DNA of 64,000 bases, from contig AYMD01000001.1 in the NCBI GenBank assembly GCA_000495735.1, positions 124,001 through 188,000 on the forward strand. The letters are read 5' to 3'. The position numbers and the translations under genes are program-made. The number at the start of each line of letters is the position of its first letter. Position 1 is the first letter of the stretch. Below the pieces are notes generated by a model. That model did no database searches. It was not told where the DNA came from and was given only the letters and a program-made list of their open reading frames with translations. The DNA comes from an uncultured Acidilobus sp. JCHS (GTDB lineage: Archaea; Thermoproteota; Thermoprotei_A; Sulfolobales; Acidilobaceae). This document shows, piece after piece, positions 1-64,000 of this stretch.

Positions 1-221
1 ATCTTTATAACTTCTAGGCATCAGTCCGAGGCTTCAAGGCTTAAGGCCTTATAACTTGGCTGAACCTTTTCATATTGATAGAAAACCTTTTATATTAGTC
101 TGTGACAGATCCCACTGATGACCCCTCACCTGATGGGGGCGCTGCCCCAAGGGCGAGGGCGATGAGGCCCCTCAGCCCCCTGTAGATGGGGGCCCCGTGC
201 CGTTGGGCCCGACGGCCGCCC
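1..221. other. Intergenic stretch, no supported gene
   Basis: I see no convincing gene here. The first 100 bases are AT-rich and carry two near-copies of a short motif, AACCTTTTCATATT at 63-76 and AACCTTTTATATT at 84-96. The second could serve as a plus-strand TATA box, but the only ORF behind it is 16 codons from the ATG at about 116. A 63-codon minus-strand frame (95-286) is Arg/Pro/Gly-rich, resembles nothing I know, and overlaps the decayed transporter, so I leave it out. Confidence 0.4.
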
Positions 222-493
222 ATGATACCCACAGGCGCCGCTGGGGCTCTGTGGGCGAGGTGGAAGCCCCTAGGCGCAACGGACAAACATGAGCTGATGA
301 GGGCGAGCGCCTAGGGACAAACGGCTCCGTAGGGGCCCTGCTGGGAGGCTTCGTACTTCAGGGCAGCGGGCTCCTAGGAATGACGCCGCTCAAGGCCACC
401 ATGTGGACCTTCGCGGCCTTCGCAGTAATATCATCAATAATGCTTGTCATGTTGCCAAGAGGGCCTAAGGCACAACTAGCACGTCAGCCTTAG
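222..493 (+). pseudogene. Decayed MFS transporter, C-terminal remnant with a frameshift
   Basis: Two adjoining plus-strand frames together read like the last two membrane helices of a major facilitator superfamily transporter. Frame one (222-311) ends in ELMRASA. Inserting one C near 311 joins it to LGTNGSVGALLGGFVLQ in the second frame, which then runs as a hydrophobic helix (FAAFAVISSIMLVMLP) to the stop at 491-493. The loop Arg-Ala-Ser-Ala-Leu-Gly followed by a Gly-rich helix is typical of the MFS loop before helix 11. No upstream transporter body remains in the window, so this is a 5'-truncated and frameshifted relic. Its tail overlaps the convergent uspA gene by 29 bp. The MFS call is by eye. 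Confidence 0.5.
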
Positions 494-893
494 TGGACTT
501 GCCCGCCACCTTGTGGGTCACGCTGCCCAGGACAAGCCTTTCAAGCCTTGAGAGCCTCCTCCTGCCGAGGACTATGAGGTCGCAGCCGTTGACGTCAGCG
601 TAGCCGACTATGGTGTCGCCTGGGTCGCCGGTGAGGACGTCAAACCTGACCTTAAGCCCCTCGCCCTCAAGCCTAGAGGCGACCTCCGCGAGCTTCTTCC
701 TTGAGGACTCTATTATCAGCGAGAGGTTAACCGCGTCAGGCACTACTATCTCGCCGAACGCCATCGAGCTGGGAGGTATCACTGTTAGGAGGCAGAGCTC
801 GCTGCTGAACGCCTTAGCCAGCTCAACGGCCTTCCTGAGCGCCTTCTCGCCGCCCTCGCTGCCGTCATAGCCCACAAGGATCCTCTTGTACAA
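465..893 (-). CDS. Universal stress protein, UspA family
   Basis: This is a small soluble nucleotide-binding protein of the UspA fold. I start it at the TTG at 893, which gives LYKRILVGYDGSEGG, the usual UspA opening (beta strand, then the Asp of the nucleotide site). The 19 codons upstream to the ATG at 950 do not look like UspA. The C-terminal part holds DLIVLGRRR and LGSVTHKVAGKS, the family's G-2x-G-9x-G(S/T) ATP-binding loop with some variation. Length (142 residues) is normal for a single-domain UspA. Archaeal UspA proteins bind ATP or act in unknown stress responses, so the partner and trigger cannot be read from the sequence. It lies upstream of nothing obvious and runs toward the decayed transporter. 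Confidence 0.85.
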   Translation of the reverse strand: MYKRILVGYDGSEGGEKALRKAVELAKAFSSELCLLTVIPPSSMAFGEIVVPDAVNLSLIIESSRKKLAEVASRLEGEGLKVRFDVLTGDPGDTIVGYADVNGCDLIVLGRRRLSRLERLVLGSVTHKVAGKSTKADVLVVP

Positions 894-1077
894 GGAGACC
901 CCGCTTCTAATATCACAAGGAGATTTTATAAATGTTAGCGGTAGCGTCATAAGTGGCCCGATGAAGAGCGCTGCAAGCGCGACGCAGTGAGCGAGGCCTG
1001 TGTTGCAGAGGGCATTGCCGATGAGGACGTCGATAGGCCTGAGCGCAGCTGTGAGGAAGCTGTCCCCGGCTGAGGTG

Positions 1078-1668
1078 CTAAATCGATGTCCTGATGAGGC
1101 TCACGGCGAACCCAGCCAGGATGAGGCTCATGAACTTGTCAATTAGCAGGCTCCCGTGCCTGCCCAGGACCCTCAGGAGCCTCTCGCCTAGGTAAAGTAT
1201 AACGTAGGCTATCACGGCATTGACGGCTATGCTTATCAACGCTATAGGGTACCCGTAAATGTACCTGAAGTACAGGGCAGTTGATATGCTGCCAGGCCCA
1301 GCCAAGAGGGGCGTAGCGAGCGGCACTATGGCTTGCCTCTCTACCTCCTCAGGAGCCCTTGGAGCCCCTATCTCTATATCGAAGAGGCTGGACACGGCAT
1401 AGACGAGCAGTATCACGCCAGCTGCTATCCTGAAGTCGTTGAGGGTCACGCCAAGGAGCTTAAGCATATAGTCACCTACTATAACGAAGGCCAGCAGCAT
1501 GAATACCGCCGCCTCAATAAGCGTCCTCAGGAACCCCGGCCTCCTCTCGCGAGGGAGCCGCTGAACAGTAGTCACGTAGAACGGCACCACAGCGAAGGGG
1601 TCAAGAACCACGAACAGCGTTACTATGGCTTCCCCAAGCCCCACCAGCGAGAACTGATAGGTGGTCAA
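1078..1668 (-). CDS. MarC family integral membrane protein
   Basis: A membrane protein of 196 residues with about six hydrophobic helices, matching the MarC/UPF0056 family in length. The N-terminal half carries the family signature around VVLDPFAVVPFYV (residues 20-32), and a second half repeats the fold (ATPLLAGPGSISTALYF near 117-133). The function of the family is not established. It was named for a supposed role in multiple antibiotic resistance that was later disputed. The start is a TTG just seven bases after the stop of the minus-strand gene at 1675-2112, so the two probably form an operon. Confidence 0.85.
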   Translation of the reverse strand: MTTYQFSLVGLGEAIVTLFVVLDPFAVVPFYVTTVQRLPRERRPGFLRTLIEAAVFMLLAFVIVGDYMLKLLGVTLNDFRIAAGVILLVYAVSSLFDIEIGAPRAPEEVERQAIVPLATPLLAGPGSISTALYFRYIYGYPIALISIAVNAVIAYVILYLGERLLRVLGRHGSLLIDKFMSLILAGFAVSLIRTSI

Positions 1669-1674
1669 GCCCTG

Positions 1675-2112
1675 TTAGCCCTCTCCTTCCTCCCTGATGC
1701 CCTCAGGGGCCTCCTTCTCTATGGTTATGTCCTGGGCCTCAGCCTCCAGCTCCGTCTTAAGGTCCTCGTTGATATAGGGTGCAAGAAGGTAGACCTTGTA
1801 CTCTACGTACTTGTCCTCGCTCACCATCTTATTTTCGAAGCTGATGGTGTAAATGGGGAACCTCGCAATGGCCTTGTCCTTGGTTCTGCTCAGGGACCCA
1901 ATGGACCTCAGGGCGTCAACGAGCTCAGGCTTGAGGGGCAGGGGCAGCTCAAGCTCCCTTTCATCCTTCAGGACTATGAAGTCGCTGGTCTCAGGGTTCC
2001 ACTCGTTCAGGGCCTCAAGGGCCTTGCCCTTTACTACGTCCTTTAGCTCCCCCTCGACGACCTCGTCCCTGACCACCTTCCCCCTCTCTGCCCTTATCAC
2101 CAGCACCTTCAA
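1675..2112 (-). CDS. Hypothetical protein, acidic, alpha/beta
   Basis: I do not recognise this 145-residue protein. It starts with a beta-strand-like stretch (MKVLVIRAERGKVV), is rich in Lys and Glu, has no membrane segment or cysteine, and ends in an acidic tail (EEGEG). Codon use matches its neighbours, and the frame stays open in a well-spaced divergent position, so I take it as a real gene. It probably shares an operon with marC seven bases downstream. Its start is a TTG at 2112. The 74 bp between it and the divergent exporter gene would hold both promoters. Confidence 0.6.
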   Translation of the reverse strand: MKVLVIRAERGKVVRDEVVEGELKDVVKGKALEALNEWNPETSDFIVLKDERELELPLPLKPELVDALRSIGSLSRTKDKAIARFPIYTISFENKMVSEDKYVEYKVYLLAPYINEDLKTELEAEAQDITIEKEAPEGIREEGEG

Positions 2113-2186
2113 GGGCCGCTTACCGCGGGATCAACTAAGGGCTCGGCTTAAAAGGTATCACCGGGCTGCAGTGCAAGGCAGGCTCT

Positions 2187-3026
2187 ATGTCAGGCTCTTA
2201 CAGGGGCTACGCCGCGGTAACGGCGACCGTGCTCATATGGGGCTCGGCCTACCCACTCATATACATAGCCGAGAGGTTCATATCACCAGTGGCCCTAACA
2301 GCGCTCAGGGCGGCCATCGGAGGGGCGTTCCTAGCAGCCGTCTATAGGCGCTTTCAGGTGGGCTGGAGGGAGCTCATAGGTGGCGTCATCAATATAGCTG
2401 GCGTGGTCTCGCTCCTGAACCTAGCGGTAATAATGGTCCCTAACCCGTCAATAGCGGCCGTGCTCATCTACACGCAGCCCCTCTTTACAGCCCTCATGAC
2501 GCCCTTCGCGCTAGGCAGGAGGGTTACGGTGCTTCAGTACGCAGGCGTCGCGGTGGGGGCCGCGGGGGTAGTTGTCATGGCGCTCGAGGGCCTGAAACCC
2601 TCATATCTCACAGGGATGGCCATAGGGCTGGCCGCAGGACTTGTATGGGCCATTGGAACCGTTTACTATGAAAAGTACCTGGCCAGGGGAGACGTGCCAG
2701 GGGAGACGGCGTTCATGACGCTCTCAGCCACACCGTTTGTGTTAGCCCTGTGGCCCCTGGGGATGAGGTTCATAGTCACGCCTTTCTCTGTTGCCATAGG
2801 CCTCTACATGGCTATAGTTGTACAGGGCCTCGGCTGGCTCCTCTGGTTCATAGCTGTGACAGAGCTGGGAGGCGTTAGGGCCGGTGCCCTCTTAATGTTG
2901 ACGCCCGTCGCCGCTGTAGCCTTCACGCTCCTCCTTCTCCACAGGTCGCTCACAGCGTCACAGTCTTTAGGGGCAGCGCTGGCCATCCTAGGATCAGGCC
3001 TGGTACAGGTTGGCGGCGTCATCTAA
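2187..3026 (+). CDS. EamA/DMT family transporter
   Basis: A 279-residue membrane protein of the drug/metabolite transporter superfamily. It has about ten hydrophobic helices arranged as two EamA repeats. The first opens with VLIWGSAYPLIYIAERFISP (residues 15-34), the typical W-G-x-x-(Y/F) helix 1, and the second starts near residue 135 with AAGLVWAIGTVYYEKYL. Members export amino acids, nucleotides or other metabolites; the substrate cannot be told here. The start is ATG at 2187. The 3' end overlaps the downstream phosphatase ORF by 17 bp, so the two genes are probably co-transcribed. Confidence 0.85.
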   Translation: MSGSYRGYAAVTATVLIWGSAYPLIYIAERFISPVALTALRAAIGGAFLAAVYRRFQVGWRELIGGVINIAGVVSLLNLAVIMVPNPSIAAVLIYTQPLFTALMTPFALGRRVTVLQYAGVAVGAAGVVVMALEGLKPSYLTGMAIGLAAGLVWAIGTVYYEKYLARGDVPGETAFMTLSATPFVLALWPLGMRFIVTPFSVAIGLYMAIVVQGLGWLLWFIAVTELGGVRAGALLMLTPVAAVAFTLLLLHRSLTASQSLGAALAILGSGLVQVGGVI

Positions 3027-3702
3027 GCAGACAAGAGGTCTCACGTTATTCATAGCCTTAACTGTGCTCTTGGCCCTGGTCATAACCCTTGAGGTCCTGA
3101 GGTATGTTGACGGCCTGCAGGGGGTGAACGTCTACGTGCTCAACGCGCTTCCATACGCAAGGACGCCAGCTATGGAGGTGTTGTCAGGGAGCGCGAGCCT
3201 TGAGGCCTTCGCGCTCCTGGCCTTGATCATCTATGTTATGGACGCCTCTTTAGACAGAGGCATCTCCGAACCCGTGGCCTCCTTCATAGTGGCGCTGATA
3301 CTCTCAATGATATTGACGGCGCTGATCAAGGCCTACGTGGCGGCCCCAAGGCCTCACGAGCCTTCAGCCTACTTTGGGCTCCTCGGCAACCTCATCAACT
3401 CAGACTACTTCGCCTTCCCCTCAGGCCACACGGTCAGGGTAACCGTTTTGTCATACTACGTTCTGTCGGTCTTCCCCCAAAGCAGGCGAAAGAAGGTCTC
3501 ATACTTGGTGTTGATATATGCAGGCGCAGTCATGGTGTCAAGGCTGCTCCTCCAGGTACACTGGCTCAGCGACATAATCGGAGGCATCATAGTGGGGCTG
3601 TGGTCAAGCTACGTGACGGAGGGCTTAGGCAGGCCGGCGTGGAGGTTCATATACGATGAAACCCTCGGGAGGGTTCCCTTCCTAAGGATTAAGGCACATT
3701 GA
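3010..3702 (+). CDS. Membrane PAP2-family phosphatase
   Basis: A type 2 phosphatidic-acid phosphatase of 230 residues with five to six hydrophobic segments. All three catalytic motifs are present: KAYVAAPRP (Lys107, Arg114), FPSGH (136-140) with the catalytic His140, and SRLLLQVHWLSD (177-188) with the second His184 and Asp188. Enzymes of this type remove phosphate from lipid or polyprenyl phosphates on the outer membrane face. In archaea a role in recycling dolichyl phosphate is plausible but not shown. The TTG start at 3010 lies inside the end of the EamA gene; a later start near residue 10 is possible because the first helix begins there. Confidence 0.85.
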   Translation: MAASSKQTRGLTLFIALTVLLALVITLEVLRYVDGLQGVNVYVLNALPYARTPAMEVLSGSASLEAFALLALIIYVMDASLDRGISEPVASFIVALILSMILTALIKAYVAAPRPHEPSAYFGLLGNLINSDYFAFPSGHTVRVTVLSYYVLSVFPQSRRKKVSYLVLIYAGAVMVSRLLLQVHWLSDIIGGIIVGLWSSYVTEGLGRPAWRFIYDETLGRVPFLRIKAH

Positions 3703-3825
3703 TGGAAGGGCCTTCGTTGGGACCCTCCGCAGGCCCCTAGTTAAGCTTTGATCAAGGACCTACTATTATGTTTGGGTCTAAAGACACATTTACCCTCCAT
3801 AGCCCTTCAGCTCCTGGCGAGAGCC

Positions 3826-5022
3826 GTGGTCTTCCCCTTCAAGAGCGTAGAGGACTTCAAGATAGAGATCACGCCTGAGCACGAGCTCTTCAGGAAGGCA
3901 GTAAGGGAGTTCGTCGAGAAGAACGTCATGCCTCGCTGGAGGGAGATAGAGGAGACTAACAGGATCCCGCCTGAGATTATGAAGGGCCTCGTTGAGCAGG
4001 GCCTGACAGGCGTAGGCATACCTGAGGAATATGGAGGCCAGGGCGGAGGACAGCTGATGACAGCTATGGCAATGGAGGAGATAGCTAGGGCTGTCCCGTC
4101 CCTTGCGGTCACCATTGGCGTGAACCACCTCTTCGCTGTACCCATCCTGCTGTTCGGCAGTGAGGACCTGAAGAAGAAGTACGTGACCCCCATAGCCAGG
4201 GGCGAGAAGAGGGGCGCTCACGCTAACACGGAGCCGAGCGGCGGCAGCGACGTAGCTGGGATCCAGAGCCGCGCCGAGAAGGTGAACGACCACTACGTGA
4301 TAAACGCCAGGAAGGTCTTTATAAGTGGGGCCGGCGAGGCCGACTACTTCATTGTGTCTGCAAGGACTAGCCCCCCGCAGCCCAACAAGAGGTGGTGGGG
4401 CATAACGGCCTTCGTCGTCGAGAGGGACTGGCCTGGCGTCAAGGTGGGGCAGCAGTTCAGGGTCATAGGCATGAGGGGCGAGCAGCCATACGAGGTGATC
4501 CTGGACAACGTTAAGGTGCCCGCTGAGAACGTCGTTGGGAAGGAGAACGAGGGGTTCAAGGTCGTAGTTACGACCTACGACTACACCAGGATAGGCATAG
4601 CCGCCCAGGCCGTCGGTATAGCCCAGGCAGCGTTCGAGAAGGCCCTGAACTACGCCCTGCAGCGCGAGCTCTTCGGCCAGAGGCTCATAGAGTTCGAGAT
4701 GATAATAGAGAAGCTGGCTGACATGTACATAAGGCTCGAGGCCTCGAGGCTCCTGACGTACTGGGCCGCCTCGCTGGCTGACGCCCGCAGGCCTGAGTTC
4801 ACGACTGCGGCCAGCCTCGCCAAGACTTTCGCCACGGAGAGCGCTGAGTGGATATCGAGGCAGGCGATCCAGATACATGGGGGCTACGGGGTAGACTTTG
4901 AGACGGGCCTCGAGAGGTACCTGAGGGACGCAGTGATAACGACCATATACGAGGGAACCAACGAGATCCAGAGGCTCACGATAGTCAGGGAGCTCGTGAG
5001 GCAGGCCTTCGGAATTAGGTAG
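3826..5022 (+). CDS. Acyl-CoA dehydrogenase
   Basis: An FAD flavoenzyme of about 398 residues that makes the 2,3-double bond in acyl-CoA during beta-oxidation and passes electrons to an electron-transfer flavoprotein. Order of parts: N-terminal helical domain (ITPEHELFRKAVREF), middle beta domain with the substrate/FAD signature GAHANTEPSGGSDVAG, and the C-terminal helical domain with QIHGGYGV and the closing YEGTNEIQRL motif. I place the start at the GTG at 3826 (VVFPFKSVEDF). The 26 codons before it, from a TTG at 3748, are unlike the family and overlap a TATA-like stretch. No ETF genes lie beside it; the HdrD-like protein near 24.4 kb could be a downstream electron carrier. Confidence 0.92.
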   Translation: MVFPFKSVEDFKIEITPEHELFRKAVREFVEKNVMPRWREIEETNRIPPEIMKGLVEQGLTGVGIPEEYGGQGGGQLMTAMAMEEIARAVPSLAVTIGVNHLFAVPILLFGSEDLKKKYVTPIARGEKRGAHANTEPSGGSDVAGIQSRAEKVNDHYVINARKVFISGAGEADYFIVSARTSPPQPNKRWWGITAFVVERDWPGVKVGQQFRVIGMRGEQPYEVILDNVKVPAENVVGKENEGFKVVVTTYDYTRIGIAAQAVGIAQAAFEKALNYALQRELFGQRLIEFEMIIEKLADMYIRLEASRLLTYWAASLADARRPEFTTAASLAKTFATESAEWISRQAIQIHGGYGVDFETGLERYLRDAVITTIYEGTNEIQRLTIVRELVRQAFGIR

Positions 5023-5755
5023 AGGGCCCCCTGTTCTCCTTAAGTGATAGCACTTGCCTCAGGACTTTCTTTGGAACCTTAAACACCTCTGAGGCTATCT
5101 TGGCTACGTACTCGTCGCTGGGCATGGTTACCTTGCCCCTCCCAAGCTGAAGCGCTGTCGCGTGCTTGAGGGCCTCCTTAGTCACCCTGTCCTTCACCTC
5201 GCCCTGCTCTATAGCCAGCGCCAGCCTGAACGCCGAGTAGAACTTCAGGAACCTGTTAACGTCCTCAGCCCTCTCAGGGAAGGCAGCGCCTATCGCGTCG
5301 CCCAGCCTCTTAACCACGTCTTCCCCTGCGAAGCCCAGGTAGAACTTGGTCATGGCTAGCCTCATAATCCTGGCGACGGTGTTGCCGTCAACGTCGCCCA
5401 GCATGGCGAGCGCCTTGTCCCTGGCCCTGGCCGGCTCGTCGTTGAGCAGCACATCAATGGCTCTCTCCAACTTCATCTCGAGCTGGAACACGGCCTCAAA
5501 GAGCTCCGGGTACTGCTCGTCCAGGCCCATGCCGTACTTGCCCACTATGTAGAGGCTCGTCAGCTCCTTATCATAGAGGTCTGCGGGCTCAGCCGTGCCC
5601 TTTATCGGCGATATTGACAGCTTTAAGTACTCGCTCCTCAACACTTCAACGGCCCTCTCCCTGCTGACCTTCTCGCCTGACTCCCACGCCGATATCAGCT
5701 CGTTCCAGACGCCTACGAGGGCCTCAGCCCTGTACTTGGCGCTCCTGCTGGACGT
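5015..5755 (-). CDS. DUF2192 family protein (crenarchaeal), start codon unclear
   Basis: A soluble, mostly helical protein of unknown function found in Crenarchaeota. The core holds ISPIKGTAEPADLYDKE and SLYIVGKYGMGLDE, which I recognise as DUF2192. The first GTG in frame is at 5644, but the same frame continues upstream with YRAEALVGVWNELISAWESG and RERAVEVL, which reads as the normal family N-terminus. No ATG, GTG or TTG exists in that part. A GGAGG at 5760-5764 sits four bases before an ACG at 5753-5755, and a TATA-like TTTACCTAAAAAG lies further up. I give the extended gene; the safe minimum is 5015-5644. The 3' end overlaps the convergent acyl-CoA dehydrogenase by 8 bp. Confidence 0.7.
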   Translation of the reverse strand, partial: TSSRSAKYRAEALVGVWNELISAWESGEKVSRERAVEVLRSEYLKLSISPIKGTAEPADLYDKELTSLYIVGKYGMGLDEQYPELFEAVFQLEMKLERAIDVLLNDEPARARDKALAMLGDVDGNTVARIMRLAMTKFYLGFAGEDVVKRLGDAIGAAFPERAEDVNRFLKFYSAFRLALAIEQGEVKDRVTKEALKHATALQLGRGKVTMPSDEYVAKIASEVFKVPKKVLRQVLSLKENRGPST

Positions 5756-5802
5756 AGGGCCTCCCTGAGTGGGACAGAGGCTTTTTAGGTAAATAGGCCT
5801 TG

Positions 5803-6000
5803 ATGGTATTGGGAGAGTTGACTAAGGGCTGGAGGCTCAGGTCAGGGCCGGTCCCCTGCAGGTCCGTTGAGGAGTGCCTTAGGGCGTGCGAGGAGGGGAA
5901 GGCAGTAGAGGTGGACCCTGAGGTGCTCCTGAAGATAGCTGAAAAGGCCCCCCGGCCCTGCATAGCCTTAGTGAGGGCCGAGAGAGTTGGGACTGCTTGA
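5803..6000 (+). CDS. Small hypothetical protein
   Basis: A 65-residue acidic protein that I do not recognise. It has two Cys in VPCRSVEECLRACEEG and a short C-terminal strand-like segment (PCIALVRAERVG). The ATG at 5803 follows a TATA-like TTTTTAGGTAAATAG by about 25 bases, as expected for leaderless transcription, and the stop lies 14 bp inside the next gene. It therefore looks like the first gene of an operon with the SpoIIM-like gene, the membrane-anchored protein and ribB-ribC. It diverges from the DUF2192 gene and shares its promoter region. Confidence 0.55.
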   Translation: MVLGELTKGWRLRSGPVPCRSVEECLRACEEGKAVEVDPEVLLKIAEKAPRPCIALVRAERVGTA

Positions 6001-6601
6001 CGACGCGGTCCTAGAGATCGCCTCGAACAGGAGCTTAAGGCTCACGTGGTACCTGCTTATAGTGGTCTTCGGGGTGTCCGCTGTCCTGGTTGCGGTCTTC
6101 TATAATAGCTTACAGTCGTCAGTGCTGGGCAGCTACATGGCGAACGAGACCCAGCAGATAAAGGAAGTGGCAGGATACTTCAGCAACTCCAGCAGCCTCT
6201 ACGCCCTGTTGCCGGTCATAATCTACGCCAACAATTCTCTGAAAGACGTCATCATGTACGCGCTGCTAATAGTTCTGGTGTTTCCTCCCCTCGCCCTCAT
6301 CATTAATGGTGGTCTCGTGGGCTACGTGAGCATGCTGACTTTACCTATATACGGCAACTCGCTCGTGGTGTTTTACTACCTTGTCCCCCACGGCGTAATT
6401 GAGATACCGGCGTTCTCGCTGACGGCCGCCTCAATAGTACTGGTCAGGAGGGGCGTGGGCACCATGTATTACAGGGCTTTTCAACTCCTCATCCTCTCAC
6501 TTGCGCTGCTAATAGTTGCTGCCATTGTTGAGAGCACCGTGACCCCTGGGGCTGCCTACCTAGTAAGGCTGCTCACGAACCAATCAGCAGGTGCCCCCTA
6601 G
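5987..6601 (+). CDS. SpoIIM-like (stage II sporulation protein M / DUF95) membrane protein
   Basis: A 204-residue integral membrane protein with about five helices. The features of the SpoIIM/DUF95 family are visible: an N-terminal helix after RLTWYLLIVVFGVSAV, an extracytoplasmic loop with NNSLKDVIMYALLIVLVFPP, and the conserved PHGVIEIPAF near residue 134. In bacteria SpoIIM helps peptidoglycan remodelling, but archaeal homologues have no such substrate and their role is unknown. It starts at a TTG inside the small upstream gene and its stop overlaps the next start by one base (TAGTG), which indicates tight co-translation. Confidence 0.75.
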   Translation: MGLLDDAVLEIASNRSLRLTWYLLIVVFGVSAVLVAVFYNSLQSSVLGSYMANETQQIKEVAGYFSNSSSLYALLPVIIYANNSLKDVIMYALLIVLVFPPLALIINGGLVGYVSMLTLPIYGNSLVVFYYLVPHGVIEIPAFSLTAASIVLVRRGVGTMYYRAFQLLILSLALLIVAAIVESTVTPGAAYLVRLLTNQSAGAP

Positions 6602-7290
6602 TGTACCTAGCCGCCCTGCTGCTGACGCTGACCCTGCTGGCGCAAGGTACGACTGTACACGTAGTTAACGGCACTGTAGTTTACCTTCCTGGGGGCCCCG
6701 TAGTAGTAATGTACCCTGTTAGCCAGAAGGTAGCGACCTTCAACGCGACGCAGGGCGAGTGGGCGTTCAGGGTCTATGAGGAGGGCCCTATGATAATAAC
6801 GCTGGCCTCCAGCAACGTAGGCGGTGAGCTCAGGAGGGTATGGTATACACCCTTTGAGGGGGGCTATACGGCCTCGGTTGAGGTCTGCGTTAACGCGACC
6901 CAGGCCCCTAACCTTACGGGGCTCTGGGAGGGAATGAACGGAGTTCAGGGCGTCCCGGGGCTTTCTGTGCTCATAAAGTCATCACCTGCCCCCTGCGGTG
7001 AGGACCTGTTGATTCAGGGCAACAGCACGATGTTCTCATACCTAACCTACTTCAATCAGTACTCCTGGACGACCTTTGAGCTCAGCGGGGGGAACTGGAC
7101 CCTTGCGGTCATACTGGGGGAGGTCAGCAACCAGACCACAGAGACTACCCTTCCTTCTCTGACAATATTGACCCAGCAACATAGGTTAACGATGGGTCCT
7201 GACGTGATCAGGTACGTTCCGTTAATAATTTCTGCGGCAGCTCTGGCCCTCGCCGCGGTGGCAGAGCGTGCCAATAGAGGAGGCCATTGA
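6601..7290 (+). CDS. Surface protein with signal peptide and C-terminal membrane anchor, unknown function
   Basis: A 229-residue secreted-type protein. The first 15 residues (MYLAALLLTLTLLAQ) look like a signal peptide, the body is beta-rich with many N-x-S/T glycosylation sequons (NGT, NAT, NLT, NST, NWT, NQT), and residues 204-222 form one hydrophobic anchor followed by a basic tail (ERANRG). Two cysteines (VCVNAT and APCGED) could form a disulfide. I do not recognise the domain. The gene sits between the SpoIIM-like gene and ribB and overlaps both, so it probably works with the SpoIIM-like membrane protein rather than in riboflavin synthesis. Confidence 0.6.
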   Translation: MYLAALLLTLTLLAQGTTVHVVNGTVVYLPGGPVVVMYPVSQKVATFNATQGEWAFRVYEEGPMIITLASSNVGGELRRVWYTPFEGGYTASVEVCVNATQAPNLTGLWEGMNGVQGVPGLSVLIKSSPAPCGEDLLIQGNSTMFSYLTYFNQYSWTTFELSGGNWTLAVILGEVSNQTTETTLPSLTILTQQHRLTMGPDVIRYVPLIISAAALALAAVAERANRGGH

Positions 7291-7954
7291 GAGCCTGAGG
7301 AACCGGAGGCCTGTGCTCATATATGACTCGGGCTCGAGGGAGTCAGAGGTAGACCTAATCTACCACGCTTCCTCAGTGACCCCCGACGTCATATATACCC
7401 TGAGGACGAGGGCAGGCGGCCTCATATGCTTCGCGACCAGGTGGTCCATAGCCAGCGGCCTTGGCCTGGTCTGGGGTGACGAGCTGATAGCGAGCGTGCC
7501 CGAGCTCAGGCCCCTCGCCATGAGGAGGCTCGGCTATGGTGACAGGCCGGCCTTCACAATATGGGTTAATCACATGTCTGTGAGAACCGGGATAAGCGAC
7601 GAGGACAGGGCCAAGACCGCGAGGGAGCTCTACAATGTGGTCTCCATTTACTTGAGCGGGGACAGGGAGGGAGCCAGGAGGAAGTTCAGGGAGGAGTTCC
7701 AGGCGCCTGGCCACGTGCCAATACTGGCCTCGAGGGGGCTCAAGGCCAGGAGGGGCCACACAGAGCTCAGCATGGCCCTGGCCTCGCTGGCGGGCCTTGA
7801 GCCTGCTGTCGTCTTTGCCGAGATGCTCGACTACGGGAGGTCCCTAAGCCTTGAAAAGGCCAGGGAGCTGTCGAAGGGCTGGGGGGTACCCCTCGTAAGC
7901 GGGGATGAGATAATTGAGGCCTGCAGGGGAAACGAAGTGTGTTGGAGTGATTGA
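7268..7954 (+). CDS. ribB: 3,4-dihydroxy-2-butanone-4-phosphate synthase
   Basis: RibB turns ribulose 5-phosphate into the four-carbon precursor of riboflavin plus formate, in the cytoplasm. The N-terminal acidic site reads YDSGSRESEVDLIYHA (bacterial consensus D-D-x-x-R-E-x-E-x-D), followed by GGLICFAT. The GHVPILASRGLKARRGHTE segment near residues 142-160 supplies the conserved catalytic His and Arg residues, with the expected TELSMALASLAGLEPA helix behind it. At 228 residues it is the single-domain archaeal form, not a RibAB fusion. The start is a GTG at 7268 within the end of the preceding gene. It overlaps the downstream ribC by 41 bp. Confidence 0.9.
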   Translation: MPIEEAIESLRNRRPVLIYDSGSRESEVDLIYHASSVTPDVIYTLRTRAGGLICFATRWSIASGLGLVWGDELIASVPELRPLAMRRLGYGDRPAFTIWVNHMSVRTGISDEDRAKTARELYNVVSIYLSGDREGARRKFREEFQAPGHVPILASRGLKARRGHTELSMALASLAGLEPAVVFAEMLDYGRSLSLEKARELSKGWGVPLVSGDEIIEACRGNEVCWSD

Positions 7955-8393
7955 CACAACCTTCTCAAGGGTCGACATGGGCTCAGTGGCTGAGGGCGTC
8001 CTGAGGGACCTCTTGCCAGAGTACAGGGTCTTGAGGTACACGGTGCCTGGCATCAAGGACATCCCCGGGGCCGCCAGGAGGCTCATTGACATGGGCTGCG
8101 AGGGGCTGATAACGCTTGGCTGGGTGGGGCCCGCAGAGGTCGACAAGCTGAGCTACCTGGCCATGAGCGTCGGGCTCATAACGTTGTCCGTCCTGACGGG
8201 CAAGGTCATAGTTGACGTAACGGTGCACGAGGACGAGGCCTCGGACCCGAGGGAGCTCAAGGAGATAGCAGTCAACAGGGCCAGGGCGCACGCCGAGAAC
8301 CTGGCCAAGCTCCTGAAGGGCGGCCTTGACGCCCTCAGACCCCTCGCCGGCCAAGGGATCAGGCAGGGGAGGCCTAGCGTGGGCCCCCTATGA
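7914..8393 (+). CDS. ribC: Riboflavin synthase, archaeal type
   Basis: This enzyme joins two molecules of 6,7-dimethyl-8-ribityllumazine to give riboflavin. The archaeal RibC family is unrelated to bacterial RibE and resembles lumazine synthase. The opening VGVIDTTFSRVDMG is the hallmark of the family, followed by IPGAARRLIDMGCEGLITLGW, and then the VTVHEDEA loop. The 159-residue length is normal. The TTG at 7914 is the first in-frame start and adds nine residues before the conserved strand. The true start could be closer to it. It overlaps ribB, and its stop overlaps the convergent DUF2250 gene by 6 bp. A ribH gene is not in this window. Confidence 0.9.
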   Translation: MRPAGETKCVGVIDTTFSRVDMGSVAEGVLRDLLPEYRVLRYTVPGIKDIPGAARRLIDMGCEGLITLGWVGPAEVDKLSYLAMSVGLITLSVLTGKVIVDVTVHEDEASDPRELKEIAVNRARAHAENLAKLLKGGLDALRPLAGQGIRQGRPSVGPL

Positions 8394-9023
8394 GGTTCTC
8401 CTGAGGCCGCTGTACCTTATCAGCATCTTCGTCAGCTCGCTGACCCTGTAGTACACGTGGTGCGTCCTGGTCTCCGGCTTTGGCTTGGCCCTCCTGTGGG
8501 AGGACTTGATCACCTTCTCCTTCACTTTGGCTACTAACCCCAGGGACTCAAGCCTGTCCAGTAGGTCAACAGTGTTGCAGGGCGTGTCCTCAACTACCTT
8601 GGCTAGGGTCCCTGCGTGCTCGTTCTCGGCCTCGAAGAGGAAGAGAAGGAGCCTGAGGACGTTCCTGTGACCCACCAGCCAGTCAAAGTATTCCGAGAGC
8701 TTCGCAGGGTTCCTCGTCAGCTCCCTGGCCAGCTCCTCGCCCTCCCTGCTCAGCTCATAGTAAATGTGGTGCTTATGGACCTCGTCAGACAGCTTGAACC
8801 TGGCCTCGCTACGCTTTATCGAGGAACCCCCGATGCGCCTCTGTATAAGACCTTTGGCCTCGAGCCTGTCAAGCTCCTCAAGGACCCTCTCAATAGGCAC
8901 CTCGGCGACCCTTGATATCGAGCCCGCGTAGTCGACGTTGGCCCTCCTGAGGTGAAAGAGTATGTAGAGCCCTAGGGGGCTGAGCTCCCTCAGCCTACCG
9001 CCAACGTTGTCCTGGCCCTCCAA
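8388..9023 (-). CDS. Two-domain DUF2250 winged-helix regulator
   Basis: A 211-residue protein made of two copies of the archaeal DUF2250 domain, which has a winged-helix fold. Copy one (about 12-95) has SPLGLYILFHLRRANVDYAG and ends KHHIYYELSREG; copy two (about 110-205) repeats LLLFLFEAENEHAGTLAKVV and ends THHVYYRVSEL. Each has the ordered helix-turn-helix, a recognition helix with LDRLEAKGL or LDRLESLGL, and a basic wing. It is probably a DNA-binding transcription regulator. Its target cannot be seen, but the divergent DUF72 gene starts 46 bp away and could be controlled from the shared region. Confidence 0.8.
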   Translation of the reverse strand: MEGQDNVGGRLRELSPLGLYILFHLRRANVDYAGSISRVAEVPIERVLEELDRLEAKGLIQRRIGGSSIKRSEARFKLSDEVHKHHIYYELSREGEELARELTRNPAKLSEYFDWLVGHRNVLRLLLFLFEAENEHAGTLAKVVEDTPCNTVDLLDRLESLGLVAKVKEKVIKSSHRRAKPKPETRTHHVYYRVSELTKMLIRYSGLRRTS

Positions 9024-9069
9024 CCCTCCCTACCTTTAAGGCCTCTCTCACCTGAATAAGTCTTGGTCC

Positions 9070-9777
9070 TTGAAGGCCCTGGTAGGGACCTCAGGCTGGC
9101 TCTACGACTGGAACGAGGGAGGGGACCTCAGGTGGTACGTCGAGAACAGCGGCCTGAACGCCGTTGAGCTAAACGCCTCCTTCTACAGGTTCCCGTTCCC
9201 AAGCCAGGTCAAGGGCTGGTCCAGGACGGGCGCCAGCCTGAGGTGGGCAATCAAGGTCCACAGGTCTGTGACCCACGTACACAGGCTCAACGAGAGGGCG
9301 CTGGAGGTCTGGGGGAAGTTCAGGGCGCTCTTCAGGCCCATGGAGCCCCTCATCGACTTCTACCTCTTTCAGATGCCTCCTAACTTCGCGGCGACTGATG
9401 ACGACATTTCAAGGCTTCAGGCCCTTTCGAGGCTTGCTGGCGAGGGCCCCAGGTTCGCTGTCGAGTTCAGGCACCCCTCCTGGTTCGCTGAGGACAAGGT
9501 CAAGGAGGTCTCGGACCTGGGCCTCGTCTTCGTCTCCATCAGCTCCCCCATGGGGACCTACTTGTTCAGGAGCAGGGACACGGTCTACCTTAGGATGCAC
9601 GGCACCAGCGCCTGGTACGCCCACGAGTACAGCAGGGAGGAGCTTGATGACATCATTAAGATGGTGCTGGGCCTGTCGCCGAGGGAGGTCTACGTGTTCT
9701 TCAATAACGACCACTGGATGCTTGAGAACGCCAGGTACACCCTTGCGAGGCTCAGGGAGCTCGCAGGGGGCCAGTGA
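9070..9777 (+). CDS. DUF72 family protein
   Basis: A soluble TIM-barrel protein of 235 residues belonging to DUF72 (YecE-like). The opening VGTSGWLYDWNEGGDLRWYV and the ELNASFYRFPFPSQVKGW segment are typical, as are the RWAIKVHRSVTH strand, the EFRHPSW motif and the YLRMHGTSAWYAHEYS segment near the end. The biochemical role of DUF72 is unknown, although a metal- or sugar-binding barrel has been suggested. The start is TTG at 9070. The gene is divergent from the DUF2250 regulator and overlaps the convergent AsnB-like gene by 26 bp. Confidence 0.85.
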   Translation: MKALVGTSGWLYDWNEGGDLRWYVENSGLNAVELNASFYRFPFPSQVKGWSRTGASLRWAIKVHRSVTHVHRLNERALEVWGKFRALFRPMEPLIDFYLFQMPPNFAATDDDISRLQALSRLAGEGPRFAVEFRHPSWFAEDKVKEVSDLGLVFVSISSPMGTYLFRSRDTVYLRMHGTSAWYAHEYSREELDDIIKMVLGLSPREVYVFFNNDHWMLENARYTLARLRELAGGQ

Positions 9778-10762
9778 CCCTGTACAGCTCGTCGCTGTAG
9801 ACCGAGACAGCGCCTTTGCCTACGTAAGCCCCGCAGAACGGGCAGTGGTCTTCATGAAGCTGCCTCCCGCAGACAGGGCACGACGAGCCCTCCTTATGCC
9901 TGGGCGGCAGGGAAAGCCCAAGGGTTAACCTTCTCTTCAGCAGGTATGCGTGAGGGTAGGACGGGACGGCTATTGATGTGGCCCTGGCCAGCGACACCGC
10001 CTCCTCTGTAGTTATGAGCCTCCTCATGGAGTCCAGGAGGAGCTCAACGCCGCTGCCCCTGGTTATCGGGTCCTTGGGCCTCCAGGCCACTTCGACCAGG
10101 CCGTGCGCCTCTAGGGCCAGCCTCAAGAGGTACTTGCCGAAGGGCCTTCCCCTTACGGGCCTGACCGTGCAGCCTGGGCTTGCCCTGAGGGCTATCTCCT
10201 TGGCCCGCTGTGAGTAGAGGGGCAGATACACTCTGACTTCAAGGCGCGATCCCATGGGGACGGAGTTGAAGAAAGCCCCCCTGATAACTTTCTCGAGCCA
10301 CTCGCTCAGCCTCCCGGGGTCAGCGTCAAGGAGGAAGTCATAGCCAATGAAGAGCTCGTCACCGCCGTCGCCCGTGGCCACGCACTTGGAGCCCAGCCCC
10401 CTCGCCTTGGCTAGGCCTAGACACACGGCTGAGGCCGAGATAACCTCTATGGGGTCTATGGTCTCTATGGCTGTCAGTGCCTCGTCAGCGCACCTCATCG
10501 CCTCCTCGATGGTTGGCCTCACCTTGACTAGCTCCAGGCCCAGCCTGCTGGCAACCAGGTCTACATAGGCTTCATCCCTTGAGCCAGGGAAGAGCACAGT
10601 TATCAGCCTGGGCCTGAGGCCTGCCTTGACCGCGGACAGCGCGACGAAGCTGGTGTCTATGCCGCCGCTGAAGAGTATTGTATCGCAGCCCCTTGACCTA
10701 AGCTCATCACCAACGGCTCTCATTAGGTCAAGGGCTAGGCTAAGGCATGCGTCGGGCTCCAT
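9752..10762 (-). CDS. AsnB-like ATP-PPi synthetase with C-terminal zinc ribbon
   Basis: A 336-residue protein with the PP-loop ATP pyrophosphatase domain of asparagine synthase. The loop ILFSGGIDTSF (residues 29-39) binds pyrophosphate, and ATGDGGDELFIGYDF (about 128-142) is the second AsnB signature. It lacks the N-terminal glutaminase domain, so it must use ammonia, a partner amidotransferase or a different nucleophile. The C-terminus adds a zinc ribbon, CPVCGRQLHEDHCPFCG (near 292-308). The gene ends the minus-strand run that contains the cobalamin genes, 24 bp after cbiB. Whether it takes part in corrinoid amidation, tRNA modification or asparagine synthesis cannot be told from sequence. 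Confidence 0.75.
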   Translation of the reverse strand: MEPDACLSLALDLMRAVGDELRSRGCDTILFSGGIDTSFVALSAVKAGLRPRLITVLFPGSRDEAYVDLVASRLGLELVKVRPTIEEAMRCADEALTAIETIDPIEVISASAVCLGLAKARGLGSKCVATGDGGDELFIGYDFLLDADPGRLSEWLEKVIRGAFFNSVPMGSRLEVRVYLPLYSQRAKEIALRASPGCTVRPVRGRPFGKYLLRLALEAHGLVEVAWRPKDPITRGSGVELLLDSMRRLITTEEAVSLARATSIAVPSYPHAYLLKRRLTLGLSLPPRHKEGSSCPVCGRQLHEDHCPFCGAYVGKGAVSVYSDELYRVTGPLRAP

Positions 10763-10786
10763 AGCGGCCCTGGCTGGGCGCTCACA

Positions 10787-11740
10787 CTAGCTTAAAACAA
10801 GTATGAGAGCCGACATTATCACGGCCGCCAGGGCGATAGTTATTGTTGACACCATGAGCGACCTCTTAACGTCCTCGGCCCCTGGCAATCTTCCGGCCTC
10901 GGGGCAGAGGGTGTAGGAGCCCCTCTTCTCGAGCAAGACCCCCAGCGCCCCGGCCATGGCCGACATTGGGTGACCGGCGTTGACGCTCTCCGTCAGCCTT
11001 CTACACCTAAGCCACGCCCTCAGGCTATACCTAACGCCTCCGCCGGCTATGGGGGCCGAGAGCGCTATGAGGAGCGCCGTCAGCCTAGCTGGCACGAAGT
11101 TGATAGCGGTGTCAGCCCTGGCGCTCACAAACCCCACGTCGGCGTGGTCAGGGTCCCTGAAGCCCACGGCGCCGTCAAGGGTGTTGGCGACCCTCTGCGC
11201 CAGGGCCCCTATGGGACCAAGGAGCGCCAGCCAGAACAGCGGCGAGACTAGCCCGTCCACGAGGCTCTCAGCAAGCGACTCCACAGCCGCTGACGCGACG
11301 TGCCCTGCGTCCTCTCCTGACAAGTCCCTCCTGACGAGGCCCTGGGCCCAGGCCCTGGCCTCTGTCAGCCTACCTGTGGCTAACGACCTCCACACGTTCT
11401 CAACAGTGTCCAGGAGGAGCCTTATGGATATCGAGGTCTTTATGACGTAGCCGGCCACCACAATCCACGCTATGGGCCCTGCGAGCCAGGCCGCCAGGAG
11501 GGCGGCAGCGTACACTGTTATGTGAAGGGCCATCACGGTCAGCCAGAGGACGGCGCCCCAGGCCCTTGACGCCCTTGGCCTGTAGAGCCTCATGGCTAGT
11601 ACGAAGGAGGTGTGCACCGGGTGAACTCTTAACAGGAGGCCGCTGTGGTAGGGGTAGACGGCATCCATCGTCACGGCCACGGCAAGGGCTGCCAAAAGGT
11701 AGAGGGGGCCAGGGTAAAGGAAGGCGAGGCCTAGGCCCAA
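10787..11740 (-). CDS. cbiB: Adenosylcobinamide-phosphate synthase
   Basis: CbiB joins adenosylcobyric acid to (R)-1-aminopropan-2-ol or its phosphate, in the membrane. The protein has 317 residues and about five hydrophobic helices. Family landmarks are the N-terminal DAVYPYHSG segment, the central AESLVDGLVSPLFW, and DGAVGFRDPDHADVGFVSARADTAINFVPARL. The closing GHPMSAMAGALGVLLEKRGSY is also typical. The first 10 bp overlap the end of cobS. It is the last clear cobalamin gene of the operon; the AsnB-like gene follows after 24 bp. Confidence 0.93.
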   Translation of the reverse strand: MGLGLAFLYPGPLYLLAALAVAVTMDAVYPYHSGLLLRVHPVHTSFVLAMRLYRPRASRAWGAVLWLTVMALHITVYAAALLAAWLAGPIAWIVVAGYVIKTSISIRLLLDTVENVWRSLATGRLTEARAWAQGLVRRDLSGEDAGHVASAAVESLAESLVDGLVSPLFWLALLGPIGALAQRVANTLDGAVGFRDPDHADVGFVSARADTAINFVPARLTALLIALSAPIAGGGVRYSLRAWLRCRRLTESVNAGHPMSAMAGALGVLLEKRGSYTLCPEAGRLPGAEDVKRSLMVSTITIALAAVIMSALILVLS

Positions 11741-12426
11741 CCAGCCATCACCAGCAGCGACGTGACCTCAGAGGCCTCTATTGAGAAGCCCAACACGTCA
11801 CCGTTCACGAAGCCCAGCCTCCTATTTGCGTCATGGGCTATCACGAACGCTGCGGCCAGGCCCACGAGCCCGAGCAACGAGACCACGTTCAGCAGGGCCA
11901 GGGGGGCCAGGCAGAGGGCTGTGATAGTCAAGTTCAGCAGCAGTTTCCTGGGCCTCTTGGCCTCAGCAGTTATCAGCCTCGCCATGCCGTCGTAGGGCTC
12001 CTCGTAACCTATGGAGGACGTAATGTACGCTGACTCCAGGCCTGTGACATATGAGGCCACCACGAGGACTGGGTGACCAGCGAGGTAGTAGAAGGCCGAG
12101 AACCTGGCGACTATTAGCACCGCGGCCGTCACAACGCCAAAGGCCCCCCTCCTCGGGTCCTTCAATACCCTTAGCGCCTCCTCGCCCCTAGCCCTTGAGC
12201 CTAGTACATCACCGTAGTCCGAGGACCCGTCGAGGTGCATGGCGCCCGTTAACAGGACGTGCGCTATCAACATGACGGCCGCCGCCAGGAGGGGCCTCTG
12301 CCTGAGCGGGAAGCCTACGGCTGCGACTATGGCGCCTTCGAGGAGCCCCACTGCCGGGACGGCGTAAAATGACAGGGCCGCTCCAGGTTTAGAGCCCCTG
12401 CTAGGGATGGTGGTCAGTAAGGATAT
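11731..12426 (-). CDS. cobS: Adenosylcobinamide-GDP ribazoletransferase
   Basis: CobS transfers the alpha-ribazole (or its phosphate) onto adenosylcobinamide-GDP at the membrane. The conserved acidic motif is HLDGSSDYGDVL, followed by LKDPRRGAFGVV. The first usual start in frame is a GTG at 12351, but the frame continues upstream with LLTTIPSRG and ALSFYAVPAVGLLEGAI. This matches the family's (F/L)xTRxP and FPLxGLLxG N-terminus, so the protein must begin earlier. Between the previous in-frame stop and that GTG there is no ATG, GTG or TTG. A GGTGA (ending 12431) precedes an ATA codon at 12424-12426 by four bases, and I use that ATA as the tentative start. Confidence 0.85.
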   Translation of the reverse strand: MSLLTTIPSRGSKPGAALSFYAVPAVGLLEGAIVAAVGFPLRQRPLLAAAVMLIAHVLLTGAMHLDGSSDYGDVLGSRARGEEALRVLKDPRRGAFGVVTAAVLIVARFSAFYYLAGHPVLVVASYVTGLESAYITSSIGYEEPYDGMARLITAEAKRPRKLLLNLTITALCLAPLALLNVVSLLGLVGLAAAFVIAHDANRRLGFVNGDVLGFSIEASEVTSLLVMAGWA

Positions 12427-12430
12427 GAGG

Positions 12431-13513
12431 TCACCTAGGCCCGTAGGCCAACACCTCGCTTACAGCCCTCACGAGCCTGTCGTTCTCAGGCGGCGTCCTC
12501 ACCGAGACCCTTGAGAACAAGGGGCCGAGGCCGTAGAACGAGGAGCAGTCCCTAACGTAAATTCCCCTCTTAACGAGCTCCTGCTGGAAGAGGGGGTTCT
12601 GAACAGCGTCATGTCTTATCATCACGAACGGTGCCTCGCCCTCGTATGCCTCTGCCCCGGCTTTCCTCAGCCCCCTAGAGAGCCTTGGCCTCTCCGACTG
12701 GACCAGCCTGGCCCCCTCCTCAACGTGCCTCCTGGCCCTCTCATCCCTCAGGAACCTGGAGAAGGCGCAGGCCGTGATCGAGTCAACGGGCCAGGCCTGA
12801 AGGGCGCTGACGAACTTCTCGAGCAGCCTCAGGTTGGCGGTGGCCAGGACGCCTAGCCTGAGCCCTGGCGTCGAGAAGGCCTTCGTGAGCGACCTCAGTA
12901 TAACTAGGTCCTCCCTTGGCCTCAGCGCAGGGCCCGGCGAGAGGTCAATAAAGGCCTCGTCAACTATTAATATGGAGTCCCGAGGTAGCCTTGAGGAGAG
13001 GTCATCTATTACGCTGATCGGGGCTAGATAGCCTGTTGGGTTGTTAGGCCTTGATATTACGACAACGAGGGGCTTTAGGGCCTGAGAGGCCTCCTTAATA
13101 ACATCATCGACGTCGAGCGTGAACGAGCTCCCCTCGCGCGTGAGCAGCGCCCTCCTGAGGTCAATTCCAAGTACCCTCGCCATGGCCTCATGGTCGCCAA
13201 AGTTGGGCTCAACTACGACAAGGGACCTGGCCTGGAGGACGAGGGGCGCTAGGCTCAGCGCCTCAGCGGCCCCGTTAAGGGGCACCAGCTGCTCCTGATC
13301 GAAGCCGAGGAATGACGAGAGTGACTCGTAGAGGTCCCTGTAAAGCCACGTGGGGTACGAGGAGTAGACGCCCTCAGCTGCACAGCCCAACACATAACTT
13401 ATGAGGTCGGCTGGCGGGCCCAACGGGTTAGAGGGCGAGCTGAAGTCAAGGAGGCCAGTAGGGGCGCCTCCGTGAGTCCTACTAAGCAGGCCTACACCTG
13501 GCAAGCGCCTCAC
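12431..13513 (-). CDS. PLP aminotransferase-fold enzyme, probable threonine-phosphate decarboxylase
   Basis: A 360-residue fold-type I PLP enzyme of the histidinol-phosphate aminotransferase group. Visible signatures are LLDFSSPSNPLGPP near the N-terminus, the cofactor-binding SRPNNPTGYL, the DEAFIDLSPG segment, and SLTKAFSTPGLRLG with the PLP lysine. Within a cobalamin operon, between cobY and cobS, the likely job is CobD: decarboxylation of L-threonine O-3-phosphate to aminopropanol phosphate, the linker used by CbiB. A true histidinol-phosphate aminotransferase cannot be excluded by motifs alone. The start overlaps the end of cobY by 32 bp and the stop leads straight into cobS. Confidence 0.75.
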   Translation of the reverse strand: MRRLPGVGLLSRTHGGAPTGLLDFSSPSNPLGPPADLISYVLGCAAEGVYSSYPTWLYRDLYESLSSFLGFDQEQLVPLNGAAEALSLAPLVLQARSLVVVEPNFGDHEAMARVLGIDLRRALLTREGSSFTLDVDDVIKEASQALKPLVVVISRPNNPTGYLAPISVIDDLSSRLPRDSILIVDEAFIDLSPGPALRPREDLVILRSLTKAFSTPGLRLGVLATANLRLLEKFVSALQAWPVDSITACAFSRFLRDERARRHVEEGARLVQSERPRLSRGLRKAGAEAYEGEAPFVMIRHDAVQNPLFQQELVKRGIYVRDCSSFYGLGPLFSRVSVRTPPENDRLVRAVSEVLAYGPR

Positions 13514-14015
13514 CGTAGTCCTCAGGCGTGTTAACGTTCACCAGATCCCACTCAACGTTAACGTCTACCCATGGTCCAGGCCGGCTGTCCTTGAAGACCG
13601 AGATGCCGACGTACCTCCCCCTGTCAATAACGGACACTACTGGTTCCTCGAGCTCCATGGACCTCTCGGCTAGCCATAGCAGCATGTCTGACGTGAGGCC
13701 CACGAGGTCTCCGGGCAACGTTATTAATGGTCTGACCCTTATAGTCTCCAGCATCAGGCCTATATCGGCCTCGTAGCCTGCCCCGTTGGTCACTACTAGC
13801 GAGGCGTTAGGGGGCAGGCCGAGCGAGCGGGCCCAGGTTAGTCCTTCTTGACTTAAAGTTATGAGGACCCTCCTTGAGACCTTGGAGGCTGGCCTAGCGA
13901 CGTGTTCAAGGAGAGGAAGGCCGCAGACCTCTACGAAGGGCTTTGAGGGCCCCCAGAGCCTCGTCCCCTTGCCTCCAGCCATGACCAGCGCCACCTCAAA
14001 GCGGGGGCCGCTCAC
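13482..14015 (-). CDS. cobY: GTP:adenosylcobinamide-phosphate guanylyltransferase
   Basis: CobY is the archaeal non-orthologous replacement for bacterial CobU and makes adenosylcobinamide-GDP from the phosphate and GTP. The 177-residue protein has the nucleotidyltransferase fold with an N-terminal loop VMAGGKGTRLWGPSKPF (residues 11-27). The catalytic Asp is in LITLPGDLVGL, and the closing substrate segment is WDLVNVNTPEDYG. It lacks any kinase domain, as expected. Its start overlaps the stop of the upstream cbiZ-cobZ gene by four bases (ATGA type), and its 3' end overlaps the aminotransferase gene. Confidence 0.9.
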   Translation of the reverse strand: MSGPRFEVALVMAGGKGTRLWGPSKPFVEVCGLPLLEHVARPASKVSRRVLITLSQEGLTWARSLGLPPNASLVVTNGAGYEADIGLMLETIRVRPLITLPGDLVGLTSDMLLWLAERSMELEEPVVSVIDRGRYVGISVFKDSRPGPWVDVNVEWDLVNVNTPEDYGEALARCRPA

Positions 14016-15091
14016 GGAGTCCTCCCTCTCAGCAACACGTCATAGACCCTGGAGAGGGCTGACGAGACGAGGGAGGCGGCCACGTCGTCCTCGAACATGG
14101 GCAGATTCGCAAGCGATAGGTCGAGCTTCTCCTTCATGGAGTCAGCCCAGTAAGTGGCTGTCAGGGCCTTGAAGCCGTTTATGTAGAGGCTTAGCGCTGT
14201 CGCCAGGAGCTCGTCGGCTATGACCTTCTTAGTATCCTGCTCGAACTCCTCCGCGCTGAGGCCAGGGATGAGGCCCGCTGACCCAACTATATCAAGTTCC
14301 CTCGCCGCAACGAGGAAGGCCCAGACGTTGGGATCGGACAGGAGGTCCCTCAGCGTGGCCATCACGAGCCTCCCGACCTCCTCGTCTGGCACTCCAGGTA
14401 CAGGGGCTCTCTTGTAGAGGACCATAGCGTCAGAGGTCAGCTCATCAAGCGTGAGCCCGAGGACCGAGCGTAAGACGTCCTCGGGCCTCCTCTGGGTGCT
14501 TGTAACGACCCTGTAGACAAGTGACGCCGCCTTCCCGCCAACGCTGGTGGAGGGGCCCGCCCACATGTAGCCCTTTGCGTCATAGAAGGCGGCCACGGCC
14601 ACCGCGTCGCTCACGGTGCCTGTGGCCCTTCCGTTGCACCTGAGCAGGAGGTCAGCGGCTGCCGCAGCCTTAGCCTCCGAGACTGTCCTGAATAGGTCAA
14701 GGAGGCCCTGCACGGTCAGCGCGTCCGGGACCCAGGCCACGACGTTAATTGTTGAAGCTCTGAGAGGCTGGTAGCGGGCGCCCATTTTGGGACAGGCCGG
14801 GTTGGTGAGCCCCACGGTAGCAACAGCTCCGTACTCCCCATCTTGGGCGAGGCGGTACTCCCTCACGTTGGCGGCCGTCAACATGACGGGGTCCTCGGGG
14901 TCGAGGCCTAGCTCGGCTCTGACGGAGTCCTTTAGCTCCTCGGGCTTCGAGAGGTCAACGCCTTCGTCAACTTGGTAGACGGCAACCCTTGAGGAGACCA
15001 CGAGCCCCTTTAGGTGGGCGGTTGTGGCTATGTGCCTTGGCGTCTCGAACTCTACGACCAGCGCTCTGTCAGAGAGGCTTAGCTCCACCAA
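14012..15091 (-). CDS. cbiZ: Adenosylcobinamide amidohydrolase fused to a CobZ/PgpA-like domain
   Basis: The N-terminal two thirds (about 1-215) match CbiZ, which cleaves the aminopropanol arm of adenosylcobinamide so that adenosylcobyric acid can re-enter synthesis. Landmarks include VVSSRVAVYQVDEGV, ATVGLTNPACPKMGA and INVVAWVPDALT, followed by DAVAVAAFYD. From about residue 225 a second domain begins with LRDLLSDPNVWAFLVAAREL and continues through VIADELLATALSLYINGFKA and LPMFEDDVAASLVSSALSRVYD. This reads like the phosphatidylglycerophosphatase-A-type domain of archaeal CobZ, the alpha-ribazole-phosphate phosphatase. If so, one polypeptide covers salvage entry and the last dephosphorylation. 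The CobZ part is an inference from pattern memory. Confidence 0.8.
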   Translation of the reverse strand: MVELSLSDRALVVEFETPRHIATTAHLKGLVVSSRVAVYQVDEGVDLSKPEELKDSVRAELGLDPEDPVMLTAANVREYRLAQDGEYGAVATVGLTNPACPKMGARYQPLRASTINVVAWVPDALTVQGLLDLFRTVSEAKAAAAADLLLRCNGRATGTVSDAVAVAAFYDAKGYMWAGPSTSVGGKAASLVYRVVTSTQRRPEDVLRSVLGLTLDELTSDAMVLYKRAPVPGVPDEEVGRLVMATLRDLLSDPNVWAFLVAARELDIVGSAGLIPGLSAEEFEQDTKKVIADELLATALSLYINGFKALTATYWADSMKEKLDLSLANLPMFEDDVAASLVSSALSRVYDVLLRGRTP

Positions 15092-16109
15092 GGCTCAGCA
15101 GCCTCCCGTACTCCTCATAGATTGCCCTCTTCATGACGTCGTAGCCGACCCCCATCATGTTCGCTAGAACCGCGGTTCCGCCGGCGCCAACCCCCTCCTT
15201 GACGAAGTCCTCCTCATACATGGCCAGCCCCCTGTATGGCGAGTCGGAGAAGTCAAGGTCAGCCACGAGGAGCCGGACGCCCAGACCTACATCTTTAGCT
15301 ATGGCCCTTATGTCAGCCGATCTGTCCTCAGCTATCCACCTGGTCGTGGCCACGGCGACTCTGCTGGGGTCAAGCCTGCCAAGGGACCTCATTATTGACA
15401 GGACGGCCCCCATCTGGGTGCCGCCTGCCAACATTACCTGGGCGCCCCTGCTGAGAGCCCCTGAGGCTATGCCTGCCATGGCCACATGGACAGGGTCTCC
15501 TACTATGTCGACGAGCCTGAGGGGGTCACTGACGCCCTTGGCTCTCGAGAGGGCCCTGAGGACTATCTGCCTCTTGATGACCTTCGGGTTATCTGGGGAG
15601 GCGCTGCTGACAAGCCTAACGCCCTCAAAGCCTAACGCCGTCATGACGGCTGCCGCCACAGTGGTGCCGCCAGGTATACTCTCGCCTATCAGGATCAGGT
15701 CATGTCCTCGGGCCACCATAGCCCCCAGGGACTCCCCCTCGGAGAAGAGGGCGGCTGCGGTGCCTGGGGGCAGGGCGTCCTGCTCAGCGATATCGTTGCC
15801 AGGCCTCGCTGAGGGAAGCTTCACGTGAGGGGCCTTAATTCCGTAGTAGGTGCCTGCGTCAACTATGAGGTAAGGGACGTCAACTAGTTGAAGTACGGCC
15901 CTCGTGAGTACAGCGGGGGTCGGGAGGCCCTCTGGGCTCACCGGTACGATGTTAAGAGTCCTGGGCATGCCAAGGGCCAGGTACTCCAGGTCGAGCGTGG
16001 GCGTGTAGAGTGTGCCCTCAGGCGAGGGCCCTGCGATGCTGACGCCAGGCCTCAGGGACGTTAAGGTCGAGCCGCCGACGTAAACAGCTATGGGCCTCAA
16101 CCGCACCAT
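15069..16109 (-). CDS. cobT: CobT-family nicotinate-nucleotide:base phosphoribosyltransferase
   Basis: CobT activates the lower-ligand base as its alpha-ribotide, using nicotinate mononucleotide as donor. This is the archaeal form of about 350 residues (346 here). The signature GESIPGGTTVAAAVMTALG lies near residues 141-159, with DNPKVIKRQIVLRAL behind it and the glycine-rich MLAGGTQMGAVLSIM later. It is the first gene of the minus-strand cobalamin operon. A TATA element (16131-16142) lies so close that the ATG at 16109 must be at or within two bases of the transcription start, so the message is leaderless. The 3' end overlaps the cbiZ-cobZ gene by 23 bp. Confidence 0.92.
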   Translation of the reverse strand: MVRLRPIAVYVGGSTLTSLRPGVSIAGPSPEGTLYTPTLDLEYLALGMPRTLNIVPVSPEGLPTPAVLTRAVLQLVDVPYLIVDAGTYYGIKAPHVKLPSARPGNDIAEQDALPPGTAAALFSEGESLGAMVARGHDLILIGESIPGGTTVAAAVMTALGFEGVRLVSSASPDNPKVIKRQIVLRALSRAKGVSDPLRLVDIVGDPVHVAMAGIASGALSRGAQVMLAGGTQMGAVLSIMRSLGRLDPSRVAVATTRWIAEDRSADIRAIAKDVGLGVRLLVADLDFSDSPYRGLAMYEEDFVKEGVGAGGTAVLANMMGVGYDVMKRAIYEEYGRLLSLGGAKPL

Positions 16110-16130
16110 CTGGATACGGTAGCCAGAACT

Positions 16131-16142
16131 AAAAATTTAAGG
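16131..16142 (-). promoter_or_regulatory. TATA box of the cobalamin operon
   Basis: On the minus strand this reads CCTTAAATTTTT, an archaeal BRE/TATA-type element centred about 27 bases before the ATG of cobT at 16109. The spacing implies a leaderless transcript. No inverted repeat that could act as an operator is obvious beside it, and no cobalamin riboswitch can fit between TATA and start. Confidence 0.6.
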
Positions 16143-16172
16143 CTAAGTGGCGAGATCGGGCCTATAAAAAGG

Positions 16173-16478
16173 TCATTCTATGATCATTATGTTCTCCTCA
16201 GGGAAGCCCATCTTAACGAGGAGCTTCTTGACCTTCTTCCTGTGGTCACCCTGTATCTCTATTCTGCCATCCTTATAGGTGCCGCCGGCCGCCAGCTCAC
16301 TCTTGAGCTTAGAGGCTATCTCCTTTAGGTTAAACTGCTTGGCGTCAATGCCCTCTATGACGGTCACCTGCTTGCTGAACTTCCTCACCTCAAGCCTTAT
16401 CTTTATGACCTGTTGCTCGGCGTTGAGCTGTTCACAGATCTCAGGAGGAAGGCCTCCACACTCAAGCTCCTTAGACAT
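16173..16478 (-). CDS. Translation initiation factor aIF1 (SUI1 family)
   Basis: Archaeal IF1/SUI1 helps select the start codon on the small ribosomal subunit. The ATG at 16478 gives a 101-residue protein, normal for the family. The SUI1 core runs from [20 protein letters not shown] through the helix [20 protein letters not shown] to [20 protein letters not shown], which carries the conserved Gly-Gly-Thr and the basic loop. An upstream GTG/TTG-type start at 16499 would add seven residues, MGWQRKH, that are unlike the family. The gene is divergent from rpo12. Confidence 0.93.
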
Positions 16479-16565
16479 GTGCTTTCTCTGCCACCCCACC
16501 CGTACGGGGTCTACGACTGCTTCTAAGGATATAAACGTTTGCTGCAGGGCTAAGCGGGGCTCACG

Positions 16566-16826
16566 ATGTCAGAGGAGGAGAGGCCTCAGGAGGAGATGTC
16601 TGAGGAGCAGCAGGAGGGGGTCGCGGTAGCCTATGAGGAAACGACGCCTTATGGTATCAAGCCGAGGGAGGTCTACTACATGTGTTTGAACTGCGGCTAC
16701 AAGATAAGCAAGAGCGAGCTTGAGCAGTACCACACGATGATGTGCCCCAGGTGCGGCTACAGGATATTCATCAAGATAAGGGCCCCCTCGACGTTAATAG
16801 CGCCCCGTCGCGTTTACGCTGTCTAG
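16566..16826 (+). CDS. rpo12: DNA-directed RNA polymerase subunit Rpo12 (RpoP)
   Basis: The small zinc-binding subunit P/12 of archaeal RNA polymerase, homologue of eukaryotic Rpb12. The C-terminal 50 residues carry the zinc ribbon [16 protein letters not shown]...[13 protein letters not shown] with the usual two CxxC pairs. The first 30 residues are an acidic Glu/Gln-rich extension ([10 protein letters not shown]) that is longer than in many homologues; the internal ATG at residue 11 would still leave part of it. The gene is divergent from aIF1 and ends three bases from the stop of the convergent agmatinase-like gene. Confidence 0.9.
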
Positions 16827-16828
16827 CC

Positions 16829-17740
16829 TTACTTTCTGCTAGCAGTCGCGTAGTGCTTAAGCACGATCTCTAGCACGACTTTGGCGGCGAGGGCGCTGGT
16901 CGACCCCCCTACGTCATATGGTGGCGAGACCTCCACGACATCAGCCCCGACCAGCCTCTCGTCGACGACCCTGTTTATGACCGTCAGGACGTCCATAGGC
17001 GTGAGGCCGAGGGGCTCGGGGTTCCCAACCCCTGGCGCGTAGGCAGGGTCGAACACGTCCATGTCAACGCTTACGTAGAGGCTCTCGCACCGACTTAGCT
17101 CTGACACTATTCCAGAGGCCACGTTCACAGGGCCCAGCGAGACGAAGTCCTGTGCCCACCTGACTGTAATTGATGACCTCCTGATGGCCTCTATCTCCTC
17201 CCTTGAGAAGGCCCTAGCGCCAACGTAGATCACCTTAGGGGGAGGGGAGGTCTCAAGCAGCCTCCTCATGAAGGTCGCGTGCCCTAGCCTGAGGCCCAGG
17301 TACTCGTCCCTGAGGTCGAGGTGAGCGTCGAAGACTACAAGGCACGGCCTGGCCCTTGAGAGGGCCCTTAGGGCGCCAAGCGCTATCGTGTGCTCTCCTC
17401 CGAGGAGTATTGGCACGCCCCGGGCCGCGACTTCCTCAACGGCCCTCTCAACCCTCGCGAGGGTCTCGCTAACGTCCCCTATTGACACAACGACGTCCCC
17501 CTCGTCAAAGGGGGCTGCGTCCTCCAGGTACACGTCCTTTATGAAGTAGCTGTTGCTCTCCAGCGCCGCCGCGGCCTGCCTTATGGCGTCAGGGCCGAAG
17601 CGGGTCCCCGGCCTGTACGAGGTGCTCGAGTCGAAGGGCACTCCAAGGATCCTGTACCTGGACTTCTCACTCCCCTCAATGCCAGCGAAGCGCCTGGAGG
17701 CCTGCGTTATGTAGAGGGCCCCAAGACCCATTGGCTGCAC
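16829..17740 (-). CDS. Ureohydrolase, probable agmatinase
   Basis: A 303-residue manganese enzyme of the arginase/agmatinase family. Metal ligands are visible in LLGGEHTI (His), VFDAHLDLRDEY (Asp, His, Asp) and SVDMDVFDPAYAPGVGNPEP (Asp, Asp), the last being the closing family signature. Agmatinase splits agmatine into putrescine and urea; in archaea this pathway starts from arginine decarboxylation. Substrate cannot be fixed by motifs, but the G-x-G-N-P-E-P ending resembles agmatinase-type members. The more divergent paralogue at 57.4 kb sits beside hutU and is more likely to be HutG. The start GTG at 17740 has AGGAG a few bases upstream. Confidence 0.85.
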   Translation of the reverse strand: MQPMGLGALYITQASRRFAGIEGSEKSRYRILGVPFDSSTSYRPGTRFGPDAIRQAAAALESNSYFIKDVYLEDAAPFDEGDVVVSIGDVSETLARVERAVEEVAARGVPILLGGEHTIALGALRALSRARPCLVVFDAHLDLRDEYLGLRLGHATFMRRLLETSPPPKVIYVGARAFSREEIEAIRRSSITVRWAQDFVSLGPVNVASGIVSELSRCESLYVSVDMDVFDPAYAPGVGNPEPLGLTPMDVLTVINRVVDERLVGADVVEVSPPYDVGGSTSALAAKVVLEIVLKHYATASRK

Positions 17741-17801
17741 CTCCTGAGGCCGCGCAGCATAGGTTAAAGCCTCAACTCATTGTGCGCCCCTGGGAACCTA
17801 G

Positions 17802-19544
17802 GTGTCACAGGAGGACATCTATGACAAGGTCATAGACCTGGCGAGGCGTAGGGGCTTCTTCTGGCCAAGTTACGAGATCTACGGTGGCCTGGCAGGGTTC
17901 TACGATATAGGTCCTTACGGCTTCGCCTTGAAGAAGAAGATAATAGAGGCCTGGAGGAGGTTCTTCGTCTTTCAGCACCACGACTACGTCGTAGAGATAG
18001 AGACCCCTGTGATAGCGCCCTCTATGGTCTTCGAGGCCAGCGGGCATGTGGAGAGCTTCACGGACCCAATAGTTAGGTGCAAGAAGTGCGGCCGTATCTA
18101 CAGGGCCGACCACCTAGTGGAGGAGGTCCTCAAGATAAACGCTGAGGGCATGAGCCCCCAGGAGCTGACGGCCAAGATAAGGGAGAACAACATCAGGTGC
18201 CCTGTCTGCGGCGGCGAGCTGAGCGACGTCACGACCTTCAACCTCCTGTTCAAGACGCAGATAGGCCCTTACGAGGGAAGCGTGGGCTACCTGAGGCCCG
18301 AGCTAGCCCAGGGGATGTTCACCTCCTTCAAGAGGACTTTCGAGAGCCTGAGGGGAAGGCTGCCACTAGGGATAGCCCAGGTCGGGAGGGTCGCAAGGAA
18401 TGAGATAAGCCCCAGGCAGGGAATGATAAGGCTCAGGGACTTCACGATAATGGAGGTCGAGTTCTTCTTTGACCCAAAGTCTCAGGAGTGCCCTAACCTG
18501 GAGAAGGTGATGGACAGAAGGCTGAGGCTGAGGAAATATGAGGACAGGGTGGCTGGCAAGGGGCCTATGGAGGTCACGGTCTCAGAGGCCATATCGAGGG
18601 GCCTGGTCATACATCCCTGTATGGCCTACTGGATGGTCTTAGGGCTAGAGTTCCTCTCATATTTGGGCATACCTCGGGACGAGCCCTTCTTTGAGGAGAA
18701 GGGCCCTCACGAGAAGGCTCACTACGCGACGCAGGTCTTCGACCTCATGGTTAGGACTTCGAGGTGGGGGTGGGTTGAGGTGGCGGGCTTCGCCTACAGG
18801 GGCGACTACGACCTCTCAAGGCACATGAAGTTCAGCGGCCAGGACCTCCAGGTGTTCGAGCCCTACAAGGAGCCCATAGTGGTCAAGTCGAAGAAGGTGA
18901 TAGTTGACAAGTCCTTCCTGGGGAGGACGTTCAAGGAGAGGGCCCCAGAGCTCATGGCGGCCCTCAGCTCCATGGACCCAGAGGAGGTGGAGAGGCAGAT
19001 CAACTCTAAGGGGTCTGTGACCGTGGCTGGCGTTGAGGTGCCTGCTGTCGCGGTGAAGGTCACTGAGACTGAGGAGAAGGTTTCAGGCAGGAAGTTCATA
19101 CCTCACGTTGTAGAGCCCTCGTTTGGGACGGACAGGATCCTCTATGTGGTTCTCGAGAGGTCCTACAGGGAGAAGGAGGGCCGCGTGGTGTTGTCGCTTC
19201 CGAGGCACCTGGCGCCCGTTGACGCTGCCGTCTTCCCGCTGGCGGAGGGGGATGAGAGGCTCTCAAGGGAGGCGCTGAGGCTCAGGGACCTGCTGGTCTC
19301 GGAGGGCTTCACCGTGATATATGACGACGCTGGCAGCATAGGCAAGAGGTATGCAAGGGTAGACGAGCTGGGCGTGCCTGCAGCCTTTACAGTTGACTAC
19401 AGGACCCTTGAGGACGGCACTGTGACTATGAGGGACAGGGACACCTGGGAGCAGGTGAGGCTGAAGCTCGAGGAAGCTCCTGGGGCGCTGAGGAAATTCA
19501 TTTATAATCAGGCGGACATAAAGTCGCTGGGCGTGCCCGTCTAA
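17802..19544 (+). CDS. glyS: Glycyl-tRNA synthetase, class II
   Basis: Charges tRNA-Gly. This is the 580-residue eukaryote/archaeal homodimeric type. The N-terminal part has RRGFFWPSYEIYGGLAGFYD. A zinc-binding insertion follows (CKKCGRIYRADHLVEE and RCPVCGGEL). Motif 2 reads RNEISPRQGMIRLRDFTIME and motif 3 is VEPSFGTDRILYVVLE. The C-terminal anticodon-binding domain follows from about residue 465 (LSLPRHLAPVDAAVFPL). The GTG start at 17802 is in CTAGGTGTCACAGG. Two small genes follow in the same direction, the first 16 bp downstream. Confidence 0.96.
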   Translation: MSQEDIYDKVIDLARRRGFFWPSYEIYGGLAGFYDIGPYGFALKKKIIEAWRRFFVFQHHDYVVEIETPVIAPSMVFEASGHVESFTDPIVRCKKCGRIYRADHLVEEVLKINAEGMSPQELTAKIRENNIRCPVCGGELSDVTTFNLLFKTQIGPYEGSVGYLRPELAQGMFTSFKRTFESLRGRLPLGIAQVGRVARNEISPRQGMIRLRDFTIMEVEFFFDPKSQECPNLEKVMDRRLRLRKYEDRVAGKGPMEVTVSEAISRGLVIHPCMAYWMVLGLEFLSYLGIPRDEPFFEEKGPHEKAHYATQVFDLMVRTSRWGWVEVAGFAYRGDYDLSRHMKFSGQDLQVFEPYKEPIVVKSKKVIVDKSFLGRTFKERAPELMAALSSMDPEEVERQINSKGSVTVAGVEVPAVAVKVTETEEKVSGRKFIPHVVEPSFGTDRILYVVLERSYREKEGRVVLSLPRHLAPVDAAVFPLAEGDERLSREALRLRDLLVSEGFTVIYDDAGSIGKRYARVDELGVPAAFTVDYRTLEDGTVTMRDRDTWEQVRLKLEEAPGALRKFIYNQADIKSLGVPV

Positions 19545-19560
19545 AGGGAGGGCGAGCAGG

Positions 19561-19908
19561 TTGAGCGAGCAAGGCGAGAGGGTAGACGTCAGCAAGATGC
19601 TGTCGTTCATCCCGCCGGCCTCGGCCGTCTACTCGAGGGAGCTGAGGGTCACGGAGAAGAGGGTCAGGCTAAACTACAGCCCCGACGTACAGGAGGGCTC
19701 CATGCTGCTCTCAAAGAAGCTGGCAAGCGAGCTAGGTATCAAGGATAAGGTTGAGGTCTCGGTAGGGGGCGGGAGGAAAAGGCTAATCATGATCGTTGTC
19801 ATAGATGAGAACAGCTCTGACGACACAAACGTCTACGCCAACCCCGACCAGATGAGGACCCTCGGCATAGCCGACAAGAGCACTGTAGTGGTGAGGGCGC
19901 CACGCTGA
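19561..19908 (+). CDS. Conserved small protein downstream of glyS, unknown function
   Basis: A 115-residue soluble protein that I cannot assign. The C-terminal half (MLLSKKLASELGIKDKVEVS, then GGRKRLIMIVVIDENSSDD and TLGIADKSTVVVRAP) is strand-rich with a repeated 'L-G-I-x-D-K' pattern. That pattern would suit a small beta barrel such as an AbrB or double-psi type, but this is only a guess. It starts 16 bp after glyS with a TTG and an upstream GGAGGGCGAGCAGG, so it is probably translated from the same message. Confidence 0.65.
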   Translation: MSEQGERVDVSKMLSFIPPASAVYSRELRVTEKRVRLNYSPDVQEGSMLLSKKLASELGIKDKVEVSVGGGRKRLIMIVVIDENSSDDTNVYANPDQMRTLGIADKSTVVVRAPR

Positions 19909-19979
19909 GGGGGCCTTGCAGCTTAGACTGCGCCTCGGCGAGGGCTGTTCTTGAGTACAGCGTTGACAGGGTCGCTCAG

Positions 19980-20363
19980 GTGCTTGATGAGCACAGGCAG
20001 CTTGTCCAGAGGGTGACGGAGACCGTAAACCAGGCCCTCTCGCTGCCTGAGGATCAGAGGGGGGAGACCTCTAAAGGCCTGAGGGAGCTCCTAGACGGCC
20101 TTCACAGCGTGAGGGAGGGCCTTCTGAAGGCCGGAAAGGACTACCTCATGGTCGTCACCTGTTGCCTCGAGAGGAACGAGGACCTTGAGGCCCTTATAGG
20201 CTACTATGTTATGGCTGGCCAGAGGATAGAGCAGGAGGCTATTACGAAGGCTGGGCGACTGGTGGCGGTAGGTGATGACCTGAAGCACGTGAAGGAGACA
20301 GTCAGCGGTCTACAGGAGCTCCTCATACAGGTTTCAGGCCTCAGAGGCCGATCCTCTCGCTGA
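19980..20363 (+). CDS. Hypothetical helical protein
   Basis: A 127-residue, almost entirely alpha-helical protein with heptad-like stretches (HRQLVQRVTETVNQALSLP, then a long helix ending GYYVMAGQRIEQEAITKAG). Such four-helix arrangements resemble PhoU/DUF47-type bundles, but I cannot claim homology. The frame stays open upstream to about 19910 with ARAVLEYSVDRVAQ before the GTG at 19980, so the true start may be earlier; there is no ATG, GTG or TTG in that part. It lies 71 bp after the previous small gene and overlaps the convergent DUF2283 gene by 23 bp. Confidence 0.5.
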   Translation: MLDEHRQLVQRVTETVNQALSLPEDQRGETSKGLRELLDGLHSVREGLLKAGKDYLMVVTCCLERNEDLEALIGYYVMAGQRIEQEAITKAGRLVAVGDDLKHVKETVSGLQELLIQVSGLRGRSSR

Positions 20364-20505
20364 GCCCCTGTATGACTATACTCACCAGCTTATCGCCGCT
20401 GTAGTTCAGTATCACGCCGTTGCTGAGGAGGACGCTCTCCTCGGCCTCCTCCTGGCCGAAGCCTATGTAGAGCGTGTCGCTCTGTTTATCGTACTCAAGC
20501 CACAT
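20341..20505 (-). CDS. DUF2283 family small protein
   Basis: A small beta-sheet protein. The core MWLEYDKQSDTLYIGFGQEE followed by ESVLLSNGVILNYSGDKLVS and IVIQGLSERIG is the DUF2283 pattern (Y-D-K-x-x-D-x-L-Y-I ... G-x-x-x-x-Y-x-x-D/G). The family occurs beside toxin-antitoxin-like pairs in some genomes, but its function is unknown and I see no partner toxin here. I start it at the ATG at 20505 (54 residues); upstream starts (GTG at about 20562, ATG at 20640) would add a strand-like ILGEAAPRRLVIEDPES that might also be real. Confidence 0.65.
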   Translation of the reverse strand: MWLEYDKQSDTLYIGFGQEEAEESVLLSNGVILNYSGDKLVSIVIQGLSERIGL

Positions 20506-20694
20506 GGACTCAGGGTCCTCGATGACGAGCCTCCTCGGCGCGGCCTCGCCCAATATGGTCACCTGACAGAGGACCCTGGTCCAGCCAATTAAAGGTTGAT
20601 CACGCTTAGGATGACGGTCAGGCCTCACACGGCTCCTCATCCTTTAGTCAGGCCGAAGTCGCTCTTCATCCCACGTTAGAGGCCGTGCGGGCCC

Positions 20695-21237
20695 TTAAGA
20701 GCTGAGCGCTTCATCACGCTCGCCAGGCGAGGCCCTAAGGTTCCACAGCATCCTGGCGATCACCTTCATCCCGGCGCTGAGGGCGTCCAGGACCCTTGGG
20801 TTGAGCTGCATCCTCTCCCTTGGAGAGGGCGGCATGAGCCTGCTGAGCTGTAGGCTTAGGTCAAACATGGCCGCGAGGACTTCACGAGAGCCTACATAGC
20901 CATCCCCCTTAACGAGCTCTGCGAGGCGAGAGGCCCACGCCGCTGGGTCCTTGCTCCTCCTAGCCATTATGAGGAGGCCTCCCACGGCAGCCCCGACCTC
21001 AGGCGTTAGCCTGTACGAGACGTAATTGGCTGTAGCAACCTCGTCCTCAGCAAGCCCTTCAGCCCTTAGGGAGGCAGCTATTGAGCTGAACAGCTCCTCA
21101 GCCCTTCTGCCGCTTACCCTGATCAGCGTGGCCTCCCTGCCCTGAAGGCCTGGCCCTCTGAACTGGACGAGCGGCCCTCTAGTAGTCTTCCTCAGGACGA
21201 GCCTGTAGACTTCGGGATTGAGCTCCCTAGGCGTCAC
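20695..21237 (-). CDS. Hypothetical protein
   Basis: A 180-residue soluble protein that I do not recognise. It opens with a strand-rich part (VYRLVLRKTTRGPLVQFRG, then EATLIRVSGRRAEELF) and continues with helices, including ARRSKDPAAWASRLAELVKG and ARMLWNLRASPGERDEAL. There are no Cys residues or membrane segments. Codon use matches the surroundings. A minus-strand TATA-like ATTTAAAAATATA lies about 70 bases upstream (near 21300-21315), so unlike many genes here it may have a leader. It sits alone between the DUF2283 gene and polB1. Confidence 0.55.
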   Translation of the reverse strand: MTPRELNPEVYRLVLRKTTRGPLVQFRGPGLQGREATLIRVSGRRAEELFSSIAASLRAEGLAEDEVATANYVSYRLTPEVGAAVGGLLIMARRSKDPAAWASRLAELVKGDGYVGSREVLAAMFDLSLQLSRLMPPSPRERMQLNPRVLDALSAGMKVIARMLWNLRASPGERDEALSS

Positions 21238-21366
21238 GTAAGCCCCCTAGGCAGTGCCAGGGTAGCGTATTAGAGGAGTGTGCAACGTCAGCTGTTACAG
21301 TATATTTTTAAATAACCTTAAAGGCCAGCACTAAGGCTCAAAGGCCTCAGGACAACGGCTTAACAC

Positions 21367-24273
21367 TCAGACGATCTTCTTGACGCCAGCCAGCTCGTCC
21401 CACTTGACGCCGAAGGCCAGGAGGAACTGCTCGAAGGCTGACCTAACGTACTCGAGGTACTTGCTCGTGTCGACGTCGGAGAGCCTCGCGAGCCTGACAG
21501 GCTTTACGCCCAGCCTGTCCTTGGTCTTAACGAAGGACACTATGTCACCCTTGCTCACAGGCGTGCCGTCCTTGATGAGCAGCAGCGCCGCCTTCACGTG
21601 CTGGGGCGTGTTCTTCTTGTACTCGCTCGGGTCCTTACTCAGCATAACGCTGATGGCGAGCTGGTCAAGCGTGTACTCCCTCCTCCTGAGCTTATTGTAG
21701 ATCTCCTGCACCTTGTCCCTCAGGGCCTCAAGGGTCTTCTCGAGGTCCTCTGGGCCCCTGGTGGCGGCCAGTATCTTCATGACCTCAGAGGTCTCGAACT
21801 TTATGAACTCTGGCGTGCTGCTCTTCTTTGCCAGCATGCCCTTTATTACGAAGTTATCGCCCTCAAACCCGACATAGTTCTTCTTGAGGCCGCTGAACAG
21901 GACGAGCCTGAAGACCTTATCGACCTCAAGGTCGAGGCCGTGGGCTTCCTGGACGTACCTTACAAGCTCCTCAAGGGCCTCCTTAGGCGGATCCCAGATG
22001 AAGAGGCTGTCGGTGTCACCATATAGGATGTGTAGGTTCAGCTCGGAGGCCTTCTTGAGCGTGTCCAACAGGATGGCCCTGCCTATGGCGGTCACGCTCT
22101 CGGCCACAGGGAGGCTGTAGAAGGCGAAGCTCTCGTTACCGAAGACGCCGTAGCTAGCGTTTATGTAGACCTTCATGGCGGCCTGAACGGTGTCATACCA
22201 TATCCTTTCCTGCTCTGTGAGGCTCCTGTCCTTAGCCTTACGCTTGTATACCTTGACCCTGAAGTCCCTCAGCAAGCCGACAAGCTGGCTTGATATTCCC
22301 TTCCTCTCCATACAGATTCTGTGCCCGACCTCTGGCGCCTCGACAAATTTACTGCAGTAGGGATTGTTGACTGTCTCGTAGCTCAGGTTCCAGTTCCTTA
22401 TGACGGATGGGTACAGGCTAGCGAAGTCAAGGACTACTACGTTAAAGAAGACACCCTGGGGAGGCTGAAGCACGATAGCCCCTCTGTACTTCTTGTCCTT
22501 TATTATGGCCATGCTCCTTGGCGACTGTGAGCCTATGGCCTCTATGTCATCGCTGCTAGGTATAAGGAGCCCCCTCCTCCTGTGCTCCCAGTAGAGGGTG
22601 CCCCTGATCCAGGCTGAGACCTGTGACCTGGAGACCTCCTCGAGCCCTGTCTTGCTTATTCTCATCAGGAGTACGAGGAGGTTCCACGTGAGCTCATTAT
22701 TGAACGTTACGAGGCCCATGGTAAGCACTGCGTCCTGAAGGTTGTAGGAGGCCAGCTCCTCAAGGCTGACGTAATCGATGAACTTCGTCAGCTTGTACTT
22801 AGTCTGGCCCAGGAGGGCCTCAGCCACCGCGTCAAGGCTCTTCTCCCTGTACTTGTTGCCAAAGGCGTAGGTCTGCAGCGCCTTGATGTCGAACAGCTTG
22901 TGAAGGTCAACGTGAAGGGCCCTCCTGAAGGTGACATAGTCCTGAAGGAACGTCATAGGCAGATCGTCAGGCGAGAGGCCCAGGTTGAGCAGCCTATTGT
23001 ATATATAGGGTAGGTCGAAGTTGTCGCCGTTAAAGGTGAAGATAACGGCGTAGCGGCTGACCCTCCTAAGGGCTTCCAGGAGCATTGCCCTCTCGCTGTC
23101 GAAGAGCTCTATCTCAGCGTTAGGCGGCTCCTCCCCGCCGAACTCGGCGCCGTCCCTCGCCAGGAGGAGGACCTGCCTCCTGCCAGTGTCGTCAACCAGG
23201 GACACGCTCATGACAGGCATGTCAGCCTTAGAGGGGTCGGGGAAGTGCCCCTCGCCAGGCGTGAAGACCTCTATGTCAAGGGCTACCTTGGGCACCTTGG
23301 GTGAAGGCTCCTCGAATATGGGGACCCAGTCTAAAGCTAGGTCCTTCAGGTCGTCAGGGAAGGACTCCCTTATGGTCTTCTCCAGGTCCTCCCCCCTCCT
23401 CCAGTTCAGGGGAGACCATGAAGTGGAGACCTCGTAAGGCATGCCCGGTATCAGCAGGTTGTCATAGATGTAGTTAAGGAAGTACTTGATGTCAGCCTCC
23501 CACACCTTGTAGCCCCTGTCAGCCACGACCTTCCTTAGGGTCCTCACGGCCAGGGGGTCATCAACCACTACCTTGGTCAGCCTTACGTCCTTATTCGTCA
23601 GGGGGTCCCTCTTAGTCACCACGGCGAGGTTGCTGAACGACTTATACTTGGTCAGGTCGACGACGGGCTTCCCGTCCTCCTGCTCAACGGGCATGTTGGT
23701 CAGGAAGTAGGGCTTGTGCCCTGTCCTGTCGACCCACTTGACGACCCTGCCCTGTTGTGAATCATAGAGGAGGGCGACGGCCTTCCCTACCTCGCCCTCA
23801 TATCTCACCTCAAGCAGGTAACCCCTTGCGGAGTCCACGTAGCCGTCCTCCTGCGTGGACCACCAGTTGCTCGGCTCAGGCCTCTGCTGGGGCGACTCCA
23901 GGTAGAACTCTGACGAGGGTCTTAGCCACTCGAGCTCAGCTGGCCTCTTCTCAACGCCCTTCTGCTCTGGCCTCTCCTCGGCCTTCGGGGGCGTCTGGGC
24001 CAGCGCTGGCGTTGCCTTCTGAGCCCCCTCGGACCGAGCCACGTTAGCGGCTTTGGCGCTAGGGGCCTCAGACGGGCCCTTGCCCTGGGCCTCGGCGCTC
24101 ATGAAGTCAAGTATACTTGACTTCCTTTTCTGCTGCGGGGGAGAGGGGGCCCTCTGCTCTTCCTTGCCCTGGGCCTTCAGCTCGTTCTCAAGGTTCTTTA
24201 TGAAGGCCTCCAGGTCAACTTGCCTCTTAGCGCCGCCGCCCTTCCCCTGAGGCAGTCTAAGACCCCCTATCAC
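21367..24273 (-). CDS. polB1: Family B DNA polymerase, PolB1/Dpo1 type
   Basis: The main replicative-type B-family polymerase of Crenarchaeota, 968 residues. The proofreading exonuclease motifs are intact: Exo I ALDIEVFTP (about 330), Exo II FTFNGDNFDLPYIYNR and Exo III SYNLQDAVLTMGL. The polymerase has motif A VVLDFASLYPSVIRNWNLSYE (about 614), KVYINASYGVFG in motif B and YGDTDS in motif C (about 750). It closely follows Sulfolobus Dpo1 in the core. The N-terminal 130 residues are a Lys/Glu/Pro/Ala-rich linker with SSILDFMS at 52-59, a possible PCNA-binding box. A TATA element at 24286-24298 places the GTG at 24273 as a leaderless start. Confidence 0.96.
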   Translation of the reverse strand: MIGGLRLPQGKGGGAKRQVDLEAFIKNLENELKAQGKEEQRAPSPPQQKRKSSILDFMSAEAQGKGPSEAPSAKAANVARSEGAQKATPALAQTPPKAEERPEQKGVEKRPAELEWLRPSSEFYLESPQQRPEPSNWWSTQEDGYVDSARGYLLEVRYEGEVGKAVALLYDSQQGRVVKWVDRTGHKPYFLTNMPVEQEDGKPVVDLTKYKSFSNLAVVTKRDPLTNKDVRLTKVVVDDPLAVRTLRKVVADRGYKVWEADIKYFLNYIYDNLLIPGMPYEVSTSWSPLNWRRGEDLEKTIRESFPDDLKDLALDWVPIFEEPSPKVPKVALDIEVFTPGEGHFPDPSKADMPVMSVSLVDDTGRRQVLLLARDGAEFGGEEPPNAEIELFDSERAMLLEALRRVSRYAVIFTFNGDNFDLPYIYNRLLNLGLSPDDLPMTFLQDYVTFRRALHVDLHKLFDIKALQTYAFGNKYREKSLDAVAEALLGQTKYKLTKFIDYVSLEELASYNLQDAVLTMGLVTFNNELTWNLLVLLMRISKTGLEEVSRSQVSAWIRGTLYWEHRRRGLLIPSSDDIEAIGSQSPRSMAIIKDKKYRGAIVLQPPQGVFFNVVVLDFASLYPSVIRNWNLSYETVNNPYCSKFVEAPEVGHRICMERKGISSQLVGLLRDFRVKVYKRKAKDRSLTEQERIWYDTVQAAMKVYINASYGVFGNESFAFYSLPVAESVTAIGRAILLDTLKKASELNLHILYGDTDSLFIWDPPKEALEELVRYVQEAHGLDLEVDKVFRLVLFSGLKKNYVGFEGDNFVIKGMLAKKSSTPEFIKFETSEVMKILAATRGPEDLEKTLEALRDKVQEIYNKLRRREYTLDQLAISVMLSKDPSEYKKNTPQHVKAALLLIKDGTPVSKGDIVSFVKTKDRLGVKPVRLARLSDVDTSKYLEYVRSAFEQFLLAFGVKWDELAGVKKIV

Positions 24274-24285
24274 TGTTAGGGGCGG

Positions 24286-24298
24286 CCCTATTATAGCG
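24286..24298 (-). promoter_or_regulatory. TATA box of polB1
   Basis: Minus-strand CGCTATAATAGGG, centred about 20 bases before the GTG start of polB1. The distance supports a leaderless or nearly leaderless message and excludes longer N-terminal extensions. Confidence 0.5.
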
Positions 24299-24441
24299 TC
24301 CTAAGCCCAGTCGCGAGGCTAGCGAGCTTATCTTGGGTGCCTTCGGGGACTACCTAAGGAGCAAAGGCGTCAGGACCTTTTCAAGGCTTAAGTTCAAGGC
24401 TTAAATAGTGATGCAAGGCGTTTACGCCTCTGGCGTCAGCC

Positions 24442-26544
24442 TTGGGGTACGTTGTTGGCATCTACAACTTCGCCTGGGTCCAGGGCTATGAGTTCATTGT
24501 GTACGCGCTAGGCCTTGCGGTGTTCCTCTGGCTGCTCTACGTGGCCTACGAGGGCTACAGGAGGTGGACCTGGGGAGGGCCCAAGTGGAAGATCATGTGT
24601 TGGCCTCCAGGCTACTCTGTCAAGGAGGCGCTCTACAACTTCACGAAGTTCGCCCTCCTCCAGTGGAAGGTCCTGAGGCAGAGGTTCCCAGGCGTCATGC
24701 ACGCCATGATATTCTATGGCATAGGCTGGCTCTTCCTGGCCACTATACTTAGGGCCTTAAACATGCACGTCGCGGTCTTCCTGACGGGCAACGTCTACTA
24801 CGCCTACAAGCTCCTTAACAACCTGGCTGGCCTGCTGGTCCTGGTCGGGGCCTCAACAGCTATTGTGAGGAGGAAGCTGAGGCTTACGCCCAACCTCCCG
24901 CAGGACCCCTACTACTACTTGGTGCTGTCCCTGCTAATAGTCATTGTCGTAACGGGCTTCCTAATTGACGGCATAGCTGCGGTGGCCTACAGGTACCTCT
25001 GGGAGAGGGCCTGGTTTGACCCAATAGGCTACCTTGTCTTCCTCTGGGCTCGTACAGTGCCGCTGCCGACTCTTCAGGAGATCTACAGGGGGCTCTGGCT
25101 GTTCCACATGAGCATTGCAATGGCCGCCCTGGCCATTATACCGTACACCAACCTTTGGCACATCTATGCAGCAGCCATGAACGTCACCTTCCAGAGGCGC
25201 GGCACCCTCCCCCAGGGCGTTAAGCCAGTTGATGATATTGATGAGAGGATAGAGAAGGGCAGGCCGCTGGGCGTGGTGAAGCTCTCTGACACGACATGGA
25301 AGCAGAGGATGGACTTCGACGCGTGCACGAGCTGCATGAGGTGTACCAACGCCTGCCCCGCCTACGCCTCAGGCAAGGCGCTGAGCCCCAGGGACGTCAT
25401 AGTGACCCTCAGGGACGCCATGTGGTCAGGCCTGTGGGACCAGCAGGCGTGGGGCGAGGGCAGGCTTCAGGTGAACCCTGAGGCGGTGTGGAGCTGCGTG
25501 ACGTGCGGCGCCTGCCTCTACGAGTGCCCCGTGACGATCCATCACGTTGACACAATCATAGACATGAGGAGGGGCATGGTGAGCGTTGGGAGCGAATACG
25601 TGCCTAAGGACGCCCTCGACGCGCTGTACAGGGTCCAGACCGTTGGCAACCCGCTTGGCGCTAACCCGGCTGACAGGGACGAGTGGCTGGCCGAGCTGGC
25701 CAAGAAGTTCGGCGATGAAGTAGTGGCAAGGGAGGGCGAGGAGTACGACTACCTCTACTGGGTGGGCTGCATAACGTCCTTTGACCCCAGGATGAGGCCC
25801 GTCGCGGAGTCCGTGATATACCTGTTGAAGAAGGCTGGGCTCAAGGTGGCCGTTATACCTGAGCACTCCTGCTGTGGTGAGCCAGCAAGGTCAGTAGGCG
25901 ATGAGGCCCTCTACCTGGAGCTCGTGAAGCAGTCCCTCACGATATTGAGCAAGTACAGGTTCAAGAGGCTCCTGGTGAGCTGTCCTCACGGCTTCAACAA
26001 CTTCAAGAACAACTACAAGCTGTACAGGGACTACCTAGCCAAGAGGCCTGAGACGGCCGAGCTCACTAAGGTCCTTGACAGGCTTGACGTTGAGCATCAC
26101 TCGGTGGTCCTCTTCAGGTTGCTCAAGGAGGGTAAGATCAGGCCCTCAAAGACCTTACAGTACGTGGTCACATATCACGACCCGTGTTACCTGGGCCGCT
26201 GGAACGGAATATATGAGGAGCCCCGTGAGGTGATTAAGGCCACTGGCCTCAGGCTTAAGGAGATGCCTCGCAACAGGTCCAGGAGCTTCTGCTGCGGCGG
26301 CGGAGGGGGCCAGTTGTTCTACGAAGTCAAGAGGGGGACAAGGATAGCCACCGTGAGGGCCCAGGAGGCCGCCAGCACGCTGGGGAAGCCGAAGGGCATA
26401 GTCGCCGTGGCCTGTCCCTACTGTAACACTATGTTCAGGGCCGAGGCCGGGAACTTCGGCTTTGAGGTCAAGGACGTAGCGGAGCTCCTAAGGGAGGCCG
26501 TGGAGGGCAGCGAGGGCGGCAGCTCTAGCGGGCAGCCTTCTTGA
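24442..26544 (+). CDS. Membrane-bound HdrD-like Fe-S oxidoreductase
   Basis: A 700-residue electron-transfer protein with two parts. The first 250 residues hold about five membrane helices resembling a nitrate-reductase-gamma-type cytochrome b domain, with histidines such as GVMHAMIFYG and LFHMSIAMAAL that could bind heme. The second part carries two ferredoxin-type clusters, CTSCMRCTNACP (about 294) and CVTCGACLYECP (about 352). Two CCG domains follow with SCCGEPA (about 476) and FCCGGGGG (about 615), as in heterodisulfide reductase subunit D. Related proteins link ETF or acyl-CoA dehydrogenases, or lactate oxidation, to the quinone pool. TATA-like CTTAAATAG near 24397 supports a start close to the TTG at 24442. 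Confidence 0.88.
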   Translation: MGYVVGIYNFAWVQGYEFIVYALGLAVFLWLLYVAYEGYRRWTWGGPKWKIMCWPPGYSVKEALYNFTKFALLQWKVLRQRFPGVMHAMIFYGIGWLFLATILRALNMHVAVFLTGNVYYAYKLLNNLAGLLVLVGASTAIVRRKLRLTPNLPQDPYYYLVLSLLIVIVVTGFLIDGIAAVAYRYLWERAWFDPIGYLVFLWARTVPLPTLQEIYRGLWLFHMSIAMAALAIIPYTNLWHIYAAAMNVTFQRRGTLPQGVKPVDDIDERIEKGRPLGVVKLSDTTWKQRMDFDACTSCMRCTNACPAYASGKALSPRDVIVTLRDAMWSGLWDQQAWGEGRLQVNPEAVWSCVTCGACLYECPVTIHHVDTIIDMRRGMVSVGSEYVPKDALDALYRVQTVGNPLGANPADRDEWLAELAKKFGDEVVAREGEEYDYLYWVGCITSFDPRMRPVAESVIYLLKKAGLKVAVIPEHSCCGEPARSVGDEALYLELVKQSLTILSKYRFKRLLVSCPHGFNNFKNNYKLYRDYLAKRPETAELTKVLDRLDVEHHSVVLFRLLKEGKIRPSKTLQYVVTYHDPCYLGRWNGIYEEPREVIKATGLRLKEMPRNRSRSFCCGGGGGQLFYEVKRGTRIATVRAQEAASTLGKPKGIVAVACPYCNTMFRAEAGNFGFEVKDVAELLREAVEGSEGGSSSGQPS

Positions 26545-27007
26545 CCCTTATCACCACCATGCCAGACCTGACGCTAACCCTGGCGGTCGAGGGGTCAACC
26601 GTGGCGGGCAGCGCGTACTCGCCCTCGTACTTACTTATGTTCCTGGCCCAGTAGGTCTCGCCGAAGGCCCTCCTCACCAGCTCGGACCTCACGCTCGCCT
26701 CCACCCTAACTGAGTTAGGGAACACCTTAATGTCAATGGTCCTGGCGTCAGAGCCCGGGAGGTCGATGGTTATGACCAGCTCGGACCCGGCGTCATAAAT
26801 TGAGGCCAGGGGCTTCAGGGCGCCTCTCCTAAGCTCGTTCAGCCTCTCGTCAAGGAGGTCCTCAGGCCTGATGGTCTCCTCCAGCTCATCCATCATCGAC
26901 CTCAGCCAGGCCTCCATCTCGTCGAACTCGGACATCACGTCCCTGACTATTCTCAGCGCCCTTCTCCTCATCCTCTCAAAAATGTCGTCATAGGACAAGG
27001 GCCTCAC
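26525..27007 (-). CDS. Small heat-shock protein, Hsp20/alpha-crystallin family
   Basis: A 160-residue Hsp20-type chaperone. The N-terminal 60 residues are helical and charged (RMRRRALRIVRDVMSEFDEM), then the alpha-crystallin domain spans about 65-158, with ELVITIDLPGSD, IDIKVFPNSVRVEASV, YALPATVDPSTARVSVRSG and the final strand MVVIRVKK. It lacks the C-terminal I-x-I tail that many sHsps use for oligomerisation, so assembly may be limited. It lies two bases after the PAC2 gene on the same strand and is surely co-transcribed with it, and its end overlaps the convergent HdrD-like gene by 20 bp. Confidence 0.85.
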   Translation of the reverse strand: MRPLSYDDIFERMRRRALRIVRDVMSEFDEMEAWLRSMMDELEETIRPEDLLDERLNELRRGALKPLASIYDAGSELVITIDLPGSDARTIDIKVFPNSVRVEASVRSELVRRAFGETYWARNISKYEGEYALPATVDPSTARVSVRSGMVVIRVKKAAR

Positions 27008-27008
27008 C

Positions 27009-27797
27009 TCAGCTGTATATCAGGGGCGCCCTGTACTCATAGCCCTTGCCCATCTTGGCCAGGGCGTCCTTAGCCTCCCGCGCCATCCCCTGCAGCCTAA
27101 GCCTTAGGGTCTCGGCCTCCTGAAGGAGCTGAGTGGTGTCGACCTTCAGGCCCGCTATCCTTGACAGGCCATCTACCACGACGGCGGCCGCCTCAGGGTC
27201 AGGTATGTCAACGAAGGAGTCGCTCAGCAGGAGGACAGTGTTGACGCCCCTCTTCACGGACTCCTTCAGGATCGTCGCGTAGGGCCCCACTATGAGGCCG
27301 TCAGGGAACCTCTTGGCGACCCCCTCAAGGGCTGAGGCCAGCTTCTCGGCCTCAGGCGTCGTGGCTATCCAGTACAGCTGGGGCTGGGACTCAGCTCTCA
27401 TGGGGTTACCGACGCCGCTCAGCCCTACTAGGTACTGGACCCCTCTCTTCCTGGCGAACTCGACTATGGCTATTGAGAGGGGCACTATGCCTGTGGGCAC
27501 CGGCATTATCTCAGTCACGAGGACCGCCAGCTCCCCCTTAACGTAGATCCTGAGGGGGTACTTCACGGAGCCCCCGAGGATCAGGGCTGCTGGCGGGAGG
27601 TAGCCGTAGCTCTCGACGCCCACTACGTCCTGCATCCCGAGCGACCTGACCAGGTGGCCTGAGGCTATCGGGCCCACGAGGCCAGCGTCGGGCAGGCCTA
27701 GGACGAGGAGCCTGGGCCTACCCAGCTCCCCGTACTCTATGAAGTTGTATCCTAGGATCTCCTCCTCATAGGCAGCTAAGGGCAAACGCGGCACCAC
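27009..27797 (-). CDS. PAC2 family protein (proteasome-assembly-chaperone-like)
   Basis: A 262-residue protein of the archaeal PAC2 family, related to eukaryotic proteasome assembly chaperone 2 and to the ATP-grasp-associated PAC2 domain. Signatures are RPRLLVLGLPDAGLVGPIAS near residues 27-46, YLPPAALILGGSVKYPLRIY, VTEIMPVPTGIVPLS and the VGLSGVGNP loop. A coiled helix closes the protein (QLLQEAETLRLRLQGMAREA). The archaeal role is not established; proteasome assembly or quality control is likely, which fits the small heat-shock gene two bases downstream. Confidence 0.85.
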   Translation of the reverse strand: MVPRLPLAAYEEEILGYNFIEYGELGRPRLLVLGLPDAGLVGPIASGHLVRSLGMQDVVGVESYGYLPPAALILGGSVKYPLRIYVKGELAVLVTEIMPVPTGIVPLSIAIVEFARKRGVQYLVGLSGVGNPMRAESQPQLYWIATTPEAEKLASALEGVAKRFPDGLIVGPYATILKESVKRGVNTVLLLSDSFVDIPDPEAAAVVVDGLSRIAGLKVDTTQLLQEAETLRLRLQGMAREAKDALAKMGKGYEYRAPLIYS

Positions 27798-27933
27798 TGT
27801 TAGCCTTCCAGCAGGGCTTATTATATATCGCCTGCCTTCAGCTCAAAAGGCATAGGTTAGTAAGCGCTTTTAAGGAGGCTAACGAGCAACGCTTTTCTAC
27901 TGGTCGGGCCTGCCTGACGCAGGTGAGTAGTGT

Positions 27934-28173
27934 ATGACCCTCAAGGTGAGCATAGACCCAAGGGATAACTGCATAGCTGACATGGTCTGCGTCAGCCTGT
28001 GCGGCGACGTGTTTGAGATGAGCGACACTGATGGCAAGAGCCAAATAATATCGAAGTGGAGGAACGACCCCAACGACATAAACCACGGCCTGGTCCCAGA
28101 CGACATGAAGGACTGCGTTGAGGCCGCGGCCCAGAGCTGCCCAACCAACATAATTCACGTCGAGCCGGCTTAA
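27934..28173 (+). CDS. Monocluster [4Fe-4S] ferredoxin with Asp ligand
   Basis: A 79-residue electron carrier of the Pyrococcus furiosus type. The cluster ligands would be Cys13, Asp16, Cys19 and Cys69 (CIADMVC and SCP), with Asp replacing the second cysteine. The Pyrococcus ferredoxin also has this change, which tunes potential and allows 3Fe/4Fe conversion. Cys23 and Cys61 match the disulfide pair of that protein. The CIADMVCVSLCGDVFEM stretch is nearly the Pyrococcus motif with Gly for Pro. It is the likely partner of PorAB and other oxidoreductases. GGTGA lies seven bases before the ATG. Confidence 0.92.
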   Translation: MTLKVSIDPRDNCIADMVCVSLCGDVFEMSDTDGKSQIISKWRNDPNDINHGLVPDDMKDCVEAAAQSCPTNIIHVEPA

Positions 28174-28236
28174 TTCGTTTATTTAGACAAAGATATAACA
28201 AAACAGATAGACGTTGTTTGTTGTCTAAAAACTGGC

Positions 28237-29604
28237 TTAAAGGTTCATGTACATGTAAAACTCTATTGGGGACGGGTACATCCTTGCCGTATCTGCCTCG
28301 GCCCTCTTCACCTCTAAATACGAGTGCAATAGTTCCTTGCTGAAGACGGGCCTGAGGTACTCGTTGTCAGACTCCAGCTCCTCAAGGGCCTCATCAAGGC
28401 TCTTGGGGAGAGTCGGCAGCTTCTCCTCGTCCTTGAGCTCGTAGACGTTACCCTCGAACGGGTCGCCTGGGTCTATCTTCCTAACGATGCCGTCGTAGCC
28501 TGCCAGCAGGGTGGCCGATATCGCCAGGTAGGGGTTGCAGAGCGGGTCGGGGCTCCTGAACTCTACCCTCGCCAGGCCCCTGTCGCCGCCCGTCGCCGGT
28601 ATCCTGATCGCGGCGCTCCTGTTTGAGTGGCCCCACACGAGGTAGACCGGCGCCTCGTAGCCCGGCACGAGCCTCCTGTAGCTGTTAACGGTCGGAGCCA
28701 CCAGCGCCGCGAGGCTCCTTCCGTGCTCAAGGATGCCGCCTATGAAGTACCTGGCCAGCTGGGTGGGCCTGCCCTCCTCGTCAACGAAGAGGTTTAAGTT
28801 GGCCTTCGGGTCCCACAGGCTGAGGTGGAAGTGAAGGCCGCTGCCGTTGTCGCCGTAGATGGGCTTAGGCATGAATACTGCCACTAGGCCGTGCTCAAGG
28901 GCCGCCTTCCTGGCGACCTGCTTAAACGTGATTATTTCGTCGGAGACGAACAGGGGGTCGCCGGCCCTCACGCTGACCTCTGACTGGCCGACTGCCACCT
29001 CGTGGTGGGTCGCGTTGAAGCCGTAGCCTACCTGCGAGAAGTAACTGAGGATCTTCTCCCTGACCACCTCAAGCGTGTCCGAGGGCTCGGCCAGGTGGTA
29101 TGCCTTCTTGGTCCTGAGCGACACAAGCTCTGAGTCCCAGGGCTGCTCAGGGGACTTCACATAGTAGCCGAGCCCCCTGAGAGGGTTGTCAACATCTACC
29201 TTTACTGACCTGAACAGGAAGAACTCCACCTCAGCGCCAACAAGGGGCCTGTAGCCCTTGTCCAGCAGGAACTTGCTGACCTCCTCTGCTATAAACCTTG
29301 GGTCCTTCTCATACCTTCTCCCGTCAGGCCAGTATATCCTTGACAGGACCCTAGCCCTCTCGGGCCTCCAAGGAAGCCTCGCGAAGGTCTGGACGTCAGG
29401 TGCTAACAGCAGGTCGCTCCTGTTGATGGGCTCAAAGCCCTCGACGCTGCTGCCGTCAAAGGCCGCTACTATCCCTGGCGACATACTCTTGTAGGTCTCG
29501 AACGGTATGATCACGGATCTAAGAAATCCAGCTAGGTCTACGTACTGAACCTCCACAAAGGAGACGTCGTGAGCCTCCGCCGCGCTCAACGGCTTCACAG
29601 GCAA
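28237..29604 (-). CDS. glnA: Glutamine synthetase, type I
   Basis: Makes glutamine from glutamate, ammonia and ATP; a dodecameric cytoplasmic enzyme. The 455-residue protein has the beta-grasp start (VSFVEVQYVDLAGFLRS), DGSSVEGF, the metal-binding GAEVEFFLF, the catalytic GDNGSGLHFHLSLW, and the ATP-site NRSAAIRIP followed by VEFRSPDPLCNPYL. There is no adenylylation-type insertion around a Tyr near the C-terminus, so the enzyme is probably of the non-adenylylated archaeal group. The TTG start at 29604 lies about 25 bases after a TATA element (minus-strand TTATTAAC at 29624-29631), so it is leaderless. It is divergent from an AbrB-PhoU-type regulator. Confidence 0.95.
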   Translation of the reverse strand: MPVKPLSAAEAHDVSFVEVQYVDLAGFLRSVIIPFETYKSMSPGIVAAFDGSSVEGFEPINRSDLLLAPDVQTFARLPWRPERARVLSRIYWPDGRRYEKDPRFIAEEVSKFLLDKGYRPLVGAEVEFFLFRSVKVDVDNPLRGLGYYVKSPEQPWDSELVSLRTKKAYHLAEPSDTLEVVREKILSYFSQVGYGFNATHHEVAVGQSEVSVRAGDPLFVSDEIITFKQVARKAALEHGLVAVFMPKPIYGDNGSGLHFHLSLWDPKANLNLFVDEEGRPTQLARYFIGGILEHGRSLAALVAPTVNSYRRLVPGYEAPVYLVWGHSNRSAAIRIPATGGDRGLARVEFRSPDPLCNPYLAISATLLAGYDGIVRKIDPGDPFEGNVYELKDEEKLPTLPKSLDEALEELESDNEYLRPVFSKELLHSYLEVKRAEADTARMYPSPIEFYMYMNL

Positions 29605-29623
29605 GGTGTCTTGTAGCCCTTGG

Positions 29624-29631
29624 GTTAATAA
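29624..29631 (-). promoter_or_regulatory. TATA box of glnA
   Basis: Minus-strand TTATTAAC about 25 bases before the TTG start at 29604. It supports the leaderless start and shows that glnA and the divergent regulator have separate promoters about 90 bp apart. Confidence 0.5.
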
Positions 29632-29710
29632 GCCTGCCGGTCCTCCGGGTCTGTTGCGTATATGCTAAGTATGTATGTTGTTAGGTGATAGCCATTATTA
29701 AGGGGTACTA

Positions 29711-29744
29711 GGAATTTAAAGGACCCCTCTTTATTAAAAGAGGG
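29711..29744 (+). promoter_or_regulatory. Promoter with a perfect inverted repeat before the AbrB-PhoU-type regulator
   Basis: A TATA-like GGAATTTAAAGG (29711-29722) is followed at once by CCCTCTTT-ATTA-AAAGAGGG (29725-29744), a perfect eight-base inverted repeat with a four-base centre. The repeat fills the space between TATA and the GTG start at 29753, where a bound protein would block polymerase or TFB. Its position suggests an operator, possibly autoregulatory. A transcribed hairpin is less likely because it would lie upstream of the start site. Confidence 0.55.
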
Positions 29745-29752
29745 AAAGGCGC

Positions 29753-30799
29753 GTGGAGTCCTCGCGTGAGGCCCCGCTAGGGGGCCGTGCGCTCCCTCGC
29801 AAAGTTCAGAGGCTCGGCAGCTCATCCCTTATCATAACTCTTCCCCGTGAGTGGGCCCGCTCACACGGCCTCAGGGCTGGAAGCCTTGTAACAGTGGTTG
29901 AGGACGGCGACAGGCTTGTAGTGGTGCCAGGGGCTAGTGACAGAGTTCTCTCAGCGTCGTTCTCCCTTAGGCACATAAACCTGTGCAGGCACCTGGGCAG
30001 GGCCCTGTTCTGCGCCTACCTCTCAGGCGTCGACAAGGTGTCGTTTTACTCTAACAGGCCCATGAGGCAGGACCTCCTTGAGAAGCTCTCAGAGGCCGCG
30101 AGGGCAGTTGATGAGGAACATATAGGCGTCAGCCTGTCAAGCCCCTATGAGGTAGAGCTATTAATAGAGGACCCCGTAGGTGACGTGGCCTCCTCGCTTG
30201 CCAACTATGGCAGGTCCCTCGCGCTGGCCATCTCTAGGCTCTCTGAGCACGTGGTCAATAACAATATGGACGAGGCTGAGCTTAAGAGCATGTACAGGGA
30301 CCTCAGGACCCAGGCCTTCAGGCTCCTGAGGATCGGCTCTAAGGGCTTCCACATGGGGCTCTCCCAGGACCACCTGAGCAGGCTCCTCATGGCTGGCATC
30401 GGGCTCATGGCCTTGGCTAACGACGCCTATTACGTCCTGACTAAGGACGTCCTCACCCTGATAGGCTCCATGAGCGAAAGCGAGAGGGAGCGACTAAAGT
30501 TCCTCCTCCAGATCCTTGAGGTCTCCCTCGTCGCGACCTCGGCAGGTGTTGACCCACCGAGCGTTAAGAAGGAGGAGGACGCCTACTACAAGCTTAAGAT
30601 GGTGCTCGACATAGAGGACCAGCTGGGCGACGTGGTCAGGGCGTCAGGCCCCGCCTTCTCCTACGTGTTGGCCAAGGTCCTTGACCTGGCCAGGATAGTT
30701 AAGAACTTCGAGGAGACTCTGCTCTGCTACGCTATATTTAGGAAGTACTCTGAGAACGAACAAGGTACAGGAGAAGCCTTTCAGCTGAGAGAACGTTAG
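29753..30799 (+). CDS. AbrB/SpoVT-PhoU-type regulator
   Basis: A 348-residue protein with an N-terminal AbrB/SpoVT DNA-binding domain followed by two PhoU-like helical bundles. The first part, KVQRLGSSSLIITLPREWARSHGLRAGSLVTV (17-48), is the typical swapped-hairpin motif. The PhoU part has acidic and Asn-rich helices such as SEHVVNNNMDEAELKSMYRD and a second bundle ending DLARIVKNFEETLLCY. Archaeal proteins with this layout are usually called phosphate uptake regulators, although no phosphate transporter is near. Its divergent position to glnA and the operator-like repeat at its promoter make a nitrogen-related role possible. Its 3' end overlaps a convergent gene by 62 bp. Confidence 0.8.
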   Translation: MESSREAPLGGRALPRKVQRLGSSSLIITLPREWARSHGLRAGSLVTVVEDGDRLVVVPGASDRVLSASFSLRHINLCRHLGRALFCAYLSGVDKVSFYSNRPMRQDLLEKLSEAARAVDEEHIGVSLSSPYEVELLIEDPVGDVASSLANYGRSLALAISRLSEHVVNNNMDEAELKSMYRDLRTQAFRLLRIGSKGFHMGLSQDHLSRLLMAGIGLMALANDAYYVLTKDVLTLIGSMSESERERLKFLLQILEVSLVATSAGVDPPSVKKEEDAYYKLKMVLDIEDQLGDVVRASGPAFSYVLAKVLDLARIVKNFEETLLCYAIFRKYSENEQGTGEAFQLRER

Positions 30800-31424
30800 A
30801 AACTACCTGCGTGAAGTCGGAGGCCAGGCGGCTGGCTGGGACCGTCGCAGACGCGTTGCTGAGCTGAGACGCCAGGTTAGTCATGTCATTAAGGCTCGCC
30901 TGGGCCGCCTCAAGGTACTGGAAGTAAGTGGAGTTGGCGTTCATGTAGTGGCCCAGGAACGCCAGTGTCTTGAGGTCATCAAGGGCGGCAGTGGTGGCGT
31001 TGATGGCGCCTGAGGTCATATACTTCCTCGCCAGCGGGTCCGTGGTCTCATTGGCCTCGGCTATAAGGCTCGTGGCAAGACCCGCCAGTCTGATGGCTGA
31101 GCTACTGACCTGTAGTGATACGTTGGTTACAGCCGCTAGCTTCCCCGCCTCCAAGGCCATGAGCGTAACGTTCATGAGGGCCGTCAGGTTCTTGTAGGCA
31201 TTTATTATCTTGACGCTCGCGTTCAGGAGCTTAGCCTCGTAGGCCAGCCTGGCCGTAGTGTTGGCCAGGACCCTTGTGGTATTAGCTAGGGCCTGCTGCT
31301 CTTCAATGTACGAGCTCCTGAGGTGGACGTACTCCACGTACCAGTAGGCGTTACTGGCCACTACCAGCGCTGCAAGGGCTATAACCAGGATCGCAAGAAG
31401 CCTCCCTCTCGAGCCCTCTGCCAT
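30738..31424 (-). CDS. Membrane-anchored extracellular helical protein, unknown function
   Basis: A 228-residue protein with one N-terminal membrane segment (LLAILVIALAALVVASNAYW, about 9-28) followed by an outside domain that is nearly all helical. This outer part has many N-x-S/T glycosylation sequons (NTT, NAS, NLT, NVT, NVS, NET, NAT, NST) and an Ala/Leu-rich repeat character suggesting a coiled coil or helical bundle like a methyl-accepting or sensor ectodomain. There is no cytoplasmic signalling domain. I do not recognise a family. The last 62 bp overlap the end of the AbrB-PhoU-type gene on the other strand, in coding sequence of both. Confidence 0.6.
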   Translation of the reverse strand: MAEGSRGRLLAILVIALAALVVASNAYWYVEYVHLRSSYIEEQQALANTTRVLANTTARLAYEAKLLNASVKIINAYKNLTALMNVTLMALEAGKLAAVTNVSLQVSSSAIRLAGLATSLIAEANETTDPLARKYMTSGAINATTAALDDLKTLAFLGHYMNANSTYFQYLEAAQASLNDMTNLASQLSNASATVPASRLASDFTQVVSNVLSAERLLLYLVRSQSTS

Positions 31425-31496
31425 AGGCCATCACTAAGGGGCAGTGACCCCAGGGTATTAATCCTTGAGGAGGCAGAACGCTGTCAGGGGGTAGTA

Positions 31497-32051
31497 ATGG
31501 CCTGCCAGGGGAAGGGACCCATTATAGTGATCTCGGGCCAGCCCGGCTCAGGCAAGTCAACTTACGCCAGGAGGCTCGCCAACGACCTAGGGCTCAGGTA
31601 CTTCACCACGGGGCAGGCGTTCAGGGAGCTGGCCAAGAGGCTTGGGATGAACCTGATGGAGCTTAACGAGGCGGCTGAGAGGGACCCCTCGATAGACCTT
31701 GAGATAGACAGGGCCGCCCTCAGGGAGGCCGAGAAGGGGTGCGTGGTCATTGACAGCCACCTGGCTGGCTGGACCCTAAGGGAGGTGGCCGACGTGGCGA
31801 TCTACGTTAAGGCCTCCCTGCCCGTCAGGGCCCAGAGGCTCGCCCTAAGGGACTCAAGGCCCTACGCAGAGGCGCTGAGGGAGGCCTCAGGGAGGGAGCT
31901 AAGCCATTGGCGGAGGTTCTACGAGTACTACGGGGTTGACCTGAGGGACCTCTCAGGCTATGACCTCGTCCTGGACACGACGAGGCTAAGCGTGGAGGAG
32001 GCCTATGATATAATATTGACGTTCGTTAAAAAGTCGCTTGGTCTTCGTTGA
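31497..32051 (+). CDS. cmk: Cytidylate kinase, archaeal type
   Basis: Phosphorylates CMP and dCMP with ATP. The ATG at 31497 gives a 184-residue P-loop kinase starting MACQGKGPIIVISGQPGSGK, with the Walker A loop GQPGSGKST near residues 14-22. The next strand LGLRYFTTGQAFRELAKRLG carries the 'Y-x-(S/T)-x-G-x-x-F-R' pattern of archaeal Cmk, then CVVIDSHLAGWTLREVADVA. It lacks the long NMP-binding insert of bacterial Cmk, as in other archaea. The ORF is open for 58 codons upstream to 31323 but this overlaps the opposite gene and has no family similarity. Confidence 0.88.
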   Translation: MACQGKGPIIVISGQPGSGKSTYARRLANDLGLRYFTTGQAFRELAKRLGMNLMELNEAAERDPSIDLEIDRAALREAEKGCVVIDSHLAGWTLREVADVAIYVKASLPVRAQRLALRDSRPYAEALREASGRELSHWRRFYEYYGVDLRDLSGYDLVLDTTRLSVEEAYDIILTFVKKSLGLR

Positions 32052-32055
32052 GCCT

Positions 32056-32355
32056 TCAGCTCTTGGCCAGGCAGATCTCTATGCTGCTTACCCTCCTGGT
32101 CCTCTGCTGGTTCGTCTGCGGGTCGGTGACAGTTATGTCATGGCTGCCTATGTCGATGCCCTTTATGGCGACGTTCTTGGCGAACCTGCTCCTGACTATC
32201 TCAACGGTGTCAACGGCCTTGGTTATGTTCCTTCCCCTGGCCTTTATCACCACCTGGTTGACGCCCTGCTCCATCAGGGTCGTGAGCACGGCCAAAACAT
32301 AGTTCATGACGGGCTTCTTACCGATCCTGACCTCAGGTGCTCCCTCACAGACCAT
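32056..32355 (-). CDS. alba: DNA/RNA-binding protein Alba
   Basis: A small abundant chromatin and RNA-binding protein of about 99 residues. The ATG at 32355 is chosen because the core begins [20 protein letters not shown], the Alba start, with the acetylatable Lys in IGKKP. It continues [20 protein letters not shown] and ends in IEICLAK, with the flexible loop [16 protein letters not shown] between the last strands. About 150 bases of open frame upstream are not family-like. A minus-strand TATA-like CTTTTATAGGGG lies near 32410. The protein coats DNA as dimers and also binds RNA. Confidence 0.95.
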
Positions 32356-32498
32356 TCCCGAACACCTCGACCCTAGTTCATGGGCTACTTCTACAAAGCC
32401 CAGACCCCTATAAAAGCCTTCTTGAGAAGGCGATAGGAGCTTACAGGACCCTAAGGAACGCTTAAGAAGCCTCAGAGGTATTAACTCTAGGGCTTGCA

Positions 32499-33707
32499 AT
32501 GTCATACATATACTATGACCCGCTTGGAGGCCTCTTCCTGTTCATGGCCGCCTACTGGTGGCTCTGGATAGTGAGCTCCATAGTGGTCGGTGGCGTCACG
32601 GCAGTCATCGCTCTTATGGCCCCCAGGCTAGTGGGTCCTGAGCCCAGGAGCCTAGCACACCTCAGGACGTCGATGGCCCTGACGGCCATAGCTATCATAC
32701 TGGCGGGCTTTGGGATCTTCGTCGGCACGGCCTGGCTCATAGGTTACCTGATGGGCTACCCCATCGGCGGCGCTGGGGTCGTTATGGCGGCGGTCATACT
32801 CACTGTCATCCTGATACTCTTCCAGTGGCTCCTCTCGCCCCTCTTCATAAACCTGGTCTACAGGGCAAGGCCCCCCAGGACGCCAGAGGAGAAGAGGTAC
32901 GAGGAGATGCTCAAGGAGGTCGCCAGGAGCAGCGGCATAAAGCCCCCTAAGCTTAGGATAGCCGAGGTAGACGTGCCTAACGCCTTCTCTTACGGCTCGC
33001 CGCTCTCGGGCAGCTACGTGGCTGTCACCAGGGGGCTGCTTAGCCTCATGCCTGATGAAGAGGTTAAGGCGGTGCTAGGTCACGAGGTGGGGCACCTGAA
33101 GCACAGGGACGTCTCGTGGCTGCTGGCCCTGAGCGTCATACCCTTGGCTGTCTACTACCTCGGCCAGATGCTCGTGTGGTCAGGCTTCTTCGGCGGCGCT
33201 TACGAGGAGAGGAGGGGAGGGGCCAACGGCGGCGTCATACTCATGCTCATAGGGGCCGTCCTGATGGCGGCCGGCGTGGTCTTCAGGTTCCTCGTGGGCA
33301 ACTTCAACAGGCTCAGGGAGTACTACGCTGACGCGAACGCCGCCATGGTGACGTCACCGAGGTCCATACAGAGGGCCCTCGCAAGGCTCTACGTAGCTAT
33401 GAAGGGTGAGAGGTACCTGGTCCAACAGGTCAACTCCACCTCTTCCTCTATGCTCAAGATGCTCTTTATAGTGGCTCCCCTCGTCGAGATCCACGGGGGC
33501 TTCCTCTACGAGCCTGGCCACAGATGGGGACCGTGGAGGAGGTCGCCTGACCTCGGAAGGTACAGGAGCATAGACATAGACTCGATAGTGGAGTCGGTCA
33601 AGAGGGAGAAGACGAGCGCCACAGAGGAGGTGTTCGCCACCCACCCGCCGATACCGAAGAGGTTAAGGTTTATAGAGAACTTGAGGTACTCTCTAGGCCT
33701 TGCTTGA
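32499..33707 (+). CDS. htpX: HtpX-like M48 membrane metalloprotease
   Basis: A zinc protease of 402 residues with active site facing the cytoplasm, degrading damaged membrane proteins. Four hydrophobic segments are evident: about 17-42, 67-90, 97-125, and 205-225 with a further helix near 245-265. The zinc site reads [13 protein letters not shown], near residues 193-205, and the third ligand Glu lies in [16 protein letters not shown]. Length and helix pattern match archaeal HtpX. The ATG at 32499 follows the TATA-like ATTAACTC. It starts next to Alba in the opposite direction and is followed after 13 bp by the hydroxyacid dehydrogenase gene. Confidence 0.92.
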
Positions 33708-33720
33708 AGGGGGTTAAGGG

Positions 33721-34731
33721 TTGAGCGGGAAGCCCAGGCTCTTCATGACCAGGGAGATACCGTTCCCCGCCACAGAAAAAATGAAGGAGCTCTTCCAGGT
33801 CGAGGTGTGGCCCGAGTACAGACCTCCCACTAAGGAGGAGCTTGTATCACGCGCTAAGGGGGCTAAGGCGCTGGTCACCTTGCTTGAGGACAAGATCACA
33901 TGTGACGTCATAGAGTCCCTCCTCCCAGACCTCAGGATAATAGCTCAGTACGCGGTGGGCTTTGACAACATCGACCTCAACTGCGCCACACGGCACGGCG
34001 TCTACGTGACCAACACCCCAGAGGTGCTGACCGACGCCACCGCGGACTTCACGTGGGCTTTGATACTGGCCGTGACGAGGAGGGTCGTTGAGGCAGATAG
34101 GTTCGTGAGGGACGGCAGCTGGAAGCGCTCAGGGGCTGCCTGGCACCCGACCATGATGCTGGGCTATGACCTCAAGGGCAAGGTTCTGGGCATACTTGGC
34201 GCCGGCAGGATAGGCAGGGCGGTGGCCAAGAGGGCCCTCGGCTTCGACATGAAGATAACATACTATGACGTCCAGAGGGTGCCTGAGATGGAGGCCATGG
34301 GGGCCAGGTACGTCGACCTTGAGACCCTGTTCAGGGAAAGCGACATACTTACGATACACACCCCCCTGACCCCTGAGACCCAGAACCTGGTTAACGAGTC
34401 CAGGCTGAAGCTTATGAAGAGAACGGCCTTCATTGTAAACACAGCCAGGGGCAAGATAATTGACCTCAACGCCCTCTACAGGGCCCTGAAGGAGGGCTGG
34501 ATAGCCGGCGCAGGCCTTGACGTGTTCCCCGAGGAGCCCCTTGACCCCAGCCACCCCATAACTACGCTGCCTAACGTGGTGCTGGCCCCTCACATAGGCA
34601 GCGCTACCTATGAGACAAGGGCCAGGATGGCCGACGTTGTTTACCAGAATCTTGAGGCCTTCGTCAGGGGTCAGGTGCCGCCCACCCTAGTCAACAAGGA
34701 AGTAGTTAAGGTCAGGCCTCCGGGCCTTTGA
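33721..34731 (+). CDS. gyaR: D-2-hydroxyacid dehydrogenase, probable glyoxylate reductase
   Basis: An NAD(P)H enzyme that reduces glyoxylate (or hydroxypyruvate) to glycolate. The 336-residue protein starts PRLFMTREIPFPATEKMKEL and has AQYAVGFDNIDLNCATRHGV, typical of this branch. The dinucleotide site reads LGILGAGRIGRAVAKRALGF, and the catalytic residues are in NTARGKIIDLNAL (Arg), LDVFPEEPLDPSH (Glu), and LAPHIGSAT (His). The TTG start at 33721 follows htpX by 13 bp. Close relatives in Thermococcus and Aeropyrum are glyoxylate/hydroxypyruvate reductases; D-glycerate or phosphoglycerate substrates remain possible. Confidence 0.88.
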   Translation: MSGKPRLFMTREIPFPATEKMKELFQVEVWPEYRPPTKEELVSRAKGAKALVTLLEDKITCDVIESLLPDLRIIAQYAVGFDNIDLNCATRHGVYVTNTPEVLTDATADFTWALILAVTRRVVEADRFVRDGSWKRSGAAWHPTMMLGYDLKGKVLGILGAGRIGRAVAKRALGFDMKITYYDVQRVPEMEAMGARYVDLETLFRESDILTIHTPLTPETQNLVNESRLKLMKRTAFIVNTARGKIIDLNALYRALKEGWIAGAGLDVFPEEPLDPSHPITTLPNVVLAPHIGSATYETRARMADVVYQNLEAFVRGQVPPTLVNKEVVKVRPPGL

Positions 34732-34807
34732 CAAAGCGAACGACAGGCCTTGTCCCTAGAAGGGGATGGGGTAAAGGCTTAAACCTTCCATTAAGTTAGA
34801 TTGATTT

Positions 34808-35935
34808 TTGGCATATACGGTGCTGAGATTAACGTTTGACGAGCTAGCCTTTTTGATGGATTGCCCAGCGACACCTTTAACTCATTTATCTGTTGATAGT
34901 AAAATTTTCAGTGGAAAATTAACTCAAGCAACGTTATATGTTACCAGAGCATGTAACTTGAATTGCATTCATTGCTACATCTCAGCAGGCAAGCCTTTAA
35001 AGGATGAACTTAAAACCCATGAGTGGTTCAATGTTATAGATCAATTAAAATCATTAGGTGTTGAAGTAATTTATATCTTAGGCGGCGAGCCTTTATTAAG
35101 AAATGATATATTTGATATCATCTCGCACTCTACCTCATTAAACATCTATACTGCCATGAGTACTAATGGCACTTTAGTAGATCAAGAAGTCGCAAGAAAA
35201 CTAAAGAAATCAGGAATTCATGAGGTCCAGGTGAGCATTGATGGCCCGAATGAAAGGATAAACAGCATAATAAGGGGTGCTGGGTCATTTCAAAAGGCAA
35301 TCAATGGAGTTAAAATCCTTTTAGAAGAAGGGATCAAGACTACTATAAGTTATGTGATAACGGAGTTTAATAAAAATTATATAAGTGACATGGTCAAGCT
35401 CGCCAAGAGCCTCGGCGTAAAGACGATAAATTTCAGTCCCGTGCAGGAGTTTGGAAGGGCGAAGGTAAACAATGTAAGGTTATCAAGGAGCTCAGCAGTA
35501 GCCGTTTATAAAGAATTAAAGAAAATAAGTATGAACGAGAAAGACATAACCATAACCATTAACGGCTTTAGGTTTTACTTAGATGATTTAAGGGGAGTTT
35601 TTGAGTCACTTGTGAAGAAGGGGGTAAATGGCGATAACTACTACTCTTGTCCTGCAGGAAGGTCAAGGCTAGTTATAGACTCAAACGGCGACGTTTACGG
35701 GTGTGAGCTATTAATGCTGGAAAGCTTCAGGGAAGGCAACGTGAAAAGGGACAGCCTAAAGGACATATGGGAAAGCGGCTTTAAGATTTTCAGGGAAAAG
35801 AGGTGGGAAAAGATAAAGGAGTGCAGCGCGTGCAAGATCTCTTCGTTATGTCAGGGAGGCTGTCCGGCCAGGGCGTATAGAAATAACACCTTGTACAATA
35901 AAGACCCGCTTTGTTCATTTGGCCCTATAATATAG
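34808..35935 (+). CDS. Radical SAM/SPASM protein in an AT-rich island
   Basis: A 375-residue radical SAM enzyme with the cluster motif CNLNCIHC (Cys49, Cys53, Cys56), the GGEPLL motif, and a C-terminal SPASM domain (CPAGRSRL, YGCELL, CSACKISSLCQGGCPARAY and a final PLC). The head of about 45 residues before the first Cys is unlike the Ahb proteins in this window. SPASM enzymes mature peptides, install cofactors or modify heme precursors; the substrate here is unknown. G+C over 34861-34980 is about 34 percent by my count, against about 67 percent in 34501-34560, and codons shift to AAA, TTA, AAT and ATT. This points to recent transfer. The TTG at 34808 follows TTAAACC by about 27 bases. Confidence 0.85.
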   Translation: MAYTVLRLTFDELAFLMDCPATPLTHLSVDSKIFSGKLTQATLYVTRACNLNCIHCYISAGKPLKDELKTHEWFNVIDQLKSLGVEVIYILGGEPLLRNDIFDIISHSTSLNIYTAMSTNGTLVDQEVARKLKKSGIHEVQVSIDGPNERINSIIRGAGSFQKAINGVKILLEEGIKTTISYVITEFNKNYISDMVKLAKSLGVKTINFSPVQEFGRAKVNNVRLSRSSAVAVYKELKKISMNEKDITITINGFRFYLDDLRGVFESLVKKGVNGDNYYSCPAGRSRLVIDSNGDVYGCELLMLESFREGNVKRDSLKDIWESGFKIFREKRWEKIKECSACKISSLCQGGCPARAYRNNTLYNKDPLCSFGPII

Positions 35936-36407
35936 TGGCACCTGACCTCCTCTCCCACGCTAAAGGGTGAGGCTTTTGTTTATAATAGGGGTGAGTTATA
36001 CTGTTGGTGAGGCCGCTCTGGCTCAGCCAACAGGCTCACCAACCAGGCCAGGCGACCTAGACCGAACCTTGCAGAAGGTCGTCCCACCGCGGAGCTTCAA
36101 GGTCTGTGGTATGACGCCCAAGGCAGCTATGGCTCATAAAATCTAAGCCTCTGGGACCATGAACTCTTAAGAGCACTTAACAACATCATAAGACCGGCCC
36201 AGAAGGGCCGGGTGACCTGGGTTGGCCAAGAAGAAGAAGGAGCAGACTCAGCAGGCGCAGAAGAAGTAAGGGTTTCTCAGAAGCCCAAAGGCCTTCAACT
36301 TACTTTGTTTTTAGCTCTGACGTCTTCGGTATTGTCGTCTCTTGGTCTTATGGCGGGCTGATAGTCTTTAAGTTCTGGCTCGGTAATACTTTAGACAAGA
36401 CGGCGCG
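35936..36407 (+). ncRNA. Structured intergenic transcript candidate
   Basis: No long gene lies here. A TATA-like GTTTATAATA (35979-35988) points to a start near 36008. GTTGGTGAG at 36003-36011 can pair with CTCA-g-CCAAC (36022-36031), perfectly with CTCACCAAC (36035-36043), or, with GGCC, with GGCCT-t-CAAC at 36290-36299. A stem CCGGCCC-AGAA-GGGCCGG occupies 36194-36211, and a T-rich TTTGTTTTT at 36304-36312 could end transcription. The implied RNA of about 300 bases has the size of SRP or RNase P RNA, but I cannot find their conserved cores, and G+C is modest for a stable thermophile RNA. It might be a leader or an unknown RNA. Confidence 0.3.
36222..36269 (+). CDS. Possible 15-residue lysine/glutamine-rich peptide
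   Basis: A 15-codon ORF, MAKKKKEQTQQAQKK, starting at TTG. A textbook GGTGACC at 36211-36217 lies at good distance (GGTGA ends seven bases before TTG), and the hairpin 36194-36211 sits directly upstream. The composition recalls the N-termini of some small ribosomal proteins. It could be a true micropeptide, the leader of an attenuation system, or a relic. Short length makes chance possible. Confidence 0.3.
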   Translation: MAKKKKEQTQQAQKK

Positions 36408-37358
36408 GTGCCGAACTTGCAGCTCAAGATAGCGGCGGTTCATACAAGGATAAGGCTAGGCGCCAGGCGGACTAACGTCAAGAGGCTCTCCGACGTGGTC
36501 TCTAAGGTTATCGATAAGGTGGACTCTGTAGACCTCCTCGTCCTCCCCGCCTACCCTCTGACCGGCCCCATAGTGGGCTACTACTCTGACCAGAAGGTCC
36601 CCCTACTCCTCAAGGGTTACGCGGAGAGGCTCTCTGAGAGCGAGGTTCAGCAGAGCCCCACGCTCATGATGGTCTCGCGCGTAGCGGAGGAGTACGGGGT
36701 CCACGTGCTGGCCGGCCCGATCGTTGAGAGGGCAGGCCCGCGTCTCTACCTTACCACTATCGTCGTGGGGCCTGACGGCAGGCTCGCGGGCAAGTATAGG
36801 AAGATATCGTTGACCCAGAAGGAGCTGGAGAGCGGCCTCACGCCAGGCAAGGAGGTTCTCGTCTTCGAGGTCAGGGGAAAGGACGTCAGGGTGGGGGTGT
36901 TCACGGACGAGGACATAAATTACCCTGAGGTAGTGAGGGCCCTTGCCTACATGGGGGCCGACGTGGCCATAGGTACTATGCTCCCCTTCCAGACGACGTT
37001 CATAAAGATGAGGTCAGAGCCCGGCACTGGAGTCCTGACCCTTGACGTCGATCATGTCGTTGAGCTCTTGGACGTGAGGTCACGCGAGAACGGCATGGTG
37101 AGCATCCTCGTGGGCGGCGCCGTGGAGGGCTCCAACGGCCTGGGCCTCGTCGCCTTCATGCCAACCATGATAGCTGAGCCCGAGACCGGCGTCGTGAAGG
37201 ACAAGATAATGACGTATGACGATATAGACATGCCAGTCATAGTGGAGGTGGAGAGGTCCCCCTCAAGGAGGCTCAGCGAGCCCCTAGTGAGGGCCCTCAG
37301 GAGCCTGTGCAGGTCGAGCGGCAGGGCCGAGGACCAGGGGGAGGAGGAAGAGCTTTAA
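36408..37358 (+). CDS. Nitrilase-superfamily fold protein lacking catalytic residues
   Basis: A 316-residue protein with the carbon-nitrogen hydrolase sandwich fold: LKIAAVHTRIRLGARRTNVK at the start, VDLLVLPAYPLTG, then the KYRKISLTQKELESGLTPG segment, and VGVFTDEDINYPEVVRALAY. Active members need Glu-Lys-Cys. Here the first Glu position is Ala48 (LPAYPLTG), Lys132 is kept, and the Cys position holds Asp167 (VGVFTDED where VGVxICYD is usual). It is therefore unlikely to hydrolyse amides by the normal route and may be a binding or regulatory protein. The last 20 residues are an acidic tail. The GTG start at 36408 follows a TATA-like TAATACTTTAG by about 25 bases. It is followed by uridine phosphorylase after 34 bp. 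Confidence 0.8.
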   Translation: MPNLQLKIAAVHTRIRLGARRTNVKRLSDVVSKVIDKVDSVDLLVLPAYPLTGPIVGYYSDQKVPLLLKGYAERLSESEVQQSPTLMMVSRVAEEYGVHVLAGPIVERAGPRLYLTTIVVGPDGRLAGKYRKISLTQKELESGLTPGKEVLVFEVRGKDVRVGVFTDEDINYPEVVRALAYMGADVAIGTMLPFQTTFIKMRSEPGTGVLTLDVDHVVELLDVRSRENGMVSILVGGAVEGSNGLGLVAFMPTMIAEPETGVVKDKIMTYDDIDMPVIVEVERSPSRRLSEPLVRALRSLCRSSGRAEDQGEEEEL

Positions 37359-37392
37359 TGAGACGCGTCCTGACTCCTTGCTGGGCTAGGTC

Positions 37393-38238
37393 ATGAGCTC
37401 AGCCTTCCCGGCCTCAAGGCCTGTTGACTCGGAGGGCAGGACCTATCACCTCGGCCTCAGGAGGGGTGACGTGCCCAGGTACGTCCTCATGCCAGGCGAG
37501 GTGGAGAGGGCTTCAAGGATCGCCGCCACGTGGGACGACAGCAGGCTGATCGCCCAGAGAAGGGAGTACGTCACCTATAGGGGCTCATACAGGGGGGTCG
37601 GCCTGGCCGTCACATCAACTGGTATCGGCGGCCCAGCTACGGCCATAGCTGTTGAGGAGCTGCTCGAGGTCGGGGCTGACACGCTTATCAGGGTAGGCAG
37701 CACCGGCGCTATCCAGGACTACGTGGAGGTAGGCGACATAATAATTACCGCTGGGGCCGTGCGGCTTGACGGCACCAGCGCCTACTATGCCCCTCTGGGC
37801 TACCCTGCGGTCGCCAGCTATGAGGTGGTCCTCGCCCTTGTAGAGGCCGCGGAGGAGCTCGGCGTCAGGTACCACCTGGGCATAACTGCCTCAACGGACA
37901 GCTTCTACGTAGGCCAGGGCAGGCCAGGCTATGGGGGCTACTCGCCAAGCTGGTCAAGGTCCCTCATACCTGACCTAAGGCAGATGAGGGTCCTCAACTT
38001 CGAGATGGAGAGCGCGACCCTCCTGACCCTCGCTAGCATATACGGCATAAGGGCCGGCGCTGTTCATGCGGTCTTCGCCCAGAGGGTCAAGGACGTCTTC
38101 GTCCCTCACGCTGGGGAAAGCGACGCCATAAGGGTCGCCAATGAGGCGGTGAGGATACTCAAGGAGTGGGACGACCTTAAGGGGGTCGCCGGGAAGAGGA
38201 ACTTCTACCCAGGCCTCCTCAGGACAGCTCGCGCTTGA
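37393..38238 (+). CDS. udp: Uridine phosphorylase-like nucleoside phosphorylase
   Basis: Splits uridine (or another nucleoside) with phosphate to base and ribose 1-phosphate. The 281-residue protein belongs to the trimeric/hexameric PNP-UDP family: TYHLGLRRGDVPRYVLMPGE at the start, TSTGIGGPATAIAVEEL in the centre, LIRVGSTGAIQ with the ribose-phosphate site, and FEMESATLLTLASIYG with the conserved Glu-Met-Glu. Uridine preference is inferred from this overall pattern. It follows the nitrilase-like gene by 34 bp, perhaps in one operon, and overlaps hutI on the opposite strand by 20 bp. Confidence 0.88.
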   Translation: MSSAFPASRPVDSEGRTYHLGLRRGDVPRYVLMPGEVERASRIAATWDDSRLIAQRREYVTYRGSYRGVGLAVTSTGIGGPATAIAVEELLEVGADTLIRVGSTGAIQDYVEVGDIIITAGAVRLDGTSAYYAPLGYPAVASYEVVLALVEAAEELGVRYHLGITASTDSFYVGQGRPGYGGYSPSWSRSLIPDLRQMRVLNFEMESATLLTLASIYGIRAGAVHAVFAQRVKDVFVPHAGESDAIRVANEAVRILKEWDDLKGVAGKRNFYPGLLRTARA

Positions 38239-39472
38239 GGGCCCTTCCTCCCTTGACCACTACGAGCGCCCTGTCCCTGCCCCAATGGTAGCCGAACTCC
38301 GAGGGCCTCTCGAGGTCCCAGACCACAAGGTCGGCCGCGTAGCCAGGCTCAAGGGACCCCACGTCGTTAAGCCCCAGCGAGATGGCCGCGTTGACCGTGG
38401 CAGCGGCTATGGCCTCAAGCGGGGTGAGGCCGTAGAGGTAGACCGCGAGGTCTATAGCTGTCTGCATTGAGGGCATTAGACTGTTGGCGCTGAAGTCGGT
38501 TCCAAGGGCCATGGGCACCCGCGCCTCCCTCAGCATATTGATGGGCGGCCTGGACAGGCTGAAGGTAGCAAGGGCGCTGGCGGGCAACAGGCCAGCCATA
38601 ACGCCCCCCGCCGCGAGATCCCTCACCGAGGACTCGTCTGAAACCTCCAGGTGGTCAGCAGAGGACGCCCTCAGCTCCGCAGCCACCCTGGTACAGCCTA
38701 TCCTTGAGAGCTGGTCCGCGTGGACCCTGATACCGAGTCCGTGCCCCCTGGCGGAGGCCAGTATCATCCTTGACTCGTCAGGGCTGAAGGCCCCCTCGTC
38801 ACAGAAGACGTCAACGAACCTTGCGAGCCTAAGGGAGGCGACACGAGGAACCAGCTCAAGGGCGAAGGACCTGACGTAGGCCTCCCTGGCCTCCCCCTCC
38901 CTCGCCTCCTGCGGCGGCACGTGGGCCAGGAGCGTCGGCACTACCCTCGCGTGCGACCTGGCGGCGGCAGTGGCTATGACCCTGAGGAGCCTCTCCTCCT
39001 CGGCCAGCTCAAGGCCGTAGCCGCTCTTGACCTCAACGGTGGTGGTGCCCAGCCTGAGCATGAGCGAGAGCCTTGAGGCTAAGAGAGAGGCCAGCTCCTC
39101 ATCGGGGGTCGACCTCGTGGCCCTCACGGTCCTGTATATCCCCCCTCCCCTCCTCAGTATCTCGGCGTATGGGACGCCGCTCAGCTTCATCTCGAGCTCG
39201 TCGTCCCTGGCCCCAGCGAACAGGGCGTGCGTGTGCATGTCGATGAGGCCGGGGGTCACGAGCCTTCCGCCAGCGTTTATGACTTCCTCGGCCTCATAGG
39301 AGCCCCTGAGGGAGCCCCTCTGGCCCACGGCCACAATGATGCCGTCCTTCGCTGCGACCTCCACGTCCCTTAGGACCTCTATCGAGCTTCTGCCCGCCGC
39401 GGGCTTCTCCTTGAACAGCACTGCATGGCCTACGTTGGTGACCAGCAGGTCAACCCTAGGCATGGGCCTCAC
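38219..39472 (-). CDS. hutI: Imidazolonepropionase
   Basis: Third step of histidine degradation: opens the ring of imidazolone-5-propanoate to give N-formimino-L-glutamate. A 417-residue amidohydrolase with metal site DMHTHALFAGARDDE (His80, His82), a substrate/metal segment KSGYGLELAEEERL, and VHADQLSRIGCTRVAAELRA and SADHLEV with the later metal ligands. It closes with LGTDFSANSLMPSMQ. The GTG at 39472 overlaps the stop of hutH by four bases, so hutH and hutI are translated as a pair. hutU and a hutG-like gene lie at 57-60 kb. Confidence 0.93.
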   Translation of the reverse strand: MRPMPRVDLLVTNVGHAVLFKEKPAAGRSSIEVLRDVEVAAKDGIIVAVGQRGSLRGSYEAEEVINAGGRLVTPGLIDMHTHALFAGARDDELEMKLSGVPYAEILRRGGGIYRTVRATRSTPDEELASLLASRLSLMLRLGTTTVEVKSGYGLELAEEERLLRVIATAAARSHARVVPTLLAHVPPQEAREGEAREAYVRSFALELVPRVASLRLARFVDVFCDEGAFSPDESRMILASARGHGLGIRVHADQLSRIGCTRVAAELRASSADHLEVSDESSVRDLAAGGVMAGLLPASALATFSLSRPPINMLREARVPMALGTDFSANSLMPSMQTAIDLAVYLYGLTPLEAIAAATVNAAISLGLNDVGSLEPGYAADLVVWDLERPSEFGYHWGRDRALVVVKGGRALKRELS

Positions 39473-40884
39473 CAGACTCCGTTGAGCAGCCCAGAGGCCT
39501 CTGCCAGGCCCGAGAGCCTGAGGACCTCTGCCAGCGACTCCCTGAGGGCCTCCCTGGGGTCCGGCAGGCCGCCCCCTGAGGAGACCGACGCGGCCGCCTT
39601 AGCTAGGGCATTCTCAACAGCTGTCAGCCTGAGGAAGGTCGCAACGGCCGCCAGCAGGTCGAGGGCCGCGTTGGGAGCCATGGAGACTACGTCCTCCTGC
39701 AGGCCGCTGGTCGGCAGGGAGTTAACGGCTGAGGGCGAGGCCAGTGACCTGAGCCTGGCCGCCAGGGCCGCGGCAGTGTACTGGTATATCATGCCCCCAA
39801 CAACAGAGCTCTTGGCCGTTAGGAACTCGGGGAGCCCGGTGGTGGCTGAGCTGAGCAGATGCGCGGTCCTCCGCTCTATTGAGTTACCAACAACAGCCAG
39901 CGACTCCTTAACCAGGTCAGCAGCTATGGAAGCGGGAGCAGCGTGGAAGTTACAGGCATGATAGACCGCGTCGCCCCACACGAACGGGTTCTCTGAGGGC
40001 CTTGAGGCCTCCCTCTCAACGGCCCTGCGGGCCGCCTCAAGGAACTCGGCGGCGGAGCCGTAGACCTGAGGTATGCACCTTATGCTGTAGGGGTCCTGGA
40101 CGCGGGGCGAGCGGGGGCATGGGGAAGGCCCAAGGGACCTTATGATATCAGCAGTCATGCCGCCCTTGGCCTGAGCCACCGCGTCGGAGAAGTGCTGAGG
40201 GTTACAGCCGGTCACCAGGAGCGTCCTCTTAGCGACTTCAAGGGATGTCAGGAGGAGCCTCTGGGCCATACATATGCCAAGCCCTGTGAGCCCAACGCTC
40301 CACGCGTCGCTGTTTATGAGGGCCAGGGCCTCCCCGGCCTCAAGCTTCACCGGCCCGCCGAGCTCAGCCAGGGCCTCCGAGCATGACGTCCTCCTGCCCT
40401 TGACGATAGCCTCGCCCTCGCCGTAGAATATGCACCTCACGACCCTGGCCAGCGGGGCCAGGTCGCCGCTCGCGCCGACGCTCCCGTGGAGGCCAACGAC
40501 TGGGATCACGTCCTTGTTAAGGGCTGTCACTAGCCTCCCCAGGACGAGCGGCCTCACGGGGGCCGCGCCCTGGGCTAGCTGTGACGCCCTCACGGCCATG
40601 GCGGCCCTCACGAGCTCCCTTGGAGCCTCTGGGCCCACCGTGACGTCGTGTTCCACCAGGACCTGTCTCTCCCTCCCTGGCCAGGAGCCCTGCGTTACGC
40701 CTGCGAGGGCCCCCAGCCCGCTCTGGTAGCCGTAGACGCCTCCCTCCCTGGCCCTGGCCTCGTAGGTCGAGCGGGCCCTGGACAGCGATGAGAGCGAGCT
40801 CTCACAGACCTCAACGCCGTCGCCTAAAGCGACAGAGCACAGCTCGTCAAGGCTTAGCTCCCTTTCCTTGCAGAGGAGGACCAA
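39469..40884 (-). CDS. hutH: Histidine ammonia-lyase
   Basis: First step of histidine degradation: removes ammonia from L-histidine to give trans-urocanate. A 471-residue lyase of the aromatic amino-acid lyase family. The Ala138-Ser139-Gly140 triplet in GSVGASGDLAPLA would cyclise to the MIO prosthetic group. YGYQSGLGALAG carries the catalytic Tyr loop (Y-G-x-x-T/S-G-x-G), and QDPYSIRCIPQV is the family's QD-x-YSLRC-x-PQV signature. Bacterial HutH is about 510 residues, so this one is slightly short. The TTG at 40884 follows minus-strand ATTTTTTACTAGG by about 30 bases. hutI follows with a 4-bp overlap. Confidence 0.93.
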   Translation of the reverse strand: MVLLCKERELSLDELCSVALGDGVEVCESSLSSLSRARSTYEARAREGGVYGYQSGLGALAGVTQGSWPGRERQVLVEHDVTVGPEAPRELVRAAMAVRASQLAQGAAPVRPLVLGRLVTALNKDVIPVVGLHGSVGASGDLAPLARVVRCIFYGEGEAIVKGRRTSCSEALAELGGPVKLEAGEALALINSDAWSVGLTGLGICMAQRLLLTSLEVAKRTLLVTGCNPQHFSDAVAQAKGGMTADIIRSLGPSPCPRSPRVQDPYSIRCIPQVYGSAAEFLEAARRAVEREASRPSENPFVWGDAVYHACNFHAAPASIAADLVKESLAVVGNSIERRTAHLLSSATTGLPEFLTAKSSVVGGMIYQYTAAALAARLRSLASPSAVNSLPTSGLQEDVVSMAPNAALDLLAAVATFLRLTAVENALAKAAASVSSGGGLPDPREALRESLAEVLRLSGLAEASGLLNGVW

Positions 40885-41059
40885 GACGCCTTCACCGGGC
40901 TTTGCGCCAAAAGTCCTAGTAAAAAATCCGAGCTTCGCTGCATATCGACCGTAAAAGGTCGTGCACCGCGTAAAGGGGAAGCCCTACGAGGATTCGTTGA
41001 CCCTGGTTGGTTTACGTGCAATCGCCTAGGGTCTAAGCCTTTGCGGCCTGGATATCACG

Positions 41060-42226
41060 TCAGCCTAGCACAGCGCCTCTCCCGGTTACTGTGCAGCACC
41101 TAACCACATACCCTGGCGAGACCACCGCGCCGAGCCTGACGCCCTCTCCCAGGTACTCTACAAGCCACGCTAGCCTCTCAGGCAGCCTGTCCGGGACTCC
41201 CTCAAGGACGTGGGCCCCTGGCTCGATCACCGCTTCCTCGCCTACCACAGAGGACCTGACCTCTGATAGCGCGCCCACCCTTGCCCCCCTCATTATGACG
41301 CTGTTTGAGACCACCGCCCCCTCCTCGACCACCACTCCTTCCTCAAGGGACGTGTAGGGCCTTATCACAGCGCCGCTTCTGACCTCAGCTCTCCTGCCTA
41401 TGTAGGCCGGCCCCATGACTACTGCCCCCTCCTCGACTACTGCCCCCTCGTCAACTATCACGCCGCTTGAGACCAGGGAGGACCTGGAGACCCTTGCTGA
41501 CCTGTCAACGCTTATCAGGCTCTCAGGCAGCAATATCTTAACGGCCTCCAGGAGGTCCCAGGGGTACCCTATCTCGGCCCACCTGCCCGGGAAGACGACG
41601 CCGCCCATTGAGCCGCTTGATGCAAGCCTTGCCATGGACTGCTCAAAGGGCAGTGACGACAGCTCTGCTAGGTGGCTCAGGTCAGTAACTATCACGCCAG
41701 CAAAGACGTAACCCCTTCCCCCAAGCCATGACTTTGAGGGCTCGCGGGGCTGCATGTAGTTCGTCACGGCGCCCCTGTAGTCGAGGGTCACGAAGCCATA
41801 TGTCTCAAGGCCCGTGGCGACAGGCGCCAGGGCTATCGATATTGGGAAGCCGCTGGTCGAGTAGTACTCAAGGGCCAGCCTGGCCACGGTGGGCGGGCTG
41901 GAGATGAAGCCCGCGTAGACCACCAGGACCTCCTTCTCGTTCCTGGCTGCTGCCTCCTCATAGGCCGTCCTCAGCGCCCCCTGGATGTCGATGCCCCTCT
42001 GCTCAACTACCGAGACCCTCTCGTCCCTGGGCCTCGCGAGGTTCAAGTAGCCTGGAGGGGCGATGACTATGACGTCCCTGACCCCCGCCTGCCTAAGCAG
42101 CTCCACGCTGTAGTCGAACAGCTGTCTGCCTAGCAGCTCAAGGAAGGGCTTAGGGACTCTGACCGTGAGCGGGAGGAGCCTCTTGCCGTAGCCGCCAGCC
42201 AGGACGACCCCTATCATCTCGATCAC
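41060..42226 (-). CDS. Bifunctional sugar-1-phosphate nucleotidyltransferase/acetyltransferase, GlmU-like
   Basis: A 388-residue enzyme in two parts. The N-terminal nucleotidyltransferase domain starts IGVVLAGGYGKRLLPLTVRV with PKPFLELLGRQLFDYSV; the C-terminal third is a left-handed beta helix with hexad repeats (VVEEGAVVMGPAYIGRRAEV, then SGAVIRPYTSLEEGVVV). The relative in Sulfolobus tokodaii (ST0452) makes UDP-GlcNAc and dTDP-glucose and acetylates amino-sugar 1-phosphates. As it follows glmS by one base, a role after GlmS in making UDP-GlcNAc for glycans or S-layer glycoproteins is likely. Start ATG at 42226. Confidence 0.85.
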   Translation of the reverse strand: MIEMIGVVLAGGYGKRLLPLTVRVPKPFLELLGRQLFDYSVELLRQAGVRDVIVIAPPGYLNLARPRDERVSVVEQRGIDIQGALRTAYEEAAARNEKEVLVVYAGFISSPPTVARLALEYYSTSGFPISIALAPVATGLETYGFVTLDYRGAVTNYMQPREPSKSWLGGRGYVFAGVIVTDLSHLAELSSLPFEQSMARLASSGSMGGVVFPGRWAEIGYPWDLLEAVKILLPESLISVDRSARVSRSSLVSSGVIVDEGAVVEEGAVVMGPAYIGRRAEVRSGAVIRPYTSLEEGVVVEEGAVVSNSVIMRGARVGALSEVRSSVVGEEAVIEPGAHVLEGVPDRLPERLAWLVEYLGEGVRLGAVVSPGYVVRCCTVTGRGAVLG

Positions 42227-42227
42227 C

Positions 42228-44081
42228 CTACTCGACGGTCACGGTCTTCGCGAGGTTCCTGGGCTTATCGGGGTTGTAGCCGCGCCTTACGGCTATCCTG
42301 TAGGAGAGCAGCTGGAAGATAGGGGTGAGGATGAAGGGCTCGAGCTCCAGGATCCCTCCTGAGGGCGGGAGTGTCACCTGTGAGATCTGACCGGCCTTGG
42401 AGCTGAGCTCAAGCGTCAGGTCGGCAGGCCTCACAACGAAGACCCTGCCCCCTCTGGCCGCCATCTCTACGGCGTTGCCAGCGACCTCGGGCGCGTCGCT
42501 CGTGGCCACTATGAACACGGGGAAGCCAGGCTCCACCAGCGCTATGGGGCCATGCTTGCTCTCCCCGGCCGGGTAGGCCTCAGCGTGAAGATACGCTATC
42601 TCCTTGACCTTCAGGGAGCCCTCCTTGGCTATAGCGTGACCTAGTCCCCTGCCAAGTATGTAGAGGCTGGGCCCGCCCAGTGTGGCCGAGAGGGCTGTGG
42701 CCACGGGGTCGGAGGCCTCAATGGCCGCCGAGACCACTGAAGGGGCTGACCTGAGCGACTCGGCAAAGGACTTCGCCTCGGACCTGTCAAGCCTCCCTGC
42801 CTCAACGCCCACCCTGTGCGACAGCAGCTCGAGCAGCATGACCTGGGACAGGAAGGTCTTGGTGGCCGCCACCCCTATCTCAGGCCCAGCCCTGGTGTAA
42901 AGCTTCACGTGCGCCTCCCTGTCCAGGGCGCTCCCAAGCACGTTCATGACGCCGAGGACCGTGGCGCCCCTCTCCTTGGCCTCCCTCACGGCCGCAAGGG
43001 TGTCATAGGTCTCCCCGCTCTGGCTCACCGCCACCAGGACGTCGTCCTTGCTCATGGCGTCAGCCATGTAGGGGAACTCAGACGAGATAACTGGGTAGGC
43101 CGGGACCCCGGCCCTCCTAGCCATAAAGGTCGTGAACACCAGGCCGGCGTGGTAACTTGTGCCCGCGGCGACCACGAAGACCCTGTCGGCCTGGGCTAAC
43201 AGCGAGGCAGCCCTCTCAAGCAGCGGGTCGTCGACGTTGCCCTCGTAGGTGTCCCTCACCGCCTGAGGCTGCTCATAGATCTCCTTTATCATGAAGTGGG
43301 GGTAGCCGCCCTTGCTTGCGGCCTCTGGCGACAGCTCAACGGTCTTGGTCTTAGCAGCCACCTCCTCAGGCGAGAGCTTTCTGTATCCGCCTCCTGGCAG
43401 CAGCCTGTAGATGGCTACCTCCGCGGGGCTCACGTAGCCGAACTCCCCGTCGTCAAGGAAGACTATGGTCCTGCTCACCTCAAGCAGGGCAGGTATGTCG
43501 CTGGCCACGGCCTTGGTTGACTGGCCCAAGCCTATGAGGAGGGGGCTTCTCATCTTAGCGAAGTAGACCCTTGAGGGCTCCCTTGAGTACACTATGGCGA
43601 AGGCGTAGGTGCCTTCCAGCCTTGAGAGGGCCCTGGCCAGCGCCTCAGTGAAGCTGAGCCCGCTTGAGAGCTCCTCCTCTATGAGGTGCGCCACTAGCTC
43701 TGTGTCGGTCTCACTCCTGAGCTTATGCCCCCTTGACTCAAGCTCAGCCCTGAGGGTCGCGTAGTTCCTTATCACGCCGTTGTGGACTACCGCCACCTCC
43801 CCCTTACAGTCGAGATGGGGGTGGGCATTAATGTCATTAGGGGGTCCGTGGGTGGCCCACCTCGTGTGACCTATGGCCGTGGGACCTGAGAGCTCGTCAA
43901 GGGCCAGCCTCCTCCTGACTACCTCAAGCTCGCCGGCCCCTTTCCTGTAAAGGATCGTGCCACCTGATATGACGGCCACGCCAACGCTGTCGTAGCCTCT
44001 ATACTCGAGCCTCTGGAGGCCCTTAATGACCAGCGGCACAACGTTGTGCTCCCTTGACGTTACACCTATTATGCCGCACAA
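42228..44081 (-). CDS. glmS: Glutamine--fructose-6-phosphate aminotransferase
   Basis: Makes glucosamine 6-phosphate from fructose 6-phosphate and glutamine, the entry to amino-sugar synthesis. I start it at the TTG at 44081, which gives M-C-G-I-I-G-V with the catalytic Cys as residue 2 after Met removal. The upstream ATG at 44114 lies too close to the TATA box to be transcribed in a usable way. The glutaminase domain has YRGYDSVGVA, GHTRWATHGPPNDINAHPH and the TDTELVAHL helix. Two SIS sugar-isomerase domains follow (AGTSYHAGLVF and SQSGETYDTL in the first, LGRGLGHAIAKEGSLKVKE in the second), and the end is KPRNLAKTVTVE. 617 residues is normal. Confidence 0.96.
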   Translation of the reverse strand: MCGIIGVTSREHNVVPLVIKGLQRLEYRGYDSVGVAVISGGTILYRKGAGELEVVRRRLALDELSGPTAIGHTRWATHGPPNDINAHPHLDCKGEVAVVHNGVIRNYATLRAELESRGHKLRSETDTELVAHLIEEELSSGLSFTEALARALSRLEGTYAFAIVYSREPSRVYFAKMRSPLLIGLGQSTKAVASDIPALLEVSRTIVFLDDGEFGYVSPAEVAIYRLLPGGGYRKLSPEEVAAKTKTVELSPEAASKGGYPHFMIKEIYEQPQAVRDTYEGNVDDPLLERAASLLAQADRVFVVAAGTSYHAGLVFTTFMARRAGVPAYPVISSEFPYMADAMSKDDVLVAVSQSGETYDTLAAVREAKERGATVLGVMNVLGSALDREAHVKLYTRAGPEIGVAATKTFLSQVMLLELLSHRVGVEAGRLDRSEAKSFAESLRSAPSVVSAAIEASDPVATALSATLGGPSLYILGRGLGHAIAKEGSLKVKEIAYLHAEAYPAGESKHGPIALVEPGFPVFIVATSDAPEVAGNAVEMAARGGRVFVVRPADLTLELSSKAGQISQVTLPPSGGILELEPFILTPIFQLLSYRIAVRRGYNPDKPRNLAKTVTVE

Positions 44082-44114
44082 GAGGCCTTCTCCAACGCTG
44101 TATTTCTGCGACAT

Positions 44115-44124
44115 GTTTTATACC
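44115..44124 (-). promoter_or_regulatory. TATA box of glmS
   Basis: Minus-strand GGTATAAAAC, centred about 26 bases before 44094. This leaves a leader of only about 13 bases before the TTG at 44081 and puts the ATG at 44112-44114 directly beside the TATA box, which rules it out as the start. Confidence 0.65.
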
Positions 44125-44257
44125 TTCTCTTTTAACTAGAGCTCGTCTGCTCGTCCTGGCCGTAAGCCAAGCTGGACCGGCCAGCTCCCGCTGTACGTGC
44201 TTAGGCCTGGCCAAGCAGGATGGGCAAGGGTTTTAAGAGCGGCTTAGCGTTAGGGTC

Positions 44258-44318
44258 GCCGGAGTGACGAGACCACGGGCCTGAGCCTCGCGATGATGTC
44301 ACCTGTCTCAGCCGACCC
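44258..44318 (+). ncRNA. Candidate C/D box sRNA
   Basis: A plus-strand TATA-like GGGTTTTAAGAG (44228-44239) is followed about 27 bases later by a set of C/D-like boxes: C GTGACGA at 44264-44270, a 10-base guide, D' CTGA at 44281-44284, C'-like GATGATG at 44292-44298, a second guide of about 13 bases, and a degenerate D box CCGA at 44312-44315. Order and spacing fit archaeal sRNAs that guide 2'-O-methylation. The C and D boxes each differ by one base from consensus, which keeps confidence modest. Confidence 0.35.
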
Positions 44319-44374
44319 TTAGGGTAGAATTATAAGGTCCTCCTGGCCTTATCTTACATTAAGTGGTGTAACGC

Positions 44375-44878
44375 TTGCCTAAGGAGTACGTGTTAAGGGA
44401 GGGCCCCCAGTTCACGCTGATTAGCCCCTCGTTCAAGGACGGCGACTTTATACCGAGGAGGCACACCTGCGACGGCGATGACGTGAGCCCAAGGCTTGAG
44501 TGGGAGGGCCAGCCGCCCAATGCCAGGAGCTTTGCGTTGATAATGTACGACCCCGACGCGCCCATGGGAACCTTCATACACTGGGTAATCTACAACATAC
44601 CGGCCTCGGTCAGGTCAATACCTGAGGGGGTTCAGAAGGAGGCTGAGTCGTTGCCCGGCCTCGGATTACAGGGCGTTAATGACTTCGGCTACCTGGGGTA
44701 CGGAGGCCCTTGTCCCCCAAGGGGTCACGGTCCCCATAGGTATTACTTCGCCCTTCACGCCTTAAGCGTTGACTCCCTCAGCGTCAGGAGGCCTGCGACC
44801 GCCGCAAAGGTACTGGATGCCATGAGAGGCAAGGTGGTGGGCTACGCTGTCCTGATGGGGAGGTACCAGAGGTCATGA
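44375..44878 (+). CDS. YbhB/YbcL family (PEBP-like) protein
   Basis: A 167-residue protein of the phosphatidylethanolamine-binding / Raf-kinase-inhibitor-like family. The signatures are IPRRHTCDGDDVSPRLEW at about 26-43 and SFALIMYDPDAPMGTFIHWVI, followed by LGYGGPCPPRGHGPHRYYFALHAL, all typical of the bacterial/archaeal YbhB-YbcL branch. The pocket binds small anions or phospho-compounds, but the biological role is unknown. It has no signal peptide. The TTG at 44375 follows TATA-like ATTAAG or GAATTATAAGG by about 20-45 bases. Confidence 0.9.
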   Translation: MPKEYVLREGPQFTLISPSFKDGDFIPRRHTCDGDDVSPRLEWEGQPPNARSFALIMYDPDAPMGTFIHWVIYNIPASVRSIPEGVQKEAESLPGLGLQGVNDFGYLGYGGPCPPRGHGPHRYYFALHALSVDSLSVRRPATAAKVLDAMRGKVVGYAVLMGRYQRS

Positions 44879-44969
44879 GCGTGGGCAGGCTCGTTTTGAA
44901 AGTCATTAACAACAATATTAAATCCTCTGACGGCTACTTGATAGTGGCTATAGCCAGGAGAAAGGAGCG

Positions 44970-45401
44970 GTGAACGGCTTGGTTGCCGAGGAGGGCGCTG
45001 ATGAGCTAGAGAAGAAGGCCATGGAGCTGCTGAGGCAGAGCAAGGACGGGGTACTTCAGAGCGACCTCTGGAAGAGCTTGAAGATATCAAGTAGGGAGGG
45101 GTCCAGGCTTGTCCTCAGGCTGATGAGAAAGGGGCTCGTCAGGAGGGAGGAGGTGACAGTAGGGGGCAGGAAGACCTACAAGCTCTACCCTGTCGGAGCC
45201 GCCGCGGCCAGGTTCACGGTGCAGGTGGGCGTCGCCAGCATACTGGACATACCGTGCGCAACCTGTCCTCACCTGCTTGAGTGTGGGGCCGGGGGCTTCT
45301 ACGACCCATCAACGTGTACGCTTCTTGAGCTCTGGCTGAGGAGGGAGGCGGCCAGGCTCAGGCAGACGCAGCAGGCCCAGCAGGCCCACCAGGCAGGCTG
45401 A
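44970..45401 (+). CDS. Transcription initiation factor TFE-beta (RPC39/Rpc34 homologue)
   Basis: Archaeal TFE-beta pairs with TFE-alpha, and the pair helps RNA polymerase open promoters. The 143-residue protein has one winged-helix domain (about 12-75; GVLQSDLWKSLKISSREGSR and the recognition helix LVLRLMRKGLVRRE). A C-terminal Fe-S module has Cys96, Cys99, Cys105 and Cys116 in CATCPHLLECGAGGFYDPSTC. Such a four-Cys [4Fe-4S] module is the feature shared with human RPC39. The last 15 residues are Gln/Ala-rich (RQTQQAQQAHQAG). GTG at 44970 follows AAAGGAG, and TATA-like TATTAAATCC lies near 44911. The SRP19 gene begins one base after the stop. Confidence 0.82.
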   Translation: MNGLVAEEGADELEKKAMELLRQSKDGVLQSDLWKSLKISSREGSRLVLRLMRKGLVRREEVTVGGRKTYKLYPVGAAAARFTVQVGVASILDIPCATCPHLLECGAGGFYDPSTCTLLELWLRREAARLRQTQQAQQAHQAG

Positions 45402-45402
45402 G

Positions 45403-45702
45403 GTGATAGCCTTGCCCAAGGAGGACTACGAGGGGAAGACCGTGATATGGCCCTCCTACATAGACTCCCAGGTGCCCAGGTCAAGGGGCAGGAAGGTATC
45501 GCTCTCCCACGCGGTCCCTGCCCCTACAGTTGATGAGATTGTTAGGGCGGCGAGGGAGCTGGGCCTGGACCCAGTAGTTGAGGAGAAGCCGTACCCCCGC
45601 CTGTGGTACCAGGTGAGGGCGAGGGTCGTAGTGACCAAGAGGTTCGGCAGGACAGGCACGATTAGGGCCATAGCTGACAAGGTGAGGGAGCTCAGGAGGT
45701 AG
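45403..45702 (+). CDS. srp19: Signal recognition particle protein SRP19
   Basis: SRP19 binds SRP RNA and helps Srp54 assemble. The 99-residue protein contains KTVIWPSYIDSQVPRSRGRK, the highly conserved start, then VSLSHAVPAPTVDEIVRAAR and LGLDPVVEEKPYPRLWYQV, closing with a basic TKRFGRTG. The GTG at 45403 follows the TFE-beta stop (TGA-G-GTG), so the two genes are translationally coupled; the TTG at 45412 is an alternative start. Confidence 0.93.
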   Translation: MIALPKEDYEGKTVIWPSYIDSQVPRSRGRKVSLSHAVPAPTVDEIVRAARELGLDPVVEEKPYPRLWYQVRARVVVTKRFGRTGTIRAIADKVRELRR

Positions 45703-45763
45703 CATATACGCGCACATACCTTGCAATATTTGTAAAGGAGGCCTCAAGGCCTCAGGGCTGGCC

Positions 45764-46927
45764 TTGCACAGGTGGCCACTTGACGAGAAGCCCCTGCTGG
45801 TGTTCTGGGAGACCACGAAGGCCTGCCCCCTGGCGTGCATACACTGCAGGGCCAACGCCATAACTAGGCCGTTGCCTGGTGAGCTGAGCCACGCCGAGGC
45901 GCTAGACCTCATAAGGCAGGTCGCCGAGTTCGGCAGGCCTTACCCAGTCCTTGTCCTGACTGGCGGCGACCCACTGATGAGGTCAGACTTATGGGAGCTG
46001 GTCGAGGAGGCCAGGTCGCTCGGAATACCGGTCGCCATGGCCCCCAGCCCCTCAAGGCAGCTACTTGAGAACATTGACAACATAGTGAGGGAGGGGGTAT
46101 CGGCCGTCTCGATAAGCATAGACCACCCGGACCCAGAGGTTCACGACAGGGTCAGGAGGTACCAGGGCTCCTGGGAGGCCGCCACGACCGCGGTGAGGGA
46201 GCTCCTGAGGAGGGGGGTGAGCATCCAGGTGAACACGGCAGTCATGAGGTCAACTGTGAGGGGGCTGCCGGGCATGGCGAGGCTCCTGAGGGAGCTCGGC
46301 GTAAGGACCTGGGAGGTGTTCTACCTGGTGCCTGTCGGGAGGGCAGGTGCGGAGGAGGACTTGAGCCCCGCGGAGTGGGAGGACGTGAGCGCCTTCCTCT
46401 ACGAGGTCAGCAGGTACGGCGTGAGGGTCAGGACCTCCGAGGGGCCCATGTTCAGGAGGGTGGCCCTCCTGCTGAACTACGCCTCAAGGACAGGGGCTGA
46501 GCCCTCAGGCCTTGTCAGGACAGGTAAGCTCTACCTGGAGCTGGTGGACGAGCTCAGGAAACTGATGGGGGAGCCCGGCCCTCAGGCGCTCTTTGAGACC
46601 TCTGGCACTAGGGACGGCAAGGGGATAATCTTCATATCACATGACGGCATGGTCTACCCCAGCGGCTTCCTCCCCGTGCCCGTGGGCAGCGTCAGGAGGG
46701 GGAGGCTTGTAGACATCTACAGGGGCTCGCCCCTCCTCAGGAGGCTCAGGGCAGCCGAGCTCAGGGGCAGGTGCGGGGCCTGCGAGTTCAGGGAGGTATG
46801 CGGCGGAAGCAGGGCAAGGGCCTTCGCCTACTACGGCGACCCGCTTGCCGAGGACCCGGCCTGCGCCTACAGGCCCGGGTCGCTTAGAGCCGATGTTAAG
46901 GAGGTGCTGAGCACTTGGCAGCGCTGA
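45764..46927 (+). CDS. ahbD: AhbD-like radical SAM heme synthase
   Basis: Probable last enzyme of the siroheme-dependent heme route, turning two propionates of iron-coproporphyrin III to vinyl groups. The 387-residue protein has the radical SAM motif CPLACIHC (Cys21, Cys25, Cys28), then VLTGGDPLMRSDLWELVEEA, and a C-terminal SPASM-like set (CGACEFREVCGGSRARA and EDPAC). Within this family NirJ, AhbC and AhbD look similar, so the AhbD call rests on overall similarity and gene order. It starts a four-gene operon with ahbA-B, ahbC and a precorrin-2 dehydrogenase, each overlapping the next. The TTG at 45764 follows TATA-like CAATATTTGTAAAG (about 45724). Confidence 0.82.
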   Translation: MHRWPLDEKPLLVFWETTKACPLACIHCRANAITRPLPGELSHAEALDLIRQVAEFGRPYPVLVLTGGDPLMRSDLWELVEEARSLGIPVAMAPSPSRQLLENIDNIVREGVSAVSISIDHPDPEVHDRVRRYQGSWEAATTAVRELLRRGVSIQVNTAVMRSTVRGLPGMARLLRELGVRTWEVFYLVPVGRAGAEEDLSPAEWEDVSAFLYEVSRYGVRVRTSEGPMFRRVALLLNYASRTGAEPSGLVRTGKLYLELVDELRKLMGEPGPQALFETSGTRDGKGIIFISHDGMVYPSGFLPVPVGSVRRGRLVDIYRGSPLLRRLRAAELRGRCGACEFREVCGGSRARAFAYYGDPLAEDPACAYRPGSLRADVKEVLSTWQR

Positions 46928-47883
46928 GCGACCTTGATGTCAGGGCCCTGATGGAGCTCCAGTACAACTTCGCCTTCTGGCTCCCTGACCCCTACGCTGA
47001 GGCCTCAGCCAGGCTGGGGGTAGGCGAGGACGAGCTGCTCAAGGCGCTCTCGGGGCTCAGGGAGAGAGGCGTCCTGAAGCGCGTGGGCTTCTACGTCAAC
47101 TACAGGTCCCAGGGCGCCGAGGCAGCCCTGGTGGCCCTGAGCGTTGACGACCCAGGCCCCGTGGCCGAGGCCGTGGCTAACGATGACCTGGTGACGCACG
47201 CCTACGTCAGGGACGACCCGGACTACAGCGTGTGGCTCGTGGTTAAGAGGGGGAGCATGGACGAGATAAAGAGGTTCGCTGAGGAGATCTCGAGGCGCGT
47301 GGGCGCGAGGGACTACATAGTGCTCAGCTCTATTAGGACGTACAAGCTGAGCGTCAAGTTTGACCTTGAGAGGGGGATCTCAAGGTCAGGGCCCTACGCC
47401 ACCATAAGGCCTGACCCGCCGAGGCCTGAGTCCCTCGGCGTCACGGCAGGCCTGCTGAGGTCCCTGTCAAGGCTGCCCCTCTCGCCAATGCCTTACAGGG
47501 AGGTGGCAGCTAAGCACGGGCTCCCTGAGGGCGCGCTGGTCTCGCTGGTCCTAAGGCTTGTCGAGGCTGGCGTGCTGGCGGACCCGGGCGCGGCCATAGA
47601 CGGCGAGTCGGTGGGCTTCAGGTTCAACGGGATGGTGGTCATGGAGCCCTCCGGCTCGCCCGAGGAGCTCTGCAGGGCGGCAGCGGGGTTCCCTTACTCA
47701 ACCCACGTTGTCCTCAGGGGGAGCAGCAGGCCCTCCTGGAGGTACCCATGTTACGCCATGATACACGCCGTCAGGAGGGAGACAGTCGAGGAGGCGGCCG
47801 AGGAGCTGTCAAGGCTCGCAGGGGCACGCTCGTACAGGGTGATCTTCAGCCTCGGCAACCTTAAGCCAGGCGTGACAAGGTGA
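46915..47883 (+). CDS. ahbAB: Siroheme decarboxylase, AhbA-AhbB fusion
   Basis: Removes two acetate carboxyls of siroheme to give 12,18-didecarboxysiroheme. In most organisms AhbA and AhbB are separate Lrp/AsnC-like proteins of about 150-190 residues that form a complex. This 322-residue protein holds both in one chain. Domain one (1-150) starts DLDVRALMELQYNFAFWLPD, has a winged helix, then VGFYVNYRSQGAEAALVAL. Domain two (about 165-322) repeats with LLRSLSRLPLSPMPYREVAA and ends in FNGMVVMEPSGSPEELC and YPCYAMIHAVRR. The His/Tyr-rich loops (THAYVRDD and STHVVLRG) match the substrate-binding regions of the family. It overlaps ahbD by 13 bp and ahbC by 4 bp. Confidence 0.85.
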   Translation: MAALSDLDVRALMELQYNFAFWLPDPYAEASARLGVGEDELLKALSGLRERGVLKRVGFYVNYRSQGAEAALVALSVDDPGPVAEAVANDDLVTHAYVRDDPDYSVWLVVKRGSMDEIKRFAEEISRRVGARDYIVLSSIRTYKLSVKFDLERGISRSGPYATIRPDPPRPESLGVTAGLLRSLSRLPLSPMPYREVAAKHGLPEGALVSLVLRLVEAGVLADPGAAIDGESVGFRFNGMVVMEPSGSPEELCRAAAGFPYSTHVVLRGSSRPSWRYPCYAMIHAVRRETVEEAAEELSRLAGARSYRVIFSLGNLKPGVTR

Positions 47884-49061
47884 GGGGCTTGATACCCGTC
47901 AGCGTCATGGTCACAGGCAGGGGTACCGTCTCGGAGAGGATAAAGGGCCGCTACGGCCCTGGGAGGCCCTCGGCGTTCTCAAGCGAGCTCAGGCCCGTCG
48001 TCTTCTGGAACATAACCTACCTCTGCAACCTGAGGTGCGCCCACTGCTACATCAACGCAGGCCCTGAGCCGAGGAGGGAGGAGCTCAGCAGGGACGACCT
48101 GCTCAGGGTTGCCAGGGAGATAGCTGACCTGGGCCTCCCGCTCGTGATATTCAGCGGCGGCGAGCCGCTGATGAGGAGGGACTTCTGGGACGTGGCCCAG
48201 GAGCTCTCCGGCAGGGACAGGCCCAAGCTCGCGCTGAGCACCAACGGCACGCTGATAACGAGGGACGTCGCCAGGAGGCTGTCATCGCTGAGCTTCAGCT
48301 ACGTCGGCGTTTCCCTCGACAGCCTGGTGGCGGAGCTTCACGATAGGTTCAGGGGAGTCAAGGGGGCCTTTGAGGCGACCATTAGCGGTATAAGGAACGC
48401 CGTGGAGGCAGGGCTTGACGTTGGGATAAGGACGACCGTGACCCGCTGGAACTACGTGGAGGCCCCCGGCATGGTGGACCTGGCATACAGGCTGGGGGCC
48501 AGGAGGGTCAGCTACTACATACTTGACAGCATTGGGAGGGCCAGGGCCATAGTCAACGATCTGCCCTCACATGAGCAGCTGAGGGGGTTCACGGAGGCCC
48601 TCATAGGGAAGGCGAGGGAGTACGAGGGGAAGGTCGAGATAGAGGTCGTGAGGTCGAACTTCATAGGCATATACCTGGCCGACAGGCTCTCAGGGACTGT
48701 CGAGGAGTTCCAAGGTCACCTCTCCCTTATCAGCGGCCAGGGCGACTGCGGGAGGAAGACCATCAGCATATACCCTGATGGTACCGTGAGGCCGTGCCAG
48801 TTCATAGACCAGTTCGTAATAGGGGACTTGAGGAGGCAGGGCCTGAGGGAGGTCCTGAGCCCCCAGAACGAGGCCCTCGCCAGGTTCGTCAGGCTCCACG
48901 AGGGCCTGAGGGGACCGAGGTGTGGCAAGTGCCCGTTTAAGGTCGTCTGCGGCGGAGGGAGCAGGGGGAGGGCTGAGGCCCTGACGGGGGACTTCTGGGG
49001 GGACGACCCCCTCTGCTTCATTGACCCGTGGCAGGTAGCCAGGAGGTGGGAAATGGCTTGA
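47880..49061 (+). CDS. ahbC: AhbC-like radical SAM 12,18-didecarboxysiroheme deacetylase
   Basis: Removes the two acetate side chains of didecarboxysiroheme to give iron-coproporphyrin III. The 393-residue protein has CNLRCAHC (Cys49, Cys53, Cys56), FSGGEPLMRRDFWDVAQEL, and a C-terminal SPASM-like Cys set with CGRKTISIYPDGTVRPC, CGKCPFKVVCGGGSRGRA and the final DDPLC. Its head, PVVFWNITYLCNLRCAHCYI, is characteristic of the AhbC/NirJ branch. It lies third in the operon and its end overlaps the precorrin-2 dehydrogenase gene by 34 bp. Confidence 0.85.
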   Translation: MRGLIPVSVMVTGRGTVSERIKGRYGPGRPSAFSSELRPVVFWNITYLCNLRCAHCYINAGPEPRREELSRDDLLRVAREIADLGLPLVIFSGGEPLMRRDFWDVAQELSGRDRPKLALSTNGTLITRDVARRLSSLSFSYVGVSLDSLVAELHDRFRGVKGAFEATISGIRNAVEAGLDVGIRTTVTRWNYVEAPGMVDLAYRLGARRVSYYILDSIGRARAIVNDLPSHEQLRGFTEALIGKAREYEGKVEIEVVRSNFIGIYLADRLSGTVEEFQGHLSLISGQGDCGRKTISIYPDGTVRPCQFIDQFVIGDLRRQGLREVLSPQNEALARFVRLHEGLRGPRCGKCPFKVVCGGGSRGRAEALTGDFWGDDPLCFIDPWQVARRWEMA

Positions 49062-49738
49062 CCTACCTCCCGCTCTTCATAGACCTCAGCGGCAAGAGGG
49101 TGGTGGTCTTCGGCGGCGGCTCCGTGGGGACCAGGAGGGCCCTGGAGTTCGCCAGGGCGGGCGCCAAGGTGACGGTGGTCGCCGACAGGTTCTCCCAGGA
49201 GCTCGAGGTTGCCGCCAGGGGAGGGGCCCTGGAACTGATCAGGGCGCCGCTCTCGCCAGGGGACGACGTGAGCAGGTACCTCAGGGGCGCCCTGCTGGCG
49301 GTCATAGCGACCTCTGACCAGGCCCTTAACGGTTACCTGGCCAGGAGGGCCAGGGAGCTGGGGGTACTTGTTAACAACGCCACGGAGGCCTCGGAGGGCG
49401 ACGTCGTCTTCCCGTTCAGGGCTGAGCCCCTGCCGGGCCTTCACATAGCGGTCACGACGCTAGGCGCCTCGGGCGTGGCTGCCAGGTGGGCCAGGGACAG
49501 GGCCTCGAAGTGCCTCTCCTCAGACAACGAGCTCAGGACACTCCTTGAGGCCATGAGCGCCTTCAAGAGGGAGCTCAAGGCCAGGGTGCCTGACGTCAGG
49601 AGGAGGCTGGAGCTCTATTTCAAGGTGGAGTCCGATCGGGTCTTCAGGAGCCTGGTGGCCAGCGGGGACGTCGAGGCGGCCCTAAGGAGGGCGCTAGAGG
49701 TAGCTGGCCTCTCAGGGGCTCAGGGGGCCAGGGACTGA
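49028..49738 (+). CDS. Precorrin-2 dehydrogenase (Met8/CysG-N type)
   Basis: Oxidises precorrin-2 to sirohydrochlorin with NAD. The 236-residue protein starts LTYLPLFIDLSGKRVVVFGG with the dinucleotide loop GGGSVGTRRALEFARAG, continues with LLAVIATSDQALNGYLARRA, NNATEASEGDVVFPF and an ending domain of helices like Met8 from yeast and the CysG N-terminal half. The methyltransferase domain of bifunctional CysG is absent. Whether it also inserts iron, as Met8 does, cannot be read; the catalytic Asp of the CysG/Met8 family was not checked. GTG starts at 49028 and 49046 are both possible; the gene overlaps ahbC by 34 bp, so the pathway genes are co-translated. Confidence 0.85.
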   Translation: MAGSQEVGNGLTYLPLFIDLSGKRVVVFGGGSVGTRRALEFARAGAKVTVVADRFSQELEVAARGGALELIRAPLSPGDDVSRYLRGALLAVIATSDQALNGYLARRARELGVLVNNATEASEGDVVFPFRAEPLPGLHIAVTTLGASGVAARWARDRASKCLSSDNELRTLLEAMSAFKRELKARVPDVRRRLELYFKVESDRVFRSLVASGDVEAALRRALEVAGLSGAQGARD

Positions 49739-49844
49739 CAAGGCGCTCCCACCTCCATGGCCGTGAGGGCGCTTGCGGCAAGAGGCTGTGCTGGGCAGGA
49801 AAACGCTCTTAAGCGCGCAGGGAGGACGCGGGTTGAGCCTCGGC

Positions 49845-50150
49845 CTAGTTGACCTTTGACTTGACCATCTCAAGGAACCTCCTCGAGTCCCCTGCCCTGA
49901 CGGCCTCCATGGCCCCCTCGACCTCAAGGGGGTTCAGGCCGAAGGCCCTAAGGACTATCTTAAAGGTGGCCTCAACTAGGCCCGCTGGGGCCACGCCCAG
50001 GGCCTCCCTGTAGGCCGCGACGGGGTCCACCAGTATCTGCTCAACGAAGGGCCTGCCGAACCTCGCGTAGAACCTGGCGTTGAGGCTTGAGAGGAGCCCT
50101 ATGGCGACGGTCCTGAGAGCGGTTTCAGCCGCCTTAATCGCCTTGGCCAA
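49845..50150 (-). CDS. Hypothetical protein
   Basis: A 101-residue, mainly helical protein (NARFYARFGRPFVEQILVDP, then AAYREALGVAPAGLVEATFK and EGAMEAVRAGDSRRFLEMVK) that I do not recognise. The frame stays open upstream for about 15 more codons with WALPLANWSEGEK before the TTG at 50150, but there is no usual start in that part. It is divergent from the KaiC-like gene and convergent with the heme operon, with no close partners. Confidence 0.5.
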   Translation of the reverse strand: MAKAIKAAETALRTVAIGLLSSLNARFYARFGRPFVEQILVDPVAAYREALGVAPAGLVEATFKIVLRAFGLNPLEVEGAMEAVRAGDSRRFLEMVKSKVN

Positions 50151-50330
50151 CTTCTCGCCCTCCGACCAGTTAGCTAGGGGCAGCGCCCATCCCTCGCGGC
50201 CTCTGTGAAAAGGCTTTAGGACGTACTAAAGACTAAGGTCCATGTAAACCTGAAAAACCCAAGGGTCCTTCCGTGCCACAGTAGTACCTTAGTGTAGCCC
50301 CAAGTATTGAACGGCGTTTACGGGTAAGCT

Positions 50331-50345
50331 GTTTTAAAATAAAAT
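50331..50345 (+). promoter_or_regulatory. TATA box of the KaiC-like gene
   Basis: GTTTTAAAATAAAAT, an unusually AT-rich element in this genome. It is centred about 26 bases before 50364 and about 41 bases before the GTG at 50379, which implies a short leader. Confidence 0.5.
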
Positions 50346-50378
50346 CCCTCAAGGTAAGGCCTCACAAAGGCAGCCGCG

Positions 50379-51761
50379 GTGGGCCAGACCTCCCTGGTCA
50401 GACTTGGCGTCACAGGCCTTGACGAGGCGCTAGGGGGAGGGGTGCCCAGGGGGTCAATCATACTGCTGGCCGGCTACCCCGGGGCCGGCAAGACGACGCT
50501 CGCGACCCAGTTCGCCTGTGAGGGCGTGAGGAACGGCGAGAGGGCCCTGTATGTGAGCTTCGTCGAGCCCAAGGAGGACTTCTACAGGAACTCGGCAAAC
50601 TTCGGCATCAACCTGGCGGAGGCCGAGTCTAAGGGGCTCTTCAAGTACTATGAGGCGCTCAACGTGAGCACCCCCGAGGCGCTCTCAGACCTAATAGAGG
50701 ACATACTCACTCAGGTCGACACCATGGGCGCCTCAAGGGCTGTGGTTGACAGCGTCTCGGCCGTCGAGCAGCTCGCTGGGGGCGCCGCCAGGGTTAGGGA
50801 GGTGCTGCACAGCGCCTTCTACGTGGGCCTGAAGAAGAGGGGGGTCACGTCAATACTAGTGGCTGAGCTCCCCTTCGGGGGTGAGGTGGTGGGCCTAGGC
50901 CCTGAGGAGTTCATAGCTGACGGCGTCATAATAATGAAGTACCGTTACGTCAAGGGCAAGATGGAGAGGTACGCCGAGATAAAGAAGATGAGGGGCTCCT
51001 TCGTATCGATGTCCTACCTGCCTTACACAATAACCCAGAGAGGGGTCGTCTTCCCGCCGGCCCTCGAGCACTCTTCGCTTCCTAGCGGGGTGAGGCCCCA
51101 CAGGTCCTTCAGGTTCCTGGGGCTTGACGTAGCTGAAGGCTCAGGTACCCTCATAGCTTATGACCCGACCCTTGACCCCCTCTGGCTGTCCGTAGGCCTC
51201 CTGGTGGCCCCAGCGGCCAGGGCTGGCCTTAAGGTAAGGTACGGCTCATACATACATGGCCTTGCCTCAATTAAGCACGCCCTTGAGACGTGCCTGGGTC
51301 CAGCGGAGCTGGGCAGGGTCCTTGTTGAGGCCTTTGACGCGAGCACGCTCACGACCGCGGACGCTGAGCTTCAGGCCTACGAGGGTGACAGAAGCTTTAG
51401 CCCCGACATAGTTGTTGTTGAAGGTATCAACATGCTGGCCGAGTTCATTGATAGGCCCGACTACACAGGGGTCGTCTACAGGACCCTCGTCAGGAGGGCT
51501 GCCAGTAACATAACGACGTTCCACCTCTACGCGGTGCCCAGGCAGGAGGTCTGGGAAGTTCCCCTCTCCAGGTACTACGACTACGTCCTCTACGCCTACC
51601 CCACAGAGGACGGCATAGGGGTTGACGTGCTGAGGGCCTGGGGCCAGCCAGGCCCCAGCAAGAGGCCCTTGACGAGCTTAAGGGTCAGGTACGAGGAGCT
51701 GCCCTGCGGAGGCGAGCTCGGCCTAAGGCCTGAGGGGTCGCAGAACGCGGGCGGCCGTTAA
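50379..51761 (+). CDS. KaiC-like RecA-superfamily ATPase with degenerate second domain
   Basis: A 460-residue soluble ATPase. The first domain (about 1-235) has the Walker A loop LAGYPGAGKTTLATQFACEG near 31-50, Walker B RAVVDSVSAVEQL, and the closing basic motif of archaeal KaiC-like proteins (ERYAEIKKMRGS). The second half (about 245-440) follows the same secondary structure (WLSVGLLVAPAARAGLKVRY and DIVVVEGINMLAEFI), but no GKT loop is visible at the expected place, so only the first half should bind ATP normally. Its role is unknown: archaeal KaiC-like proteins occur in regulation and motility. It stands alone, 43 bp before tRNA-Arg. Confidence 0.8.
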   Translation: MGQTSLVRLGVTGLDEALGGGVPRGSIILLAGYPGAGKTTLATQFACEGVRNGERALYVSFVEPKEDFYRNSANFGINLAEAESKGLFKYYEALNVSTPEALSDLIEDILTQVDTMGASRAVVDSVSAVEQLAGGAARVREVLHSAFYVGLKKRGVTSILVAELPFGGEVVGLGPEEFIADGVIIMKYRYVKGKMERYAEIKKMRGSFVSMSYLPYTITQRGVVFPPALEHSSLPSGVRPHRSFRFLGLDVAEGSGTLIAYDPTLDPLWLSVGLLVAPAARAGLKVRYGSYIHGLASIKHALETCLGPAELGRVLVEAFDASTLTTADAELQAYEGDRSFSPDIVVVEGINMLAEFIDRPDYTGVVYRTLVRRAASNITTFHLYAVPRQEVWEVPLSRYYDYVLYAYPTEDGIGVDVLRAWGQPGPSKRPLTSLRVRYEELPCGGELGLRPEGSQNAGGR

Positions 51762-51804
51762 AGCTAATAAGAGCCTGGCTCACAGGCGTCGCGAGGAGGC
51801 CGGT

Positions 51805-51879
51805 GGACCCGTAGCTCAGCCAGGACAGAGCGCCGGCCTCCTAAGCCGGTGGTCGGGGGTTCAAATCCCCCCGGGTCCG
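51805..51879 (+). tRNA. tRNA-Arg(CCT)
   Basis: Cloverleaf read by eye. The acceptor strands are GGACCCG and CGGGTCC with discriminator G, and genomic CCA follows at 51880-51882. The anticodon stem CCGGC/GCCGG encloses loop CTCCTAA, giving anticodon CCT (decodes AGG). The T arm is GGGGG-TTCAAAT-CCCCC. No intron interrupts it. A TATA-like GCTAATAAG at 51763-51771 lies upstream in the tail of the KaiC-like gene region. AGG is the dominant Arg codon here, so this tRNA should be important. Confidence 0.92.
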
Positions 51880-51963
51880 CCACAACCTTCTGGGCTTCCC
51901 AATCATTAATCATGACAAGGACTATAGGGAGGTACTAGAAGCTATACTTTGAGTGTAGGGTCC

Positions 51964-52848
51964 TCAGCCCTCCTTAATGGGCTCACGGCTCAGCACGCCG
52001 GTGAGGCAGTGGACCCCACCCCCTCCCTTCAGCACCTCATCAATGTCAACCTCTATAACGTCAACTCCCTCGCCTTCCAGGAGCTTCTTTACGACCTCGC
52101 AGCCGGTCCCCATGACAACCCTGCGGGGCCTCAGGGCCACCATGTTGAGGCAGAGCCTGCCCCCTATGCCGCCGGGGAGCTGGGAGTACTCAACGGTCAG
52201 GACGTTGAAGCCCGCCCTCCTCAGGGCCTCGGCGGCCTCCCAGGGGAAGACCTGCCTCACGGTTACAATGGTCCTTACGTCGACCTGGGCCACGTACTCA
52301 TCTATGTGGATGGAGCTCATGGGGGTCTGGACCTCTATCACCTGCTCAACGCCTGCCTCCCTGAGGGCTGCCTTGAGGGCCTCAAGCCCTGCCCTGTTGG
52401 TCCTCTCGCCGACCCCGGCTAGGGCTATGGAGGGCGACAGCACCATAGCGTTGCCCCCCTCGAACACCTCGGGCTCCCTCATGGACTTAAGGACGGGGTA
52501 GCCGAGCTTCTCTATGATCTCCCTGTAGGCCCTCTCCTCGCCCCTCCTCACCTCGTACATGAACCTCGATATTACTGCCCCCCTTGGCGTCATCAGGAAG
52601 GGGTCCCTGGCGTACATTGCGTTGGGCTTGTCCTCAAGGCCCTCGACCAGGTGGACCCTGACCCCCTCGGACCTGTAGAGGCCTATGAGCTCCTCGACCT
52701 CCTCCCTAGCCTTCTCAACGCTCATAGGCGACCTGAAGAGGTACTGCCTGTAGTTGTTCTCATTAACCAGGAGGACCTCCCTGCCCGGGACGTGCATCAC
52801 GACCTCCTTAAGGGCTCCCACCTCCGAGTTGACGAGAGGTAGGCGAAT
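51964..52848 (-). CDS. Arginine deiminase/amidinotransferase-fold enzyme (ADI or DDAH type)
   Basis: A guanidino-modifying enzyme that probably hydrolyses arginine or a relative to citrulline plus an amine. The active site is visible: MYARDPFLMTPRG (Asp), EVFEGGNAMVL (Glu-Gly-Gly-Asn), SSIHIDEYVAQVD (His and Asp), and the nucleophile Cys in GGGGVHCLTGVLSREP near the end. The GTG at 52821 is the first usual start. The family's N-terminus, however, reads INSE(V/I)GxLKEVxxHxPG, and here LVNSEVGALKEVVMHVPG begins upstream of it. An ATT at 52846-52848, just after an in-frame TAG and five bases behind GGTGA of a full GGAGGTGATC, is the best start. Arginine deiminase or DDAH cannot be chosen by motifs. 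Confidence 0.85.
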   Translation of the reverse strand: MRLPLVNSEVGALKEVVMHVPGREVLLVNENNYRQYLFRSPMSVEKAREEVEELIGLYRSEGVRVHLVEGLEDKPNAMYARDPFLMTPRGAVISRFMYEVRRGEERAYREIIEKLGYPVLKSMREPEVFEGGNAMVLSPSIALAGVGERTNRAGLEALKAALREAGVEQVIEVQTPMSSIHIDEYVAQVDVRTIVTVRQVFPWEAAEALRRAGFNVLTVEYSQLPGGIGGRLCLNMVALRPRRVVMGTGCEVVKKLLEGEGVDVIEVDIDEVLKGGGGVHCLTGVLSREPIKEG

Positions 52849-52851
52849 CTA

Positions 52852-52861
52852 GATCACCTCC
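52852..52861 (-). promoter_or_regulatory. Full-length Shine-Dalgarno site ahead of an ATT codon
   Basis: Minus-strand GGAGGTGATC is complementary over its whole length to the usual 3' end of archaeal 16S rRNA. It is followed by TAG and then ATT, the first codon of the conserved N-terminus of the ADI-like protein. It fixes the likely start and is the clearest ribosome site in the window. Confidence 0.65.
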
Positions 52862-52982
52862 TCTAATGAGGTTGACCAAGGTTAAAATTTACTTAAGGCC
52901 GACCGGCAGCCAGCAGATGGTGGGAACCGTCAAGGCGCCTCAGGTCAGGCCTCAACAGCTGGGTCTCAGGCCGCTCGGCTCG

Positions 52983-53999
52983 CTAGAACGGGGGCCTCCC
53001 GCTTGACAGGAGCCTAGCAGCGTCGTAGGCGAAGTAGGTTATTATCATGTCGGCCCCCGCCCTCCTTATGGAGTAGAGGAGCTCCATCATGGCAGTGGTC
53101 TCATCTATAAGGCCTGCCCTGGCGGCCGCCTTGACCATGGCGTACTCGCCGCTCACATCATACGCGGCCAAGGGGACGTCGGGGTAGCGCTCCTTGACGA
53201 GCCTTATGACGTCAAGGTACATCAGGGCCGGCTTGACCATCACTATGTCGGCCCCCTCCTCCAGGTCAAGCCTCACCTCCTTCAGCGCCTCCCTGGCGTT
53301 CCTGGGGTCCATCTGGTAGCTCCTCCTGTCGCCGAAGCGGGGGGCCGAGTCGACGGCCTGCCTGAAGGGGCCGTAGAGGGAGCTCGCGAACTTGACGGAG
53401 TAGGCCATTATGCCGACGTCTGTGAAGCCGGCGTCGTCCAGGGCCTCCCTTATGGCCCTCACCTGGCCGTCCATCATGCCAGAGGGCGCCACGAAGTCCG
53501 CCCCGGCCTGGGCCTGGGAGACGGCTATCCTCTGGTAGACCTTCAGGGTAGAGTCGTTGTCTATTATGACCCCTCTCCTCGACTGGGCCGGCAGGCCGCA
53601 GTGGCCGTGGGACGTGTACTCGCATATACAGAGGTCCGTCATGAGGACCGGCTCCCAGCCCACCTCGTCCCTTATGGTCCTCAGCGCCCTCTGTACGGGC
53701 CCGTCCTCAGCGAAGGCCCTTGAGCCCACCTCGTCCTTTGAGGAGGGGACGCCGAAGAGCAGGAAGGCCCTGACCCCGACCTCCATGGCTGAAGACACGG
53801 CGTTAACGAGCTCACGTGAGGCGGGAGGATAGGTAGTGTAGCCCTCAAGGCCTGGGGTCGGCGCTGGCTTGGAGAGGTTCTCGTCAACGAAGAGGGGCAT
53901 CATGAGCTTCGAGGGCGTCAGGTCGACCTCGGCTACAAGGGACCTCAGGGCCCAGGACGACCTGAGCCTCCTAGGCCTTATCCTCGGGAACCCCGCCAT
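52983..53999 (-). CDS. hemB: Delta-aminolevulinic acid dehydratase (porphobilinogen synthase)
   Basis: Joins two 5-aminolevulinates to porphobilinogen for heme, siroheme and cobalamin. The 338-residue protein starts at the ATG at 53999 (MAGFPRIRPRRLRSSWALRS), inside the end of hemA. Metal site Cys residues are in MTDLCICEYTSHGHCGLP, the first Schiff-base Lys in MAYSVKFASSLYGPFR, and the second in DIVMVKPALMYLDVI; the end is ADMIITYFAYDAARLL. The Cys-rich metal site suggests a zinc enzyme. It follows hemA on the same strand with a 29-bp overlap. Confidence 0.94.
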   Translation of the reverse strand: MAGFPRIRPRRLRSSWALRSLVAEVDLTPSKLMMPLFVDENLSKPAPTPGLEGYTTYPPASRELVNAVSSAMEVGVRAFLLFGVPSSKDEVGSRAFAEDGPVQRALRTIRDEVGWEPVLMTDLCICEYTSHGHCGLPAQSRRGVIIDNDSTLKVYQRIAVSQAQAGADFVAPSGMMDGQVRAIREALDDAGFTDVGIMAYSVKFASSLYGPFRQAVDSAPRFGDRRSYQMDPRNAREALKEVRLDLEEGADIVMVKPALMYLDVIRLVKERYPDVPLAAYDVSGEYAMVKAAARAGLIDETTAMMELLYSIRRAGADMIITYFAYDAARLLSSGRPPF

Positions 54000-55209
54000 A
54001 GCCTTCACCCCTGAGGGACAGCATGGACTCATACCTCCTGGCCAGCTCCCTCGCCAGGTGTCCCCTCGAGTCAGGGTCCTCGCGTATATATGAGAGCACG
54101 GGGAAGAAGGCCCTCTTGACGGTGCTGTTGAGGGCCGTCAGGACAGCCTCGTGGGGGTCCTCGCCCCCTGCTATGCGCTTAGCCGTGACCCTGGCCTCCT
54201 CCTCAACTATGAGGCCAACTACCCTCATTATCTGGGACAGGTACCTGTCAACGGACTTCCTCTTAAGGAAGGCCTTAAGCCTGTCAAGCTCTTCCTCCAG
54301 CAGGGCTTCGACCTTCGGGACCTCCTCAAGTCTCGCCCTAGCGCTCTCCTCGACGAAGGCCTCAACCTCGCGAGCTGTGTAGTCAGGTAACGTCGAGGCG
54401 GGGGGAGTCGATATGTCTACCAATACCTTGCACCTTGACCTGAGGTTCGTCAGCTCAGGCCTTGGGCCGCCCTTGATAGCTACCAGGGCCAGGTCAACGC
54501 TGTCAATGGCGTTAACTTCGGCCAGGCTGATGGCCTTAGCCCCAGGGCACTCGCTGGCCGCCTCGGACGCCCTCGCAGGGTTCCTGTCAGCGACTATGAC
54601 GGAGGCAGGCCTCCACTTAGTGCAGAGGTGCCTTAGCATTGCCCTGGCCGCCATGCCGGCCCCCACGACTAGGACCCTCCTCCCGTCCAGGTCACCGAGG
54701 GCCCTGGTCCCCAGCTCAACGGCGGCCTGGGGGTAGCCCAGGACCCCCTTTGATATCCTCGTCTCTCTCCTGGCCCTGGCCCCGGCGCTTATGGCCGAGT
54801 GGAAGACAGCGTCGAGGAGCTCGCTCGTGAGCCCGGCCCTCCTGGTCTCAAGCCAGGCGTCCCTGACCTGCCCCAGCACCTCGTCCTCGCCTACGATCTG
54901 GGACTCAAGCCCAGCGGCTACCCTCAGCAGGTGCCTGGCGGCCTCCTCGCCCTCAAGGCGCCAGGGCGCCTTAAGCAGCGACCTGATTACCTCCTCTGAC
55001 CTCCCTGGGGCCGGGGAGTCCAGGTACACCTCGAACCTGTTGCACGTCGAGAGCACCACGACGCCCCTTGAGAGCGGGGCCAAGAGCTCGTAGGCCCTCC
55101 TCTTGATGCCCTCAGCCACCGGGAGCAGTTCTGCGAAGCAGGAGTCCCTGAACGTCACGCCGTAGGCTAAGAGCGACTGCAGGCCAAGGTCCTCTGGCTC
55201 TGAATACAA
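53971..55209 (-). CDS. hemA: Glutamyl-tRNA reductase
   Basis: First committed step of tetrapyrrole synthesis by the C5 route: reduces glutamyl-tRNA to glutamate-1-semialdehyde. The 412-residue protein has the nucleophile Cys56 in VVLSTCNRFEVY, the substrate segment GLESQIVGEDEVLGQVR, an NADPH site RVLVVGAGMAARAMLRHL, and a C-terminal dimerisation spine. The TTG at 55209 follows minus-strand TATTGTATAAAG near 55240 by about 30 bases. It is followed by hemB. The next gene for this pathway, hemL, is not in the window. Confidence 0.93.
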   Translation of the reverse strand: MYSEPEDLGLQSLLAYGVTFRDSCFAELLPVAEGIKRRAYELLAPLSRGVVVLSTCNRFEVYLDSPAPGRSEEVIRSLLKAPWRLEGEEAARHLLRVAAGLESQIVGEDEVLGQVRDAWLETRRAGLTSELLDAVFHSAISAGARARRETRISKGVLGYPQAAVELGTRALGDLDGRRVLVVGAGMAARAMLRHLCTKWRPASVIVADRNPARASEAASECPGAKAISLAEVNAIDSVDLALVAIKGGPRPELTNLRSRCKVLVDISTPPASTLPDYTAREVEAFVEESARARLEEVPKVEALLEEELDRLKAFLKRKSVDRYLSQIMRVVGLIVEEEARVTAKRIAGGEDPHEAVLTALNSTVKRAFFPVLSYIREDPDSRGHLARELARRYESMLSLRGEGYGGVPEDKA

Positions 55210-55323
55210 GGTCTCTCGCCAGGTTTAGGACGCCTTCCCTTTATACAATATCGCCATTAGCCCGGCCTAGGCCCCACTATACGCGTATATATTTGACCTA
55301 GCCCCCACGACCCTGAAGAGACC

Positions 55324-55878
55324 TTGCTGGTGCTGGTCTACCACGACCCCGGCAGCGACGCTGGCCCTGTGCTCAGCCTCGCCGAGAAGGTCGGGGCCAG
55401 GGCCGTGAGGATCTCGGAGCTGTCCAGGGCCGAAATATCGCCCCAGGACTCAGTCGTCCTGCTGATGCCCATGAGGGGAGGCCATCACCTTGAGGTTCAG
55501 GAGGTCGTTAGGTCAAGGGGTGCGAGGTTCCTGGGACGAATACCTCCCGAGGTCACAGCCGTCGTGATAGCCAGGGCAGCCTCGTCGGCGGGCTGCGGCA
55601 GCGTCAGGCTGCACTTCTGGCCGGCCGAACGGAACATTGAGGAGCAGCTTGACGACGTGGGCAGGGTGGCGGCCCTCCTCACCCTCAGGGGGCTCGTGAT
55701 AGTTCAGGACGGCTGCGCTGACTGCGTTGCGCCCCTGGCCCTCCTGCCGGGCAGGCTGTCAAGGGAGGCGGCCGAGGTCGCTGAGGCCTGCAGGTCGAGG
55801 ACCCTGGGGACCCTGGCCGAGGTGGGGATGCCGGAGCTCGAGTCCTGGCTGAGGTCGCTCGCGGCCCTCCACACTTAA
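55324..55878 (+). CDS. CbiX/SirB-like protein, possible sirohydrochlorin chelatase
   Basis: A 184-residue protein that I place tentatively in the CbiX/SirB chelatase group. The family needs two His near 'HGS' and 'G-x-H'. Here the first strand LVYHDPGSDAG and VVLLMPMRGGHHLEVQEVV could supply them. Two Cys in DGCADCVAPLALLPG are an extra feature that might bind a metal or cluster. It is placed divergently to hemA-hemB and upstream of lysS, and the heme route in this window needs an iron-inserting enzyme after precorrin-2 dehydrogenase. A TATA-like GTATATATTTGAC lies about 40 bases before the TTG start. The call is weaker than its context suggests. Confidence 0.5.
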   Translation: MLVLVYHDPGSDAGPVLSLAEKVGARAVRISELSRAEISPQDSVVLLMPMRGGHHLEVQEVVRSRGARFLGRIPPEVTAVVIARAASSAGCGSVRLHFWPAERNIEEQLDDVGRVAALLTLRGLVIVQDGCADCVAPLALLPGRLSREAAEVAEACRSRTLGTLAEVGMPELESWLRSLAALHT

Positions 55879-55911
55879 AGCCAGCGGGGCCTTGCAGAGG
55901 CGGGCCAGGGC

Positions 55912-57408
55912 TTGAGCGTCCAGTGGAACCAGGAGAGGCTCAGGCTGCTTGAGGAGCTCAGACAGATGGGCGTCAACCCCTACCCCCATAAGTTCAACAT
56001 GACCCACACGATAGCTGACCTCAGGAGGATAGCGGCCCAGAGGCAGGACAAGCCGCACGAGCCCTTCCTCACAGACGTCGCCACGGCCGGCAGGGTGGCC
56101 AACATAAGGAGGCACGGAAAGGCCTCATTCGTTGACGTATTTGACGAGGGCGAGAGGCTTCAGCTCTACCTGAGGGTCAACGAGCTGGGCGACAGGTACG
56201 AGGAGTTCCTTCACTTCGTGGGCAGGGGCGACATCATAGGCGTCAGGGGCGACCTGTTTTACACCATGAAGGGGGAGCTGAGCCTGCTCGTAAAGGACTA
56301 CAAGCTGCTCAGCAAGGCCCTCATAGAGCCGCCCGACTGGACGAAGATGACCCCCGAGTTCAGGTACGCCCACAGGTACGTGGACTTCCTCTATAACAGG
56401 GAGGCGAGGAGGATCATGGAGGTGAGGTTCAACGCCATCAGGGAGATAAGGCAGTACCTGTACTCAAGGGGCTTCGTTGAGGTCGAGACCCCCGTCCTTC
56501 AGCCCGTCTACGGGGGCGCCCTCGCCAGGCCGTTCATCTCTCACGTGAACGCCCTTGACGAGGACTGGTACCTGAGGATATCGCTTGAGCTCTACCTCAA
56601 GAGGTTCATAGTCGGGGGCTTCAACAAGGTGTTCGAGATAGGCAAGGTGTTCAGGAACGAGGACATAGACGTCACGCACAACCCCGAGTTCACCATGCTT
56701 GAGCTCTACTGGGCCTACGCCGACTACAACGACGTAATGGAGCTGACCGAGGACATGCTGAGGACGGTGGCCCAGAGGGTCCTCGGGACGACGAGGCTGA
56801 CCTACCCCATGCCTGACGGCGGCAGGGCCGAGATAGACCTGGGTCAGAGGTTCAGGAGGGTCACCATGGCTGAGGCCCTCTCGGAGGCCATGGGGAGGGA
56901 CGTTGAGAGGGTCAGCGACGACGAGCTGAAGAAGGAGCTCGACAGGCTTGGCCTCGTGCCGAGGGGAGGCGTTTACTCAAGGGGGCTGATGATAGAGAAG
57001 CTCTTCGACAAGCTCGTGTCGCCAAGGCTTATACAGCCCACGTTCGTGACGGACTACCCCATAGAGACGACGCCGCTCTGCAAGCCCCATAGGTCTAAGC
57101 CTGGCCTCGTGGAGAGGTTCGAGCTTTACATAGCAGGCATGGAGCTGGCCAACGCCTACACGGAGCTGAATGACCCCGTGCTTCAGGACCAGCTGTTCAG
57201 GCAGGAGCAGGAGATGAGGAAGAGGGGCGACCTGGAGGCGCACCCCTATGACGTGGACTTCGTCAGGGCCCTCAGCTACGGGATGCCGCCTACCGGAGGG
57301 CTCGGCATAGGCGTAGACAGGCTCGTGATGCTCCTGGCAGGAGTTAACAGCATAAAGGAGGTCCTGCCCTTCCCCATGGTCAGCGCTAAGCTGGTCCAGG
57401 GCGCCTGA
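55912..57408 (+). CDS. lysS: Lysyl-tRNA synthetase, class II
   Basis: Charges tRNA-Lys. The 498-residue protein has an N-terminal OB-fold anticodon domain ([20 protein letters not shown]) and the class II core with motif 1 [18 protein letters not shown]. Motif 2 reads [20 protein letters not shown], and motif 3 is [15 protein letters not shown] near the end. This is the class II (LysS) type, whereas many Euryarchaeota use class I LysK. The TTG start at 55912 follows the CbiX-like stop by 33 bp. The convergent ureohydrolase gene ends 18 bp downstream. Confidence 0.96.
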
Positions 57409-57426
57409 GGCCCCGTCTACGTTAGT

Positions 57427-58323
57427 TCACTTAGCCGTCCGCCTCGCTATCGCCATGTGGACGGCCCTCAGCAGCAGGGCCGCCGCTAGCCTGACAGTGA
57501 GCCCTGAGGGGTCCAGCTGGGGCACCACCTCAACTACGTCAACCCCCACGACCTTAGCGGAGGAGGCCACGGCCTCTATGACCGCGAGGCTCTCCTGGGG
57601 GCTCATGCCGAGAGGGCTGGGGCTGTTGACGCCAGGCGCGAAGTACTGGGCCAGGTGATCGAGGTCTATGCTGAGGTAGACCTCGGAGCCCCTGAGCGCC
57701 TCCCTTAGGCGCTCAGCGACCTGGTCCGGGCCCTCGGCCACCTGCCACCTCGATATGGCCTCGACGCCGAGCTCCTTGGCCCTCTGCCTGGCGTAGGGAG
57801 GGTTCACGTAGTCGGAGACCCCAACGACGAAGGCCCTCGCCCCGCTTGACTCGACGAGCTCCCTCAGCCAAGCGCCGCTCGTAACTCCCTCGCTTGGCCT
57901 CCTCAGGTCGTAGTGCGAGTCAAGGACGACGACAGCGGCCCCAGCCTCAACGAAGGGCCTGGCGGTCCAGGCCGTTATCGAGTGGTCGCCTCCCAGGAAG
58001 ACGGCTGGCACCCCCCTCTCCCTGGCGGCCTCCATGGCCTTCCTGGCCGCCTCAACGGCCCTTGAGCCTGTGAGCGCCGCGTCCCCTCCGGCAACGTCAA
58101 CGTCGCCGAGGTCGTCGAAGCCCACCCTGAGGCACCCTAGGTCCTCGGAGAGCGGCGTGAGCGACAGCAGCTCTGACCTTATAGCGGACGGCGCGAACCT
58201 GGCCCCAGGCCTGCCTGCCGTTGACCAGTCCCATGGGACGCCGACCAGGGGTATCACGGGCTTCAGCTCGGTGACCCTGACGTCGCCAGGGTCCTTGAGG
58301 AGCCTAGCTCTTCTTGTCAGCAA
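57427..58323 (-). CDS. hutG: Ureohydrolase, probable formimidoylglutamase (HutG)
   Basis: A 298-residue manganese enzyme of the arginase fold, with metal ligands in FLGGDHSITAW, VLDSHYDLRRPSEG (Ser replaces the usual Ala) and LSIDLDHLAQYFAPGVNSPSP, and an ending GLTVRLAAALLLRAV. The Asp-x-Asp-His-Leu variant and the Gln-Tyr before the final FAPG loop differ from agmatinases. Its position, back-to-back with hutU, makes HutG (N-formimino-L-glutamate to glutamate plus formamide) the most likely function, completing histidine degradation together with hutH and hutI. Agmatinase activity is the alternative. The TTG at 58323 follows minus-strand CAGTTATTATCC by about 30 bases. Confidence 0.75.
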   Translation of the reverse strand: MLTRRARLLKDPGDVRVTELKPVIPLVGVPWDWSTAGRPGARFAPSAIRSELLSLTPLSEDLGCLRVGFDDLGDVDVAGGDAALTGSRAVEAARKAMEAARERGVPAVFLGGDHSITAWTARPFVEAGAAVVVLDSHYDLRRPSEGVTSGAWLRELVESSGARAFVVGVSDYVNPPYARQRAKELGVEAISRWQVAEGPDQVAERLREALRGSEVYLSIDLDHLAQYFAPGVNSPSPLGMSPQESLAVIEAVASSAKVVGVDVVEVVPQLDPSGLTVRLAAALLLRAVHMAIARRTAK

Positions 58324-58353
58324 GCGCTCCCTCTTTGAGCTAGGGACGGGCGT

Positions 58354-58390
58354 GGATAATAACTGCGGGTCGGCTTCATTTATTTAATAC
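58354..58390. promoter_or_regulatory. Divergent hutG-hutU promoter region
   Basis: Two TATA-like elements face apart: minus-strand CAGTTATTATCC (58354-58365) for hutG and plus-strand CATTTATTTAATAC (58377-58390) for hutU. They are only about 20 bp apart, so one regulator could control both. Next to the second is GTATAC (58396-58401), too short to call an operator. I find no clear inverted repeat shared with the hutH promoter. Confidence 0.5.
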
Positions 58391-58414
58391 AGGTTGTATA
58401 CACCCTACACGGCG

Positions 58415-60277
58415 ATGGGCTTGTCCGTTCCGTCTAAGTACAGGGGCCAGCCCATTGAGGAGCTTATCTCCTCCGGCTATTACGACCCTGAGACCCGCAC
58501 GGTACACGCAATAACCGGTCCTGAGCTTCACGTGAGGAGCAGGGACTGGCAAATCGAGGGCATCCTGAGGATGCTCTTCCACGTTCTCGACCCCATGGTG
58601 GCCAAGGACCCCAAGAACCTCATAGTTTACGGCGGCACGGGCAAGGCGGCCAGGTCGTGGGAGGACTTCGAGGCCATAGTTAACACCCTCCTGACGATGG
58701 ACAGCGACGACACCATGGCCGTCCAGAGCGGCCAGCCCGTGGCAGTCTTCAAGACCGACCTGAGGGCCCCAAGGGTCGTCATGAGTAACGCCATGCTTGT
58801 GCCCAAGTGGGCCGACTGGAGCTACTTCAGGCAGCTCGAGGCCAAGGGCCTCATAAGCTTCCACCAGATGACGGCGGGCTGCTGGGCCTACATAGGGACC
58901 CAGGGAATACTTCAGGGAACATATGAGACCATAGGGGCGGCGGCCGAGAGGTTCTACGGCACCATGGAGGGGAGGCTCTACGTCAGCGCCGGCCTGGGCA
59001 ACATGGGAGGGGCCCAGCCCCTGGCCGTCAAGATGTTAGGAGGCGTGGCGCTGGTGGCCGACGTTGATAAGAGGATGATAGAGAGGATGATAGAGACGGG
59101 CTACCTCGACACATGGACCGATGACATAGACAGGGCCATAGACATGGCCCTCCAGGCGAAGAGGTCGAGGACCCCCACGAGCATAGGTGTCCTGGCCAAC
59201 GCCGTTGACCTCCTTGAGAGGCTGGTCAAGGAGGACGTGGTGCCCGACGTGCTGAGCGACCAGACCCCGGCTCACGACCCCCTGTCCTACGTGCCCCAGG
59301 GCCTGAGCGTAGAGGAGGCGGAGAGGCTGAGGGCCCAGGACCCGGACAGGTACATCAAGATGGCCATGCAGAGCATGAAGAAACACGTCCAGCTTATGCT
59401 GGAGCTCCAGGCCAGAGGCGCCGTGACCTTCGAGTACGGCAACAACCTGAGGAAGCAGGCCTACGACGCGGGCCTCGCGGAGGCCTTCAAGATACCTGGG
59501 CAGATGGAGTTCATGAGGCCGCTCTTCGAGGAGGGCAGGGGGCCGTTCAGGTGGACGAGCCTCGTGGGCGATCCCAAGGACATATACAAGCTCGACGAGG
59601 TCCTCCTCCAGCTCTTCAGCAGGAACGAGAGGCTGGCCAGGTGGATAAGGGCGGCCCACGAGTACGTCAAGTTCCAGGGCCTCCCGGCCAGGGTCGTCTA
59701 CCTAGGCTACGGCGAGAGGGCCTTGTTCGGAAAGGTGGTGAGCCAGATGGTCAGGAGGGGCGAGCTCTCAGGGCCCATATGGTTCGGCAGGGACCACCTG
59801 GACAGCGGCTCCGTGGCCTCGCCCTTCAGGGAGACCGAGAACATGCTTGACGGCAGCGACGCGGTCGGGGACTGGCCAATACTCAACTACGCCCTGAACA
59901 CGGCCGTGGGCGCCACCTGGACCTGCTTCCACCACGGCGGAGGGGTAGGCATAGGTTACGCCATACACGCCGGCTTCGGCATGGTGGTCGACGGCACTGA
60001 GCTGGCGGAGCAGAAGGCCCTCAGGGTCTTCACTGTAGACCCTGGGATGGGCGTGGCCAGGCACGCTCACGCGGGGTACCCGAAGTCCATCAGGGTCGCC
60101 AGGGAGAGGGGCGTCAGGATACCGATAATGGACAGGCTGGAGGAGAAGAGCAGGCGGGTGATAGAGGAGGCCAGGAAAGAGGGGAGGCTGACCGACTTCA
60201 CCTACCAGAGGCTGAAGAGGGACCTGGAGGAGTACGAGGCGAGGAAGGGCAACTACAGGGCGCCCTTCAACGCCTAA
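58415..60277 (+). CDS. hutU: Urocanate hydratase (urocanase)
   Basis: Second step of histidine degradation: adds water to urocanate to give imidazolone-5-propanoate, with tightly bound NAD. The protein of about 620 residues has VYGGTGKAARSWEDFEAI, MTAGCWAYIGTQGILQGTYE, SAGLGNMGGAQPLAVKMLGG (dinucleotide segment), SDQTPAHDPLSYVP, and GRDHLDSGSVASPFRETENM with WTCFHHGGGVGIGYAIHAG, all urocanase hallmarks. It is longer than the common bacterial form of about 555. I prefer the ATG at 58415 over the TTG at 58394, because the TATA box at about 58384 would start transcription near 58410. The hutG-like gene is divergent. Confidence 0.94.
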   Translation: MGLSVPSKYRGQPIEELISSGYYDPETRTVHAITGPELHVRSRDWQIEGILRMLFHVLDPMVAKDPKNLIVYGGTGKAARSWEDFEAIVNTLLTMDSDDTMAVQSGQPVAVFKTDLRAPRVVMSNAMLVPKWADWSYFRQLEAKGLISFHQMTAGCWAYIGTQGILQGTYETIGAAAERFYGTMEGRLYVSAGLGNMGGAQPLAVKMLGGVALVADVDKRMIERMIETGYLDTWTDDIDRAIDMALQAKRSRTPTSIGVLANAVDLLERLVKEDVVPDVLSDQTPAHDPLSYVPQGLSVEEAERLRAQDPDRYIKMAMQSMKKHVQLMLELQARGAVTFEYGNNLRKQAYDAGLAEAFKIPGQMEFMRPLFEEGRGPFRWTSLVGDPKDIYKLDEVLLQLFSRNERLARWIRAAHEYVKFQGLPARVVYLGYGERALFGKVVSQMVRRGELSGPIWFGRDHLDSGSVASPFRETENMLDGSDAVGDWPILNYALNTAVGATWTCFHHGGGVGIGYAIHAGFGMVVDGTELAEQKALRVFTVDPGMGVARHAHAGYPKSIRVARERGVRIPIMDRLEEKSRRVIEEARKEGRLTDFTYQRLKRDLEEYEARKGNYRAPFNA

Positions 60278-60735
60278 GGGGTTCAGCCCTCATACGGGCT
60301 CACGTTGTTTATGGTCATCGCCTCATCTCGTTCCCCCGCATCCCGCTCGGGGCCTCATCGGGCTTGGGGGCGTTCAGGGCCACCCCAGGGGCCCCACATC
60401 TTGAGTGAACAGACACGTACATCCTGTAGGCGTCAGCTACAACGACGCCCTATAAGCCTAGTAAAAACCGAAACAGCTACGGAAGGCTGGAGCTCGACGG
60501 TTCTCATAGTCCTGGGCGAGGACCTCGCCCCCTGACATGTTGTTACCCCACCTCAGCTCCTCATGGCTCAAGACAAGTCAGCAAGGGCGTAGATGTGCTC
60601 CCCCTTTCAGCTCAGCTCTATCATGTTGGCCGCCTAGGCATGACTACTATAAGGACCGCCGCCTTAGAGGCCGCGAGGCCAGCTTGAGGAGGCCCTGAAA
60701 AGCTTATAGGAGGCCGGAACATTGAGCAAGGCGGT
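60278..60735 (+). other. Long intergenic stretch after hutU, no supported gene
   Basis: After hutU there is a weak hairpin AGCCC-tcatac-GGGCT (about 60286-60301) that may help end its message. A 76-codon plus-strand frame (60305-60535) is Ser/Pro-rich and of atypical composition, so I do not call it. A perfect hairpin GGGCGAG-GAC-CTCGCCC lies at 60514-60530. TATA-like CCCTATAAGCC occurs near 60448, with no convincing ORF behind it. AAAAGCTTATAGG at 60698-60710 is the likely promoter of tRNA-Pro. Confidence 0.45.
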
Positions 60736-60841
60736 GGGCCCGTAGTCCAGCCTGGTAGGATGCGGGGTTCACCTACGCCGAGGCCAGGCAGGTGCCCGAC
60801 TCGGGTCCCTGTGGTCGGGGGTTCAAATCCCCCCGGGCCCA
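60736..60841 (+). tRNA. tRNA-Pro(CGG) with a 32-base intron
   Basis: Acceptor strands GGGCCCG (60736-60742) and CGGGCCC (60834-60840), discriminator A at 60841 and genomic CCA at 60842-60844. The T arm is GGGGG-TTCAAAT-CCCCC. Removing 60769-60800 joins CGGGGT to TCGGGTCCCTG, making the anticodon stem CGGGG/CCCTG around loop TTCGGGT, anticodon CGG. At the ends of the intron CGGG pairs with CCCG between three-base bulges GTT and ACT, and CACCT pairs with AGGTG inside: a bulge-helix-bulge site for the archaeal splicing enzyme. The cut places the intron between positions 32 and 33, not the common 37/38. A TATA-like element lies about 30 bases upstream. Confidence 0.85.
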
Positions 60842-60910
60842 CCACCTCCTGTGACGAAGCCTAGGGTAGAGGTCAGTTCAAGAAAGCAGTGAAAGAGCTC
60901 CATGGGAACT

Positions 60911-62818
60911 TTAAGGTGCCGTTAGGACAGCCACTACGTAGAGGATCACAGCGCCAGCCGCCACGGTGGCCAAGTCGTAGGGGAAGGGCAGGAGCGGGCT
61001 GCCCCCGCAGACTGAGGACAGCCCGTACGGGCCAATCACGTCTACCAGGAATATCAGGAACGCCAGGGCCACGAACCAGGCGCCCGACCTCACGGCTTTC
61101 CTTTCCTCAGGCCCGCCGACCAGGGCGTAGGCTGTCAGCGCTACGACGGTCTCGGCAGCCGAAAGCGCCAGCGAGAGGGTTACCAGGGCTGACACCTCAT
61201 GCGCTGATGTTGTTAACCCTGAGCTGATGGGGTAGAAGACGTTAACAGCTAGTATGTAGTCAACGAAGGCGATGGTAGCCGCATAGGGGATCCCTATGGC
61301 CAGCAGGCCCCTCTGGCCAGTGACGCCCCTTATCAGCAGGTAGGCCGCTACGCCTGAGATGAACGTCATGAAGACAGGTATCATGAGTGTCATGCCGGCC
61401 CAGTAGGCCAGCAGCGCCGCCGCCATGGCCCCCAGGGCGCCCACTACCTTGACGACCGCGCGGCCTCCCCTTGAGAAGGCCCCAAGCGCTGTGCCGCCTG
61501 TCACGTAGGTCATCAGGGTGGTGAGCACGGCGTAGCCCCCTATGGCGTACCAGCTGGGCAGCGGGACCATGAAGGCGAGCCCCAGGGCGAGGGCCACCAG
61601 TAGGCCCAGGCCCGGCACGGCGTACCTGTTGAGCGAGGTCAGCTTAGAGGGCAGGTGGCCGTTGGCGGCCATGCCGTAGACTATCCTGGCCAGGTTGCCC
61701 ATCTGGACTATGGAGTTGCCCAGGGGCGCCACCCAGGCGTCTACTATCAGTAACACGCCCAGGGCCCCGAGTCCAGCTAGGGCCAGCTCGCTGGCCAGCG
61801 GGGCTGAGGCTATGTTAGAGACCGCCAGCCCGCTCCAGTTGCCAGGGGTGAGCGGGACCACTTTGTTAGACTGGCCAACAGTTATGGCGGACCACCTGAG
61901 GCCGCCTATGAAGGCCACCTGGAGCAGGATAAAGATCGTTGACGCTATGAGGACGGAGGTTATCACGGCCAGCGGGACGTCCCTAGAGGAGCTCCTGCCC
62001 TCACCGCTGTACTCGACGGCCTGCCTGAAGCCCAACATCGAGTAGGCTATGCCTGTGAGCGGTATGGCCATCAGGACGGCAGCGGCCCCGCTGAGGCCCA
62101 TTGAGGAAGCCTTGGTTGGGCCCTGAAGGGTCAGGTTATGTGGGTTGAAGGCGAGGGCGAACATCGCAACGATTACAACGAGCGGCACTAGAACCTTCCA
62201 GATCATGAGGCCCAGGCTCACGTTGCCAACTAACTTAACTCCGAAGTAGTTGATGAGGAACACGAGCGCAACTATGGCCAGGGCCAGCAGCATGCCCTTC
62301 CCTGTGACCACCGTGACGCTCTGGCCCAGCACAGTTGCCCTGGTCACGAGGCCAGGCACGTAGTAGCTTGCGTAGCTGACGACCGCTATGGCCTCGGCCG
62401 GCATAAGTGATGATATGGAGAGCAGGTAGAGGACGCCGGTGATGAAGCCGACCAGGTCTCCGTGGGCCATCTGGGGGTACCTGACCACGCCGCCCGTCCT
62501 GGGCGCTAAGCCCGCGAGGTAGGCGTAGGCCAGCGCCATGAAGATCACCAGGACAGCTGCTACAAGCCAGGAGGCTATGGAGAGCGGCCCAGCGAAGGCC
62601 GCTGCGCCCAGAGGTGCTAGGAGCCAGCCAGCGCCTATGATGGCGCTAATGTTTATGCTGACGTAGTGCCAGAAGCCGAGCGACCTACTCAGCTTTAGGT
62701 CGGACTCTACGAGATGACCTGGGGGCGACCGCGATACAAAGCCGCGGCTACCCCCGCCGGACTGACTGTCAGAGCTCCCTTGCCCGGCCTCAGGGCCGGG
62801 CTCTCCCCCCCACCACAA
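60911..62818 (-). CDS. APC-family amino acid permease
   Basis: A 635-residue membrane transporter of the amino acid-polyamine-organocation superfamily with about 12-14 helices. The first helix carries HYVSINISAIIGAGWLLAPL, the usual unwound glycine motif. Later landmarks are GGVVRYPQMAHGDLVGFITG in helix 3, ARIVYGMAANGHLPSKLTSL near the loop after helix 8, and NRYAVPGLGLLVALALGLAF. The N-terminal 40 residues are Gly/Ser-rich and cytoplasmic. The substrate is not visible; a position close to hutU-hutG makes histidine or another amino acid plausible. TATA-like minus-strand TTTAAATATTGG near 62851-62863 supports the TTG start at 62818. Confidence 0.87.
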   Translation of the reverse strand: MWWGGEPGPEAGQGSSDSQSGGGSRGFVSRSPPGHLVESDLKLSRSLGFWHYVSINISAIIGAGWLLAPLGAAAFAGPLSIASWLVAAVLVIFMALAYAYLAGLAPRTGGVVRYPQMAHGDLVGFITGVLYLLSISSLMPAEAIAVVSYASYYVPGLVTRATVLGQSVTVVTGKGMLLALAIVALVFLINYFGVKLVGNVSLGLMIWKVLVPLVVIVAMFALAFNPHNLTLQGPTKASSMGLSGAAAVLMAIPLTGIAYSMLGFRQAVEYSGEGRSSSRDVPLAVITSVLIASTIFILLQVAFIGGLRWSAITVGQSNKVVPLTPGNWSGLAVSNIASAPLASELALAGLGALGVLLIVDAWVAPLGNSIVQMGNLARIVYGMAANGHLPSKLTSLNRYAVPGLGLLVALALGLAFMVPLPSWYAIGGYAVLTTLMTYVTGGTALGAFSRGGRAVVKVVGALGAMAAALLAYWAGMTLMIPVFMTFISGVAAYLLIRGVTGQRGLLAIGIPYAATIAFVDYILAVNVFYPISSGLTTSAHEVSALVTLSLALSAAETVVALTAYALVGGPEERKAVRSGAWFVALAFLIFLVDVIGPYGLSSVCGGSPLLPFPYDLATVAAGAVILYVVAVLTAP

Positions 62819-62915
62819 AGGTGGGTCGCCTCAGACCGCGTTACGATAGGACCAATATTTAAACGTTTCGGGAAAAAGGAAGCGTTTAGTTGGATACAGA
62901 TATGTATAAAGTGGT

Positions 62916-63893
62916 CTACTTGGCTACGGGGCCTATGACCTCCTTGCCTGCGAGCCTGTTTATCTCTGCCACCCTCTCGTCCACGAGCTTCTGTATCTCC
63001 TCTATCTCAGCAGGCGTCAGGTGGGCGAACCTGCCCTGCAGCTTCAGGTACTCTATGACGGGCTTCCTCTTGGCTACTGGGAACGTGACCCTGAACTGGC
63101 CGTGGTCTATCTCGTAGAGCGGGAACACACCGGTCTCCGTGGCGAGCCTCGATATGGTTATGCCCAGGGCCGGGTCAAACCTCCAGCCCGTCGTGCAGGC
63201 CATTATGACGTGTATGAACGAGGGCCCCTCGTCAAGGACCTCGAGCCCCCTGGCGAACTTGTTTACCATGTCCTGCGGGTAGGCTGGGTTGGCTGTAGCG
63301 ACGTACGGTATCTTGTGGGCCGCCACTATCATGGCTATGTCCTTCTTTGTCCTCCACTCACCCCTCCAGACCTTCCCAGCGGGGGTGGTCGTAGTCCAGG
63401 CGTGGTAGGGCGTCGCGCCGCTCCTCTGTATGCCCGTGTTCATGTAGGCCTCGTTGTCGTAGAGCACGTACATGACTGGGTCACGCCTCTCCAGCATGCC
63501 GCTCAGGCTCTGGAGCCCTATGTCGACAGTGCCCCCGTCGCCTCCCACGGCTATGACCCTTATCTTCCTGTCCTTGGGCAAGGCCCCCTTCCTCTGTAGC
63601 ACCTCGATCGCCCTGGCGACGCCACCGGCGCTGGCGCCCGCGTTCTCGAAGGCCGAGTGGAACCACGGGACGAGCCAGTTAGAGTAGGGGTACCTGGTCG
63701 TGGAGACCTCAACACAGCCCGTCGCGTTCACTATTATGGTGTCCTTGCCGGCCACCTTGACCAGCATCCTCATTATTGTGCCCGCTGTGCAGCCGGCGCA
63801 GAGGCCGTGGCCGCTTATGAACAGCTCATCCCTCGGGAGGTCGAAGAGGCTCCTTATCCTAAGGGGTCCCCTAGGAGTCTGGCCCGCGCTCAC
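62916..63893 (-). CDS. porB: Pyruvate (2-oxoacid):ferredoxin oxidoreductase, beta subunit
   Basis: The TPP-binding subunit of pyruvate:ferredoxin oxidoreductase, which makes acetyl-CoA, CO2 and reduced ferredoxin. The 325-residue protein has cluster Cys residues in GLCAGCT (Cys32, Cys35), NATGCVEVS (Cys60) and MACTTGWRFDP (fourth Cys), the TPP signature GGDGGTVDIGLQSL and NEAYMNTGIQRSGATPYHAW. This is the four-subunit archaeal type. GTG at 63893 overlaps the stop of the upstream alpha-subunit gene (GTGA). Substrate preference within 2-oxoacids is inferred. The ferredoxin at 27.9 kb is a likely acceptor. Confidence 0.92.
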   Translation of the reverse strand: MSAGQTPRGPLRIRSLFDLPRDELFISGHGLCAGCTAGTIMRMLVKVAGKDTIIVNATGCVEVSTTRYPYSNWLVPWFHSAFENAGASAGGVARAIEVLQRKGALPKDRKIRVIAVGGDGGTVDIGLQSLSGMLERRDPVMYVLYDNEAYMNTGIQRSGATPYHAWTTTTPAGKVWRGEWRTKKDIAMIVAAHKIPYVATANPAYPQDMVNKFARGLEVLDEGPSFIHVIMACTTGWRFDPALGITISRLATETGVFPLYEIDHGQFRVTFPVAKRKPVIEYLKLQGRFAHLTPAEIEEIQKLVDERVAEINRLAGKEVIGPVAK

Positions 63894-64000
63894 TCTCTCA
63901 CCCCATAGAACATGGTCTCAGGGAACCTCCTCGTCCTCGACTCCCAGGCAAGCCTCACCAGGGCCATGAAGTCCTCGTCCTCCATGGTCCTCTGGCCGAT
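63890..64000 (-). CDS. porA: C-terminal end of the PorA-type alpha subunit (partial)
   Basis: Only the last 36 codons lie inside the window, ending at the TGA at 63890-63892, with the rest beyond base 64000. The reading ends DEDFMALVRLAWESRTRRFP and ETMFYGVRE, which suits the closing helix of 2-oxoacid:ferredoxin oxidoreductase alpha subunits. The call rests on the overlap with porB (GTGA) and the typical gamma-delta-alpha-beta order rather than on this short piece alone. Confidence 0.65.
   Translation of the reverse strand: MGQRTMEDEDFMALVRLAWESRTRRFPETMFYGVRE

Follow-up and report, generated by a model that had tools for sequence, protein, structure and literature searches.

The stretch of DNA analyzed here (the window; 64,000 nucleotides of contig C1 of the 1.48-Mb archaeal genome G000) contains three unrelated things lying side by side, according to an explanation that, taken as a whole, we hold with considerable confidence: a transferred radical SAM/SPASM enzyme gene, the relic end of an IS605/TnpB-type element and a native micropeptide gene. 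The enzyme appears to be an ordinary case of horizontal transfer; the micropeptide is the lasting lead and matters more than the enzyme. In what follows, g1 is the genus of the window, g5 a Caldisphaera-like genus and f11 a Sulfolobaceae-like family, and the distributions of enzyme and micropeptide were analyzed in a sample of 398 genomes of the phylum. We take G003 to be Acidilobus saccharovorans, G007 Caldisphaera lagunensis, G218 Sulfolobus acidocaldarius DSM 639, G226 Sulfurisphaera tokodaii, G272 Caldivirga maquilingensis, and G303 and G334 Vulcanisaeta species.

Origin of the enzyme gene and its insertion site

The enzyme gene (34808-35935, plus strand) starts with TTG, encodes 375 amino acids and matched the Pfam families Radical_SAM (4.3e-34) and SPASM (2.9e-12). 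A TATA-like box, CTTAAA, can be read directly about 26 nt 5' of the start codon (34778-34783, plus strand), with GATAAA at the corresponding place upstream of the enzyme in G002, and the transcript is predicted to be leaderless. The core CX3CX2C motif corresponds to C49, C53 and C56; comparison of six orthologues revealed an N-terminal motif, C19-PATPL, and invariant SPASM cysteines (C281, C299, C339, C342, C348, C352 and C369). With 35.7, 38.9 and 44.7% G+C in its successive thirds (39.8% overall), the gene is the lowest of 52 non-overlapping window ORFs, which average 60.6% (sd 4.1) and among which the next lowest has 54.1%. It is again the extreme in GC3, at 44% where the window averages 77% (sd 7). 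An earlier note on this DNA had singled the gene out as an AT-rich outlier, which both measures bear out; its contrast was sound for the first part of the gene, but the two thirds G+C that it gave for the adjoining upstream DNA was slightly high (about 58-60% directly 5' of the gene).

Close homologues of the enzyme were found in G002 (89% identical), in three g5 genomes (57-59%) and in G003, whose copy (58.6% G+C) was merely 46% identical. Two native neighbour genes showed the opposite order, the 2-hydroxyacid dehydrogenase being 78% identical in G003 vs 69-71% in g5 and the nitrilase 69% vs 56%. A tree of 16 enzyme sequences placed the window copy and that of G002 as sister to the AT-rich g5 copies (support 100/100) and paired the G003 copy with a Thermoproteus-like sequence (97/95). 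Uniting all three g1 copies in one clade was rejected (AU p=3.6e-5). Alternatively, the gene could have been inherited vertically and owe its low G+C to drift or selection acting locally. This reading could draw on the speed with which composition changes (39.8 vs 48.7% G+C between two g1 copies), but the rejected g1 clade, the distant G003 copy and the reversed identities of the two neighbours all speak against it, and we consider it highly improbable. Profile search of the 398 genomes added Vulcanisaeta-, Caldivirga- and Thermoproteus-like carriers and confined the orthologues to g1, g5, f34 and f25 genomes; all other matches scored far lower and had no alignment to the N-terminal CPATPL region, and a search for related loci among genome contigs yielded nothing but paralogues of 28-34% identity. 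The earlier note had proposed a transfer, with vertical placement of the enzyme within its order as the counter-case. Composition, tree, patchy distribution, differing loci between genomes and empty sites in two congeners all favored transfer, and the phylogeny rejected vertical placement.

The gene would have been acquired from an AT-rich Caldisphaera-like archaeon, a donor suggested by a 16-sequence tree that contains two long branches. Its G+C content lies near that of the surroundings in every orthologue but those of G000 (39.8 vs 59%) and G002 (48.7 vs 60%). Because the g5 copies have 27-28% G+C, the two g1 copies would seem to be at different stages of amelioration, which has been uneven, as the G000 and G002 genes are 79% identical in the first part and 89-92% in the last.

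Alignment of G000, G001 and G003 showed that 34732-36105 (boundaries approximate), which includes the enzyme gene, the mobile-element relic and a strongly folding stretch, is missing from the enzyme-free sites of the latter two, which retain the order 2-hydroxyacid dehydrogenase, micro-ORF and nitrilase. A 90-bp remnant of the enzyme 3' end was found on another contig (G000:C9:20532-20618) beside an acyl-CoA dehydrogenase gene, and the enzyme copy of G002 adjoins a fragment of the 3' end of that same gene. The C9 remnant site and the G002 enzyme site have the downstream flank of the enzyme in common, and the likeness of the window to both ends at 35941. The C9 remnant is evidence of relocation: the gene would later have moved within the genome from a site adjoining the acyl-CoA dehydrogenase gene.

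The flank of the enzyme is abutted at 35942-35973 (minus strand) by the right end of an IS605/TnpB-type element (GCCTCACCCTTTAG...GAGGAGGTCAG). These 32 nt share about 89% identity with ends located behind TnpB-type genes at G000:C1:363 kb and G007:C1:318 kb; intact elements and the window have the right-end sequence in common. In G000 and G007 a TnpB-type gene (Pfam PF07282) precedes the end, whereas tnpB is gone at the window site; we call the end a relic because no tnpA or tnpB ORF occurs in 35936-36407. It would mark the intergenic stretch as an insertion site. In G002 (C1:274000-285000), similar ends lie after the 2-hydroxyacid dehydrogenase and before the micro-gene, flanking an inversion that parts the micro-gene from its usual neighbours.

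The gap downstream of the enzyme (35936-36407) contains no ORF of at least 80 amino acids, in agreement with the earlier description of 470 bases without a long gene. That description had also called the gap structured, which held for 35983-36130 (z = -2.7) and for the hairpin region discussed below (z = -2.0), but the gap as a whole was unremarkable (z = -1.5; 7 of 100 shuffles gave folding energies as low). The strongly folding stretch missing from G001 and G003 (35983-36105, z = -2.7) occurs in this genome only, having no match among 34 relatives in a DNA search; it has a long stem and is possibly the inside of the decayed mobile element. Rfam searches of the 470 bases at gathering and relaxed thresholds returned nothing credible, and ARAGORN found no tRNA there. 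Elsewhere in the window, Rfam but not ARAGORN recovered a 106-nt tRNA at 60736-60841, whose anticodon arm holds about 36 unmodelled bases that suggest an intron.

The micropeptide gene and its probable wider family

Conservation of hairpin and ORF in three congeners is much stronger evidence than the folding energy. Using the gap as a query for DNA search, we found 36193-36270 matched in all three congeners, and the elements that the earlier note had read here (hairpin, Shine-Dalgarno site, 15-codon ORF and T-rich end) are all present. The gene (36222-36269, plus strand) has a TTG start, encodes MAKKKKEQTQQAQKK (15 amino acids) and is conserved in all four g1 members, in a second genus and in a wider family. 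All its flanking elements lie on the plus strand. An upstream element, GTATGACGCC (36109-36118), is similar in G002 and G003 according to alignments, and a palindromic promoter box, CTCTTAAGAG (36164-36173), has a core, TCTTAAGA, that is invariant in an alignment of seven genomes from two genera (g1 and g5); ATAAA precedes the box in six of the seven, the exception being the window genome. An 18-nt hairpin 5' of the start codon, CCGGCCC-AGAA-GGGCCGG (36194-36211), was recognized by folding and alignment, and its GGCC-loop-GGCC core is kept in 7/7 genomes, with variable loops and little covariation. The Shine-Dalgarno sequence GGTGA (36211-36215), 6 nt 5' of the start codon, is invariant in 7/7, and the reading frame is likewise kept across these g1 and g5 genomes. 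A T-rich end read directly at 36304-36312, TTTGTTTTT, is the probable terminator.

In G001 and G003 the micro-ORF is flanked by the 2-hydroxyacid dehydrogenase gene on one side and the nitrilase gene on the other, and the enzyme is absent. Besides MAKKKKEQTQQAQKK in the window, the g1 peptides are MAKKKKSEQQTSGEKK, MAKKKKTEQQGEQKK and MAKKKKTAEQQGEQKK in the congeners; most g1 differences involving the window copy are nonsynonymous. In g5, MAKGKKAKKEEGASSEKK or a close relative lies upstream of the nitrilase gene. Together these comparisons indicate that the micro-ORF is native, coding and conserved, and that the micropeptide family is conserved by synteny in two genera. We read 36109-36312 as a native gene for the micropeptide that has a promoter of its own and was untouched by the insertion.

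Pattern searches showed that Acidilobus-, Caldisphaera-, Sulfolobus-, Caldivirga- and Thermoproteus-like genomes encode peptides of the form MAKKKK-[E/Q/G-rich]-KK, 15-22 residues long, including MAKKKKEGQGQQQQQGGSQKK in G224 and G226, MAKKKKEQGGQQQQSGGEQKKK in G210, VAKKKKTTEEKKEGGQQQKK in Caldivirga-like genomes, MAKKKKEEKKEQQQKK in G297 and VAKKKKEEGTQEKKKQ in G344. The window gene has the features by which we define the proposed family: a short ORF with an M-A-K-x-K-K start, a middle rich in E, Q or G and an end rich in Lys, its own promoter and no conserved partner gene. T-rich runs lie 3' of most homologues and the neighbours vary between genera, so the genes stand alone. A reversed-pattern control gave no match in 229 genomes and none in 398; a looser pattern gave some control matches, and its hits were counted only when in frame and of family composition.

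Synonymous to nonsynonymous ratios were 2:0, 4:0 and 4:0 in the G224-G226 trio, whose 10 substitutions, all synonymous, are pairwise counts and so not independent, and 5:1 in another f11 pair (expected without selection, 16-19% synonymous overall and 17-19% for the trio). Codon-position counts across all micropeptides were set aside because the search pattern fixed the first two codon positions, and synonymous counts and DNA-similarity matches were used instead. It is conceivable that the ORF is untranslated and that a hairpin-bearing small RNA is what has been conserved, with MAKKKK as a by-product; conservation of hairpin and promoter box and the very small size of the ORF would fit. We regard this as very unlikely, given the synonymous bias in f11, the retention of start, stop and frame over 15-22 codons despite indels, which come in multiples of three, and the restriction of the hairpin core to g1 and g5, beyond which the peptide persists.

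The micropeptides probably span several orders of Thermoproteota, judging from sequence comparison; being of low complexity, they are less surely homologous between orders than within families. Homology between orders is likely rather than proven, because part of the sequence was set by the search pattern. Alternatively, convergence of low-complexity ORFs might have produced the MAKKKK peptides separately in different orders: outside g1/g5 some of the likeness is imposed by the pattern, which demanded Lys codons at set positions, and the genome context differs from order to order. However, most members have a common layout (A2, K3-K6, an E/Q/G middle and terminal KK), and the stand-alone genes with T-rich ends and the empty reversed-pattern control also argue for one family; we regard convergence as rather unlikely, though far from negligible. 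No match to the micropeptides was found in PDB or Pfam, nor were the peptide strings found in a literature search. Another Lys-rich ORF, of 19 codons (LAKAKKGSKKKRSGCKRKK in G236, contig C7), is kept in G236, G264 and G278, which belong to one genus, and may be a separate micropeptide.

We tentatively propose that the peptide is a free polycation with ribosomes, RNA or DNA as its binding partners, a reading that falls a little short of an even chance. The broader proposal, an ancient and unrecorded Thermoproteota family (MAKKKK-[EQG]n-KK, 15-22 aa) of abundant free polycations on ribosomes, RNA or chromatin, present also in Sulfolobus acidocaldarius, is possible and somewhat less probable. Should these peptides form a single family, several archaeal orders would have in common a conserved gene that falls under the size limit of standard gene callers. 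MAKKKKEQQQSGQQSGGQKK occurs in G218 and G219; in the former, taken here as the S. acidocaldarius DSM 639 genome, the ORF lies at 805,746-805,808 (plus strand), and this tractable host permits a direct test of the micropeptide. For the same species, a published study gives 95 putative unannotated small protein genes (PMC12817955).

Enzyme and peptide in other genomes

The earlier note had further suggested a possible transferred peptide-maturation cassette, with the micropeptide or an unseen precursor as substrate; in the form considered here, the SPASM enzyme would act on the 15-residue peptide encoded beside it, the two having arrived together. Adjacency in the window genome, a predicted fold that most resembles SPASM enzymes acting on peptides (SuiB, SkfB, PqqE and anSME among them), and the presence of both genes in 9 of the 17 sampled enzyme-bearing genomes would favor such a pairing. 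In the whole sample, full-length or partial orthologues of the enzyme occurred in 17/398 genomes, the MAKKKK-type micropeptide in 20/398 and both in 9, which is above a random draw, with both confined to related thermophiles and the micropeptide sought by a strict pattern. However, the two are close together only in the window genome; elsewhere they lie 19 kb to >1 Mb apart (19-28 kb, on one contig, in Caldivirga-like genomes) or on different contigs. Moreover, the peptide occurs where the enzyme is lacking in 11 genomes of the sample (seven f11 genomes, G344, G444, G322 and G528, the last 67% complete), as it does in G001 (84% complete; outside the 398-genome sample), whereas Vulcanisaeta-like genomes have the enzyme and no clear peptide. 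With the micro-ORF also native at the enzyme-free sites of G001 and G003, a cassette is extremely unlikely.

The neighbourhoods of the enzyme point the same way. The note had advised looking for the gene and a short ORF together in other genomes, and had named homologues always lacking a short peptide as the opposing outcome. The 13 other neighbourhoods contained no short ORF conserved across genera, and as regards the peptide link that opposing outcome was what we found; among all 14, no short ORF within 400 bp of the enzyme was conserved across genera. The radical SAM core and SPASM auxiliary-cluster cysteines expected of a RiPP cassette are present, but a precursor gene conserved beside the maturase was not seen in the 14 neighbourhoods. 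Synteny around the enzyme across genera was absent, with no conserved neighbour. No RRE/PqqD-like domain was detected in the enzyme or in the ten g5 neighbours scanned; not every RiPP system needs such a domain. The 15-codon micropeptide is real and conserved far more widely than had been supposed, but it is not the partner of the enzyme, and the way in which a plausible one-genome cassette fell apart upon comparison with congeners is a caution.

Enzyme function and nearest known systems

At its core cluster the enzyme presumably generates a 5'-deoxyadenosyl radical; two auxiliary SPASM clusters, with ligands assigned by sequence and the fold by prediction, would oxidise a substrate encoded away from the enzyme. 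One possibility is a trans-acting maturase of a peptide or protein encoded elsewhere, acting in Caldisphaera-like genomes with an upstream TldD/TldE protease pair. The complete seven-cysteine SPASM domain fits this, as do the closest solved folds, which are RiPP or protein maturases, and so does a gene order of tldD, tldE, an unknown 280-aa gene and the radical SAM gene in three g5 genomes (G007:C1:985000-1004000), which hints at peptide processing. But the order is not kept elsewhere: tldD is located elsewhere in g1 genomes, and Vulcanisaeta-, Caldivirga- and Thermoproteus-like genomes have other genes beside the enzyme. The protein also reaches no curated RiPP-maturase cut-off and has no RRE or PqqD-like domain, which leaves this reading on the unlikely side. 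The 280-aa protein, present in g5 but not in g1, matched nothing in Pfam, and a literature search on the enzyme subfamily with Vulcanisaeta/Caldivirga or TldD found nothing relevant.

It seems slightly more plausible, if still less than probable, that thermophilic archaea use the enzyme for a cofactor or metabolite, whether heme, mycofactocin-like or other. The variable neighbourhood is as expected of a stand-alone metabolic enzyme, and the best curated models are of this kind: the mycofactocin maturase MftC (TIGR03962; 190.3 bits, aligned over 42-372), followed by the heme-type AhbD and NirJ (NirJ2) models of the same superfamily (176.9 and 168 bits). However, these scores lie far under the cut-offs (265, 500 and 500 bits), two other radical SAM/SPASM genes of the window (at 45764 and 47880) match the heme-type models better, and the enzyme neighbourhoods examined contained no recognizable mycofactocin gene set. 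The comparison with RiPP-maturase and heme/cofactor SPASM families called for earlier therefore reached no curated cut-off, and the subfamily with N-terminal CPATPL (Acidilobus-, Caldisphaera-, Vulcanisaeta-, Caldivirga- and Thermoproteus-like) is without a function in curated families. Prokaryotic viperin was rejected as a candidate, as its profile matched the shared core only (residues 43-221) and a SPASM domain is present. As for the other two window genes, 45764-46927 passed the TIGR04053 cut-off (481 bits), and 47880-49061 resembles NirJ1/AhbC, under cut-off.

Finally, an AlphaFold model built from a 20-sequence alignment (pLDDT 82.7; first 33 residues unreliable) had SuiB, SkfB, PqqE and anSME as its nearest solved folds, with a TM score of 0.76 over 348 columns for SuiB. 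Like these proteins, the enzyme has the CX3CX2C core and seven SPASM cysteines. Unlike them, with about 20% identity, it has neither a fused RRE domain nor an adjacent precursor, and instead carries a 40-residue N-terminal extension with the conserved CPATPL motif.
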